Below, one piece after another: positions 1-64,000 of a stretch of 64,000 nt of DNA. The position numbers and the translations under genes were made by a program. The stretch covers positions 7,943,908 through 8,007,907 of the forward strand of contig NC_087082.1 in NCBI RefSeq assembly GCF_026151205.1, read 5' to 3'. The notes below the pieces were generated by a model that saw only the letters and a program-made list of their open reading frames with translations, was not told where the DNA came from and did not search any database. Position 1 is the stretch's first letter; every line of letters starts with the position of its first letter. This stretch comes from Bolinopsis microptera. Lineage: Eukaryota; Ctenophora; Tentaculata; Lobata; Bolinopsidae.

Positions 1-304
1 CAATCATTAAACGGTTGCAGATATAAAAACTTGGCTTAGGCCTTAGGCTAACTAAACTAGCTTTATTAGGGCATAGATTTAAGGCAAAATAAAAGAGGAA
101 CCCTCAACACCGTTTTGTTCACCTTTAACTTATTAAAGTATATAAACAAAATGGTGTACCTAAATGATTTTAGTCCACTGTCCAGAGTGAACACATCAAA
201 AACGACACATGGAAGTGCAAACTCAGCTAAAATTAGCAAATTAAGTGTTATCTTAATAGTAAGTAAATACATAGTTTACTCTTCAAGATGAGCAGGATAT
301 GTAC

Positions 305-3300
305 CTGTTGTAATGTCCCTTGTGTTTCTCAGAACACCCCTCAATTAACATAGCCTTCACAGCCTTGTAGTCAGCCAGCACTATCTTCAGTGCCTCGTTA
401 CAGAACTTGGGAGGGTCCAGGTTAGTTGGGGGCGCAGCCGTGTCACGGCGTGACTCACGTGCTCTGAAGCTCTGCGCTGACTGTGCTTTACGGAGTTCAC
501 GCACTTGTCGGATAACAGTTTGTACTAGCGTAAACAGGAGCGGCTCTCCTCTGAAACAAATGTTATTGAACTGGTAGCGTAGAGACCTTGATTATGTACT
601 AATTCTGTCTTTCGCTGACGCAAATTAGAAACTGATGTAATGGGCACACGCAATAAACCGTACTTGTCATTGTGAAGCTCTGAGAAGTTGGTGTCTTTAA
701 GAAGCTGTTTGAATAAACTCATTCTGACCTCCTGGTCCCCGGCAACGAGCGCGCAACACGGACCCTTCACCCAACAATCACAATAGGCTGTGTGTGACAG
801 GGTCTTTAACCTGAAAATGGATTTAGTAATACTACAATTCCGTACTATCTAATTTATAAACGTCAAAAGACCCGCTTTGGTAGATACTCCTGAACTAGTC
901 TGTATGTACGTGAGACGAGCGCGCTCATGGACATGCTCGAGATCGCATTACTAGTTTTTGGTGCTAAAATGCGAACTTTTGTATAGTTGATTATCAGAAA
1001 GACTCCGCGCGTTACGCGAATGTAGACCCAATTTGCAAACTCTCTGGGTTTCAGGCAGCATTTTGCCATGGTCAAATTACACCCAGCTACTAGAGTTAAA
1101 TAGATTTAACTGCCAAAACACAATTTTAACAGTTCACAAAATTACCCCGACAATATATGCATTAGAAACAGTTGACCCAGTATTTAAATTAGACTGCACG
1201 CATGGCCTGGATTGACCGGGACTGGATTAATATAATACACATCCATACGTCGGTTTATAGCCAAAAATCTCAAAATATTAAGTTCAAGCCATCTAAAGCG
1301 ACTATTGATCATGAACAAAATATGTAACAGGGAATTTTATGAGCTATGAATTTATAAATATGAGAAAGTTATATTAGCAAAATCATTAAAAGCTTTTCCA
1401 AGTACTCATTATTGGCTTACTTGCAATCGTGGCCAGCGTGACAGACTTTAGCACACTCACTACAACAACAGTATATCTCCATTAGACCACACGTTCTGCA
1501 CTCGTAGATATCCTGTAGTAGTAAGGGGGTGTGTCCAACCCCAAAAAAAACAAAAAACCCAACCCCGAAATGGGAATTTGAGGTAAAGTTGGGTATTTTG
1601 GGTTTTTTAAAGAAACAATGCTAGAATTCATTTTATTCACACCTAAATTCATTCGAGACCAAGTTTATATAAAATGTTATCTTCCATCATCCCCATTGCC
1701 AATAATTATGTGTCATTTGTATTATTTGGGGTTCCCTACTATGTTCACTGTTCCGGGTTCCCCACCTGCGTGATATACTAATAGTACTATGTTTACAGTG
1801 TGTTACCTGTGTGATGTGATGTTTGCCAGTCCAGGTGAAGCTGCAATTATCGTTATCACACAGCATGTATAAAGGTTGAGATATTGGAGTAGAGTCACTA
1901 GGACACAACAGTTCTTCTAGCTCCCGGCGTTTCTCAGTCTCGGACCGTGTGTCAGGTGTGGAGATGTCGTTGTACACTATATCGTAACAACCTGAATAGT
2001 GTTCCGGACATTAAACTAGAACTATTATAGAACTATCGTTATTATATATTACTAGAACGGTAGTTTGCTAAAACATATTGAATGTTTGTATCGTTTAAAC
2101 TGTTTCTCCTGACAGTAGTTTAGTATTTTAGTACTCACAATCGTAAATAGCGAAGGCAGCTGGGTAGGCCCTGTTTCTGACAGCGTACATGAAGGGAGTG
2201 TATCCGTTAGCGTCCCTGTGTTTCAGCAAGGAGTGTAGGTAGGGCTTAACATCAACATTCCTCAGCAGTAAAGTCAGGATATACAGCCCTGGGGAGGAGA
2301 GGTTAGTAGGGCTTAACATTAACATTCCTCAGCAGTTAAGTCAGGATATACAGTCCTGGGGAGGGGAGGTTAGAAGGGCTTAACATTAACATTCCTCAGC
2401 AGTAAAGTCAGGATATACAGTCCTGGGGAGGGGAGGTTAGAAGGGCTTAACATTAACATTCCTCAGCAGTAAAGTCAGGATATACAGCCCTGGGGAGGAG
2501 AGGTTAGAAGGGCTTAACATCAACATTCCTCAGCAGTAAAGTCAGGATATACAGCCCTGGGGAGGAGAGGTTAGTAGGGTTTAACATTAACATCCCTCAG
2601 CAGTAAAGTCAGGATATACAGCCCTGGGGAGGAGAGGTTAGTAGGGCTTAACATTAACATCCCTCAGCAGTAAAGTCAGGATATACAGCCCTGGGGAGGG
2701 GAGGTTAGTAGGGCTTAACATTAACATCCCTCAGCAGTAAAGTCAGGATATACAGCCCTGGGGAGGGGAGGTTATTGTTGGGGGATAACTTGGGGGGGGG
2801 GGGGGGGAAAGCAGTAAAGTCAGGATATACAACCCTGGGGAGGAGAGGTTAGTAGGGCTTAACATTAACATCCCTCAGCAGTAAAGTCAGGATATACAGC
2901 CCTGGGGAGGGGAGGTTATTGTTGGGGGATAACTTGGGGGGGGGGGGGGGGGAAAGCAGTAAAGTCAGGATATACAGCCCTGGGGAGGAGAGGTTAGTAG
3001 GGCTTAACATTAACATCCCTCAGCAGTAAAGTCAGGATATACAGCCCTGGGGAGGTGAGGTTAGTAGGGCTTAACATTAACATTCCTCAGCAGTAAAGTC
3101 AGGATATACTGATATACAGTCCTGGGGAGGAGAGGTTAGTAGGGCTTAACATCAACATTCCTCAGCAGTAAAGTCAGGATATACTGATATACAGTCCTGG
3201 GGAGGAGAGGTTAGTAGGGCTTAACATCAACATTCCTCAGCAGTAAAGTCAGGATATACAGCCCTGGGGAGGAGAGGTTAGTAGGGCTTAACATTAACAT

Positions 3301-6300
3301 TCCTCAGCAGTAAAGTCAGGGTATACAGCCCTGGGGAGGAGAGGTTAGAAGGGCTTAACATTAACATCCCTCAGCAGTAAAGTCAGGATATACAGCCCTG
3401 GGGAGGGGAGGTTAGTAGGGCTTAACATTAACATTCCTCAGCAGTTAAGTCAGGATATACAGCCCTGGGGAGGAGAGGTTAGTAGGGCTTAACATTAACA
3501 TTCCTCAGCAGTTAAGTCAGGATATACAGCCCTGGGGAGGAGAGGTTAGAAGGGCTTAACATTAACATTCCTCAGCAGTTAAGTCAGGATATACAGCCCT
3601 GGGGAGGGGAGGTTATTGTTGGGGGATAACTTGGGGGGGGGGGGGGGGGGGGGGGGAAAGCAGTAAAGTCAGGATATACAGCCCTGGGGAGGAGAGGTTA
3701 GTAGGGCTTAACATTAACATTCCTCAGCAGTTAAGTCAGGATATACAGCCCTGGGGAGGAGAGGTTAGAAGGGCTTAACATTAACATTCCTCAGCAGTAA
3801 AGTCAGGATATACTGATATACAGTCCTGGGGAGGAGAGGTTAGTAGGGCTTAACATCAACATTCCTCAGCAGTAAAGTCAGGATATACTGATATACAGTC
3901 CTGGGGAGGAGAGGTTAGTAGGGCTTAACATCAACATTCCTCAGCAGTAAAGTCAGGATATACAGCCCTGGGGAGGAGAGGTTAGTAGGGCTTAACATTA
4001 ACATTCCTCAGCAGTAAAGTCAGGGTATACAGCCCTGGGGAGGAGAGGTTAGAAGGGCTTAACATTAACATCCCTCAGCAGTAAAGTCAGGATATACAGC
4101 CCTGGGGAGGGGAGGTTAGTAGGGCTTAACATTAACATTCCTCAGCAGTTAAGTCAGGATATACAGCCCTGGGGAGGAGAGGTTAGAAGGGCTTAACATT
4201 AACATTCCTCAGCAGTTAAGTGGGGGGGGGAGAGGAGGCGGGGTCATCGATATTTGACCATAGGTTAAGGAATAAATAAATAAGCAAAATGGGCATCATT
4301 TTCATCATTTTTTGGCCAAAATCGAAAAACCAAAAATGCATTTTTCTGATACCATATCTCTATTGAGATGCTGTACTTGCTAATTAGAGGAAGGCGAACA
4401 CGATGTTTATTTTCACTAGGTAACTCAATTTTGACAAAAACTTGAGGAATAAATGGGCAATGGGGTCGCATCCCCCCGGCCCCCAATTTGTAGTGCTTAA
4501 TTGTAGGGAGCATCACGGCTCAAGACAGACTAAGTGAAACGAGGCAAATAACTGGTCAAAACTAAATGAAAGTAACCAACGTTTCGCCTTTTAATAGATC
4601 ACTTAGTAAAATACTTAGTAAAATAATTAGTAAAATACTAAGTAAAAGGGCCACTAGGCCTACTAAACACTACATAAACTAAACAAAGTTAATGGTAATT
4701 GTGAAGAGGCCTACCCTTATTGTTAGCCACTGAGCCCTTCTTGCCAAGTTTGGGAGAACCTTCCTGTGGTAGTCCTGACCAGGTGTCTGAAAGTTACAAT
4801 TGGTTAAGCAAGGGGGGGGGGGGGGGGGGGGGGCGGGGGTAGCAAGGATAAATAAAGAGTTAATAAAGTGTCAGTCAATTGAAGTGTAAAAGATAAGTAA
4901 GATGAGAATGTACCAGGAGAGGCAGTCCCTTCAGAGTTAGTGACCCCTACAGGATAGAATACTGCACGCTGCATCATATCCCGCAGAGAGAACGAAGGTG
5001 ACGCAAAACCACCTGAAATGAATTGGGTGATATCAATAACAAAACCACCTGAAATGAATTGGGTGATATCAATAACAAAACCACCTGAAATGAATTGGGT
5101 GATATCAATAACAAAACCACCTGAAATGAATTAGGTGATATCAATAACAAAACCACCTGAAATGAATTGGGTGATATCAATAACAAAACCACCTGAAATG
5201 AATTGGGTGATATCAATAACAAGGTGTAGAGTCAATAGTGTACACTGTTGTGTCTATACTAGTACTCTAGAAAGTGAACTTCTGGCCATCATTAGATAAC
5301 TAGCTGTTAGTTACTAGCTGGGATAATCTGCACACTGCACTCATTATACACTTATCTAATGTACATTGAAACCACTGAACACACCATTATACCAGAGATC
5401 ATACCTAAATTCGATAATGGCAGTATCGTGCATTTTCTCTATTTTTTATCAATAAACTTTCAAATTGTTACACAAATTTACGCCATTTTATTAAAATTCG
5501 CCGGACGACCAAATAAAATGCCTGACAAGTGTAAACAAAATAAAGACCCTACCTTGGTCCCCTATAACGGAGGCTGGTCTCTGTGGTTCACTGCTTGTGT
5601 CTGGTTTACCGTGCTTGTCGCTGCTTGGTATGCAGGTAGTCACCGCAACGTGCAGGATATTGTGGCTACACCCTACTGTTTCCAGCAGTATACTCTTATC
5701 TGCACAATAGTTAGTTACTTAATTATTAATCAATTAGTTACTTAATTAGTCGTAAAACAAATCGATAAATTCCTCACACAAATCACTACTTAAAGCACCT
5801 GTTTATTTACTGTAAGCTGTTTACCTGGAGCGTTGGGAAGCTCATTGAGTAGCACCATAACTGCAGCAACATTCATACTTCTTATCCGGGGTATGAGATA
5901 TGTTCTCTGAGTCACCAGCACCATCATGGAAACCTGTCATTAATGTGTTTTGTTAAGTTTATGTAATACCCAGTACCCAGTTTAAAATTACACATCAGAT
6001 TGAAAGAGGGATATTTTATAAATGCTGTAATAAGTAGCTTCCAAATGAGAAACCAGCAACAGCGTCGGTGGTTGAGTGGTACAATTCTCGCCTGCCACGC
6101 GGGAGGCCCGGGTTCGATTCCCGGCCGACGCATGTCTTTTAGTCGTATAAGTAGCATTATTTCCATCTGATATTATCAGAATAATATCTAAATAATTAGA
6201 AGTAGCCTGTACCTCATGGCTAGCTCCGTAGTGGGATCCGAACGCGGACACCTTTACAGGTGGTAGATTATTCCAGGAGATGTTCTTGATACCTCCTACC

Positions 6301-9300
6301 TCATCGTACGCTAGTGGAACTACTGCTCTGTTGTGGTCCTCTAGTATCAGGAAGTCACCCTGGTTAGTGCAACTGTTAAGTTTTTGTGCAATAAAATCAT
6401 GTTAATTACTTAGGATTATTTAAGGGTAGAATTGAAACTCAATATTAGCTCTATACCACTACTTCTATCGAATACTTATACTAATAATATGCAGATTGCA
6501 GCTATGGCTATTATAGTTACTAATCAACCATTTCTGAGTTGCACAGTAGTTGCTTTACTTTTAACAAAGTAACAATAACACGGTTAATATTAGTAAAATA
6601 ATTATATTTCAGCTGTTAGTAAAAATGTTTAATTTTAATTGTAAACTACTCTAGTAGCAGAGTACTACAAGAGTAAACATGAACTCACCTTGTTCTCAGT
6701 GTGTAATGAGTAAAGTTTGACAGGTTTTCTGTTGAGATACTGGAAGGAGTCTTGCGGAAAGAGGGCGGGAGAGTGGGGCTTACAGCTGGGGAGGGTGTAA
6801 TGTACTAGCTTTATACTCTGTGACCCCTGTACCATCGCCTGTAAGTAAATAGTAACCTTACACTCTGTATCACGTGTTAAACTGCCAAATACATTAGCGC
6901 AAGTCCTTAGTTTTGTGCAAGGAGCTAATAACATAGGTAGACAAAAAGAAACAAGCTATAAAGACAGTATGTGCCGTATAGCTAGCTGCAGACATATCAC
7001 ATACATACCACAAACATTCTGCGATTAAATTTATTTTGTTGATTGTAATGTTGTGACATTGCATAATTTATTGTAAATATAATATATGTTTCAGAATCAT
7101 GTAATGTAACGTGATGGAAATATATTAAGCGGGCATATCCTATCCAAACCCAGGATGCACGACATGAAGAATTTGTTTTAACTTAGTATGAAAAGCATCC
7201 ATACATACCGCGGCCCGGACAGTATTTTCCCAAAAAATACCCAAGTTGTAAACATTGAAACAAATTGAAAAATAATTATGCCTGCTCTACTTTCGTTAAT
7301 ATAAAGATCCTTATAATGCCGCTGACTGACCTGTATGCCTCTGTTTGAAGCGGTGAAAGCAGATAGTGTGTTTGGTACGTCTAGTTTATTGAGGGTCACG
7401 TGGCCGATCCTCTCTCCTGTTGAGGAGGGCACTCTGGCGTCCTCAACACAATGGATATCCTCTATTCTCAGTAACCTGATTAGGTGGTTTAAGAGAGGTT
7501 AAGAGCATATTTCAAATGAAGAAACTGGCTGGTAGCTGAATAGGAAAGTGTCTGGCCGAAAATTTTAAGATCGGAGTTCGAATAAACGCTACTTTTTCTT
7601 TTTCAACATTTGTTTAAATTATCGCCTTTTTCAAGTCGAATGACCAATGACCAGATTCCCAGCCACTTTTTAAATTTATCTCACCGGTGGTTTAAAAAAC
7701 GTCTAAATACAGCTACAGGGTGATCTTGCCATCACCTATTTAACTGCACCATGCGACAAATAGAGTAAAAATAATAGTGGGGATGTACAAACTACGAACC
7801 TGCAATTCTTAATGAGGTCAGCAGGGTCAGCTCCGTCTCCAGTAGAGTTGGCGGGTATAACAGCAGCGAACTTACCGTCTATCTTAACTACCTCGTGCAC
7901 AGGGGGTCCGTTATCCTGGGGGAGAGGGGTTATAGACCTGGGATAATGAGAACAATCATAGTCTCTTAGAAACTATACCACAAGACTGCATGTTCATCTC
8001 ACCTGAACTATAACACAAGACTGCATGTTCATCTCACCTGAACTATAACACAAGACTGCAGGTTCATCTCACCTGAACTATAACACAAGACTGCAGGTTC
8101 ATCTCACCTGAACTATAACACAAGACTGCACATGCAGGTTCCTCTCACCTGAACTATAACACAAGACTGCAGGTTCCTCTCACCTGAACTATAACACAAG
8201 ACTGCAGGTTCATCTCACCTGAACTATAACACAAGACTGCAGGTTCCTCTCACCTGAACTATAACACAAGACTGCAGGTTCATCTCACCTGAACTATAAC
8301 ACAAGACTGCAGGTTCATCTCACGTGAACTATAACACAAGACTGCAGTTTCATCTCACCTGAACTATAACACAAGACTGCAGGTTCCTCTCACCTGAACT
8401 ATAACACAAGACTGCAGGTTCCTCTCACCTGAACTATAACACAAGACTGCAGGTTCATCTCACCTGAACTATAACACAAGACTGCAGGTTCATCTCACCT
8501 GAACTATAACACAAGACTGCAGGTTCATCTCACCTGAACTATAACACAAGACTGCAAGTTCCAAGTAACCTCACTACCCCATTCCTCTCTGCCGCTCATC
8601 ACCTCGAACCTAGCTTCCTTGTTGCCTTCCCACAAGTCCTCCAATAGGACCCCGACACAGGGTGTTCCCTTCCTCACACAGTAACCGTGTGCTCCGATGT
8701 GGTACAGGGGTCGTCTATTTAGTGATACCTGCGGCGATGAGAGGGTGACACCTTTATAGTTATACAGATATAATTAACCTTGTTCAAAAAATATCAATCA
8801 CATGAAAGTCATGAATAATACCGCAAATGTGAGCTAGTGCCATGTAACTGTGCGCTAGTAATATTATTACCTTGCTCCCCACCACTATCTGTTTAGTCGG
8901 TTTCTGGGCACTACCGGAAGCACTGGGAGTACTAGTACTTGCTTTAGTCTTGCTCTTACTTACTCCACTCTTGTCTTTTGTCTCACTTCTCACCGGGTAG
9001 TTCCCACTGTTCATTATTTATTTGTCAATAAATTGTCTTCATTTTGTTAATTCAAAGTATAATCTTTAAAATGTTATGTTATTGTTTCCTACCAAAAAAA
9101 CTGATATGAAGCACAGTATCGAATCAAAATGGTATGAGAACTTAAATTAATATGTAAGGACTGTAGACACTCCCAACCAGTATAATATAATATATAATAT
9201 ACTGGAATACAATATACTCACAACCAGTAGAGCTGCCCCTGTTTAGTAGATAGCACAGTAAAGAAGTCAGTAGATACCATAGAACTGATTTGAGTATTAC

Positions 9301-12300
9301 GTAACTCTGGGAACTCCCTGCATGGCATCTGGAAAAGGGGAGATTATATTGAGATTGTAAAGGGAGGGGGAGACAGGTAGATTAGGAAAAAGCAAATATA
9401 TTCACTTGATAAAAAATAGCTTAAAGTTCTTTTAATTAAGTGCTTTAATTAAGTGCTTTATAAATCTAAAAATAGATTCCGGAAAATTACGATTGGTAAT
9501 GTTTTCTAAATACTATGTCAATCACCTTCGAATTTTGCTGTCAAACAAAACTCCCGATGAAAGACAGACAGAGAAGATTTTCAATATTTACATCATCATT
9601 ATCTGTTTCAAATCATAAATAAAAAATATACGGGCCCTGAAGTGATACCTGTATCAAGTTAGCTATCTTGTCCAGTTCAGGATCCACAAGTACTGCCATT
9701 TGGTTATCCTCAGTGAGAATAGTAGTGCGAGACAGTGATACAGCAAGGTGGGATATTCTCTTGTCGGAGAGGTTTAGGTCGGGGAGGGGAGGGGTGTAGA
9801 GGGGTGGGTCTTCTGTTATCATGTCTCCTGGCTGATATAGTAACATTTAGTTATTGAATAACTTAACATATTCCGTGAATAGCACATTGTTTTTAAGTTG
9901 GACCATGTATATACTATATATAGGTATAAAGTACCAGCATATCAATAAGGTAATCTAAGGAAGCATAGCACACACTTACTTGATCGGAATGAACAGGTTC
10001 ACTATCCCAACTCCAGCGATGTAACTTGCCGTCCCTGTCTAGAGCCAGCAGGAAGGAGTACATAGCCCCCATGTGTGTGAAATACAGGTCACTAGGGTAC
10101 CACTCTACTTCCTCGCAGATCACATCTGTAGTGCGAGACTCTTCTTTCTGGTCCGATACTACTGACTGAAATACAAAAATACTGATAGCTTGGAAATTAG
10201 AAGTTAGAACGGCTAACACCACCAATATATAATAGAATAGGGACTTATTAGTATTGCTGTAACACTAGGGGAAACCCCATCAACTAGCTGGTAACTAGGG
10301 GAAACCCCATCAACTAGCTGGTAACTAGGGGCAACCCCATCAACTAGCTGGTAACTAGGGGAAACCCCATCAACTAGCTGGTAACTAGGGGCAACCCCAT
10401 CAACTAGCTGGTAACTAGGGGCAACCCCATCAACTAGCTGGTAACTAGGGGCAACCCCATCAACTAGCTGGTAACTAGGGGAAACCCCATCAACTAGCTG
10501 GTAACTAGGGGAAACCCCATCAACTAGCTGGTAACTAGGGGAAACCCCATCAACTAGCTGGTAACTAGGGGCAACCCCATCAACTAGCTGGTAACTAGGG
10601 GAAACCCCATCAACTAGCTGGTAACTAGGGGCAACCCCATCAACTAGCTGGTAACTAGGGGCAACCCCATCAACTAGCTGGCAACCCCATCAACTAGCTG
10701 GTAACTAGATCAACTAAATAGTAACTAGATCAACTAGCTGGTAACTAGATCAACTAGCTGGTAACTAGATCAACTAGCTGGTAACTAGGGTCAACCCCAT
10801 AAACTAACTGGTAACTAGGGGCAACCCCATCAACTAGCTGGTAACTAGGGGAAACCCCATCAACTAGCCTAGCTGGTAACATGAAGTAACTCACCCAGGT
10901 ATCCGGCTTATCGGCAGTGCTGGAAGAAGTGCCGGGTTGAGAGGAAGCGCGTCTGTCAGATATGCGCTCCGTTAGGGATCTTCTGTCACGGAGGAGTGAG
11001 GAAAAGGTGTCCCAGCTGGAGGTGGAGACAGAGGGGATCCCTCTACTTGTTGCTGGCCGAGTAACCCTGTCAATTTACAATAATTAAATGAAAATAGATA
11101 CTATCAGTGTTATATCTAAAATTGATGATTTTACAATAACAATAAATTGACTCCGTAGTCAAATTGTAATAATCCCACAAACTCTCACCCCTCAGCAGTA
11201 GTGGTAGAAGATGAAGGAGTAGAGTCAGTAGATCTTCTGTTGAGAAGAATATTTCTGGTAGAAGAGGTTGTAGTGGAGCTCGAACTAGATGAAGAGTTGC
11301 GCAACTGTGGGAAGTTTATAGCTACCGTCTCACTGTCAGGGTAGAGGAAATCCAGGTCTATACCGTCTTCAACTCCTGGTTCACATTTATCACATTATAA
11401 CATTTCGAATCCTTTTAAATTGGTCAAACACATATTTTGATATCTATATACCACCACAGCTACAGCCACAGATTTATTCAACATTTTCGACAAGAATGAA
11501 CAACTCACCACTGTCAAACCAGGATACTACATCATCTCCTGACACAACGAGGGAGTCACTCCCTTCCTCCTCCCCATCATCATCATCTCTACTCAGCAAG
11601 TTGTTAACTGCTTCATTGATATCCAACCCTGTTCTCTGCAGCTCCTTTATTATGGCAGCTCGTGATTTACCCTGCAGTACCATTTGGCACTGTTGTATAG
11701 ACTCTTCTGGAACCTGGAAGTTTACATTTTCATGAGGAAACTAAGAAACTTTGCGTATAGATCAAAGTTGATAGGTACGATGAAATAAAACAGCAATGTC
11801 ATATTTAAATTATTTTAAAAGATAGAATTAAAGGATTTGCCCGGGTAAATACCTCTGAAGCAGGGACAGTTGGTCTGAAGGCTAACCATGACCTGCCGGC
11901 TGGTGTCCGGCCACGCACTAACGTCCCTCTCCTTCCCCGCCTTTGAGAAAACAGCCTCCTAAGTGTCCTGTTATGGGGTTAACGTTAGTTTGGTGGGAGC
12001 TAGGCTTTACATTAACGCCAACTAACGTTAAAATTAAATATTACCATCGGTGGATACGACTGATTTACATTGAGAGCTCATCTTTACTTAGTCTCTTAGT
12101 TTATATTTGCGCCCACGGATTCTAACAAACGCGACGGTTCAACTGGAGGTAAGACAATTTATTGCAAGTCATTGAAAAAGCCCTGTTGAATCAACTTGAG
12201 AATTTTTACAACAAATACTTCTGACCTTAAGTGCGAGAATGGACAGGCTTAATACGTGAATTAAATGAACTTACCTCATGCTGTGAAGTATGTTGAAATG

Positions 12301-13172
12301 AACTTACCTCATGCTGGGAAGTATGTTAAAATGAACTTACCTCATGCTGTAAAGTATGTTAAAATAAACTTACCTCATACTGAGAAGTATGTTAAAATGA
12401 ATTTACCTCATACTGGGAAGTATGTTAAAATGAATTTACCTCATGCTGTAAAGTATGTTAAAATAAACCTACCTCATACTGAGAAGTATGTTAAAATGAA
12501 CTTACCTCATACTGGGAAGTATGTTGTCTGGTGCAGCATCCCAACTGTCTGAATCTTTCTTCTGAGCCTTAGAGCTTCTCCCTTCCAACTCTGCTGTCGA
12601 TGTAAACTTGCTGGCATTGCCAGAACTTGCCTCTGTCTTGACTGTGTATTTGTAGCGACAAATTCTGCCATTCGTAAGTAGAAATACTATATGAGTATTG
12701 CTGATTACGCACTGCATAACTTCTGGCAATGATCCAAATATACTGAAAAAAGATTTTTTTCATGATGGAATTTTAAAGACAATTTTACGGAGAAGTTAAG
12801 TAAAATTAATGATTTTTTTGCTTTAAATGCATTGCATTCAACACGTTTTTTGTATGAAGCTGTGGTTAAATCTCAGTAAAGGACGATAAGTAAAGATTAG
12901 ATTGGATAAATGAGTTATACCTCTGTTCATCATCATTGCTGGTTGCAAGATGATCTTTCAATCTGAAAATATTGATCTTTATTATATTATACATTAAGAA
13001 GATATTATGCATAAAATATTCGGAAGCAACACTGCAATATTATTTGAGGATGCTTAATTGCTGAAGCAGGAGTGATACGAATTTTCTAAAACATTTCTTG
13101 AACTTACTTTTCAATGAAATACTTGACAGTGTTATCTGGATAAGATTGAGCAACCAAATGTACATCTCCCAT
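305..13172 (-). CDS. UBR5: UBR5-type HECT E3 ubiquitin ligase, 5' half, 25 exons, partial
   Basis: UBR5 (fly hyd) is a very large nuclear E3 ligase of the N-degron pathway. Exons, 5' to 3': 13108-13172, 12921-12962, 12506-12742, 11853-11958, 11509-11713, 11189-11375, 10895-11066, 9980-10165, 9649-9831, 9222-9328, 8871-9006, 8534-8728, 7800-7915, 7331-7475, 6689-6838, 6213-6359, 5825-5933, 5553-5699, 4914-5012, 4715-4786, 2139-2288, 1807-1991, 1421-1512, 664-810, 305-550. All have GT/AG borders and every phase closes, giving about 1208 codons with no stop. Order matches the family: N-terminal segment, UBA (about residues 155-200), propeller-like region (about 340-790), UBR box (about 1027-1090). 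The start ATG (13170-13172) gives MGDVHLV, aligning with the human N-terminus. The family is about 2800 residues long, so MLLE and HECT domains lie beyond the left edge. One exon donor (7800) is a weak GTTCGT. Confidence 0.95.
664..1991 (-). CDS. UBR5: UBR-box exons of UBR5 (1807-1991, 1421-1512, 664-810)
   Basis: These three exons encode the zinc-binding UBR box that reads N-terminal degrons. The first ends with [13 protein letters not shown], the second reads [17 protein letters not shown] and then a [13 protein letters not shown] segment, and the third begins [13 protein letters not shown]. The Cys/His spacing follows UBR5 closely, so zinc binding should be intact. The third exon continues into a helix-rich segment ([13 protein letters not shown]). 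The 608-bp intron at 1513-1806 and the one at 811-1420 show no other gene. Confidence 0.95.
2246..4220 (-). repeat. 67-bp minisatellite built from a UBR5 splice acceptor
   Basis: About 28 tandem copies of a 67-bp unit fill the intron upstream of exon 2139-2288. On the gene strand each unit carries a branch-point-like CTAAC, a pyrimidine tract, CCCCAG, and then the first ~46 bases of the exon (GGCTGTATATCCTGAC onward). Repeats join the real exon sequence at GTTAAGCCCTA. Some copies have an extra TGATATACAG segment. Three carry a G-tract variant (near 2790, 2935 and 3630). The blocks at about 3080-3520 and 3780-4190 look like a higher-order duplication. Confidence 0.93.
4221..4714. other. rest of UBR5 intron 20, no gene
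   Basis: Between the array and exon 4715-4786 there is AT-rich intron sequence. It holds a short run of GTAAAATACTTA-like units near 4610-4650. No coding or RNA feature is visible. A G-tract of about 22 bases occurs in the next intron near 4812. Confidence 0.6.
5004..5221 (-). repeat. 36-bp minisatellite built from a UBR5 splice acceptor
   Basis: Six copies of a 36-bp unit lie directly upstream of exon 4914-5012. On the gene strand each unit ends ATTCATTTCAG and begins GTGGTTTTG, which is the true acceptor plus the first bases of the exon. Thirty-six bases are twelve codons, and the frame of the exon stays open through the array. Use of an upstream acceptor would therefore add 12-residue blocks without a frameshift. 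The copies differ by one base in one unit. Confidence 0.93.
6062..6132 (+). tRNA. tRNA-Gly (GCC)
   Basis: The 71-nt sequence folds as a canonical cloverleaf: acceptor GCGTCGG pairs with CCGACGC, the anticodon loop is CTGCCAC with GCC, and the T-arm GGGTTCGATTCCC is consensus (B box GGTTCGATTCC). The A box is GTGGTTGAGTGG. It has no intron and no encoded CCA. It lies antisense within the UBR5 intron between exons 5825-5933 and 6213-6359. Confidence 0.95.
7970..8556 (-). repeat. 35-bp minisatellite built from a UBR5 splice donor
   Basis: About 17 copies of a 35-bp unit follow exon 8534-8728. On the gene strand each unit contains the last bases of the exon and its donor: GTGTTATAGTTCAG joined to GTGAGATGAAC. 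The exon itself ends in the first copy. The repeated CAGGTGAG is a strong donor. The unit is not a multiple of three and contains stops, so use of a downstream donor would truncate the protein. Copies alternate C/A at one position and one has a short internal duplication near 8108. Confidence 0.93.
10261..10880. repeat. 30-bp minisatellite in UBR5 intron 7
   Basis: About 20 copies of a 30-bp unit (GGTAACTAGGGG, then AAACCCCATCAACTAGCT) start 15 bp inside the intron after exon 10895-11066. Variants have GAAACCCC or GCAACCCC. Each unit can fold locally because GGGG and CCCC flank a short loop, and CTAG recurs at the borders. Unlike the other four arrays in this gene, this one does not include the splice site. 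Confidence 0.9.
11509..11713 (-). CDS. UBR5: UBA-domain exon of UBR5
   Basis: The exon encodes a ubiquitin-associated domain: [19 protein letters not shown] followed by [18 protein letters not shown], then an acidic stretch. The match to the UBR5 UBA is near identical at the core helices. It is the clearest single identifier of the gene. The acidic run is typical of the family immediately after the UBA. Confidence 0.96.
12264..12527 (-). repeat. 33-bp minisatellite built from a UBR5 splice donor
   Basis: Eight copies of a 33-bp unit follow exon 12506-12742. On the gene strand the unit reads ACATACTTCCCAGTATGAG then GTAAGTTCATTTTA, that is the exon 3' end and a consensus GTAAGT donor. The real exon ends in the first copy. 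Some distal copies have decayed donors (GTAAATTC, GTAGGTTT). Reading past the first donor meets a stop at once. Confidence 0.93.
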
Positions 13173-14607
13173 TACCTTTAGAATGAGCAGTGAGTTTTGG
13201 TAACAAAGTGCTGTATTTTAACTCGTTCCACATAATAGTAAGGGGAAAAGTGGCATTCCGTTGGATTTGAATGTTCACAAGGATTTCTCAACGGAATATG
13301 GTAGTTAAGACCCCTACGAACATAATTAGACTTGTTGCCAATTTTGTATCTCAACAGAAACACCACTTTTACCACTTTTTACCACCTTTGTACCACCTGT
13401 CTGGTTTGCCAAATATCTTTAGTTGTGAACGTCGTAAAAGGCTGCAAATTAACCTAGAATGTTTATCTTATCAAGGAGTAAAACTTTTGTGTGAAAAATT
13501 TTTACATTGGACAATCAGCTAATTGGATAATTACCAATTAGTTAATCACCAAAAAAAGTGAAAATTTTTTATTGGCTCAAAATGATTGAAATCGTTTGAA
13601 ACACGGAGAAATGTAGTTTTTAGAAAAACTTCAAAAATTTTTCACTTAAAAATTTTTTTCGAGGAAAAAAGTTTGAAAATTAAAAAATTTTTTTTTCCGC
13701 CAAAAGTGATCGAATTGCATGAAACGTGGATAAAAATGCTTTGCAGAAAAACTTCGAAGATTTTGAGATAGGGGAATACTAAAATCATCAATATTTGAAG
13801 TTGGAGTTCAGTAAATCTCGACATATTTTAGTAATTAGGAATAGCTTAGCGGAAAGGGCTGAACCTGAAAAAGGTTAACCACACAATATTAGAGTTTCAT
13901 AACTAATTACAATACAGCTTTTATTCCACAAATTCCACATAAAGAAACAGCACAAAAGGACCATTTAAGATCGAACCGATTTTACCTGCTGTACTATCAT
14001 TTTATTGATTTCAATGATCAAAACCTCTGTACCGTCAATCTTGCCAATCTATACCGGGTATCTGAATGTACCGGACCTTTTATTTACCTCTATAATTAGA
14101 CCCAGTTGTGCAAGAAATGCGATTTCTCACAGGGGTTTCTTTTAACTGTGCACTTTTTGTCACTCTCGCAACTCGCAAGAGGCCCGGTATTATAGGGGGG
14201 TATAGGAAGCGAGTGTAAATATACCTTCCATCATCCACTGTGCCCCCACTGTGGCTTTTTTGTATTGTGAATGCGCATGCCGCTTCGTTTGCTATGCCAG
14301 ATACCTCGAATAACCCCCATATGTCATTGCCAGGGTCGGGATAGAGCTGGAGATAGCATTGAAAAGTTGCTAGAAATAGCTAGATTTAGAGTAAACTGGT
14401 GGTAGCTGGGTGGTGCTAGCATGGATGTAGCAGAACGTAGCTACACGGGGTTTCATTGGAGTTGGTTATTTTAATGGCCAAAGAGTGCCGGAACTAAAGT
14501 TACTTAAGATTGCAGTTGAGGGGCAGTGTAAACCACGGTGTAGTCAGGGACACAGAGCTACAGTGCAGGAGTACTGCAAGTGCAAAAGAACAGTGCAAGT
14601 GATACAG

Positions 14608-15408
14608 TGGGGGGAATGCAACGTCAATTAATGTCAGTATTCCATAAAAACCCCAAACTGACATTGACATTAATTGACATTAATTGACATTAATTGACAT
14701 TAATTGACATTAATTGACATTAATTGACATTAATATGTCTTGAAATTTGAGATTATCATTATTCGATAAATATTCAATACAAGATATTCACGTCTATCAT
14801 GTAAGTTAGACCGGTTCAAAAAAACAAAATGTCCTTGAATAATTATGAGTATGTTCTTATCTGTTGATCCTTAGGTTCAAAGACCACAAAACAAATTTCA
14901 GCTTCCAACTCTTCCATCTTCGGTCCCCACCGGCCACGCCCATATTTTATTGGTTTCTTATACAGGTAAAATATCTAGAATCGGCTTTTTTAATATGAAG
15001 GAGTAATGTTAGCTGTTTAAGATTCGTTATTCAAGTATAAATGTCATGAAGGCATTTCGTTTAATGTGGGTTTTAAGTTCTGATGATGTTGAGAACCACG
15101 CCCTTGGATGGCCACGCCCATTTAAGAAAATTAAATTTCGGGAAACCGTATTATTTTAGTTTTATTGTTTAATGATCTGAATTTTTTTCACATTTCACAT
15201 TTCCATATATTGTGATAGTAGTGAATAAATTGATGATATAAACGTTCTAAAGTGCTAAAAATATGGTAGAACTACATAATCTCTGGTCGAAAAATATCGT
15301 GTCAATTAATGTCAGTATTCCAAAATTTTGCAAAACTGACATTGACATTAATTGACATTAATTGACATTAATTGACATTAATTGACATTAATTGACGTTG
15401 CATTCCCC
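14608..15408. mobile_element. 0.8-kb MITE inserted in the foldback's left arm
   Basis: The ends are inverted copies of GGGGAATGCAACGTCAATTA, each followed by tandem 10-bp units (TTGACATTAA-type, about 5-7 copies). An exact 8-bp duplication TGATACAG flanks it (14600-14607 and 15409-15416). The opposite foldback arm has the uninterrupted sequence with a single TGATACAG (15947-15954, reverse strand). Eight-base duplications are typical of hAT-like elements. The interior has no coding capacity that I can see. Confidence 0.92.
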
Positions 15409-15445
15409 TGATACAGTATGCAACAGTAAAACGCCGAAGAAGGAG

Positions 15446-15909
15446 ATAAGATTGTGGCTGCAGAGGAGGAGAGGAGCTGGAACCTGATTTTGTTTGGGTT
15501 GAAAGAAGAGTAGGAAGAAGAGTTTCCTGTTCTGGTAACTGCATTTTTGGAAGAGGTGGGGTGAGAACTTATTTTCAAGCGACAAGGGTGGGCTGGAAGC
15601 AACCAGGTACAGCTATCCGACCTATTAAGATCACCGTCCTGAGCTTAACAGCCTTTCATCAGAATCTGATGAAAACAGAGAGACTGACCCACCCTTTTTA
15701 GATTGATTGATCAAAGTGAGTCTCTTTAGCCCTCTTCTTCTTTAGAGCTTTAGGTTAGTGATCAAACTCTTCGCTACTCGCTCTTCACTGGATCTATCAG
15801 GACAGATTCACATCTTTTTAGGTCTCAACCAGCCTTAGTTTTCCTGTTTTCATCATGTAGTACGTTCTGCTACCTCCATTTTAGCACCACCCAGCTTCCA
15901 TCAGTTCAC
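15446..15909. other. spacer of the 4.1-kb foldback
   Basis: This is the unpaired centre between the arms. Part of it (about 15830-15925, reverse strand) resembles the arm segment at 14376-14460, so the arms have an internal repeat. No gene is visible. Confidence 0.6.
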
Positions 15910-17336
15910 TCTAAGTCTAGCTTCGTCGGCGTTTTACTGTTGCAGACTGTATCAATTGCACTGTTCTATTGCACTTGCAGTACTCCTGCACTGTAGCTCT
16001 GTGTCCCTGACTACACCGTGGTTTACACTGCCCCTCAACTGCAATCTTAAGTAACTTTAGTTCCGGCACTCTTTGGCCATTAAAATAACCAACTCCAATG
16101 AAACCCCGTGTAGCTACGTTCTGCTACATCCATGCTAGCACCACCCAGCTACCACCAGTTTACTCTAAATCTAGCTATTTCTAGCAACTTTTCAATGCTA
16201 TCTCCAGCTCTATCCCGACCCTGGCAATGACATATGGGGGTTATTCGAGGTATCTGGCATAGCAAACGAAGCGGCATGCGCATTCACAATACAAAAAAGC
16301 CACAGTGGGGGCACAGTGGATGATGGAAGGTATATTTACACTCGCTTCCTATACCCCCCTATAATACCGGGCCTCTTGCGAGTTGCGAGAGTGACAAAAA
16401 GTGCACAGTTAAAAGAAACCCCTGTGAGAAATCGCATTTCTTGCACAACTGGGTCTAATTATAGAGGTAAATAAAAGGTCCGGTACATTCAGATACCCGG
16501 TATAGATTGGCAAGATTGACGGTACAGAGGTTTTGATCATTGAAATCAATAAAATGATAGTACAGCAGGTAAAATCGGTTCGATCTTAAATGGTCCTTTT
16601 GTGCTGTTTCTTTATGTGGAATTTGTGGAATAAAAGCTGTATTGTAATTAGTTATGAAACTCTAATATTGTGTGGTTAACCTTTTTCAGGTTCGGCCCTT
16701 TCCGCTGAGCTATTCCTAATTACTAAAATATGTCGAGATTTACTGAACTCCAACTTCAAATATTGATGATTTTAGTATTCCCCAATCTCAAAATCTTCGA
16801 AGTTTTTCTGCAAAGCATTTTTATCCACGTTTCATGCAATTCGATCACTTTTGGCGGAATAAAAATATTTTTTAATTTTCAAACTTTTTTCAGTCTCGAA
16901 AAAAATTTTTAAGTGAAAAATTTTTGAAGTTTTTCTAAAAACTACATTTCTCCGTGTTTCAAACGATTTCAATCATTTTGAGCCAATAAAAAATTTTCAA
17001 ATTTTTTGGTGATTAACTAATTGGTAATTATACAATTAGCTGATTGTCCAATGTAAAAATTTTTCACACAAAAGTTTTACTCCTTGATAAGATAAACATT
17101 CTAGGTTAATTTGCAGCCTTTTACGACGTTCACAACTAAAGATATTTGGCAAACCAGACAGGTGGTACAAAGGTGGTAAAAAGTGGTAAAAGTGGTGTTT
17201 CTGTTGAGATACAAAATTGGCAACAAGTCTAATTATGTTCGTAGGGGTCTTAACTACCATATTCCGTTGAGAAATCCTTGTGAACATTCAAATCCAACGG
17301 AACCCTTAAATCGACCACTTTTCCCCTTACTATAAT

Positions 17337-17769
17337 CACAAAACAAAATTTTCTGGTTTTCATAATCATATGATTAATAGTAGTACATTTTAATGTAGAC
17401 ATTCCGATCATGGCTATAGTTGTAACATGATAGCCCCCATGCAAAAGGTCATGGTCCAAATCCAATATCACTATGCAAGTTGGTCTGATGCAAGTTTGTC
17501 AGTCACTAAGCTGTGAATTCAATGAAACAAGTTCAATGAAACAAGGAATTTAATTTGAGCAAATTTCCCAGAATCAACCAATTTATAACAATGAAAAATT
17601 ATCCTCATTTGGTGTATGACTTTTTGTCCTTGACTGCTTATTGGGTTGTGAAAGGATAAGCAACTAACGGGGCAAGGAATGTGTGGGCCTGTAATCTTTT
17701 GCAAACACCGAAACGCTAGTCCAGAGACTAGTACAGCTCTGGCTGGAGATGCACACTCCCTGGCTTGTA
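17337..17769. other. intergenic, no feature seen
   Basis: No open reading frame of recognisable kind, RNA gene or clear repeat was found between the foldback and the next MITE. Confidence 0.5.
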
Positions 17770-18247
17770 GGGGGGGGGTCCAAGAAGAACTTTGGGGAGT
17801 TTTGGGGAACTTTTTTTTGGGGAACTTCAGGAAACCTGGGGGACTTTCCCAAAGTTCCCCAAAAAATTATCAATGAAACAAATAATTTTGGGGAATTTTG
17901 GGGAACTTTTTTTTGGGGAACTTCAGAAAGTTCCCCAAAATTTCCCAAAGTTCCCCAAAGTTCCCCAAAAAAATTATCATGCCAAAAAAATTATCATGCT
18001 GCAAGTATCAACAAGTAAGTTAAGATTATACCTTATAATAACATACATGTTAACATTAATGGGTATTAATGTATATTAGAGAAATTTTGAATAATTTTGA
18101 ATAATTTTGAATAATTTTGAATAATTTTGAATAATTTTGGGGAATTTTGGGGAACTTTGGGGAGTTTTGGGGAACTTTTTTTTGGGGAACTTCAGAAATC
18201 TTGGGGGACTTTCCCAAAGTTCCCCAAAGTTCCCCTTGGACCCCCCC
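17770..18247. mobile_element. G-rich MITE with TTGGGGAACTT-type internal repeats
   Basis: The ends are inverted: GGGGGGGTCCAAG on the left and CTTGGACCCCCCC on the right, followed inside by TTTGGGGAACTTTGGGG-type repeats on one strand and their complement on the other. Short open frames rich in WGLGELF are by-products of this repeat. Near 18080-18140 there is a short tandem TTTTGAATAA run. Confidence 0.75.
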
Positions 18248-18499
18248 TCTTGTAAGACTAACCCCCCTACAGCTAGTAAAGTGCCGTGACTCAGGGTTAC
18301 ATCACAACTCTGGGAGTGACCTGCCTGTGTATCTTGTTGTTGCATTCTGATCAAATAAAAAAGCATGATCCTGTTGTCATATCAGAAAATAATGTATTAT
18401 TTAAGTGTTGGAATTAAATCCAGCATGACCTTATTAAAATGTGGTCTGATAGGGAATTTTCTCTGTGGCAGTGCTACACTGCTACATATGTACAGTGCA

Positions 18500-18615
18500 G
18501 TGCAAGTGCAGGTGTGGAAGTCTGACCTTAGAAGAGGACTAAAGATCCACCTATTTGTTGCTATTGTGGAGTCAATACTATATGGTTCTGAAACGTGGAC
18601 GTTGACAGAGCAATT
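18500..18615 (+). pseudogene. LINE reverse-transcriptase relic (C-terminal fragment)
   Basis: The plus strand encodes SILYGSETWTLTEQL preceded by LRRGLKIHLFVAIVE, a motif typical of the region just after the RT domain in many animal LINEs. Only about 35 codons remain. The retrotransposon at 18616-22250 begins immediately after it and probably inserted into it. Confidence 0.65.
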
Positions 18616-18826
18616 GGTAAAACAAAATTTAAGTAAAACAAAATTTTATTTTACACCAACAATCAATTCATATTTAGTTCAAATATTTAAAGTCAAAATA
18701 ACCATTTCACAGAAGTGGTTTTATTATATAAAATATTCAAACAATATACACATAATATAGCAATGACCCTATATAAAATCAACCCTTTAAGAATTCAAAA
18801 AATTCCCTTAACAATCAAAAAATTGT

Positions 18827-21718
18827 TTACCCTTGGCCTTGTGGCTCCAAGTTAAGATCTAGACTGTTTATATCAACAATGTTTTTTCTCGCACCTCTGT
18901 CTCCACGGAGAGAAATCACTGTTGTTCTGAGGATTTCAAAGCGAAGGCGCTTTCTTATGTATCCTACAGCGTCTGAGTACCTCTGGCCAGTGTGGTACTC
19001 CATCTTACTGGCCAGCTTCTTGACCAGTCTCTCAGCTTCACCACCCATTCCACCAGAAGTCGAGAACACTAAAGGTGTGAAGCTTCCTTTCTCCACTTCA
19101 AGAACCCTTGCATTGTAACATCGCTTTTTCTCATTTTCATGGGACAGGTACATTGCTGGTATCGGTTTGCTTGCATTGGAGGGGGCTGGGGCATGAAATA
19201 CCCTTACATCAAAAAATGCCCTCTCTGAAGCATTCCAAATCGATCTTGCAGAAATGTCCAGCCTGGCTTGGTCTCCTAGGACTGTTCCCTTTGGTAACTG
19301 TAGACCATCAACTGGAAGAAGAACTGGCTCAGTCTGCACATCCTTGCATTTCACAGTTCTCATTAGTTCTGCAAAGGTGTCTCTCAGCGAGTTGTGCCGC
19401 AGTGACACATATCCACCAAGTTTGCAGATGAGCGCATGGTTTGCTGAGTATTTCTGGCCACACGTACATGTTTTAGGGCAGTCCTTTAAGTTCAGGTTGT
19501 ATCTGAGAGCTATTGCATCTGAGAACTGTTGTTTATTCATCAGATATCCATACTCTTTTAAAGGTAGTGCTGTTAACCAAGCACTTGCCCCTTTCTCAGC
19601 CGCTAGTTGGAACATCAACTTTGCCAGTGGTGTTGACTCGAGCTCCTGGCGTATTTCTGCTTGTTTTTGTCGATAAAAGAGATTTCGTTCAGTCGTTATC
19701 TCAGTTTTCACTCCTTTACTATGTCTCCAGTCCTCTGTGTAGTTGTCTATCTGCTTGAGAATAGCTTCTTTAAGGGGTTTTGTGGCTCTACATGAGAAAT
19801 TGTACTCTCGGTCTGCCATTTCCATCATAACTGGTATACCCAATCCTCCATATCTTGGTGGTAGAGCCATTATGTTCCTTAGTTCATCAGTGCAGCTAAA
19901 CAGCCTGTTAATGATAGCTGGGATAAACTCATCACGTGTTACTTGTTCTAGAGGAGTGAGCCTATCTGCAACTCCTGGGGTAGTTCTGCACACATAGTTC
20001 CATCTTTTACTAAGCCCATACATGTATGCACTGTATGCTATTTGAGGTTCTCTTGATGCTATATCACTTAACTGTTTAAGATCACGACACCATTCTTGAA
20101 CTTTTTCCTCAATGAAAGCCTCTTTTCCTTGGTCTGTTCCGATGAAGCTGCCCAGATATCGTCGACCAATGCTTGTCACATTGACATCTGGGAATAGGGT
20201 TCTTGCCTTCTCTTCGTGCTCAGGCTTGACTATCACCCATGTTTTAGAAGATTTAGGGTTGTATCCAAAGAGTGGTCCTTTAATACAGAGGTTATCCCAC
20301 CACTTCCTTATTTCCTCCAGTTTTCCCCCAGCAGCAGAGTCATCAGCATACCAGATCTGAGTCACCTTTCTCTCAATGTTTCCTGCATCAATCAATGGTA
20401 TTGTACCACAGGCATAAAATCCCATGGCAGGTGGATCACCTTGTGTGGTCCCTTCTTCACTAAAAAGATGCTCATCTCCTCCTGCAATGAACAGTCTAGC
20501 AGGCATTCTGTAGGTGTTCATAATGTAAGTAGCAACTTCTGGACAAACGATGTTCATGTTGTTGAGAGCAGCCTCTCGGTTCAGCAAGTTGAATGCATTC
20601 TCTGCATCCACTAAGATGATAGCTTCAGTTTCAGGGTCTTCAAAGCAGTCCCTTGCAGCATGGACTGCTGCTTCCACTCCTCCCTGAAGACCAGCACAAA
20701 CTTGAATAGGAGCAGTGGCTCCAACCAGATCTTTCTGTAGGAGGGTCATTACTGTTTTCCCTATTATCCTTCTTAAGACTTCACCTATGCCTACTGGCCT
20801 GACTCCAGGCTTTTTATCCAGGGGGACAAGTCGACATGCTGTCAATGAGGTCAACAGCGTTGGATCCAAATTCCGGACACATAGTTTCCTTGCTATCCCT
20901 GCTATGGCATTACATAGATCCTCACACTTCTTACCAAACTGTTTAGAACACAGTAGTCTCTTCCATGCATCCGCATCCATCCCTGAAGGCCCTGCAGCAC
21001 CCTGTACTCTCTTTGCTGCTTGTCTTATCGATTCCCCGTCAATACTGTCGAATATAACTGGCTCTACCCTCCTCACTGGTCCACTCAGACAGCTTCCCTT
21101 TGATGCAGGTGATGCCTTGGGATGCTTCTCTTTCAGCACTTTAATCACATCTGGAGTAGGTTCAAGAATCCCGGTGGCATTTTCACCAATCCACCGCATT
21201 GCTGCACTGACTTTTCCTTTCATCATGAGTCGAGTGAAGACTCTCTCAACATGGCCATGTTTATGCTTCCCCTTTCCCAATCTCCTCTGAATCTCCTGTC
21301 CTTCTCGCAGCAGCTCTTCTAGCTTACCTGCCTGCCACAAAACAAGTCTTCTCTTCAACACTTCAGTGTGTTCCTTTGCTTTGGACCTCTTTGAGGGTTT
21401 CTGCAACAGCAGTGATGGCATTATCATCAAAAGGGTGATGGTCACTGATTCCATAGCACTGCCTGATGTGAAATTGTTGGCCACTTTAGTCATTTCTTCG
21501 ATGAATGCTTTTCCTGCCGCCCCTGAGGGAAGCAAAAATATGTTTCTTCTCCATTTAACTATAACACCATATATTTCCTCACATTTTGTCAGAACTTCCC
21601 AACTATTCCATGGTCCTAATTTCAATCGAGATGGATCACTTACATTATCATGATCTGGGAAACAGCACTCCTTTGCCTCTTCTTTGATTGATTGAAATAA
21701 ATTTTCGTGCACATACAT
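18827..21718 (-). CDS. reverse transcriptase with C-terminal zinc motif and restriction-like endonuclease
   Basis: The 963-codon frame has the RT core: motif A VDAENAFN (370-377), TTQGDPPAMGFYA (424-436), and the catalytic YADD (457-460). A Cys/His cluster CTCGQKYSANHALICKLGG (751-769) is followed by a segment with LDISAR (820-825), FFDVRVF (835-841) and LEVEKGS (873-879). That order fits the C-terminal CCHC plus PD-(D/E)XK-like endonuclease of R2/R4/CRE-grade non-LTR elements, and no APE endonuclease is seen. The first ATG is not the natural start, because similarity continues upstream into the PHD frame. It copies RNA into DNA at a nicked target. Clade is uncertain. Confidence 0.88.
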   Translation of the reverse strand: MYVHENLFQSIKEEAKECCFPDHDNVSDPSRLKLGPWNSWEVLTKCEEIYGVIVKWRRNIFLLPSGAAGKAFIEEMTKVANNFTSGSAMESVTITLLMIMPSLLLQKPSKRSKAKEHTEVLKRRLVLWQAGKLEELLREGQEIQRRLGKGKHKHGHVERVFTRLMMKGKVSAAMRWIGENATGILEPTPDVIKVLKEKHPKASPASKGSCLSGPVRRVEPVIFDSIDGESIRQAAKRVQGAAGPSGMDADAWKRLLCSKQFGKKCEDLCNAIAGIARKLCVRNLDPTLLTSLTACRLVPLDKKPGVRPVGIGEVLRRIIGKTVMTLLQKDLVGATAPIQVCAGLQGGVEAAVHAARDCFEDPETEAIILVDAENAFNLLNREAALNNMNIVCPEVATYIMNTYRMPARLFIAGGDEHLFSEEGTTQGDPPAMGFYACGTIPLIDAGNIERKVTQIWYADDSAAGGKLEEIRKWWDNLCIKGPLFGYNPKSSKTWVIVKPEHEEKARTLFPDVNVTSIGRRYLGSFIGTDQGKEAFIEEKVQEWCRDLKQLSDIASREPQIAYSAYMYGLSKRWNYVCRTTPGVADRLTPLEQVTRDEFIPAIINRLFSCTDELRNIMALPPRYGGLGIPVMMEMADREYNFSCRATKPLKEAILKQIDNYTEDWRHSKGVKTEITTERNLFYRQKQAEIRQELESTPLAKLMFQLAAEKGASAWLTALPLKEYGYLMNKQQFSDAIALRYNLNLKDCPKTCTCGQKYSANHALICKLGGYVSLRHNSLRDTFAELMRTVKCKDVQTEPVLLPVDGLQLPKGTVLGDQARLDISARSIWNASERAFFDVRVFHAPAPSNASKPIPAMYLSHENEKKRCYNARVLEVEKGSFTPLVFSTSGGMGGEAERLVKKLASKMEYHTGQRYSDAVGYIRKRLRFEILRTTVISLRGDRGARKNIVDINSLDLNLEPQGQG

Positions 21719-22097
21719 ACATTCGAGTACATACTTCTACCACAGTATCATCGTCCTTTGATGTTGTTTTTAGGCATCTTGTACATAGATATTCATCATC
21801 GCTTTCACTCAGTTTCTTGTATTCTGTTTTACTGATCTTCAAGCAAGTCCTATGATGCCATGAGTGACATCTTTCGCATAGCAGGCCATCGTCATACTCA
21901 GTCACTTTAAGATCGCATATTGGACAAGTCTCGGTAAGTGTCCTCAAATCCTTGATTGCTTGAGAGACAGTTTTATTTGTTTCTTCTGGGTCTGTACATT
22001 GATCTGGATTAGAAAGCTTACTAGAATCGGTATTTTTGTTCTCAACTGATTTAGATCTGGTTTTCATCATTTCCAACCCAAAAACGGGGACCACCAC
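21648..22097 (-). CDS. PHD-finger N-terminal part of the retrotransposon protein
   Basis: A C4HC3 PHD finger is visible: CPICDLKVTEYDDGLLCERC, then HSWHHRTCLKI and a final CTRC. PHD fingers bind histone tails and occur in some non-LTR elements. The frame overlaps the RT frame by 71 bp. At 21711-21722 the sequence has a tandem TGTA; one unit fewer would put PHD and RT in one frame. A programmed frameshift at this point is the alternative. The likely functional start is the MMKTRSK methionine pair. Confidence 0.82.
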   Translation of the reverse strand: MVVPVFGLEMMKTRSKSVENKNTDSSKLSNPDQCTDPEETNKTVSQAIKDLRTLTETCPICDLKVTEYDDGLLCERCHSWHHRTCLKISKTEYKKLSESDDEYLCTRCLKTTSKDDDTVVEVCTRMYVCARKFISINQRRGKGVLFPRS

Positions 22098-22804
22098 TGT
22101 TTTCCGAGTCGATTACCAACAGGAGCTGTAGCTTACCGCTGACAGTCCCTAATGGATGCGAGTCTCCTTAACAGTAGTGGATCCGAATTTGGGATCTGAT
22201 GGAGTAATCTCGACACCAGAGGGTTTTACAGAATATTTCGGTATAGTGGTTTTATTATAATAAAATAATTTGTGATATGTGTACAAGTGACACTAAAAAA
22301 TGTACAAAATACACAATTTTTACTTTACACAAAAGTTTGGTTTACATTTACTAACTACAGTGTACAGCGTACATGAAAAGATAACTTACCGAATTGTTTA
22401 ATACTAAATACATATTAAGTCTGACGTTGTTCAATGAATTAGCCACGAAAATGTTCAAATTGTGCAGGACTACAATGAACATTTTGCTGAGTTTCTCCAG
22501 ACGGCTTTTATCGGAGTGCAGGTTATTTACTAGGTTATGCACAAACCAGGCCAACATTTTTGTTTTGTGTCAGCCGCGCTACCAGGTTGTAGAGTATGTT
22601 CAATATTTTTTAAAAAATCATACACAGTTACTAATATCAGAGTCCAATCTAGATATATGCAAACGTTAAACACCACAGTTGAGCCGTCAAGTACCGTTTA
22701 AGTGAACAACGAGACACAAGCTTTAGGTGTAATTTTGTAAATCACTTTTATGGATGGATGATTTAGTAAATTGTTGTAGAAAATCACAAATATATCGTTA
22801 TGTC

Positions 22805-23030
22805 ACGCGAGTAATTTTTGTCGGCGAGGCGAGGCCCAATAGCGCGGCGAATGCCCAGTAGCGCGGCGAATGTCGCCGATCTAGTGGTTGCGAGAATTAG
22901 CATAATTGAGTGCGCGGCTCGGCACAGTAACGCATCGCGCTACAAGGCCCAGTGGTGCATCTCACCGCAATCTACCGTTGTTGCGAGAAGATGCGCGGCG
23001 CAGCCCAGTAGTGCATCGCGCTACAAAAAT
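22805..23030. repeat. GC-rich dispersed repeat (CGCATCGCGCTACAA family)
   Basis: Several degenerate copies of GCGCGGCNCAGTAACGCATC followed by GCGCTACAA are packed here. Another copy lies at about 24770-24865. The GC content is far above the surroundings. It could be a SINE or a MITE end; no promoter boxes or tail were found to decide. Confidence 0.55.
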
Positions 23031-23449
23031 TAATATAATATTAAACAATTCCCTGGGTGGCAATAAAAATTAAACCATGGCGGTTTAAGTGAATTGTAAA
23101 ACATCAAGCTCATCAAGCTTTTTATACGGCCCCAACGTTAATGTGGCTCTTGCTATGTGTTGGTTCAGCCGAATTAATTATTATGTAATCAAGTTTATTT
23201 TTCTCTTTTAGTTAGTTGTCATGCGGCCAAACATTAAGCAACTTATATTGCAGTTCCATTTATCAATTAGTATATCAAAATATGTCATTGTAATTTTGCA
23301 TGGCTGAAATGTAACGCTTGATTTATATATATAATAATTAATTGAATTTTCAAATAAAAAAATTATCGCGCGCGTACCGCGTTTAAGTTAATTATTAAAT
23401 TACGTTACGTGACACAATTCAGCCGACTAGCGGACACGGCCCAGCTAGG

Positions 23450-24630
23450 AAACCCTACCGGCTGGGGTATATCTCCAAAAGTAAAATAGATAGAACCTTC
23501 CGGTTTTCAACAAAATGTCCGTCTCGTAAATTTAAAGGAGGCTCCCCAGGAGCACAATTTGGGACAGCTTAGATTCTGAATTAAACCGAAAAGTTTGATT
23601 TTTGGCTAAATAAAAGATCGCCGCTTTTAAACTTTGCAAAGTCATGTCGTTGTCATAATTACTAAACTAAATGCAGCGTGCGAAAGGTAAACTCGATGTG
23701 ACGCGCGACGCCAAATAACGTGCTGTTGAAAATCTATCACCTCTAGCGAGCCCAGCAGGCGGTAAGGTTTTCTAGGTAGGCGAGAGAGCTGAGAGTTCAT
23801 AGTTCAGCTGCAAAAGAAAGCAGAAGGAAGGGGGGGATGGAAGGTGGGGGGGGGAGTTGCAGGGAGGTAGGGGGATGTTTTGCGATATAAGACTTATAAT
23901 TTCGGCGGAAAATGTATGAAGTTTTAAAAGTCGATTTTGAGGACGAAGATCGCGTTTTTACCTTTCTATCCAGGAGGCCCTTTCTTGTTGGCGAAATTCT
24001 CTATTTTCTTTTGATATTTTAAAATTGAAATTTGACTTGATTGGTGGAAAGTTATGGTTTGTCAAAGTGATCAACGTTTTAAAATGAAGCGCAAATTCTT
24101 TTAAACGCGCGTAGGTTCGGCCCAGGAAACCCTACCGGCTGGGGTATATCCAGGAAGCCCTTTCTTGTTGGCGAAATTCTCTATTTTCTTTTGATATTTT
24201 AAAATTGAAATTTGACTTGATTGGTGGAAAGTTATGGTTTGTCAAAGTGATCAACGTTTTAAAATGAAGCGCAAATTCTTTTAAACGCGCGTAGGTTCGG
24301 CCCAGGAAACCCTACCGGCTGGGGTATATCTCCAAAAGTAAAATAAATAGAACCTTCCGGTTTTCAACAAAATGTCCGTCTCGTAAATTTAAAGGAGGCT
24401 CCCCAGGAGCACAATTTGGGACAGCTTAGATTCTGAATTAAACCGAAAAGTTTGATTTTTGGCTAAATAAAAGATCGCCGCTTTTAAACTTTGCAAAGTC
24501 ATGTCGTTGTCATAATTACTAAACTAAATGCAGCGTGCGAAAGGTAAACTCGATGTGACGCGCGACGCCAAATAACGTGCTGTTGAAAATCTATCACCTC
24601 TAGCGAGCCCAGCAGGCGGTAAGGTTTTCT
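23450..24630. repeat. nested direct duplications (325 bp and 180 bp)
   Basis: A block of about 325 bp at 23450-23774 (beginning AAACCCTACCGGCTGGGG) recurs at 24307-24630 almost unchanged. Between them a 180-bp unit is tandemly duplicated (about 23970-24149 and 24150-24329) with identity over at least 120 bases. The layout indicates recent unequal exchange or an element inserted twice. No coding sequence is seen. Confidence 0.85.
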
Positions 24631-25775
24631 GGGGGCCTGGACATGAATTTGCAAAGTAAAGTTAAAGCTGCACAAATTGGTTTTGGTGATTGAAAAAAAC
24701 CTTGGGAGAGGATGGATGAGCGGGAAAAAGAGTGAAGGGATGGAGGTTAATTGACGATGTCAATTCATCGCAGCTCGGCGAGGCACAGTAGCGCATTTCG
24801 CCGATCTAGAGAAGCCTCATTGTATTGAGTGCACGGCGCGGCACAGTAACGCATCGCGCTACAAATAGGCTTGGGAGGTTATGCTGAGAGTGAAGGAGAA
24901 CATTGAAAAAGAGAGGGGGTGCAATTGTAGGTTCTCTGGAGATGCAGAGCAGGTGGGGTGAGTAGAGAAAGCTCGTAATCAGTAATGAAGACGGATTTGA
25001 GCTGGCATATACTTTTAAAGTATGGTGACTTTGTTATACGTTGTATGTTGTATGACCCCCGCGGTGGGTTGGGAGTCGAGTCCCCCTTGTAGGTTTACAA
25101 CCTACCAGGACACGCGCCGAGTTGGACTCGTCGATGGTCCTGATGTATATGATGTATGGAACAGATATTTTAAATTACGAGTATCACCCGTTGCCAAAGT
25201 CCCCCTGGGATCATTTCGTTCGGGATTCCCCTCAGTGCAATTTCACAATTTAAGTCAAAATTTGAGAGATTATAACAAAATACAAATATGGGTCAAATTT
25301 ATATTCTCTGAAACACCCTTGCGCGCAGTGCAGTGACTTGTATGCGTCGTAATTAGCTCGTATTCAGATTCGATTTGTAGGTTTATAACCTACCAGCTGA
25401 CGCGCGCCGAGTTGGACTTGTCGACAGTCTTAATATATGGAACAAATATTTTACGAGTATCACCCGTTAAATTCAGATTTGAACAATTTTGAAGCCAAAT
25501 TAAGTTATTTGATTTAGATTTGAATAAATAATATGGACACAGTTCGAAAGTAATTTGTCTACTAAATAGTATTGTGAAATAATGAACAAAATTGGTTAAA
25601 ATTTGCCATAGATGTGACAAAAAACTACGCACAGAATTGAATATTTCTCCATCAATGCGTGAAAATTTTTGAGTTCAACATTAAATATTTTAGCTTGGTA
25701 ATTGTAATACTCAATTTTTTAAAGCCTTATCCGATTACTAAGTATTTTATTTATACGACAGTATAAATGGTTTTT

Positions 25776-25846
25776 GAATATTTGCTAAATTAAAATAACA
25801 ATAGGAGTAGCCTACTCCTATTGTTATTTTAATTTAGCAAATATTC
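25776..25846. repeat. 71-bp perfect palindrome
   Basis: Two 35-bp arms meet at a single central C (25811). The arms read outward from GGAGTAG/CTACTCC through ATTGTTATTTTAATTTAGC. No mismatch was found. A direct echo (CCTACTCAGTAGG) follows at 25846. Confidence 0.85.
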
Positions 25847-25928
25847 CTACTCAGTAGGAACGTCAAAAGTCTTGCGCTTATTTTAGTCCCAAAATATATC
25901 CTAATCATTAACTTCATAAAAATTATTG

Positions 25929-26035
25929 TATCACGTTGTGACACCCACGTTGTGACACCCACGTTGTGACACCCACGTTGTGACACCCACGTTGTGACAC
26001 CCATGTTGTGACACCCACGTTGTGACACCCACCCT
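25929..26035. repeat. 14-bp tandem array (CACGTTGTGACACC)
   Basis: About eight copies of CACGTTGTGACACC follow one another, one with a C-to-T change. The open frames across it (GCHNVGVTTWVSQR) are by-products of the repeat. Confidence 0.9.
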
Positions 26036-27764
26036 TAATTTATCGTCCTGACGATACAGGGGGAGCCGCGCACTTCGTGCGCGGCGGGTCATACAACGTA
26101 TGACGAAAAAAATCACTGAAAGTGATGTCTACACTTCCCAAATCATTTAGCGCAATTCAAGGGTTCATAGCCAGTTTTTAAGATCAACTTCAATATCATT
26201 GTTTGTAGTTAAGACATAATACTAAAAGTAAATCATAAATGAGTGGTGCCTCCGTCTCTTTCATTTTAAAAATATAGCATGTACCTGATTCGATGATAAG
26301 CATGATGACTGATAAGCCGATAAGTAGACATCACACCCACGCTAACACATTCGCAGAGGAGGACGAATTGGCAAAGTTCAGCAAATTATATAACTGAAAC
26401 ACAAGGACATTTTGTATCTAGATCTCAGTTGTAGGTTTTCAACCTACCAGGACGCGCGCCGAGTATGGAACAGATATTTTACGAGTATCACCCGTTAAGA
26501 TCTCAGAAATGTATTTTTTCAAATGTTAGAAAGGGGTATAATTTTTCATCGCCTGATACTCCTGTAAACTAAAATGGTAGTTTTGGTTTTCTGTGTGCCA
26601 TTTTATATTTACCTTCTCTCGATGACTTGGATCTACTTATTTTATCGCTTTAAGACTAAACCTATCACTGCTGTTAGCAGACAACCTAAGGAAATACGGC
26701 TATTATATATCACGAAAATAAGGATACGAAAATAAGGATACGAAAATAAGGATACGTCGAATGTCGATGGCAAGCAGTAACATTCAATTGCAACGTGCTT
26801 AACAATCACTTTATGTGATGAACAATTTTGATGTGGTTACAATATATAAAATTAAGAATGTATCACGTCAGTGATACAGAATTTGGAATATTAAAAAATA
26901 CATTTAGTTAATATAGGCGAAATGTTGAAATAAATATGAAAGCTACGCACTACATGACACATTACACCTGAAAAGTGTACACACCATCAAACGTTGACCC
27001 CTTTCTCACAATTCTCCGACCCAACTTATCTGATATGATGTGTTTCAAATATGCGCCAGAAAATGTCTAGATACAAAATTGTAGGGTTCAATTAAAGCTT
27101 GTTAGATATTGTATAATATTAAATTGACGTCAGAAAAAATGCACGGGCACACGGTGCATGAAGTTTCAGTTTGATTGCCTCTATTACTTCTTTTCTTTTA
27201 TCTTTGATATCTTTGAACTAAATCTTTAACAGAATGATATTTTGATTTTCAGGAGATCAAATTTTTACATAAAATATTTTATTGGTTTCAGAAATTCTTT
27301 TTATTAATTTTGAAGTAAATCCCGATTTACCGAAGCTCTCATGGAAATTCAAGTTCCAGTTCAGTGAGTCGATGGTACTAGTAAATATCAGTGTTGTACA
27401 ACTCGGTAGTACTAGTAATATCTTTAAAATTCGTAGAATCCGTAGTTTTCTTGGAAATGTAAATATAATTTAAATTAAATTCGCAATTAATTCGGTCACG
27501 GTGTATAATTAATCGAAATAAGCGAAGGCACTCAAAACAGCAGCCAGCATAAATAGAAAAGCTCTCAATAAAATCTTAGCTAGCCGGATGGCAAAGATAT
27601 ACTGTCAAACCTCAGAAACGGCATATCTCTTATATCAATTGTCAAAAGTGCGGTTGTTCTGCCGTTAGAACTCGGCACCAGGCTATTTGTTACATTTTCA
27701 AAGAAACAAAATATACTCATCGAAATCAAAAAAGTTTTAAACCAGTCTTTCTAAATATTTTAAC

Positions 27765-29248
27765 TCAAAATTTGTCCAGAGACCAAGTGATGAGCTCCAA
27801 AACCAACAAGGCAAACTCTTGACAGAGCGGCTGAGAAGCCAAAACTGGAGCTGCACACTTGCCAACACCCATCTCCAACGACTGCAGTCTCGGTGCTACC
27901 TCAGTGCAGTTTTTGGCTCGGAGGTACTGGTAGGGCCGAACCATTTCATCATTTATCATGCAGTTTTGTGTGATGAGGCCAATGTAAAGCAGGATAATCG
28001 CGTCGGAGAGGATCTCAACAGAGCAGCTCACCAACGTTTGTCTCATCTCCACTCGGCGGGTTTGTGACAGATTAGTGATGGTTGCCGTGGAGTAGCCCAC
28101 TACATAGATGCAGCTGAGAATGAGGGACAGGACAAACGACAGATACGTGGACCCTATAACTGTCACTCTCCAGATATCCTCCCATTTGAATACTTCCTCA
28201 CATCCGCTCTCGGTCGGCTTGAAGTTAACAAGAAACATAGTGCCAGATAAGAATAAAGTAGTGGTCACAACCCACTGTCCCAGCGTTGTTCTAAGTAGCC
28301 ATTTGGAAAAGCCAACCTTGTGTCGCCGGAAGAAGAAGGGCCGAAAGATCATGACGTTCTGGAAGGAGTAGAGAATCGTGGTGAATATCTTGTAATCAAT
28401 GATGGCGACTCTAATCAAACTGGACACCGCACTAGCTACCGTCATGTACAGCAAGGCGCTCTTTCCCATCTCCTTACTAGCCACGAAGTAGGTTCCTTCA
28501 GAGAGAGCGAGCAAGGTTCCTACCACAACTATCCATATTGAAGATGAACATTTGGTTATCTTAACCACCGAATTGTAATTTTTTTTCTTCAGTTTGACTG
28601 TTAGTCCAACTAGTCCGATGATGACGAAGAAGACTGCGATTAACATGGTCCAATAGAAGAAATGTTCTTCGTAGAGTACCTCATATTCGGTGGTGGTGTT
28701 CAATTGGATCTCGGAGTAGGTTACCAACGTTTGTAGCTTCTTCCATGATGGATCGTCTTTGAAATTTTCCCTTAGATCGTTGTTGGAGAATTGTAGCACC
28801 ATGTTAACGTTCAATGATTCGTTTTTGTAGTGTATTCGAGCCATTCCATGCTCATGTAGCCAGTCAGTCAAGTCCTGAGAAAATCAACATTGGAAAATCA
28901 CAAAACAGCTTTCAAAAATCAAAATTATTAAACCTTCGTGATTCTTAAATGGTTGTTTTAGTACCTTACACAATACACAGTTAAACGATGCGATATTTCT
29001 AAAAAGATAAACATTTCAGGCGAATACAATTTTTCTTCTACAACATTGCTATCATTTTTTAAAGATGCACTTGTACAATGTACATTGCACATTGTAGATG
29101 AAAATTTGTCATTTACCCAATGTTGGATCATTACTCCATCCATTTCGATCCATAAGTCCATCTTTTCTGGAACTCCTTCGTTATCGAAATCTCCCGGTTC
29201 GATTTTGGAGAGAATGTCTTTATAAAGGTCTAGGAGTAGGTTTGTCAT
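27765..29248 (-). CDS. orphan seven-helix membrane protein, two exons
   Basis: Exon 1 is 29117-29248 and exon 2 is 27765-28875, joined in phase 0 by GT-AG sites (CATTGG/GTAAAT and TTTTCTCAG/GAC). The ~414-residue product has a hydrophilic N-terminal part with NES and NTT glycosylation sites, then seven hydrophobic segments; the first is WTMLIAVFFVIIGLVGLTV and the last LCQEFALLVLELITW. A DYKIF follows the third segment. It looks like a GPCR but I recognise no family. No signal peptide is seen, and a CCCTAG just before the ATG may be an acceptor, so an upstream exon is possible. Confidence 0.75.
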
Positions 29249-29365
29249 TTTTACCGTCTAGGGATATTTTATTAACGTAAATAGAGAGCTAGCTATTTTT
29301 CTGTCCGTCAGTAAAAATTAAATATAAAAGATTGGCCAAGAAATGAGAACTTTAGTTCCCAAAAT

Positions 29366-29690
29366 TTGGACCAACAAGTTGTATCAAAATCGCAAAATAA
29401 ATTAATAATGTTGTCTCTTGACACCACACATGTTGTCTCTAACATCGCCCCTGTTGATACTTTCGTACGAGCAGCTAGACTCCGATGGTTTGGCCATGTG
29501 GTGAGGATGCCAGAAGAAAGAATACCCAACTATCTTCTGCACTGGATCCCAAAGCATGGTAAAAGGTCACTGGTTGTCATGTGTCCAGGAGGATGCAGCA
29601 ATCTTCACAGAGGTGTCGATGACATCACGATAGAAGATGCAGAACAACAAGCTACAGACAGGGTTCACTGGATCACAGGAGGAGCTAAGT
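29366..29690 (+). pseudogene. LINE relic, C-terminal segment
   Basis: The plus strand reads APVDTFVRAARLRWFGHVVR, then MPEERIPNYLLHWIPKHGKR, a signature found after the RT domain of animal LINEs. A frame change after KRS separates it from a GVDDITIEDAEQQATDRVHW tail. The sequence stops at the start of the 10-bp arrays. Its continuation may be at 44899-44965. Confidence 0.75.
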
Positions 29691-29697
29691 GCAAAGA

Positions 29698-30107
29698 AAC
29701 TGCCACTAACTGCTACTAACTGCCACTAACTGCTACTAACTGCCACTAACTGCCACTAACTGCCACTAACTGCTACAATCGCGCCCACGCACTGCGCGCG
29801 CCGTTTGCAGCAGTTAGTGGCAGTTTGTAGCAGTTAGTGGCAGTTAGTGGCAGTTAGTGGCAGTTAGTGGCAGTTAGTGGCAGTTTTCAGCAGTGCAAAG
29901 AAACTGCCACTAACTGCTACTAACTGCCACTAACTGCCACTAACTGCCACTAACTGCCACAAACTGCCACTAACTGCTACTAACTGCCACTAACTGCCAC
30001 TAACTGCCACTAACTGCTACAATCGCGCCCACGCATTTGCGCGCGACAGTAGCAGTTAGTGGCAGTTAGTGGCAGTTAGTGGCAGTTAGTAGCAGTTAGT
30101 GGCAGTT
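29698..30107. repeat. left mirrored 10-bp array (TGCCACTAAC units)
   Basis: Runs of TGCCACTAAC/TGCTACTAAC lead into a GC-rich centre (CAATCGCGCCCACGCACTGC, then GCGCGCCG) and then into the complementary CAGTTAGTGG units, so each half is the mirror of the other. This happens twice; the second block starts at 29893 with the same GTGCAAAGAAACTGCC. Drosophila FB elements have comparable 10-bp subrepeats in their ends. Confidence 0.9.
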
Positions 30108-30188
30108 TTTATGCGCGTCGGGATTTCAAATCGAGCGCTCATCAATTTTTATAATAGCAAGTCCGCAGCGTTTAGAGCTGCATTGTTG

Positions 30189-30273
30189 ATTTAATAACTG
30201 GGCCGCGCTCAGCCTGTAATTCCGCCGAATCTCTATTCATTAATGAACATGATAGCCTGAGGTCCCCAGGTAA
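30189..30273. mobile_element. 85-bp MITE, GGTCCCCAGGTAA family, with 8-bp duplication
   Basis: The copy reads AACTGGGCCGCGCTCAGCC at its left and ends GAGGTCCCCAGGTAA. CATTGTTG flanks it exactly on both sides (30181-30188, 30274-30281). It is one of at least five relatives in the window. Confidence 0.85.
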
Positions 30274-30859
30274 CATTGTTGACTAAACCAGACTGTGCAC
30301 GTTACGTTGCGCTAGATGTCAATGTTGCAGATAGCGTATACGTTTTTAAAACTATGTTTTGATTTGATTTGACTTAACTTGTAGTTACTGTTAGTTTCGA
30401 CATTAAATATTTTGTTCTCGCATGAGTATATAAATGTTTGATACGAATTATGAAATGAGAAGTCGTGTATTGTGTATATTTATATCATATCCATTGAATT
30501 ATAATTATATTCATGGGACCAGCAAAAGCTCACAGTTAACAGCATTTGTTTTTATTTATGATAAGATGATAAGTTCGTTATGAGCAATTTTTAATTTAGT
30601 TCGTATCAGGCTAGGAGTCTAGTAATCGAGTTTTATTTGATAATAAAAAAAACTTCTCTACGGTATTAGGAAAACTGCTGTGATAGATCGGAGCGCAGCA
30701 AAAAATTTAATAGCTTGTCCTGAACCGAATTCTACCAAATATTATCACTACAAGTATAACACTTTTCGGATTTAGAAGGGTGCTGTCCAGACTATGAGTA
30801 TGTTAACAGTGCGCGGTGATATGATTGAAGCTGAAGTCAGCACTAAAAATTAAAGTAGA

Positions 30860-32210
30860 TATTATTATTAGAAAATATATGAATTTGGGACAAAATAATT
30901 TACTATCGAAGGAAATAAATATTAACTTTTTGATAAGAAAAGCGATTACTAACTTCAGTTACACAAACACTGCATGGCAATACGATTACAAATTGTTTAA
31001 ATGTTAAATCCGGGTATCGCTATTAGTATTGTGCTATTGTGCCAAAATTACAATATTATCTGGTCAATCGTAATCATTTGCAATTTGGAAGACCCCTCTG
31101 CTGATATGTAAACGACCCCTTATATTAACTTGATTGTAGCAAACCGCGTGATGTTTATTGATCATCAGTTCGATAGGACGATAGTTATGAGAAAAGCTAC
31201 AAAACTACAATTTCCATAACCAGTTTTAGAACTAAACGCTTGATTGAGGGTTCAGAACTTTATTTGAATAACAGGGCCTCCCACGGATTAAACAGTTTTG
31301 TGCGGAGAAAGAAGTGAAGAGAGTACGAAGCCAAAGAGTTCTCCGACAATTGTTCCATCTAGCATCACTGCAGCAACGCCAACAGCAAGCAGGGACTTAT
31401 CCATGCAACCTATACAACGCTGACCCAGAATGGACATGCCACGGTACCGCACTATAATATTTGCTTTGATTCTCCTTGATAGCACTAGCAGTAGCAGAAT
31501 TTGCTGCTTGTAATTTCTGGGCGTTGCTGAACCTGTCATTCCGCCCTATCTGCTATAGGCATATTTTTAATCGCCATAATATGTTCAATGTTAAATCAAT
31601 GTGTTTAACTTAATAAATACAAAAGCCTGAGCGAGGTACCGTTCCCAGGTAAATTCATCTTTGCAAGTTGAATTTGCGTTTCTGAAACCACTCTCTGCAC
31701 TGGTAATTGTATTTAAAAGGGAACACAAAATGATGTACGTGACCAAAATTATTCCCCGCGCGACGCAATTAGATTCTCTTTCAGCATTAAGTTTCAGTTT
31801 CTGGGTAATTCGCGCGTAAAATCATATTTGCACGTGTGCGTTCCATGTTCTCAGAATTAGGCAACGGTAAGTTTAATCTTTAACTTTAACTTTTTTGAAA
31901 CAGGTGTTGTTATTTCATGCTGGGAATCCCAAAAAGTGCTTGATCGGCCAGTTCATCATTGTGTCTCGCTAAATACTTGGCTTATAGTTTCATTATGCTG
32001 ATCGACTGATCATCACTGTGGATTGGGGATGGTATTCAACTGTTGAGGGCCTACTGTAACAGCCATTGATACGCTTATAGTTATCAGACAGCAACTAACT
32101 GATATCCAATGGATCTCAGCCATAGAACAATACAGGCTCAACGGTGGCTCGGAAAAGTATAATCTTCATGGTCTTATATATGATTTTGGTCTATTAGAAC
32201 GAGTTTTAAG
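30860..32210. repeat. left inverted arm of the 15-kb structure
   Basis: The arm matches the reverse complement of 43195-44572, for example ATATATGAATTTGGGACAAA and the segment around CAGGGCCTCCCACGGATTAA. It contains the tail of a LINE (reverse strand, near 32140). The stretch from 30274 to 30860 just outside it has no counterpart in the other arm and no gene. Confidence 0.88.
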
Positions 32211-32289
32211 TGAAATATATCCTCCAGAGATGATGACTAATAAAAATAATACTTCAGTTCGTGAAACTGACTTTTTAGATATTAGTCTT

Positions 32290-33240
32290 AGGCCCGTATT
32301 CACCAACCTTTAGGTCATACTTAAACAGCGTTTTAAGTATGAGGTCGCACTTAAAAAGGAGTTTAAGTGGCAAATTTTAAAATGGTATTCACCAAATTCA
32401 CGATTAAGTGTCACCCTTAATTTTTAAGGGTGACACTTAAAATCCCTTAAATTTGGTATTCACCAAATCAACTCACGCTTAAGTTGGTACTTAAACTCAC
32501 AGTTAAAACGGATATTTTTAAGGTACACCTATATCAACCTTAAACTACAGACCTCCTACTTAAAATATTACTTTCACAGTTTACATACGTAGCAGTCACA
32601 CATATACATCATGTGTTTGATATTTCCGACACGAGTTTTGATACTTTTGACCCTCACAAAAATTAAAATAGTTTGATGAGTAAATGTAATCGTTAAAATC
32701 TGTAGTTTATTATTTATTATATACTAGTGCCGTTTGGAACAAAGAAAAACCATAGTGTTTCAAGAGTAAAAGTAGTAGTAGCGTTTAAAAACAATCTTAA
32801 TAAAAATAATAAAAATTACGATAAATCCGTTATGTCTCCATTCTCAAGCTCCGCGAGAAGGCCAGCCGAGAAAGGCAGATCGGTAGAGGTGGCCGTTGGT
32901 ACCAGGTTTTCCCTGTGGGCCCTTAGAATCTCCAACCAAAGTTCGTGCCTTTCAGCCTGCTGCATTTGCATTTGCTGCATCTCAATTTGCTGAATTGCCA
33001 GAATCCCCTTCTTGCTTGATGAAGCTCTTCTGCCCGATCCTGCAACAGTTCTTCCCTATGTTTTGCCTTGGGTTGAAATGATGAGGTAGGAGAATTTCTC
33101 TGCCTCTCGTTCTTTACCTCCAACGAGGGTTTCCTCTTTGAGCTTGCTGGGATACCGATGCTCGAACTTGTTGCTGGAGTGCTGGGGCACTCTTCCTCCT
33201 CTTCGCCTATACATTCAAAAACTGGTCCAGTAAACCTTAT
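32290..33240 (-). pseudogene. Harbinger-like relic: terminal repeat plus Myb/SANT-partner fragment
   Basis: GGCCCGTATTCACCAA at 32291 and further TGGTATTCACCAAAT words with CTTAAGT motifs look like the end of a PIF/Harbinger-type element. On the minus strand at about 33120-32880 a glutamine- and charge-rich helix (LHQARRG, then QQMQMQQAERHELWLEILR after a one-base frame change) resembles the C-terminus of the Myb/SANT-like accessory protein of such elements. No DDE nuclease was found. The assignment is tentative. Confidence 0.45.
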
Positions 33241-33343
33241 TAATATTTAGACATGATAAGTAAAAGTAACTCCAATCATTTAAATTATTCGTCTGGTGTT
33301 TGTGAGATTTTTCCTCCAAATACTTTACCGGCTGATAAACATT

Positions 33344-34626
33344 ACTGTAAATTGGGGTAAAATCGCCGTGTCGGGGAACTTCGCCACTATTTTTCAAATA
33401 ATCATTTTACTGTTTTGAATTGTTAGGATCAGATCGAGTTTTTGTATATAATAATAGTATTGTGTTGAACAAATGGTTATAAAGGTATTCCTATTCAAAA
33501 ATAAACGTTTACGATGGTAATTAAACTCAGGCAACATGAAATAATGCAATAAAGTGGCTAAAATTTCCTGCTTGCATATTTCCCATATTTTACAATTATA
33601 TCCTTAATAAATTCTGTGTGACACCATTAGCATATGTCCTGTTCATTTAAGGGCGAATTTAGTTAGCCATGATGCACACAACTGATATTATAAAGTTTTC
33701 AAATTTGTGTGTGGCGAAGTTACCCTGATCTTTTGATCCCATTTGTTCGGCGAAGTTTGGCGCGAAATTCGCGCGCGGCTGGCAAAGTCACGCACGTGTA
33801 TTGGCGAAGTTCGACTACATTTCTACTTCATCCCGGCGATGTTACCCACAGCATGCATGGCGATGTTACCCCGGCGACCAAATTGCCCATTGTAACACGC
33901 AGGCTAGAGCTAGATAAGTAAAATTGGCAGGTATACCAAGGAAATATAATTGAGTTTCGAGTGGTATGGTGAAAGTGAAAGAGAATCTAATTTGTAATTA
34001 TAACATCGCGCGGGGAATAATATTGGTCACGTACGTGTTATAGTAAAACTATACTATAAGTATACGAATACCTAACGATTCCCTTAAAAATAAGGATAAT
34101 CTATAAATCACTTTGACGCGGGACTGGGAAGCTATTCTCGCACATAACTTAGGAATCCAAAATTACTAGGTCTACTAGAGAAGGTTCCAAAATCAAACCA
34201 GCAATGATAAGTTTATCTTATTGAACTTTATTTAATTTTAATTTTGAATGGACACAAATTCAAATTGACCGCTTGAGAGTCTGAGAAGAGGCCCCAGCTA
34301 GGGCATAGCGTAGATATATTAATATCCGTTTAACCTTAAATAGTCTGCCCATTTACGTTCAAGTCGAGTGGTATGGTGCTTAGCACCGAATATGGTATAG
34401 TTTCAGAATGGCGAAGTTACCCCATATTGCAGGGTAAATTCGCCCTGATTTCAGTGGAACCAATCTAGCTGACTATTTATGCCTGGCTGATGTGGTTCAT
34501 ACGAAAACATTTGCTTTACCAATCCTGTTCATATGAGCTATAAACTTTTTCAAGTACTCGTGTCGTATTTTCTAAATAACATGAAATAGCTGTAAAACAA
34601 GGCGAAGTTCCCCCATTCTACGGTAC
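33344..34626. mobile_element. 1.3-kb element with GGCGAAGTTACCCC subterminal words
   Basis: The left end TACTGTAAATTGGGGTAAAA is the imperfect inverse of the right end (reverse strand TACCGTAGAATGGGGGAACT), each followed by TCGCC. The word GGCGAAGTT recurs several times inside. It contains the first copy of the 385-bp repeat below. No coding sequence is seen. Confidence 0.65.
33975..34365. repeat. 385-bp direct repeat, copy 1
   Basis: It starts GAAAGAGAATCTAATTTGTA and continues through GGGGAATAATATTGGTCACG to TAGTCTGCCCATTTACGTT. The second copy is at about 36010-36395, nearly identical in the same orientation. Its left part is shared with the arms of the 15-kb structure (near 31740 and 43640). 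Confidence 0.88.
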
Positions 34627-36009
34627 TATATTTCATGTACACATCTATTTTCCAAACAGTTTAAGTTAAAGCCTAAAGTTACCGGTACGTGACCAGAACT
34701 GCATTGAGTGCACACGTGCGAATTTGATTTTACGCACGAATTAGTTTTAAATGTTAGACCAATTAGAAATTTATCTAATACACAACTTTACTTCTATACA
34801 CTTCAGTGATTGGGCTGATGACTCCAGTGAAAGGGCTGGTGACTCTAGCAAAAGTGCTGGTGACGATGAGAAAGACCATAAACTGCAGGGATTCCTTCGG
34901 GAGCATGTAAGATTATATCCAAAGTTTGTTCGCCAATGGGGTGTGTCTGGGTGTCAAAGATCTTCAAGGTGGGTGCTACTTGTGATGAACTCTAGAAGGA
35001 TGGGATGGTAATACTCGGTCTGGCCGTCTGGAAGCCCATAGAATTCCAGTTCAGAAACTGAGTAAGGAGGTGCGGCTACTGATGAGAAGCATCCTTAAAG
35101 TTTATTTGGGTTAGAAACGACATCTGGGTCCCTACCCTCGCACAAGATTATTCTCAACTTTCTTGTTGTGTTCCACAACTACCAATAAGTATACTTACCT
35201 TTATGTACATGATATCTTTCTATAACATATTCTCTATACAATATTGTTTCTCCTATAATTATATATTGTACACGACAGACATAAAACTTATCCTGACTGC
35301 CATCTTCTGTGTTCTCAGTTTACAATGGTTTCCTGCGGACCCTAATTCTTTCTAACAAAAACGTAGTCTGTGCTATCAGCTAGTTATAAGTGTCCAAGCC
35401 TATAAATAATGTTTTTCTTCTATCCGCACCCCGAGATCGAGATGTAAGCCTTCTAACGAATTACCTTCAGCAGTTCCATAACTTAAGGTAGATACCATAC
35501 TATACTATTTGTATCACGTCGCGATCCCCACCGACATGTCATTACTTTCTCTAAGTAGATCTTGAAGTGAAAATCGTTTCCGATTTTAGCGTTGATGTCG
35601 CTGAAAATTTCCGTGGTTGTTAGACTTGCCAAAAGCAAAAGTTCTTACTTCTTTCTGATCAAGGTATTCCATTAGCGTTGCATTACCATTAGCCTTAGGT
35701 AAAGGTATAAAATTCGATAACTGTTTTATCGTCTTATCGGTATCCGCGTGGTTTTCTGATCTAATTCTACCGGCCGAATGGCAAAGCGATAAACATTATT
35801 TTTCATAACACATCCGCGTTTTCCAACCAGTTTAAGTTAAATAAGGTTAACGGTGACCAGTCCTATGGACAATGACATGGAGCCTATTACCTATGACTAT
35901 AAATCTATAATAATGCAATTCACAGTTGCATTTTGACGTACTTTTGGGAGTACCAAAAGCGCGCAAACTAAATATATTTTACGCGCGAATCTGTTTTTGA
36001 AGTAAACTG
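34627..36009. other. no gene seen; relics of the GCGCGAATT repeat family
   Basis: At 34660-34745 and 35820-35990 there are diverged copies of a repeat with CAGTTTAAGTTAAA and TTTTACGCGCGAAT words, also present in the 15-kb arms. Between them nothing was recognised. The frame at 34751-35011 lacks any family resemblance. Confidence 0.5.
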
Positions 36010-36395
36010 AAAGTGAAAGAGAATCTAATTTGTAATGACATCGCGCGGGGAATAATATTGGTCACGTACGTGTTATAGTAAAACTATACTATAAGTATAC
36101 GAATACCTAACGATTCCCTTAAAAATAAGGATAATCTATAAATCACTTTGACGCGGGACTGGGAAGCTATTCTCGCACATAACTTAGGAATCCAAAATTA
36201 CTAGGTCTACTAGAGAAGGTTCCAAAATCAAACCAGCAATGATAAGTTTATCTTATTGAACTTTATTTAATTTTAATTTTGAATGGGCACAAATTCAAAT
36301 TGAACGCTTGAGAGTCTGAGAAGAGGCCCCAGCTAGGGCATAGCGTACATATATTAATATCCGTTTAACCTTAAATAGTCTGCCCATTTACGTTG
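36010..36395. repeat. 385-bp direct repeat, copy 2
   Basis: This is the second copy of the repeat at 33975-34365, with few differences (for example ATGGGCACAAA for ATGGACACAAA). It ends directly at a MITE that begins GAGCCGACCTTATTACG. Confidence 0.88.
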
Positions 36396-36692
36396 AGCCG
36401 ACCTTATTACGTAAATGTGGCACTATGGCACTTGCGGCACTAACATGTGGCATTTGCGGCACTAACATGTGGCACTTGTGGCACTTTCATATGTAGCATG
36501 CGGCACTTGCGGCACTCACATGGGGCACTTGCGGCACTTTCATATGTAGCATGCGGCACTTGCGGCACTATCATTTGATAGCATGCTGCATATGATAGTG
36601 CCGCAAGTGCCACATGTGAGTGCCGCAAGTGCCACATGCTACATATGATAGTGCTGCAAGTGCCACATGTGAGTGCCATAAGTGCCACATGT
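36393..36692. mobile_element. MITE of GTGGCACTTGCGGCACT type inside a receptor exon
   Basis: The left end GAGCCGACCTTATTACG is followed by repeated GTGGCACTTGCGGCACT units; after a small hairpin (TTTGATAGCATGCTGCATAT) the complementary units follow to 36692. The relative at 40953-41590 has the same left end and the expected inverted right end. Here the right end abuts receptor coding sequence and cuts it. Confidence 0.8.
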
Positions 36693-38714
36693 TATTGCAT
36701 GAATCAAGTTGAGGGTGAAAATGATGCAGGAACTTAAAATTATGGCTTTATAAGGAATCCTGATAAATGATACAGTGCACTGGATGCTCCTTACAATACT
36801 CATCAAAGAAACTATCAAGAGAGATCCGTGACTTGCAAAAGAGAAGATCACCCCCAAAATATCGCAGTAAACGCTCGACCTCCACCAGACAGAGCGTACA
36901 CAATAGCCTCCAGTATATCGGAGAACGAGGGATGCCAGCACGATGAAGCAAAGATAAATTCCCATCATAAAGTCATATGCAAATATTTGTATGCAAAGAA
37001 GTCTATCAGTTTTCGCAATAACATTAGTGGCTGTGCGTTTCATTGCTTTATAACCGTTCCTTAAATTCAGAATCAAAACAGCTAATCCAAAGATGAGATT
37101 TAAACACGAGAGAGCATTCGATTTTATGAGGGATTTTGGAGAAGCTATGTTGCCTAGGTCACAGTCAATATTACACTCATCCATATTATTTGGACAATCT
37201 TTAACTTGATCGCATTTCTTATCCAGTGAAACCGACATTGCCCTTTCGCTTGTAAACACATTTTCAAGGTGGTTATAGCAGTAGAATCTGCCCGGACATC
37301 CAACTTCATCTTCACCATTTGTACAGTCTATTTCATTGTCACAAATTGACAACAGACTGGGCTTTTTATCGGCATCAAGGCTTTGACAAAAATGTAGTGC
37401 AGGAGTTTTAAAAATATTGTTTAAGCCTAGGAGCTTGCAAAACTTATACCATTGATCTGATTTTGAAAAATAACTGCTGCAATTATTTTCACAGAACATT
37501 ATTAACTGCTCATGCTGGTTAAACCATATTCTATTTTCAGAACGACTGTAATCGATTATGCATTGCGCAACTGGATTTTCCCTTTTTAACCTATTCTGGT
37601 GTCTCTGATCGTTGTTTGGACAGAAACTCTCGTCACTACCGTCTAAACAGTCTTCTTTGTTATCGCAAATCTGAGGCGGGAGGTGCAGTCATATTCATAA
37701 AACAAACAGGAATATGTTTATTATTATTAGAAACGTGCGATAAACAAGTGGGGAGTTAATAATCTGTCGATGATCGCTTAAATTTAAGAGTTGTTTAAAT
37801 GTAAATTATCAGTGACTGTTGACCCTTCGATCGCTTACACACAAAACTAAAGGGTTGCTTAAGGATTCTTAAGCATGCTAAATGCACGAAATTATATAAG
37901 GGCCGATTATGGATTGACTACAATGAGACACAATAAGCTGCCCAATCTATGACCAAGTAATCTACCGACGAACGGAAGTTAGGGGCGACAAGGTTTGTTA
38001 TTAAATTTGGTTAATTTTCGAACTTTGTTCTTTTGTTGACAGTGACAAATTTAAACGCCGTAGTATTATATAGGAATGTCGCCATTAGTGATCATTCGCA
38101 CTGTTGTATTGATAAAGAAAAATATTTTCTTATTTTTTCGTTACCTGTGGAAATGAGACACATCCAGGCTGTTGAGCACAGTAGAAGACCGGAGTCTGGG
38201 TTACTGACTGCTCGGTAGTCTCCCCTCCGCAACCACACTCGTCAGTTAAGCAATCAGAGACACCATCACAGACGTAATATACAGGGATCAAACAAGTCCA
38301 ATTTGTTATGTCCAATACTGGATATTTGTGTATCGACATGGGGCAAGCATGAATGTCTTCAGGTGATAGAAGTAATGTGTCCATATTCTTCATTATGTTG
38401 TTATAAAATGGTCTATTGTATGTCAATGAGGTTTCATTGACATTCCGATGAAGGAAATAGTCAACATCATCTCTGCACGTTCCTCTCGGAAAATCTGCAA
38501 GTCCTATCGAGTAAAGAGGTGGACTTTTGTACACTTCCGTAGTTATTATTACCTTTTCTTTAGACAAGGGTTCTCGTGGGTCATTGGAGCCGAGGACGAG
38601 GTCAAGGATGAAAACTTGAATTAATATTCCTATTATTAAATGGCTCCTTCTTGTCATGACACTAATTTTCAAGGACTGCCAGAAAATTCGGTATGCACGA
38701 GTGCAGCTGTCCAA
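36639..38714 (-). pseudogene. LDL-A-repeat seven-helix receptor, truncated after helix 4
   Basis: Exon 1 (38145-38714) has a signal peptide after a second Met (RRSHLIIGILIQVFILDLVL). Exon 2 (from 37670) joins in phase 0 and completes an LDL-A repeat, CVSFPQ/ICDNKEDCLDGSDESFC. Two more follow (SICDNEIDCTNGEDEVGC; KKCDQVKDCPNNMDEC), with a partial one in exon 1 (YVCDGVSDCLTDECGC). Then come four hydrophobic helices, including LNLIFGLAVLILNL and YKAIILSSCIIFTLNLI. The layout is that of LDL-A GPCRs such as the relaxin-receptor group, but no leucine-rich repeats are seen. At 36693 the frame enters a MITE and ends at 36639, losing helices 5-7. It may be a dead or captured copy. Confidence 0.8.
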
Positions 38715-38758
38715 CGTTCAAAGAAAGAGGAAGAAAACTCGACTGCCCTATATCTTAG

Positions 38759-39599
38759 ATACCTTATCGGACCTTATTTGGACGGACATTACATGAACGG
38801 ACATAATTATGAACGGACATTAATATGAACGCTCGAAGGCATTCAAAACCATCAAAAATCCGAATTTTTTCAATTTTTTTGACGTTTTTTAATTTCAGCA
38901 AATGATTTTTAAATCCATTTTTTATACAGTAAGTAAGAAAAGCAGTCATTAAGCAGTAAAAATGTTAAAATATGTGTTCATGATCAGTTTCTAATATCAC
39001 ATACCTATCATCTTCATCAAATGGGTTTTCGCGCATGAAATAGTCCATGCTTAAAGCATCAGTGATTTCTAGCTTTATGGAAACCTTTTTTATCAAACTA
39101 CCCCGGTCCTGCATTTCAGCGTTAACTTTTACAAGCCATTCGGCGTGAAGTGGTTTTATCTTAGACAACTTAAGGTTAACCTTAACATCACGTGGAGCTT
39201 TCCTAGCACTGTTTCATTACCGCCCCCGAGTAATATGAACTATAATAACAACTTCGGACAATGTCCTTGGCAACACGATTTACCGTTATATCTAGAGGCT
39301 GGAACAAGTTTGTCATGTTGGCGGGGACTAGCTTATGAACTATGTTGTTGAGTGCCATAATTTCATTGACTTTTTTCCGCCAAATGACCCTTGGAGAACC
39401 TTTCCGTCGTTAACTTACGGCACAATAAAGTTGTCAAAGTTGTCCAATTCTGGGCAAAAAATTCGAAATGGAAAAATTTCAACGGACTTTAACTTGGACG
39501 GACATTAATCGAACGGACTTTATTTGAACGGACATTAATATGAACGCTAGGGCCTCCAGCGTTCAAGTAATGTCCGTCCAAATAAGGTCCGATAAGGTA
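38759..39599. mobile_element. 0.84-kb MITE with ACCTTATCGGACCTTATTTG ends
   Basis: The ends are exact inverted copies of ACCTTATCGGACCTTATTTG plus GACGGACATTAC. The word GACGGACATTAATATGAACG recurs inside each end. A TA may be the target duplication, as in Tc1/mariner derivatives. It starts 45 bp upstream of the receptor's first ATG. The interior shows no gene; 38965-39168 is an open frame without resemblance. Confidence 0.85.
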
Positions 39600-40149
39600 G
39601 TTTATTAAATACAGAATAAATACACGAATCAACGCTCGCGTTCTTGAAGATATTATTTTTAAGAAACCACTCAGCAAAATAATATAATTTGATCAATAGC
39701 AATTATTCCATGTTTGATGCTGTATCGAAAAATAAATTTGTAAAACTAAGCACTAAGAATAAGATCCTGATCAGTAAGAGAGCGTTGATTTGTGAGAAAG
39801 CGCGATCCGCGAGCGTTGATTCGTGGATTAACAAACATTTATTCTGTATTTAATAAATTTTTATCGTGGTGTCTGCAGTTTCTGTTGCGGCTACTGCTGC
39901 AGCCTCGGGCATTGCATCATAGATTTTTAAAGAATTGATTGAGGCGATGAAAAAATGTCAAGGTATAGATAAGCGTGTTTAAGTACGCTCCCAACCGGGC
40001 AACATGTAGAGATACCGCATTTTTTCCAGCCATGCCGGTATCCAGTCTTCTCCTTTTATAGCAGAGAGGTGGAACCGTACCACAGTAGGACTCCACATCG
40101 CCGACATTGTAAACATTGTATTGCAATGTCAAATTTTAATTGAATATGT
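39600..40149. other. no feature seen
   Basis: AT-rich sequence without recognisable coding, RNA or repeat content, apart from a loose direct repeat of GCGTTGATT words near 39780-39830. Confidence 0.5.
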
Positions 40150-40154
40150 AAAGT

Positions 40155-40345
40155 TTTTTGTCGCACTTTAGGTCGTGTCGCACTACAGTACAGGTATCGT
40201 ACTGTAGTGCGACAGTGTCGGCCTTGAAAATTCTCTGTCGCACTACGGTACGTGTTGCACTACGATCCAGGTAGCGTACTTTAGTGCGACAGTGTCGAAC
40301 TTGAAGGTTTTGCACTAGGGTACGTGTCGCACTACAGTACGGAAA
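40155..40345. repeat. duplicated ~95-bp hairpin (TGTCGCACTACAGTAC)
   Basis: Each unit has TGTCGCACTACNGTAC, a short loop, GTACTNTAGTGCGACA and then GTGTCGNNCTTGAA. Two and a half units are in tandem. Each forms a hairpin of about 16 bp. Confidence 0.8.
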
Positions 40346-40486
40346 CCAGGGGACCAGGGTGAGAAGACTCATAATATTAATAACAAGGTTGGAAATGTCT
40401 CGTCCGTATATAAAAGTTTGGCATTGAAATTAGATTTACCGTGGACGATCAGAGTATTATACCTATCAACGGATGGTACCCGTAAT

Positions 40487-40549
40487 CTTACTGGGCGGCG
40501 CTCTATGCAATTATGAACATAAATATAATAGCCTGGGGTCCCCAGGTAA
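40487..40549. mobile_element. 63-bp MITE, GGTCCCCAGGTAA family, with 8-bp duplication
   Basis: It starts CTTACTGGGCGGCGCTC and ends GGGGTCCCCAGGTAA. CCCGTAAT flanks both sides exactly (40479-40486 and 40550-40557). Confidence 0.87.
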
Positions 40550-40952
40550 CCCGTAATAAAAATGGTTAATATTTGTTTTAATTGTTCATGTTTCAGAAAT
40601 TAGAACCGGCAACGAGACGCATCTCATTTTCAGCATGTTATAAACATTTAAGTGTAAGTTCATATGCTCTGTTATGTGTTGAGTTCAGCTTTTATGGTTA
40701 AGGTTATCTAGGCTAACTTCAAGCTTACTGGTCTCTTGCTCGCTTCTCAGCAAGAAAGACTAGCAAGCTAGGTAACTATAAACTTAAACCGTATTACTCC
40801 AAACTCTGACCATAAACAGTAAAATTTGCTGTTTGCGTTTAACTGGTATTTAACGTGTCCAAAATAGCAGTGTTTTTGTTAATCAACAATAACAAATAAT
40901 GAAATAAACCATTAGGGAAGCAATTTTTTATGTCATGGAGAGATTTGGAATG

Positions 40953-41590
40953 AGCCGACCTTATCACGTAAATGTGGCACTGTGGCACTTGTGGCACTAT
41001 ATCATGTGGCACTTGCTGCACTCACATGTGGCACATGTGGCACTAACATATGTAACATGTGGCACATGTAGTTGACTGATGATCACAATAGTAATACAAT
41101 CATGTTATTTGTAATTCGTAATCGTATGTAATTATGGTTCATATATATGATAAGAACACTGATCAATTCAAGCTTAACAAGCCAAATTATGATATCAATC
41201 ATTAAACAAATTAATATCGTCTTGAGCGTTATTTATGATTGCTGATCGCAGTATGAATCGGGCAGAATTATATTTCACGATAATATCGTAAAAATCAATT
41301 TTATAACTTAAAGTTGAAGTAGCAACCAGTTCAGTTGACGATTCTTGCAACAACAAAAAAAGCAGTATTGTACCTAACTATGCAACATATTGGAGCCACA
41401 AGTGCCACATGTGAGTGCCACTAGTGCCGCATGCTGCATATGATAGTGTCGCAAGTGCCACATGTGAGTGCCACAAGTGCCACATGCTACATGATGATAG
41501 TGTCGCAAGTGCCACATGTGAGTGCCGCAAGTGCCACATGATAGTGCCACAAGTGCCACAGTGCCACATTTACGTTATAAGGTTGTCTGT
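40953..41590. mobile_element. 0.64-kb MITE of GTGGCACTTGTGGCACT type
   Basis: The left end GAGCCGACCTTATCACG, followed by GTAAATGTGGCACTGTGGCA, is inverted at the right end (TGCCACAGTGCCACATTTAC, then GTTATAAGG). Both ends carry tandem GTGCCACATGTGAGTGCC-type units. The centre (about 41060-41390) is unique AT-rich sequence. Frames rich in CGTCGTHMWHLRHY are repeat by-products. Confidence 0.85.
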
Positions 41591-41785
41591 TTACGTTCAA
41601 GTCAACGCCCGTACGTAACGGTAAACGTTTGAATGCCTCCGGGCTCCGAGCGTTCATTTTGATGTCCGTTTTTAACTTTAAATGGATACAATGAGATAAA
41701 ACAATGTTGTCGGAATTAGACAGTAAATAAACAATAATGAATAAAAATAAGTCACTAGTATAGCAATAAGCAAATAATAATGAAA

Positions 41786-42203
41786 TTATTGCTCCTTAAT
41801 TCGTGAATTTGCGTTAACATAAATAAGGTCTCGCTGCTTGTTAACTTGTAAGGCGGTTTCTTTTTTTGTAATCATCCAGTCGTACAAGCTCCAATTCGTC
41901 TCACAGGGTGAGGCTGATGTCGATTGCGACAGCGCTTTCATTGCAAAACTCTGTAGTTGCGAGTTCGGGTACCTCGCAACCGAAGTTGCTCCAACAAGAG
42001 ACTGGACCGTCAGAATCTTGGCTAAAACTTGAGGCAGCGTCAGTAGAGAATAATCCTCTTTTCTCTCGGTAGAACGTGTACTGCGAAAGTATCTTCTTCT
42101 TTGTTGCGCCGTCACACCACGTGTCCATGACATCTAGAAACTCCTTCCAGACATCCTGATTCGTGTGTTGATCATATCCCTGATATATAAGCCGGGTGAA
42201 CAC
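41786..42203 (-). pseudogene. hAT transposase relic, C-terminal dimerisation region
   Basis: Two overlapping frames, shifted relative to each other, together give VWKEFLDVMDTWCDGATKKK, SCWSNFGCEVPEL and then CETNWSLYDWMITKK with QRDLIYVNANSRIKEQ before a stop. The CE-N-WS and L-YV-N-R-R pattern is the hallmark of the hAT C-terminal dimerisation domain. The N-terminal half and catalytic core are missing. The GAACGTTC-rich stretch at 42540-42675 may be the matching terminal end. Confidence 0.75.
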
Positions 42204-42539
42204 AAAACCCTACTGAATGTAGGGGGAATGGAGCTCGAGCCACCTTTTGTTGGCAAGACTGACCATATCGCTTTTAGTTTTATAGTTTCAATTGCGAAAA
42301 GCAAAATTTGCTAACTTTAAGGTGAACAGATAATATTTGTAATAAATTACACCGATGAAACCAACAGGAATCTTAAGACTATTGTCTGAAAATCTAAGCA
42401 AGACTATTATCGGCTCGAGAATTGAGCATAAATAGTCGACTTCTATTCAGAAACACTAGCGGAGTTTTAGGGCCTGAAACGTGCATGCATGCGCGCTAAA
42501 ACTCTTTTCACTCATCTAGAACATGTAAAATTGCGGGAA

Positions 42540-42675
42540 ACGATGGCGTGTCGACGTGTTAATATTTTAAATCTGATTAACGTTCCTTTATACATATGTT
42601 CCGAACGTTAAAATCATTTAGCGAACGCGTTCACAAACTATTTTTAGTGAACGTTCCGTACGTTCACTACAACTA
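42540..42675. repeat. GAACGTTC-rich hAT-like terminal sequence
   Basis: The stretch ends AGTGAACGTTCCGTACGTTC and ACTAC, with further TTCCGAACGTT and GCGAACGCGTTC words inside. Such subterminal palindromes are typical of hAT ends, and it sits on the 5' side of the transposase relic. The opposite end was not located. Confidence 0.5.
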
Positions 42676-43380
42676 AGCCGGGTGTCTATCAAAGTAAATA
42701 CTCATACTGTGACAATGACATCAACTGTGTGGCACCCGATATCCTAAAAAGAGTAGATATTGACAATATAATCCTTAATCTGTTTAACCGTGCTACTGCT
42801 ATTAGTATTGTGGATGGAGATTGGAGATGCTCCCGCCCATTCATGCATGGCGGATTATCAATATTGTCCCAATGTCCAAAATAGGAAATCTCACAAAGGC
42901 TGACAACTACATTAAGTGGTTCACCATCATCAATTGTCAGCAAAACTCTCAACCGCATGATCCTTATCAGTTAAGTTGAGAGAGACCCGCTCGGGGTATT
43001 CTGATGAACATACTGACAGCATGCCTACGGTATCCGTATAGTATTCCAAGGCCCATAAGTTAGGCTGATTCGACACTATGGAAAAATCCATTCTTGCAGG
43101 AGTTATGCAAGGGAATACGCTACCTGTTTGTCATAACTTATATTGAAGCTGTGTTGTGCAAAAGTCATAGAAGGTCGTGATCAATTGGCTTCAAACTCGT
43201 TGTAATAGACCAAAATCATATGTCATATGTAAGACCATGAAGATTATACTTTTCCGAGCCACCGTTGAGCCTGTATTGTTCTATGGCTGAGACCCATTGG
43301 ATATCAGTTAGTTGCTGTCTGATAACTATAATAAGCGTATCAATGGCTGTTACAGTAGGCCCTCAACAGTTGAATACCAT
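42676..43380 (+). pseudogene. LINE RT relic
   Basis: Fragments in changing frames are recognisable: INIVPMSKIGNLTKADNY (an RT motif near 42855), a SSIVSKTLNRMIL-like stretch, and RATVEPVLFYG near 43260. Stops and frameshifts are many. Its last part is shared with the left arm (32100-32210). Confidence 0.65.
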
Positions 43381-44572
43381 CCCCAATCCACAGTGATGAT
43401 CAGTCGAAGCATAATGAAACTATATAAGCCAAGTATTTAGCGAGACACAATGATGAACTGGCCGATCAAGCACTTTTTGGGATTCCCAGCATGAAATAAC
43501 AACACCTGTTTCAAAACAGTTAAAGTTAAAGATTAAACTTACCGTTGCCTAATTCTGAGAACATGGAACGCACACGTGCAAATATGATTTTACGCGCGAA
43601 TTACCCAGAAACTGAAACTTAATGCTGAAAGAGAATCTAATCACTATGACTAATTGCGTCGCGCGGGGAATAATTTTGGTCACGTACATCATTTTGTGTT
43701 TCCTTTTAAATACAATTACCAGTGCAGAGAGTGGTTTCAGAAACGCAAATTCAACTTGCAAAGATGAATTTACCTGGGAACGGTACCTCGCTCAGGCTTT
43801 TGTATTTATTAAGTTAAACACATTGATTTAACATTGAACATATTATGGCGATTAAAAATATGCCTATAGCAGATAGGGCGGAATGACAGGTTCAGCAACG
43901 CCCAGGACTTACAAGCAGCAAATTCTGCTACTGCTAGTGCTATCACGGAGAATCAAAGCAAATATTATAGTGGTACCGTGGCATGTCCATTCTTGGTCAG
44001 CGTTGTATAGGTTGCATGGATAAGTCCCTGCTTGCTGTTGGCGTTGCTGCGGTGAGGCTAGCTGGAACAATTGTCGGAGAACTTTTTGGCTTCGTACTCT
44101 CTTCACTTCTTTCTCCGCACAAAACTGTTTAATCCGTGGGAGGCCCTGTTATTCAAATAAAGTTCTAAACCCTCAATCAAGCGTTTAGTTCTAAAACTGG
44201 TTATATTATGAAAATTGTAGTTTTGTAGCTTTTCTCATAACTATCGTCCTATCGAACTGATGATCAATAAACATCACGCGGTTTGCTACAATCAAGTTAA
44301 TATAAGGGGTCGTTTACGTATCAGCAGAGGGGTCTTTCAAATTGCAAATGATTACGATTGACCAGATAATATTGTAATTTTGGCACAATAGCACAATACT
44401 CATAGCGATACCCGGATTTAACATTTAAACAATTTGTAATCGTATTGCCATGCAGTGTTTGTGTAACTGAAGTTAGTAATCGCTTTTCTTGTCAAAAAGT
44501 TAATATTTATTTCCTTCGGTGGTAAATTATTTTGTCCTAACTTCATATATTTTCTAATAATATAAAATTGGT
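43195..44572. repeat. right inverted arm of the 15-kb structure
   Basis: The arm pairs with 30860-32210. It carries the sequence AGTTAAAGTTAAAGATTAAA and a GCGCGGGGAATAATTTTGGT word, a repeat also found near 34000 and 36040. Differences between the arms are scattered substitutions and small indels. Confidence 0.88.
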
Positions 44573-44654
44573 TTAGGACCAATACAATGTCAATAAGTCA
44601 TGTTATGTGGCATGTAAGGCGCCAAAGACAAATTGCTAAAAGGCGCGGCGCAAC

Positions 44655-44894
44655 TGCTGAAAACTGCCACTAACTGCCACTAACTGCCACTAACTGCCAC
44701 TAACTGCTACAAACTGCCACTAACTGCTGCAAACGGCGCGCGCAGTGCGTGGGCGCGATTGTAGCAGTTAGTGGCAGTTAGTGGCAGTTAGTGGCAGTTA
44801 GTAGCAGTTAGTGGCAGTTAGTAGCAGTTAGTGGCAGTTAGTGGCAGTTAGTGGCAGTTAGTGGCAGTTAGTAGCAGTTAGTAGCAGTTAGTAG
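44655..44894. repeat. right mirrored 10-bp array
   Basis: This is the inverted counterpart of the left array: TGCCACTAAC units, then the reversed GC-rich centre (GGCGCGCGCAGTGCGTGGGC) and CAGTTAGTGG/CAGTTAGTAG units. It has one mirrored block where the left side has two. Confidence 0.9.
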
Positions 44895-45422
44895 CACATG
44901 GAGAGGTCTAATACACCGGAGAAAGGAGTTACTATGTGGTGCAGGCCACTCCAACGACTAGGAGGAGACCTTTTCAAGTACAAGTACAAGTAGTACTTGA
45001 CTCCACTTTAGAGTTAAACGGGTTCCTGCTATATTTTAGTCTTTATATTTATAAATAATTGCAATCATTTCAGGTTTTTTTGGGTAAATACATCGCATAA
45101 GGTTTTGTCATAAGGTTTTCACTATTGTTATCAATGAAATTCCGAAAACAGTTGTCCATTGTCAGATCTAAGCTAGATTAGAGAAAAGGCAAACATTTAA
45201 TTGAAGTTCCGATTAATATGGAAAATCATTTAACGAATCACTCAATTTCATCCCATTATCGAAATTTTGTGATACACTAAAACTGAGAGAACTAACTTGT
45301 AACTGTCAGGTCAATAAAAATTTAATGTGATCCGATTATTTGCTTAGATTGTCTGCTGATGCTTCGAAAATAAAACATTCTATTGCGGGGCCTATCAGGG
45401 CGTACCTTGGTCACCGGGCGGA

Positions 45423-45945
45423 CATTATCCTGGACTAAGATGAGAAGTACGGACTCGTTAAGGGGGAAAAGTACGTACTTGTACGCAAAAGTCCGACTCA
45501 AAAGACGTACGAATCAGATAGACAGATAGACATTTTTTGTTTTTGAATTATTATCATCGGGGCCGTTGTAAAATGTAATTGTTTGCCGATGTTAAAGAAA
45601 ATATACCGTTCGCGAACAAATTAAACACACAATTCTTAGGTGATTAGGCAAGTATTTAAAAGTAAAAGAAAAATTCTACAAAATTACCAGACAATTTACT
45701 TATTTAAACAGCTTGTTTCTCTTAAGGTTAAACTTTAAGTTAATCGACGATTGGAATATATGTAGAAACACAAGTTTTTGAAAACGCTCAATATTAGTCC
45801 GTAGCATGCGATTTAGAAATAAAACTCTTCCATCAATTTCTAGAAGGAGAACTTTTCAGTAGAATTGAAAAGTACGTACGATACGAGTAAATTGAAAGTC
45901 CGACTTATTCGTAATCGTACTTCTAATCTTAGATCCTGGATCCAG
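45423..45945. mobile_element. ~0.5-kb MITE with AGAAGTACG ends
   Basis: The left end ATCCTGGACTAAGATGAGAA, then GTACGGACTCG, matches the reverse complement of the right end (ATCCAGGATCTAAGATTAGA, then AGTACG). Words such as GTACGTAC and AAGTCCGACT repeat inside. No target duplication was defined. Confidence 0.65.
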
Positions 45946-46009
45946 ATACCATCTTTATCGTGGTAAAGAAATAACCCCACAAAATAGATTGTTTCAATAT
46001 TCAACGCAA

Positions 46010-46118
46010 ATTACTGGGCGGCGCTCAGCCTGTAATTCCGCCAAATTTCTATTCGGCAGAATATTATATGTTTATGAACAATGTACATTATAGGCTGGGG
46101 TCCCCAGTGCCCAGGTAA
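46010..46118. mobile_element. 109-bp MITE, GGTCCCCAGGTAA family, with 8-bp duplication
   Basis: It begins ATTACTGGGCGGCGCTCAGC and ends GTGCCCAGGTAA. CAACGCAA flanks both sides exactly (46002-46009, 46119-46126). Confidence 0.88.
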
Positions 46119-46743
46119 CAACGCAAAATGCAAATGAAGATATATGGACGATGCCGCCACAGACGTTTTTTTAATGTCTTAGTGCCCTGGATCAATATAA
46201 TACGCACTGTCACGCTGCAATTTGTTTAGCATTTAGTGATGTATTTTTAATGATTTTGCTGTTTTTGTTGATACTACAAAGAAAATTTAAAGTATCCTAA
46301 CAAAAGAATTCTTGACAAAGGTGAATCTTGCAACATCCTTGACAAAGGTGAATTTTGCGACATCGTATATATTTAATTTCTATTAGTTGTAATTTTACTA
46401 AAATTTTGGAAAAGAAAGAAACAAAAAATGAAGAAGGTTGAATTGTTGAATTGAAACAAAAATTTGAATTGAAGCTAAAGTTTGAAGATTAAAAATAACT
46501 GTACTTTGCTAAAGTTGCCAAGGCTTTGAAAATGCAAAAAGAAACTTAACACAACTTTTGTTGAACAAAAGCTACTTGGCACTTGGCAGAGTACCACTGC
46601 CAAGTGAGCGCGGTTCTTCTTTATTATTTTTTAAAAGAGAGGTTGGACCAGTAAAATAATGGCACGTACCCCTATTCGAGTGTGACAACCGATGCATGAT
46701 GATTGTAGTTGTACTAGTATGTAGTAAGTGCCCGGATCCCAGT

Positions 46744-46999
46744 CTTACTGGGTGGCGCTGAGATTGCAGTCTGTCATTCCGCCGAATCTCTTTATGTTTA
46801 TCATGAACATTTCATTTATCATGAACATTTCATTTATCATGAACATTATAGCCTGGGCTTTCACCTAATGTGCTTTCGCACCACTGCGCACTGCGGACGC
46901 GCGCTACTGCAAGCGCAATTAGGGCTCTGGATAGAGCAAATTATGAACATAAATAGAATACTAATATGTAATAGCTTGGGTATTGGGGTCCCCAGGTAA
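46744..46999. mobile_element. 256-bp member of the GGTCCCCAGGTAA MITE family
   Basis: It starts TTACTGGGTGGCGCTGAG and ends TATTGGGGTCCCCAGGTAA. Inside are three tandem copies of CATTTCATTTATCATGAA-like units and a GC-rich piece that breaks the consensus. No matching 8-bp flank is present. Confidence 0.7.
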
Positions 47000-47867
47000 G
47001 TTATGTAACTATTTGAATTTCATGCGTATCAAATTGGATTGCGTTCTGTCGAGATTTTATATAAGCGCGTACGATATCACATTCAATTATAAACCATTAA
47101 TATGACTATTATATGTATGAGCCCATTATTTATTTATAAATATAATGTATAAACGGGAAACTTTTTGAGCGAAAATGTTTTTCCAGCCTTACATCAAAAA
47201 TTTGTACAATTATTGCGATGATTATATTTATATTTATAAGACGAGTGTGAATACATTTACTACATAATTCAATTTCAAGTAGGTTAGTGTTGTGAAATGG
47301 AAACATCGGTCGTGCTTTGGGCTTTGACAGCACTCGGGGAAATTTGCGCGGCGCAGTCGTTGTGTTGTGTATGCTTATAATTATGGCAAATAACTTTGCG
47401 GAGGTAGTGTCATCACGTGTGTTTATATCCCTGGGGTGATAGATTATAAGATTATTGAGGATATTCGATCCTGTGATATCTTGATTTGAGATAATTTCTT
47501 ACTAATCTTTACAGTTTACTTCGATCAATCATTGATCAATATCCCGTTTACTTTGTTCTGCCGCAACCGGCAACCGTGAGAGTCCGTAAATTCTACACAA
47601 GGCTACTAAATAATATGCACTAGAACTTGGAAGCAAGATCACACTCTTTCATAAATATAATGTGACTTCCACCTATTGCATTTGTTTTGGTTCAGTGGTG
47701 AGCCAAAGTTGCCGAATATTACATGAGGGTATGTTATCCGACCAAAACATGTTCCACATGCTTCTTGTGTTTAGATTTAAATTTTCTCGATCGATATCGA
47801 CTTTTAAGTTCAAGTTGTTTCTAATAGTAACAAAAGGGAGTAATACCTATCGGTAACACGACATCTG

Positions 47868-48234
47868 TCCGACAGCACTATTTTCGTGTGTTTGGAGTGA
47901 TATCTCAAATTTGGCACATAGAAATTTATCCAAACTTGCACAAATTATTTGTCTTAAAACTATCTTACTATCTCGAAAGTTTCAAGAAAATCGTATCGTT
48001 GGATCTCCAGATATATGCTTAGGAACCACTAAAAACCACCGAATTGGATATATTTTTTGTGTTTAAGGTAATATCTTAAACTTGGCACATAGAAACTCGC
48101 TCAAACTTACACAGATTATTCGTCCTATAACCACCATACTTTATGGAAAGTTTTAAGAAAATCGTACGGTAGGATCCGACATAATCTATTGTCTAAATAA
48201 ACTATTTTCTGAGTCGGACAGATGCAATGTCGCC
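47868..48234. mobile_element. ~0.37-kb MITE with CTGTCCGAC ends and two internal direct repeats
   Basis: ACGACATCTGTCCGACAG at the left is inverted at the right (GTCGGACAGATGCAATGTCG). Inside, a ~130-bp segment (TTTGGCACATAGAAA to TTTCAAGAAAATCGTA) occurs twice in the same orientation. Confidence 0.7.
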
Positions 48235-48969
48235 CAATCATATCTATCAGCTGCTTTTGATTCCACCGAAAAATTTTGTTCCTAGCTATAACCGAATTTA
48301 TCGCTGGTCAAATAAAATGTCAACGCTGGTCAAATAAAAGTTCAACGCTTGTCAGTAATACTAATTGTTTGCCTCACGTTGTACTGTGGGCCCGCCACGC
48401 GGCTTTCGCCACGGTACAAATGAAATGACGATGAGGATCACGACGTGAGACAAGTAATTGTATTATCATACTCATTGTGTGTATTGCAATTGTGCGACCG
48501 TTTATCAATCGCCCGTACTGAAAATCGTTCTTATAGTTATACAGTTTTTGAGCAATCACCCTAAAAAAGGGATTGCCCGGACAAAATTTGAAGATAGGCC
48601 TTTCTTAGATGATCAAGTGGAGAGCACTCGCTGTTATTTAGGCGACTTATTAGTTATTGGTTAATGTTAATAAGCGGGCATAGTTTTAAATGTATTATGT
48701 TTCCTAAATGCTTATTATCAAACGCCAGTACACAGTATTCAATTTACCATGCAAAACTAAGTAAAATCTGATCTGTTAATCTGTTTTACCGCTAGTATAA
48801 TGACTCAATGCTATGCATAAAAGGGGCATTTGAAATGGCCGAGATATGACTTACGTAATAATATGTTAACGACCCCATATAAACTAAAGTTTAAGTAGTG
48901 ACAATGACTATTTTAACATACTTCCGACTTATGACCTTCATGTAATTTGTTTGCTCTCAGGATTAGGAG

Positions 48970-50310
48970 ATGTCTGTAAATCCGGGAGCTGGATATCATG
49001 TACCAACAGACCAAGCGAGGTCACTGGCAATTCAGGACCCGAATTGGAGATATAGGTATTTGCAGGAAAGACCTCAGTATGGTTCGTCTTCAAGCGAAGC
49101 CCAACCACTTGCCATGAACAACTTTAGCTGGTTAACCAAAGTGGTTAATCCTGAGATTTATCATGGACCAGTTCAAAACGAGTGCAAAGAAAATGACAAA
49201 AACACCTTCAATCTAGAATCGCTATCAGTATCACAAGAAGAAAAAGATAATGGGGCGGCGAGTGCTGTACTGAAGGAACTGCATGCGAATAAATATTCAA
49301 ACTATTCTCACGAAGAGTTGGAAACCATTAGGAGGCTTGATACCTTCCTGAATTTGTCACTGGACAAAACTTGGGACGCAAGTTGGAATGTTCAGCATCA
49401 GGTTCATCGCCCTTTTCAAAGTGTGACACTGACAGCACCAGTGGCAGTATCAACTGTTAAAAATTACCAGTACAATCCAAAGTCTGCAGTCACTAGGGTC
49501 AGAGGTTGCCTGGCATGGGATGGATATTTACCGCCGAGGGCAGAAGGTATACCACTCGAGTATAGTAAAAAAGTGTTCCTAGGAGGAGTTCCATGGGATA
49601 TATCTGAACAGCACCTTGAGCTTATTTTCAGCCGATATGGAGATTTCAAGGTCGAGTGGCCAAATAATTTTAATTCTAAAAGGAACACAACTAAAAGCTT
49701 CCTTTATCTAATTTTTGAGAGCCTGTCGTCAATAGCTGGGTTGTTGGCGGATTGTTCTAAAGAACAACACGGCGGATCAGTGACCTATAATTATGAATTC
49801 ACAAAAAATAGCATTTCATCCAAGCCTTTCCAAGTTATTCCTTGGATTGTGTCCGACAATATAGCCGTTTACAAACAACAAACAAGATTGAACAACAAAC
49901 TGACTGTGTTTGTTGGTGCTTTGCATGGTCGTTTGTATGCTCAAGCCCTTGGTCGTATATTCGAGGAGCTCTTTCATGATGTGGCGTATGTGCAGATTGA
50001 TACAGATCGCTACAAATATCCCATAGGTTCTGGAAGAGTAACTTTTAGTTCAGTTGAATCCTACAGAAAGGCTGTGGAAGAAAATTTTTTGACGATCATA
50101 GCACCGAAATTTTCTAAACGCATTCAAATTGAACCATACATCGAGGATGAACCATGTGGAAAATGCAAAGTGATTTCGGCTCCAAACTTTTGTAAGAGCC
50201 GATTGTGTTTCGACTACTTTTGTGACAACTGCTGGGGTTGGCACCACTCCATTGAAGGGTTAAAGAATCATGTCCCAGTTAAACGAAACAGAAAGATCGA
50301 GAGGTTCTAA
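48970..50310 (+). CDS. CPEB1: CPEB1-type cytoplasmic polyadenylation element-binding protein
   Basis: CPEB proteins bind U-rich elements in mRNA 3' UTRs and control poly(A) length and translation, notably in oocytes and neurons. The 446-codon frame has RRM1 (about 200-292; KVFLGGVPWDISEQ, RNP1-like KSFLYLIFES), RRM2 (about 311-392; TVFVGALHGRLYAQALGRIF, then YKYPIGSGRVTF) and a C-terminal ZZ zinc-binding domain with Cys 396, 399, 408, 413, 418, 421 and His 426 and 434. The QVIPW and VEWP signatures are CPEB1-like. The N-terminal 190 residues are low in similarity. The whole frame is in one exon, whereas vertebrate CPEB1 is split, so this could be a retrogene. It is intact. Confidence 0.93.
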   Translation: MSVNPGAGYHVPTDQARSLAIQDPNWRYRYLQERPQYGSSSSEAQPLAMNNFSWLTKVVNPEIYHGPVQNECKENDKNTFNLESLSVSQEEKDNGAASAVLKELHANKYSNYSHEELETIRRLDTFLNLSLDKTWDASWNVQHQVHRPFQSVTLTAPVAVSTVKNYQYNPKSAVTRVRGCLAWDGYLPPRAEGIPLEYSKKVFLGGVPWDISEQHLELIFSRYGDFKVEWPNNFNSKRNTTKSFLYLIFESLSSIAGLLADCSKEQHGGSVTYNYEFTKNSISSKPFQVIPWIVSDNIAVYKQQTRLNNKLTVFVGALHGRLYAQALGRIFEELFHDVAYVQIDTDRYKYPIGSGRVTFSSVESYRKAVEENFLTIIAPKFSKRIQIEPYIEDEPCGKCKVISAPNFCKSRLCFDYFCDNCWGWHHSIEGLKNHVPVKRNRKIERF

Positions 50311-51792
50311 AAAGCAAAATCATTTCAGATTGCATTACCGCTAGCGATACGAAATATCATCTTGAATAATCATTATCATTCATATTCATAAACAGTAAAC
50401 ACTAAACACCCATGTAAATACATAAATGTTTATCTTTTTCATGCTAATATTCAATGACTACATATTTATATTACATTCTAGCATACTGCAATCGTACGAT
50501 TTATATTAATTATTGATATATTTCATATAAGAATCATTATTAGTATTACCAGAAGCATATTACAACATTGGCGTTCGACTTCATGCTTCAAGCTAGAACA
50601 GTGAGTCCAATTTGTTTGTTTCGCGTTCAGAGTGGCCCAGAATAAAAGATATTTCCTTTCATTCTGGGCCACTCTGAAGAATATTAAGTTGACAATTTCT
50701 GATTGTCATGATTGCCAATATTTTACTTGCAAATTTATATCAAACCGTATCAAATAACCTTTTACTAAAACTGAGTTTTATAAGCGTTTCCGATATCTTT
50801 TCATGCTAGGCTACCCTGAATATCTGTATACAGAGATTTAACTTAGCTCAAAATTATAACTGTTGTTTCTACTATGTTAGTATATATAAAAACTTTCCCG
50901 AAATGAAGTTGAAAAACTTTATCGATAATCTATTTTGGTCATAATCGGTGTTCGATCTTTAGTATCATATTCTTGCATTAGTTTTAATGATTTATTTTCG
51001 AAAGCATATGTTTCCAGTCCTTACCTATTGCTTAAGTAAATTTCTGGGATAGTTGGATCAAACACTGCTGAGTATTATAAGTTTTATCTTAATAGTGGTG
51101 TTATTAAACTTCAATTTATTATTATTATATGCAAAAATATTTCTGTAAGGTGTTTTGCCTCAAAGTAAAATATTTAAATAATCAACTATTCATTTAATTT
51201 TTGATCAAATGTAATTACCAATCTATCTTAACATATTATCATAATATAATCACCCCATGTTTCCCTTTTTAACGGATTCAAATGGCGCGACTTATCAATA
51301 CAACTATATCTCCACAAACAGCAGCAACTGCAGACACCCAGTAGATGAATCCATAAATTTGGAACATGGAGACATCGAAGTATTGGCTGTATTTGAGTGC
51401 TGGGAAATGAATATTCTCAGTGCTCAGAATGGTTCAAAATTGGTCGGAAAGAGTTAATATTGGTCATAAGACCAATCAAACCAAGTTTGGGAATCATATG
51501 TCTAAAACCGATGTAAGGGTTTTTCCAATTTCGTTCCAACAAACCTATTCAATTTGGCGACAAATTTTGTATTATATTTTGTAAACTCATCCAGCAGAGT
51601 CTAATCAGAATTATGTACATTGTACAATTAGCACACGTACCTGACTTCTCTCCAAGAGCGAGCAGAAATTATTTTGAGTGCTGGGTATTTTGAAAACAAA
51701 GATAACATTTGATTATTAAACAAAAGAGTTAAATTCTAAGATTATTATTGTTGCATATTATAGTCAAAATACCGTATAATATAAAAACCATA
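50311..51792. other. AT-rich region after CPEB, no gene
   Basis: The first part is presumably the CPEB 3' UTR. A 16-bp-arm hairpin (CAGAGTGGCCCAGAAT at 50628-50643 and its complement at 50661-50676) is the only structure seen. The frame at 51257-51457 has no family resemblance. Confidence 0.5.
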
Positions 51793-52160
51793 TCAAATGG
51801 TGAAAGGGTTGGTTGTGGGAGGTGGGTTGCTCGTGAACGAGTTGGTTGAGGGAGGTGGGTTGCTGGTATAGGGGTTGGTTGATGGAGGTGGGTTGCTGGT
51901 ATAGGGGTTGGTTGAGGGAGGTGGGTTGCTGGTTAACGGGTTGGTTGAGGGAGGTGGGTTGCTGGTGAACGGGTTGGTTGAGGGAGGTGGGTTGCTGGTA
52001 AAGGGGTTGGTTGAGGGAGGTGGGTTACTGGTGAATGAATTGGAACTCTTCTTGGCATCGTCGTTGGACCTGGTGAACGAGTTGGTTGAGGGAGGTGGGT
52101 TGCTGGTGAACGAGTTGGTTGAGGGAGGTGGGTTGCTGGTGGAGAATATTAATTTCCGTT
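51793..52160 (-). repeat. 33-bp minisatellite, open on the minus strand (TSNPPPSTNPF)
   Basis: About ten copies of a 33-bp unit give an 11-residue repeat TSNPPPSTNPF within a 142-codon frame (52221-51793). Position 10 varies P/S and position 11 F/Y/L, and one unit is replaced by TRSNDDAKKSSN. No splice sites or domain around it support a gene, so it is recorded as a repeat; a proline-rich exon is possible. Confidence 0.7.
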
Positions 52161-52457
52161 CATTTCCGTTCATTCCATGAACCTGGATCATTTTGTGCGC
52201 CTTTCGATGGCCCCTAGACATAGCTTGCGACTATATCCATCATTTACAATTATTTTTGGCACCATTCATGGCTTATTAGGGCAAACAAATGCCCCAATAA
52301 GGGCAAGAAATAGTTCTATAAATGGGCAATGGGGTTGCCCCCCCCCCCCCCCCCCCCCCCCCCCAATTGTTTCAGTTTTTATGAACGGCCTGTAATCACG
52401 TGGGTCTCATGCCTAAATCACGTGGATCAATTTAGATTACAAACAATGGCACAAAAT

Positions 52458-52472
52458 GGGGTCCCCAGGTAA
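52458..52472. mobile_element. 15-bp remnant of the GGTCCCCAGGTAA MITE with intact 8-bp duplication
   Basis: GGGGTCCCCAGGTAA lies between two exact copies of CACAAAAT (52450-52457 and 52473-52480). The same 15 bases form the right end of the 40487-40549 copy. A poly-C run of about 25 bases lies shortly upstream near 52339. Confidence 0.75.
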
Positions 52473-52684
52473 CACAAAATGTGTACCCGCTGGCATAAAT
52501 TACATATTCAACCATTTTTGTACGGATCGACTTTTATTTCTTAATTAAATTGCAATAGACTGGCAAATACGCGCTCATATTTCAATTTTCTAGACGCGCC
52601 GCTTACGTAAAACAAAATTGTATATTGTGACTGCCCCATTTTCAACTATGGAGAAACACAACCAACTGCCGACGGTGTCTTCAG

Positions 52685-52981
52685 ACATCAGTGTCAAATG
52701 ACAAATACCACCATGTATATCACTGATAAGAGTTGACTGTAGTCACTGCAGTTAAAACAGGAAATGAGACCGCTTAATTTCCTGATCCATGGCGTCTCCT
52801 ACAATATTATCATCAAAGTTATTTTATGCCTATGCTGCATAAAATAACTTTGATGATAATATTGTAGGAGACGCCATGGATCAGGAAATTAAGCGGTCTC
52901 ATTTCCTGTTTTAACTGCAGTGACTACAGTCAACTCTTATCAGTGATATACATGGTGGTATTTGTCATTTGACACTGATGT
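52685..52981. repeat. perfect palindrome, 145-bp arms, 7-bp loop
   Basis: Arms 52685-52829 and 52837-52981 are exact reverse complements around CTATGCT. The arm starts ACATCAGTGTCAAATGAC and ends AACTTTGATGATAATATTG in the reverse arm. It lies 89 bp beyond the stop codon of the SLC37-like gene, probably in or near its 3' UTR. No mismatch was found when the arms were read base by base. Confidence 0.93.
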
Positions 52982-53069
52982 ATAGGCTATGCATACAAAT
53001 TACAGCATCTAAAAAGACCTTTTATTTGAAGAAAATTAAAATAGCTTAAACATCTCTTCCAGCTAATAA

Positions 53070-55421
53070 TTAATCATCTTTCTTTTTATATTTTCCCTCA
53101 ACAAACGTCAGCAAGCATATGCACACAAATGCCACAGGTGCAACATAAGCAACTATCCAAAAGCCATCTGATATAGCATGTTTTTCGTAGAATCCAGCGA
53201 GAGGAGATCCTGCAAAGAAGCCACCAAGTTGAGAGCAGACACCCATAACAGCGTTCAGAGTTCCAGAATGTTCTTTGGAAACGTATTCTCTAGTCAGCAG
53301 TCCGTATATGGCCATCGTTCCGTAGAGCCCAAAACCACATCCGATAGCACATGTCTTACACAGTAGAGTTGAGGGTGGTACACATTGCAATGTTGTTATT
53401 GAAACGCAGAATATTCCAGTACAGAGCACACCTGAATATGATCTAGGACTACCCTTCGTTTTAAAATTTCTTGCCACGAAGTCCGCAAAAAAGCCGCTAG
53501 CAGTAGCGCCACAAAACCCGCCAATCTCAAACAAACTGACGATAAATCCAGCAGTTAAGGTGTCCGTGTCCAACTTCTCAATAAACAGAATCTGCCCCCA
53601 CGTAGATATAGCTATCAGACTAAACGTCAGGATCATAAAAGAAAAACAAATAGCAAACATGAACTTGTTGACCAGCATGTCCCATTTCCACGGCGACACC
53701 TTATCAGAGGTTGAGCTGCTAGTTTCTGTACAATTATTAGTTCCCTTATGTCTAGGGAGAGCAGCAAATAAAACAACTCCGATAATCACATCCACAAATC
53801 CAATGATAGTAAAGGATAAGTTCCAAGAAGTGTGATAAACCAGGAAGTGGGTTAGCGGGGGGGACACTGTAGATCCTGCGTTCATGCTGCTTGAAATCAG
53901 CGACCATATTCTCCCTTAAAAATAACAGTGTATAGATAAAAATAGATGATTTGATACGTAATTTTAGAAGTAAACGTATCTTAGCAAGTCAAAGTAAGTA
54001 GAAAACCAGTGCAATCGTTAAAAAATACCTCGCTTATGTTGAGGAAAGTGAGAGACTATGAGGTTGCCAATAGGGGGCCAGCAGGCTCCGCTACATAACC
54101 CGTTCAGACCCCACAGAGCCCACATGTATTGTGGTGCCTCCAACACTCCTATTATATTATATATTAGTGATCTATATTAGTATCTAATTAGCAGGGGCGG
54201 GTGTGGGGGAGGGGGGCATTAGCATTTAACAAACTGGTTTAGTGTATTGGTTACACCTGAGCCAACTTCAAACCTCATCTAGACAGAACTATATATGACA
54301 GAATATTTGCAAATAAATACGAACCCGCTAATATGTTGATAAACCCAACAGTAGTAATACCAATACTCAGTACCAGTCGTGGTGACGCCCAGTTACAAAT
54401 CAAATTGCTCTGAAATAAACAACCGAGTGAAGGTGTGGACAAAGCAATATATATATACACATGAATATAATAAGCGTTAGATTCAACACGAAAATGAAAC
54501 GAAACGAAACACAGTACCTACTACCCCGCTTCTATGCGACAAAGATATTGAATACAATATAACTAAATAATTTAAACAATACGGTGCCCATGTCTAAGCG
54601 ACTCTCATCGAAAAAAAAACAGCTAATCCTTATTCATTAGTCCAATGATGGGTATAACAGTCGATAAAATCGAGGGTTATTAGTGTTTGTGGGCAGTTGG
54701 TTTGAAGTTAAATACATGTATGATAGATGTCGATTCCCGTGGGGAGGTGATACATATTTGTTGACGTTTTAGGTGGCGCCTCTATTCAGCAGGTTGAAGA
54801 GGTGATACATATTTGTTTACTTTTGAGTGGCGCCTCTGCTCAGCAGGTTAAGGATGTGATGCAAATTTTGTATTATAGAACGCTTGTAACACTTGTAAGT
54901 TCTCCTTCTTGTTACCCCCCTGTGAAGGTCCCGAATTATTTAACCTGCTCAAAAGTAAACAAATATGTATCACCACTTCAAACTGCTGAATAGAGGCGCC
55001 ACCTAAAACGTAATCAAATATGTATCAACTCCCCACGGGAATCGACATCTATTGAAAGGACATATTATTATAAAACTTATCGTTTTATTTATTTATCAGA
55101 AATTACTTTAAATCTTACGAGGGTTACGCTCCATTTGACCCACTGTTCTACCGATTACGGGTAATCCAAATTAAATATTTTTCAATCTTTAAAAAAATTG
55201 TTCAATAAAAAACATATGAAAGGGAAATAGTTAAGAACTGACCGATAACTTGCTGATAAGATAGCAGGCAGTAAAGGAGCTCTGAGAAGCACCCAAATCA
55301 CTTTTAGTAAATCCAAACTGCAGCAGGTGAGGTGCGATAAAGATAATATTCTTCCTGGAGATGTAGGAGAGAAAATAAGTGCTGTATAGCAGAGCAAACA
55401 GGGCTGCTTCGTTCATATCTA
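53070..55421 (-). CDS. SLC37A4-like sugar-phosphate/phosphate antiporter
   Basis: SLC37A4 carries glucose 6-phosphate into the ER in exchange for phosphate. Exons are 55243-55421, 54325-54409, 54029-54148 and 53070-53914; all junctions are GT/AG and in phase, giving about 409 residues (family about 430). The N-terminus has YSTYFLSYISRKNIIFIAP, matching the family's YY-NRK signature of helix 1, then LGASQSSFTACYLISK. Later come WALWGLNGLCSGACWPPIG and the C-terminal LGGFFAGSPLAGF, with a lysine-rich KYKKKDD tail like ER-retained members. The start is the ATG just after an acceptor-like AATTAG, so a 5' UTR exon is likely. SLC37A1-3 are less similar. A MITE sits in the first intron. Confidence 0.88.
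54723..55059. mobile_element. MITE with ~125-bp inverted ends in the SLC37-like intron
   Basis: The left arm (54723-54851) begins ATAGATGTCGATTCCCGTGG and contains two related units, each with GATACATATTTGTT, GGCGCCTCT and CAGCAGGTT. The right arm (about 54935-55059) is its inverse but lacks part of the second unit. No coding content is seen. Confidence 0.85.
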
Positions 55422-56670
55422 ACCTAATTGAAAAGTCATGATCAACTGATATGAAGTAATAGTGTAACAAAAATAGTGTAACCATGACAACACAGTTACC
55501 ATGACAACACAGTTACCATGACAACACGGTAACACAAATAGGTGATAACGAGGTCCGGCGTGAAATATAAAATAATATAATACTATAATAATAAAACAAA
55601 TAAATAATCGTTGCTAGTGTTCCTACTTCCTAAATGTAGAATTAGTTATCCACACTTAACTAAGTACAATCGACCATGTGGTTATATTTATTTCTGGTAG
55701 ATCTAGTCGTTTCCCTTCAGCTATTCTCCTTTTTCCGTGGTAAATGAGGAGTTAGATATAAGGTAAGAAGTTTATATAACTAAGATATAAGGTTAAAAGG
55801 GCCACTAATTACCCGCTCATATATCATACTTGTCTGACCTGAGTTCAACCTACAGATAATGTAAGATATTTTGTGCGAGTTTACACCAGGAGGAAAAAGT
55901 CACGTGATCAGGAACTAGTTGCCACGTGATCATCAAATCCCTGCCGCACAACTTTGCCTTGTGCTGCACAAGTTGTGCAGTAAAACAACAATGACACGGA
56001 AACTACCGGGAACTAGCGGCTTATTTGGAAAAGTGGAGCAAGTAACCAATGTGGTGGCTACTTGCTGCTGCCACAGTATCCGGGTAAACGCATACTATAT
56101 AGCTTTAGTTTCGTTAGTGTACCACGCCTATAATTATGACTGTTGTTGTATCTTTAGGACGCAGCTATATATACATACGGATAGTGGCCCTAGCAGGACG
56201 GAACTGTCCCGTTACGGCGACTTTTCTCGCCAAACTGGCCCATAATACATTTCTCTCACTACTGAGACAGTTAAGACCACCGTTTAATTTGTTTTGGTTG
56301 CTGTGGAATGTGGATGATAATCCACTCGACTTTTAAAAATCTCTTTGATGCATTTTAATTAATATAACGAGGAACATTAGATAACCATTGCAATTTATCC
56401 TTAAATAAGCGCAATATAATTGTTATCATCAGAAATTATTTCTTGTACCGTATTTTCCTGCTATCGGCGACATAAAATACCGTGACACCGTTTTATCGTT
56501 TCAATTACTGGAGTTTGTTAGGGCAGACTCCAGTTACTTATATGAAGTAGTGTATAATATAGAGTATACACTACCAACACCACCACAGCTTAAATACCAA
56601 CTATCTCGATTAATTAAGTAATTAATTAATTAAGTAATTAATTGACACCCTCAATAGCTGAATAGATAAC
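55422..56670. other. intergenic between divergent SLC37-like and Ly6-like genes
   Basis: This presumably holds both promoters. A triplicated ACCATGACAACACAGTT unit lies at 55482-55530 and a TTAATTAAGTAATTAATT run at 56605-56645. The frames at 55919-56336 show no family resemblance. GTCACGTGATC occurs twice near 55900-55930. Confidence 0.5.
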
Positions 56671-57754
56671 ATGAAGCTGCTTATCACCGCCCTGCTGATC
56701 TCCGTAGCGTACTCCCTCAAATGTAGCACATGTATCTCATCTACTCTTACTGATGAGGCTAATGCTGGTATCGTAAAAACTTTCGGTAAGTGAGATCTTC
56801 AGATCACACAATTTGGGCAACAGTTTTAACGTTTTGAAAATGATTGTAGTTTCGGTTCTGAAAAAGAGTTTATTCCGGCAACCGCGAAAATTTTCCAGTT
56901 CCGGCGGTTGGTGCGAAATTCAATTTTTCTGAGATTCAATGATTGATGTCTAGTATAGGTGCCTTGTCTATCAGTAATTACTAGTATCCATATTGATTAG
57001 TGTGTTCGATGTTAACATGTTATTGAAATAAAGTAATTAAGCTTTAATTGAACGATTCATAAAATTAATTTCAGATTTGAAGGCGTGTGATGCTTCTGGC
57101 ACTAGCAAATCTTGCAGCACAGATGAAGATGCATGTTTCGCATCCACCCTCAAGTAAGGCACACTAAGGTGTATTCATTAAAAATAAACAAATTGGTATT
57201 CATGAATACCAACTAACAATTGGTAATTTAATACATCTCCGGTTGTTAGGATGATAGAGGGGGTCAGTCTTATTAGTCTAATCCAGGGTTTGCGCCTCCA
57301 CAGGTACACATACGGCGAGGACAAGACAGCAGGTACATACGTCTCTATGGGGTGTGGTAAAAAGGACAAGTCACCAGTTAACTGGAACTGTGCAGAGTTG
57401 AAAATTTCATTAGGCCCAACCAAACAGTCTGAAATGACCTTGGGAGATTGTGAGTAAAATATATTATATACATATATATTAATAAGGTGGGAACTATATA
57501 AAACATGGTTTATTGGTTGCTGCCCTGATGTAATAATAAGGATAATCTGCTATTTTACTGTACATTTTAAAATAATATAGCTTGTCTATAATTAGTAGAG
57601 GCTCACAATGTGTTCCATAACCCCACTACCTAGTACCTACTAACCCTCAATTTCAGGTGCGGATAGTTACTGTGAGAAAGATAACTGCAACTCCAGCAGT
57701 TCCTTGTTGTTTTCCTTTTCTCTGCTTTTTGTAGCTATCATTTACCACCTTTAG
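56671..57754 (+). CDS. Ly6/uPAR three-finger protein, GPI-anchored
   Basis: Exons 56671-56785, 57075-57153, 57304-57449 and 57657-57754 join in phase to 145 residues. A signal peptide (MKLLITALLISVAYS) is followed by LKCSTC, the family's N-terminal Cys pair. Further cysteines lead to the diagnostic CEKDNCN near the C-terminus, then a Ser-rich stretch and a hydrophobic tail (LLFSFSLLFVAIIYHL), as expected for GPI attachment. Such proteins sit on the outer cell surface and often modulate receptors or act as ligands; the partner here is unknown. Introns fall within the domain. A non-toxin surface role fits the GPI tail. Confidence 0.88.
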
Positions 57755-58261
57755 AGGAGCACTTTCTCTTTTGCAGTTTATAATTTAGATCTTTTCATGA
57801 AGGGGTTTTCTTAAATGTAGAATTATGCTGAAGCAAAATGTAATATCAGACGATTATCATTGATTTTTACATGAACTGTGATTAAATTGTGTCATATTAA
57901 TCAAAGTATCTTTAAGAATGTGTTATCATTGGTTCAATTGAATAAAATAATAAATAAATTATGAAGGGAATTGTATGTAACATTCAACTGCGCAAACATT
58001 GATAACGTCGGACTATATGATCCCTAGGAACACCAGAAAAGGTCTCCGGTGGGGCCGAGGGGGGCTTCTCCGGCACAATTTAATTGTGAACAGTCTGTAG
58101 AGCGATTTAAAGTTTGGTATCTGGAATCGCGATGTTCCCGAACTTATCTTAATTCAAATTTAAAGTTGGAAACTCCATAGGGGGTGAAAATTTTGTACAT
58201 CAATGTACAATGTAAATATATTGTATTACAATTACATATAATATGTTTTACACGATTACAT
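57755..58261. other. 3' flank of the Ly6-like gene, no other feature
   Basis: Probable 3' UTR with AATAAA at 57942-57952, followed by AT-rich sequence. Confidence 0.5.
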
Positions 58262-58380
58262 AATGGGGGGGGGGGGGCCAAGTGGATATTTGTAGATATT
58301 TGTAGATTAATGTAGAATGGATAATCCACGAAAAAAGTGGATGACATTCTACAAATATCTACATTTATCTCCAAAAATTC
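58262..58380. mobile_element. hairpin MITE, GGCCAAGTGGATATTTGTAG family, copy 1
   Basis: After a G-tract it reads GGCCAAGTGGATATTTGTAG, then a palindromic centre (ATCCACGAAAAAAGTGGAT) and CTACAAATATCTACATTTAT. A second copy lies inverted at 62575-62690. The stretch from 58381 to 58720 holds another G-tract near 58585 and no gene. Confidence 0.7.
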
Positions 58381-58719
58381 AGTAGAATTTCTGGGCATTA
58401 ACTTCAATTTCATCACGTTTTATATATGCTAAGTGCTTTAATGATATTATCTGACTACTTGCACAGTTCTTCTATGTTTATTTGAGTGTATTTACATGGA
58501 GATTATGGTCCATAAACACTATCATATAGAGAAAAGCAATGATCTAAAAGGGTGGAACTATCTAATTTAATGTTGAATATTATGGGGGGGGGGGGGGGGG
58601 GGGGGACGAAAGTTCTGATCTCTACCGGTGCTGTCAGTCTGAACTTCCAACCATGCCATCCGCCTGACTAGGGAGAGATAAAAGAGGTACTGTTAAATAT
58701 GGCAAAATAAAATTGTCAA

Positions 58720-61045
58720 GGTGGAATGAGGAGGAGGAGGTGGAAGAGGAGGCTAGGAGGACTGTGGAGAAGGAGGGGACTGAGGAGAAGGAAGAGGAGA
58801 ACTGAGGAGGAGGACTGAGGAGAAGGAGGAAGAGGAAGAGGATGAGGACTGAGAAGGAAGAGGAGGAGGAGGATGAGGACTGGGGAGAAGGAGGAGGACT
58901 AAGGAGGAATATTGAGGAGGATGAGGATCACTGTTCGGCTTAGGGCGAGGCCGAGGGGTACTTTTTTAGCTTAATAGCCGAGGCCGAGGAGTGCCATCTT
59001 AGTTAAGACCGAGGCCGAGGGAAGCCGTGGGGTGCTTTTTTGACCGAGGCAGAGGTCTATCCTAGTATATGCCCTTTGAATAAACGCCATCATGTAATTA
59101 GGAAAAAAATTGGGAATACTGTTTTCAGAAATGAGAAATGAGAATGTGTCGTACATATAAGGACTGAGGATGACTGAGGAGGAGGAGGACTGAGGAAAAA
59201 GAGGACTGAGAAAGAGGTGGAGGAGGTTGAGGAGGACTGAGGAAGAGGAGGACGGAAGAGGACTGAGGAGGAAAAACACTCAAGAGGATCAGTAGGACTG
59301 AAAAGGAGAGAACTGAGGAGGAAAAGAGGAGGAGAATGACTGGGGAGGAAGAGTTAGGAGGGAGACTGAGGAGGAAGAATCAGGAGGGGGGCTGAGGAGG
59401 AAGTGTTAGGAGGAGGGGGACTGAGGAGGAAGATTAAGGAGGAGGTGGACTGAGGAGGAAGTTAGGAAGAGGAGGACTGAGGAGGAAGAGTTAGGAGGAT
59501 CAGGAGGGGGACTGAGGAGAAGGACTTAGGAGAAGGAGGACTGAGGAGGAGGATGAGGGGAAGGAGGAGGAGAAGGAAGAGTACGGGAGAAGGAAGCATC
59601 TAAATTTTATTTCCGTAACAGTTTTTGTCCGTTTATGTCCGTTTTTGTCCATTTTTGTCCGCTTGCAGATGGGGAGACGGAGGACTGAGAAGAAACTGTA
59701 CAAGCGAGGACTGAGGAGAACTGAGGAGGAAAAGGATAACTGAGGAGGAGGACTGAGGAAGAAGAGGACTGAAGGTGAGGTGGAGGGGGAGGAGGTTGAG
59801 GAGGACTGAGGAAGAGGAGGAGGGAGGAGGAAAAATACTCAGGAGGATCAGTAGGACTGAGAAGGAGAGGACTGAGGAGGAGGAGGACTGAGGAGAAGGA
59901 GAATGACTGAGAAGAAGGAGGACTGAGGAGGGGACTGAGGAGGAGGACTTAGGAGGAGGTGGAGGACTGAGGAGGATGATGGGGGAAGGAGGAGGAGTGG
60001 AGAAGGAGGAGGAGGAAGCATCTAAATGTTATTTCCGTGAGAGTTTTTGTCCGTTTGTATCCGTTTATGTCCGTTTTTGTCCGCTTTCTGAGGAAGAGGA
60101 TGCGGATGAGGAGACGGAGGACTGAGAAGGAACTGTACATGCGATGACTGAGGAGGACTGAGGAGGAGGAGTTTGAGGAGGACTGAGGAGGAGGGAAGGA
60201 GGTTGAGGAGGACTGTGAAGAGAAGGACTGAGGAGGAAGAGTTAGGAGGAGGACTGAGGAGGAAGAGTAAGGAGGAGGGGGAATGAGGAGGAAGAGTTAG
60301 GAGGAGGGGGACCGAGGAGGAAGAGTTAGGAGGAGGGAGACTGAGGAGGAAGAGTTAGGAGGAGGGGGACTGAGGAGGAAGACTTAGGAGGAGGAGGCCT
60401 GTAAAAATGTCCGCTTTCTGAGGAGGAGGATACTCAGGATGCGGATGGGGAGACGGAGGACTGAGAAGGAACTGTACAATGTACATGCGATGACTGAGGA
60501 GGACTGAGGAGGGAAGGATGACTGAGGAAGAGGAGGACTGAGGAAGAGGATGACTGAGGATAAGGTGGAGGAGGTTGAGGAGGACGGAGGACGAGGAGGA
60601 CTGAGGAAGAGGAGGTCTGAGGAGGATGATAAGGAGGAGGATGTCAGGATGAGGAAGAGGATGAGTAGGAACACTGAGAAGGATGAGAAGGAGGATGAAC
60701 CATCTAAATGTCATTTTCGTAACAGTTTTTGTTCACTCCGGACTGCGGAGGAGGATGATTGAAGATGAGGAGGAGGAGGTTGAGGAGGACTGAGAAGGAG
60801 AAGGACTGAGGAGGAGAAGGACTGAGGAGGAGGAGGAGGTGTAGGAGGACTGAGGAGGAGGAGGAGGAGGAGGAGGAGGAGGTGGAGGAGGAGGAGGAGG
60901 AGGAGGAGGAGGAGGAGGAGGAGGAGGAGGAGGAGGAGGAGGAGGAGGAGGAGGAGGAGGAGGAGGAGGAGGAGGAGGAGGAGGATAAGGAGGTGGAAGA
61001 CTTGGGAGGAGGAGGAGGAGGAGGAGGAGAAGGAGCAGTGTGGTT
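58720..61045. repeat. 2.3-kb purine-rich block (GGAGGACTGA units, GGA run)
   Basis: One strand is almost all purine: degenerate GAGGAGGACTGAGGA units, ending in a ~190-bp nearly pure GGA run (about 60840-61030). Three times a GCATCTAAATGTTATTTCCG segment followed by GTCCGTTTTTGTCCG words interrupts it, so a longer unit has been multiplied. A piece of the block (about 60605-60735) recurs at 61275-61410. Open frames across it are serine- or proline-rich by-products. Confidence 0.88.
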
Positions 61046-61673
61046 GACTATTTCGTAATCACCTCATGGGCAAGAGATCATTGCTTTGTGAAATTAGTAT
61101 GAATTTATCTTGAGCCGTCCTGCAGGACATGCAAACTTTGCTGGAGTATAGTTTTGCGAAACAAACTTAACCCGTTACCCGACCCTTGGAAATCATGACA
61201 TTTGAACTCCCTCAGCTTCGCTTTCTTGATCGAATGCTGATGCTAAAATCCCCCCCCCCCCCCCCCTCCTGAGGAAGAGGAGGTCTGAGGAGGATGATAA
61301 GGAGGAGGATGTCAGCATGAGGAAGAGGATGAGTAGGAACACTGAGAAGGATGAGAAGGAGGATGAACCATCTAAATGTTATTTTTGTAACAGTTTTTGT
61401 TCGCTCCGAACAAATCATGAACATTTGAACTCTCTCAGCTCCGCTTTCTTGATCGAATGCTGATGCTAAAATCCCCAAAATTAGTTTTTCCCCCGTTCAG
61501 CAACAGAGTTTCTGCCGATCTTTAAATGTCGATCGTTCCTAAGAGGGTTGTGCTGACCTCAGTTGCTGCCTCCGAATCTGCTTCCTCCGATTCTAACATA
61601 TTATAAATATCATCAGTGCAAGTGGGACAGTCCACTTCATCATTCTCACACTCAGTCAACTCTGCAGGGTCAT
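61046..61673. other. no gene; duplicated fragment of the purine block
   Basis: A short C-tract (61249-61267) and the recurring block fragment are present. The sequence GAACTCTCTCAGCTCCGCTT and what follows occurs twice (about 61205 and 61430). Confidence 0.55.
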
Positions 61674-62326
61674 TTATATCCTCCTCTCATTCAATCGGAT
61701 GATGTTTTCATCTTCAAATATTTGCAGGAAATGTAACTTGAACTTCTTACCATCGTCCACGACAGCCTTGGTACCTCGTTCCGTGGCTTTCTTCAAGCTA
61801 TCTATTTTGATGTCACTTGAACTCAAATCGTGGACCTCCTTCGTATCATTCTTCCATGTCTCGTGTGGTAGTGGAACTTCTTCCCTGAAAATACAGCGTC
61901 CACGGGAATGGGCATAGGCTGTCATGTCATCTGCAAGAGCGAGCTCTGAGCGAAGATTTCTTTTCTCGCAGCCGTATGCTAAAGTTATGGCATCGAGATT
62001 TGTGCGGCGACCAGCAAAGATACCAGTTCGAATCCAAGCAAATAGTTGTTCATTAGCATCAGATCCTAGTAGGTATGTTGTTACTTTTGCAGAAAAAGGA
62101 GATTGAGAATGAGTCCATCGCAAGTACATTTCAGATCTTTAAACGTCTGCCAAGTTATAAACTGACAACTATCAGTTATATTAGATTTCCAGAGAACAAA
62201 AAAAGACTTGCAGTACCAAGCCTTTTCTACTCTCTGCTCTGGACTAAAATCCTTGTCTAAGAAAACCTCAGCTAGAAAATGGATACTCTTCAGAAAAAGT
62301 CCTGTGGCTGAATATCCTTCTCTCAA
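61674..62326 (-). pseudogene. probable transposon-derived protein fragment
   Basis: Two frames on the minus strand, offset by a frame change near 62085-62125, give FSPEQRVEKAWYCKSFFVLW, then SNITDSCQFITWQTFKDLKC and YLLGSDANEQLFAWIRTGIF followed by AGRRTNLDAITLAYGCEKRN. The ERVEKAW-FF-W pattern recurs in uncharacterised, probably transposon-encoded animal proteins. No catalytic domain is identified. The assignment is a weak inference; the frame offset indicates decay. Confidence 0.4.
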
Positions 62327-62574
62327 AAAATACTAGTATAAGCAGGACAGATCCTGAACAAGTGAAGGATCTTGACGGTCAGTCAGATTCAAAGCACTGA
62401 GAGAAGTATAGGCAAGCATATAGGGGTTGTCTTTGATGAAATTATAGATGAGTGGTTACATCAAATATGGAACCTAATTCAGGTATTTAATGACATGTAT
62501 GATTACTGGAAGCTTTCTGGAATCCAATAGATAAAACATGTAATGGATAAGAAATCACACAAATTTCTATACAT

Positions 62575-62690
62575 TTTTTGTAGATAAATGTAGATATTTG
62601 TAGATTATTGTCAATGGATAATTCACGAAAAAAGTGGATGACATTCTACAAATATCTACAAATATCCACTTGGCCCCCCCCATAATATTA
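62575..62690. mobile_element. hairpin MITE, GGCCAAGTGGATATTTGTAG family, copy 2 (inverted)
   Basis: Read on the minus strand it starts GGGGGGGGCCAAGTGGATAT and continues with the same hairpin as 58262-58380. It ends at CTACATTTATCTACAAAAAA. Its centre is in the opposite orientation to that of copy 1. Confidence 0.7.
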
Positions 62691-62789
62691 TAATTAAAAT
62701 GTTTCTTTTCGAATTATTGGCGGAAAACTGATGTATGTGGCTTTGCAATTTTTTTTAACAAAATGACATATTGGGTTAGGAAGCTGGAA

Positions 62790-63990
62790 AAATATAATAT
62801 TATATAATGATTACGCTAAAGCGTTCGACGAGGTGGATCATTCCCTACTTCTTAAAAAGGTTAAGTCGTATGTAATACAAGGTAATCTGTACAAATGGAT
62901 TGAACAATTCCTCCTTGATAGGACTCAAACGGTCATTGTTGATGGAAAACATTCTAAGGCCAATGCCGGTTATCAGTGGAGTACCGGAGGGGACTGTACT
63001 TGGTCCAATCCTCTTCCTTCTTTACGTCAACGATCTGGATCAGTACGTGAAAGATTCCAAACTTTAAGCAGCTTTGCCGATGACACCCGAATAGGCAGAA
63101 AAATATCAACTTTAAACGACTGCAATCTTCTTCAAAGCTTCAAGAAGATCTACACAGAATCATACGTTGGTCCGAGGACAACAACATGAAACTGCACGAA
63201 AACAAGTTTGAACTTGTTTGCTATAGAACACCGGCCTCTAAATCACTTTCAGAGGAGCTGCCATTTATGAGTGACATCACAAACTACACCACTCTAAATG
63301 GATCAATCTTAGAAAGACGCCCATTAGTGCGTGACCTGGGAGTCAACATGTCCGATGATTACTTCTGGACACCACATATCAATATCATGGTTGACAAGGT
63401 ACCTCAGATGGCATCTTGGGTTCTTGGAGTATTCAAAGACAGGACAGCACCTGTTATGCTCCAGCTCTACAAATCCCTGATAAGGCTCCAGACTCCAGAG
63501 TGGAGTACTGCTGCCCGCTCTGGAATCCAAACAAGATCTATGATATCCAGTCTATCGAGAGCATACAACGCCAGTTCACTAGACGGATTCTAGGGCTCAA
63601 AGACACCGATTATTGGAATAGACTGAAGGAACTGAAACTTACATCACTGCAAAGACGCTGAGAACGCTACACCATCATACATTTGTGAAAAGTTCTCCAG
63701 GGTATATATCCAAATGACCTAGATGTACAGTTCAGAGAGAATGCCAGACTGGGAGTTAAAGTTATACTCCCTTCACTCACAAAAAAACATCAGCTGCTGC
63801 ACGCTCCACCTACAACCACTCATTCGCAATGAGAGCTGGAAGACTCTGGAATGTTCTCCACAAAATGTTCAATACTCAAAGGATTTTGACAAGCTCCAAG
63901 ACATCTCTTGGAAACTTCCTAGACACCCTTCCAGACAAGCCCCCTACTCCTGGAATTAAACAGGAATTAAACAGGAATTAAACATGAAAT
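62790..63990 (+). pseudogene. CR1/Jockey-type LINE relic, RT C-terminal half
   Basis: The frame starts NDYAKAFDEVDHSLLLKKV (RT motif A region), continues as [16 protein letters not shown], then shifts frame to [20 protein letters not shown] and back to FADDTRIGRK, the catalytic box. Further on come CPLWNPNKIYDIQSIESIQR, RRILGLKDTDYWNRLKELKL and the thumb/tail. At least three frameshifts and several stops make it inactive. The family resembles CR1/Jockey-grade LINEs; the 5' half is absent. Confidence 0.82.
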
Positions 63991-64000
63991 GACCAAGGAG

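Follow-up and report, generated by a model that had tools for sequence, protein, structure and literature searches.

What places minisatellites across the splice junctions of a single gene? In the window, the whole 64,000-nucleotide stretch analyzed here, several introns of UBR5 carry tandem arrays with a repeat unit that spans an exon-intron border. The pattern is real and has a precedent in lancelets; it appears to reflect the usual growth of repeats, passed over by splicing, and not a special mechanism.

Splice junctions inside UBR5 arrays

A protein search gave Bolinopsis microptera, a ctenophore, as the source of the locus. UBR5 lies on the minus strand of this genome and has 37 exons and 36 introns, the introns being short (median 294 bp). 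Exon borders were placed using the unbroken reading frame, human UBR5 in the PDB (matching the B. microptera gene with E-values of 8.4e-61 and 8.4e-127) and the NCBI protein of B. microptera (P0001), and arrays in the window were delimited with Tandem Repeats Finder (Table 1). Reading frame, human UBR5 and annotated protein all bear out the sequence-only reading that four arrays straddle true junctions with the real exon as the terminal unit; that two of these sit at acceptors and two at donors, with the unit lengths and copy numbers listed, was also correct. In the published annotation, the B. microptera protein spans all four of these junctions without an inserted repeat. Including a fifth array and two simple duplications past or at the window start, the copied UBR5 junctions comprise three donors and four acceptors, two of these acceptors having one extra copy only.

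Table 1. Exons and tandem arrays of B. microptera UBR5. Plain positions are those of the window.
Feature	Position	Strand	Description
UBR5 portion within window, exons E1-E25	1..13172	-	rest of gene below window, to C11:7935658
Exon E21	2139..2288	-	reading frame and annotated B. microptera protein; acceptor at 2288 inside array
Exon E19	4914..5012	-	reading frame and annotated B. microptera protein; acceptor at 5012 inside array
Exon E12	8534..8728	-	reading frame and annotated B. microptera protein; donor at 8534 inside array
Exon E3	12506..12742	-	reading frame and annotated B. microptera protein; donor at 12506 inside array
67-bp array, x 28.5	2239-4221	-	exon-proximal unit is 50 nt of E21 with its acceptor; exonic share 50/67 nt
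36-bp array, x 6.1	5004-5222	-	exon-proximal unit is 9 nt of E19 with its acceptor; exonic share 9/36 nt
35-bp array, x 16.7	7971-8561	-	first unit is terminal 26-28 nt of E12 plus donor; exonic share about 28/35 nt (26-28)
33-bp array, x 8.0	12263-12525	-	first unit is terminal 20 nt of E3 plus 13 nt of intron; exonic share 20/33 nt
Fifth array, at donor of E31	C11:7940782-7941181		20-bp core; past window start
Two 2-copy acceptor duplications, E26 and E27			past or at window start
30-bp array, intron E7-E8	10264-10868	-	26 intron nt off the donor; straddles no junction (negative case)
Further UBR5 array	C11:7941391-7941616		straddles no junction

The exonic parts of the E12, E21 and E31 units are conserved in the UBR5 of Mnemiopsis, and for E12 and E21 the alignment extends to human UBR5 (the end of E12 against human WSLREVVFVED). 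Since these parts are conserved outside Bolinopsis, the three exons are older than their arrays. The same conservation refutes, for E12, E21 and E31, a history in which the array was born within the intron and the splice site shifted into it afterwards; small indels in Mnemiopsis relative to B. microptera at the E18/E19 and E3/E4 borders speak in favor of such a shift, which we nonetheless consider highly improbable as an account of the arrays. Divergence of the copies from the exon copy is similar in the exonic and intronic parts at E12 (0.055 and 0.062, respectively) and E3 (0.079 and 0.077), indicating that the copies are not maintained as coding sequence. The corresponding values are 0.047 and 0.140 at E21 and 0.037 and 0.117 at E31, and this lower exonic divergence is unexplained by a neutral reading.

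Comparison with known repeats at exon-intron borders

The arrangement had been presented as not known to be described, but it is known from amphioxus. Two reports (PMC3087553, PMC3902484) describe mirages, repeats across the exon-intron borders of Adh3, globins, TnC and PGBD5, at 5' and 3' borders alike, with AG/GT present in many copies and normal splicing; in one of them, two haplotypes of the globin BflGb6 carry 3 and 6 units (PMC3087553). As in these amphioxus genes (Adh3, BflGb6/BflGb9, TnC, PGBD5), a minisatellite-like unit in UBR5 lies across the border at a donor or an acceptor; both 5' and 3' borders are involved, and the splice dinucleotide GT or AG is retained in 57 of the 67 array copies. 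Relative to the amphioxus mirages, UBR5 differs in belonging to Ctenophora, in combining five arrays and two duplications in one gene and in reaching up to 28 copies. A limited literature search found no report of such arrays in ctenophores. Junction arrays also occur in other B. microptera genes, at glutathione reductase-like, P4-ATPase-like, ubiquitin-conjugating-like and dynein-like exons.

Introners likewise put repeated sequence at introns and are related across many introns, but the UBR5 junction probes are specific to a single intron: own-intron copies were found at 7 of 72 junctions, compared to 5 matches in 2520 comparisons in the cross-intron control. A genome-wide search, made with the 35-bp array only, returned one weak match elsewhere (66%). 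Recursive, or ratchet, splice sites resemble the donor mirages of UBR5 in placing an exon end beside GT, but as acceptors the repeated exon ends reach only 5.3, 4.5 and -4.1, below the mean of 8.3 for real ones, leaving the earlier suggestion of recursive splice points without positive support. The observation behind that suggestion, AG directly followed by GT at three of the four junctions, was accurate but not special, as AG|GT matches the common donor consensus; in UBR5, 20 of the 36 donors and 9 of the 36 acceptors have it.

Intron gain by tandem duplication of AGGT-containing sequence also duplicates splice signals, and one report proposes this route for amphioxus globins (PMC3087553). 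Both intron ends would then come from one duplicated segment, whereas in UBR5 the copied sequence comes from a single border of an intron already in place. This holds in each of the seven introns with a copied junction, and in none of them is the segment of one junction found again at the other; a 12/16 match between opposite junctions turned up in only one of the 36 UBR5 introns, E15-E16, and this intron carries no array. The arrays thus show no signature of intron gain, which had been raised in connection with them, and we find it scarcely credible that they mark such an event.

Chance, preference and selection at junctions

UBR5 is probably a case of mirages formed by ordinary minisatellites, each founded by a tandem duplication that by chance spanned an exon-intron border. 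We take random tandem duplication, tolerated by the gene in a genome rich in minisatellites, as the most likely explanation. A founding segment of 20-90 bp, with ends random relative to the junction, would be duplicated. Slippage or unequal exchange would then lengthen the array toward the intron only, because expansion on the exon side would harm the protein. Splicing would choose the exon-proximal site, the sole site joined to the full exon, so that the remaining copies would be excised with the intron and the arrays therefore tolerated. The anatomy of the arrays, the annotated spliced product, the greater age of the exonic part at E12, E21 and E31 and the occurrence in other genes are observed, whereas random initiation, slippage and neutrality are inferred. 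Minisatellites are dense in the sequence surveyed, with 57 arrays occupying 17.0 of 264 kb (UBR5 included), and the UBR5 cluster would be an extreme draw from a minisatellite-rich genome with short introns, in UBR5 at least.

A bias of duplication toward junctions, as the sequence-only reading envisaged, would instead mean that tandem duplications start preferentially there, and at 5' splice sites above all, with transcription-linked breaks as one possible route, and mirages would outnumber those expected from random placement. Within UBR5, the 7 of 72 copied junctions compare with 292 of 8555 intron-interior 16-mers (3.4%), a 2.8-fold excess with p 0.011, in a gene picked for its arrays. In a sample of 19 loci and the remainder of the window, with predicted junctions, the relation is reversed: 4 of 261 junctions are copied compared to 255 of 6244 intron interiors (4.1%), making junctions the rarer class (p 0.035). 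UBR5 itself stands above this sample (7/72 versus 4/261, Fisher p 0.0027). Duplication ends also appear spread evenly around the junction, as the exonic fraction of the unit fits a uniform distribution (mean 0.56, KS p 0.57) over 16 junctions, a set that leaves out E26, L040 and L053 and in which the L043 value (5 nt) is shortened by an indel in the adjacent copy and the L035 exonic match is 26 nt. Finally, AGGTRAG is present in 3 of the 57 arrays, all 3 within UBR5, and in 0 of 50 outside it.

Genome-wide word counts hint at an excess of donor sequences in arrays, yet they are unsafe. Triple tandem matches to AGGTRAGT number 2610 per 19,232 occurrences (13.6%), versus 197 per 15,615 (1.3%) for the reversed word, and those to TTTCAGGT number 270 per 15,918, versus 28 per 8,674; scaled by single-word counts, the apparent enrichment over the reversed word is 11-fold and 5-fold, respectively. 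Donor mirages also made up five of the seven donor-word arrays inspected. But two further control words gave 694 (reverse 10,934) and 538 (reverse 759) matches, unscaled by single-word counts, and variation this enormous means that a few large arrays, together with microsatellites, drive the match counts. Among the matches listed, and again unscaled, TTTCAGGT arrays are no denser than those of the unrelated GATGARGT (17 in the first 116 Mb and 17 in the first 112 Mb, respectively). We therefore dropped word enrichment as proof of a junction bias. Such a bias seems rather unlikely on this evidence, and its broader form, in which ctenophore minisatellites arise preferentially at splice junctions, especially at 5' splice sites, and many introns lengthen from these sites outward, we regard as a shade more doubtful.

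Selection for spare splice sites that buffer against mutation, another cause offered earlier, could account for the retention of GT or AG in most copies, for the strength of the three mirage donors (ranks 2, 3 and 8 of 36 UBR5 donors) and for the greater similarity of E21 and E31 copies in their exonic part. Retention may, however, just reflect the recency of the copies, and the mirage acceptors are unremarkable in strength (ranks 3, 8, 16 and 26 of 36). Of the 63 spare sites across the five UBR5 arrays, 60 would introduce a premature stop if used, and the three exceptions belong to the 36-bp E19 array; this contradicts a buffering role and makes it extremely unlikely.

Implications for splice-site choice

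Raw repeat-word counts can point to a splice-site bias that goes unconfirmed in a placed control. With UBR5, mirages are known from a comb jelly as well as from lancelets and are not a lancelet peculiarity. The UBR5 arrays also provide a natural test of how a splice site is chosen among up to 28 near-identical neighbors, because almost any other choice would yield a truncated protein.

UBR5 and its junction arrays

The window spans C11:7943908-8007907 in a genome of 264.65 Mb and 232 contigs. In a protein search with the joined UBR5 exons (scoring restricted to residues 380-1230), the best match, at 100% identity, was a Bolinopsis microptera protein in NCBI, UBR5-like isoform X2, followed by a Mnemiopsis leidyi protein (86%). 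The corrected exon map (exons totalling 7,233 bp; introns totalling 14,189 bp, with a median length of 294) holds a single reading frame through to the stop. The annotated protein lacks the 43 most N-terminal residues of our gene model and has no inserted repeat at the junctions of the five arrays or of both 2-copy duplications.

The sequence-only reading that repeat units span the exon-intron border was confirmed by measurement, every unit of the five arrays containing coding sequence and a piece of intron (see table). Such repeats have been named mirages in amphioxus, where they are found at 5' and 3' borders, carry AG/GT within many copies, are unstable in length and seemingly leave splicing undisturbed (PMC3087553; PMC3902484). 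UBR5 shares the border-spanning unit, the occurrence at both borders and the many copies with AG/GT, so that the earlier statement that several independent junction arrays in one gene were not known to be described no longer holds. A narrow literature search found no report of mirages in ctenophores.

Splice dinucleotides are retained in 57 of the 67 copies. Mnemiopsis conserves the exonic portions of the E12, E21 and E31 units, and human UBR5 aligns with those of E12 and E21; judged from this conservation, the exon preceded the array at these three borders. The E3 and E19 borders have small indels in Mnemiopsis, and exon-first order is claimed for E12, E21 and E31 alone. Divergence from the exon copy is equal in exonic and intronic portions of the E12 and E3 copies and lower in the exonic portion of the E21 (0.047/0.140) and E31 (0.037/0.117) copies. 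Three units of the 67-bp array have the same poly-G insertion, which suggests multi-unit block exchange.

Features of UBR5, its surroundings and other loci (window positions unless a contig or locus is named; exonic share in nt of unit)
Feature	Position	Strand	Description
UBR5	13172 to C11:7935658	minus	37 exons, 36 introns
E21 acceptor array	2239-4221	minus	exonic share 50/67
Poly-G insertion in E21 array	2760-3660		three units
E19 acceptor array	5004-5222	minus	exonic share 9/36
E12 donor array	7971-8561	minus	exonic share 28/35
E3 donor array	12263-12525	minus	exonic share 20/33
E31 donor array	outside window	minus	exonic share 18/20
tRNA-Gly (gcc)	6062-6132	plus	within UBR5 intron E16-E17, opposite to the gene's strand
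Large inverted repeat	13256-17302		arms 408 and 944 nt, 99% complementary; starts 84 nt upstream of UBR5 start codon; resembles a fold-back element
969-residue open frame	18827-21736	minus	presumably a non-LTR reverse transcriptase
Cysteine-rich frame	21648-22112		upstream of 969-residue frame; presumably PHD-finger-like
Paralogous exons (L034, L040)	C1:36576-37703; C1:761375-761862		32-bp donor mirage
Dynein-like exon (L037)	C1:884550-885330		beside a donor mirage; also has an in-frame tandem duplication
Array between CDK-like exons	L012:3901-5048		52 bp x 22
Control-word arrays	C5:751661; C2:6851659; C4:2035292		some also with splice-like sequence

Junction copying in UBR5 and in the genome

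Using 16-base junction probes and counting matches of 13/16 or better, we found 7 of the 72 UBR5 junctions copied inside their own intron, compared with 5 matches in 2520 when the probes were tried against the gene's other introns; the copies are therefore real. The proper test of bias is how often junctions are copied relative to other intron sites. Within UBR5, a second copy exists for 292 of 8555 interior intron 16-mers (3.4%; 715 low-complexity 16-mers skipped) and for 9.7% of junctions, a 2.8-fold difference whose p value (0.011) is too kind because the gene was picked for its arrays.

To sample the genome, we trained a predictor of exons on UBR5 alone and applied it at threshold 22 to 19 loci (L004-L022; 17 at preset round coordinates, 2 downstream of UBR5) and to the window beyond 13500, giving 133 predicted exons with unrepeated interiors. 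Of 35 held-out exons, the predictor placed 15 exactly when the threshold was 25, with every prediction overlapping an exon; at a threshold of 20 it placed 18 exactly, and 2 predictions overlapped no exon. Copies were found for 4 of 261 junctions and for 255 of 6244 interior sites taken from the intron side; three of the four junction matches lie inside listed tandem arrays, and some of the predicted exons at these matches may be false. Junctions thus showed no excess and fell below interiors (p 0.035, from a small sample and a predictor from one gene), counter to the suggested bias for duplication at junctions. Copied junctions in UBR5 exceed those of the sample (p 0.0027). The pipeline recovered all 7 UBR5 cases (7/70 scored junctions). 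Of 12 mirage loci already identified in other places, it found 7; it can undercount, since L035, L037, L043, L049 and L053 were missed. Among 57 arrays in 264 kb, three have AGGTRAG in the unit (0.45 expected overall), all in UBR5, and the motif is absent from the units of all 50 arrays outside that gene.

The whole genome contains 19,232 instances of the donor word AGGTRAGT and 2610 matches to it in triple tandem (reversed: 15,615 and 197); for the acceptor word TTTCAGGT the numbers are 15,918 and 270 (reversed: 8,674 and 28). Triples of the control words number 694 for GATGRTGA (10,934 reversed) and 538 for GATGARGT (759 reversed). A genome-wide donor-word excess is possible. No acceptor-word excess over GATGARGT was seen in distinct arrays of the listed parts (17 in 116 Mb and 17 in 112 Mb, respectively, unscaled by single-word counts). 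The GATGARGT control is itself not mirage-free, because some of its arrays bear splice-like sequence and one is the acceptor array of L049.

Mirages in other genes

Five of seven donor-word arrays inspected among the first places listed for C1 are donor mirages. Two lie at paralogous exons that have an open frame and match nothing in Pfam, two at sushi-like exons whose Pfam scores fall below the curated cut-off, and the fifth at an exon resembling dynein heavy chain (E 2.9e-13); one of the others is unrelated to any junction and one stops 1-2 nt before an acceptor AG. The first 100 of 270 acceptor-word places held 17 arrays, of which 14 were fetched. Seven resemble acceptor mirages and seven do not. 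Homology is firm for three (ubiquitin-conjugating, 1.3e-14; glutathione reductase, 3.2e-13; P4-ATPase, 2.9e-10) and weak for two (GMP synthase, 0.0058; ammonium transporter, 0.052); two further arrays have an open frame only.

The mirage common to L034 and L040 may be older than the gene duplication, since the paralogous exons have the same one. In L037, the duplication lies inside the exon. The L012 array, between exons that we liken to CDK8, stops near the acceptor and excludes it.

Array growth and spare splice sites

Duplication ends are evenly spread relative to the junction (KS p 0.57), as expected for random segments, 16 junctions being few. Growth toward the exon would be selected against, leaving arrays to extend into the intron. 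At these 16 junctions, exonic sequence makes up most of each of the 7 donor units (0.56-0.91) and on average 0.40 of the 9 acceptor units; both kinds have their greater part upstream of the junction. In the 36-bp E19 array, the three spare acceptors nearest the exon leave the reading frame uninterrupted through to its end, so that shifted splicing could insert a repeat of 12 residues into the protein.

Intron gain by AGGT tandem duplication, raised from the sequence alone, finds no support in UBR5: one junction only is copied in each of the 7 introns with an array or duplication, with no both-end copying and no segment of one junction recurring at the opposite junction (12/16 or better). The sole such cross-junction match among the 36 introns is in E15-E16, an intron without an array. 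Selection for buffering splice sites is likewise disfavored, as 60 of the 63 spare sites in the five arrays would give a premature stop if used; the copies are therefore decoys for splicing to ignore rather than spares. The exon-proximal site is the sole one attached to the whole exon, and would win for that reason.
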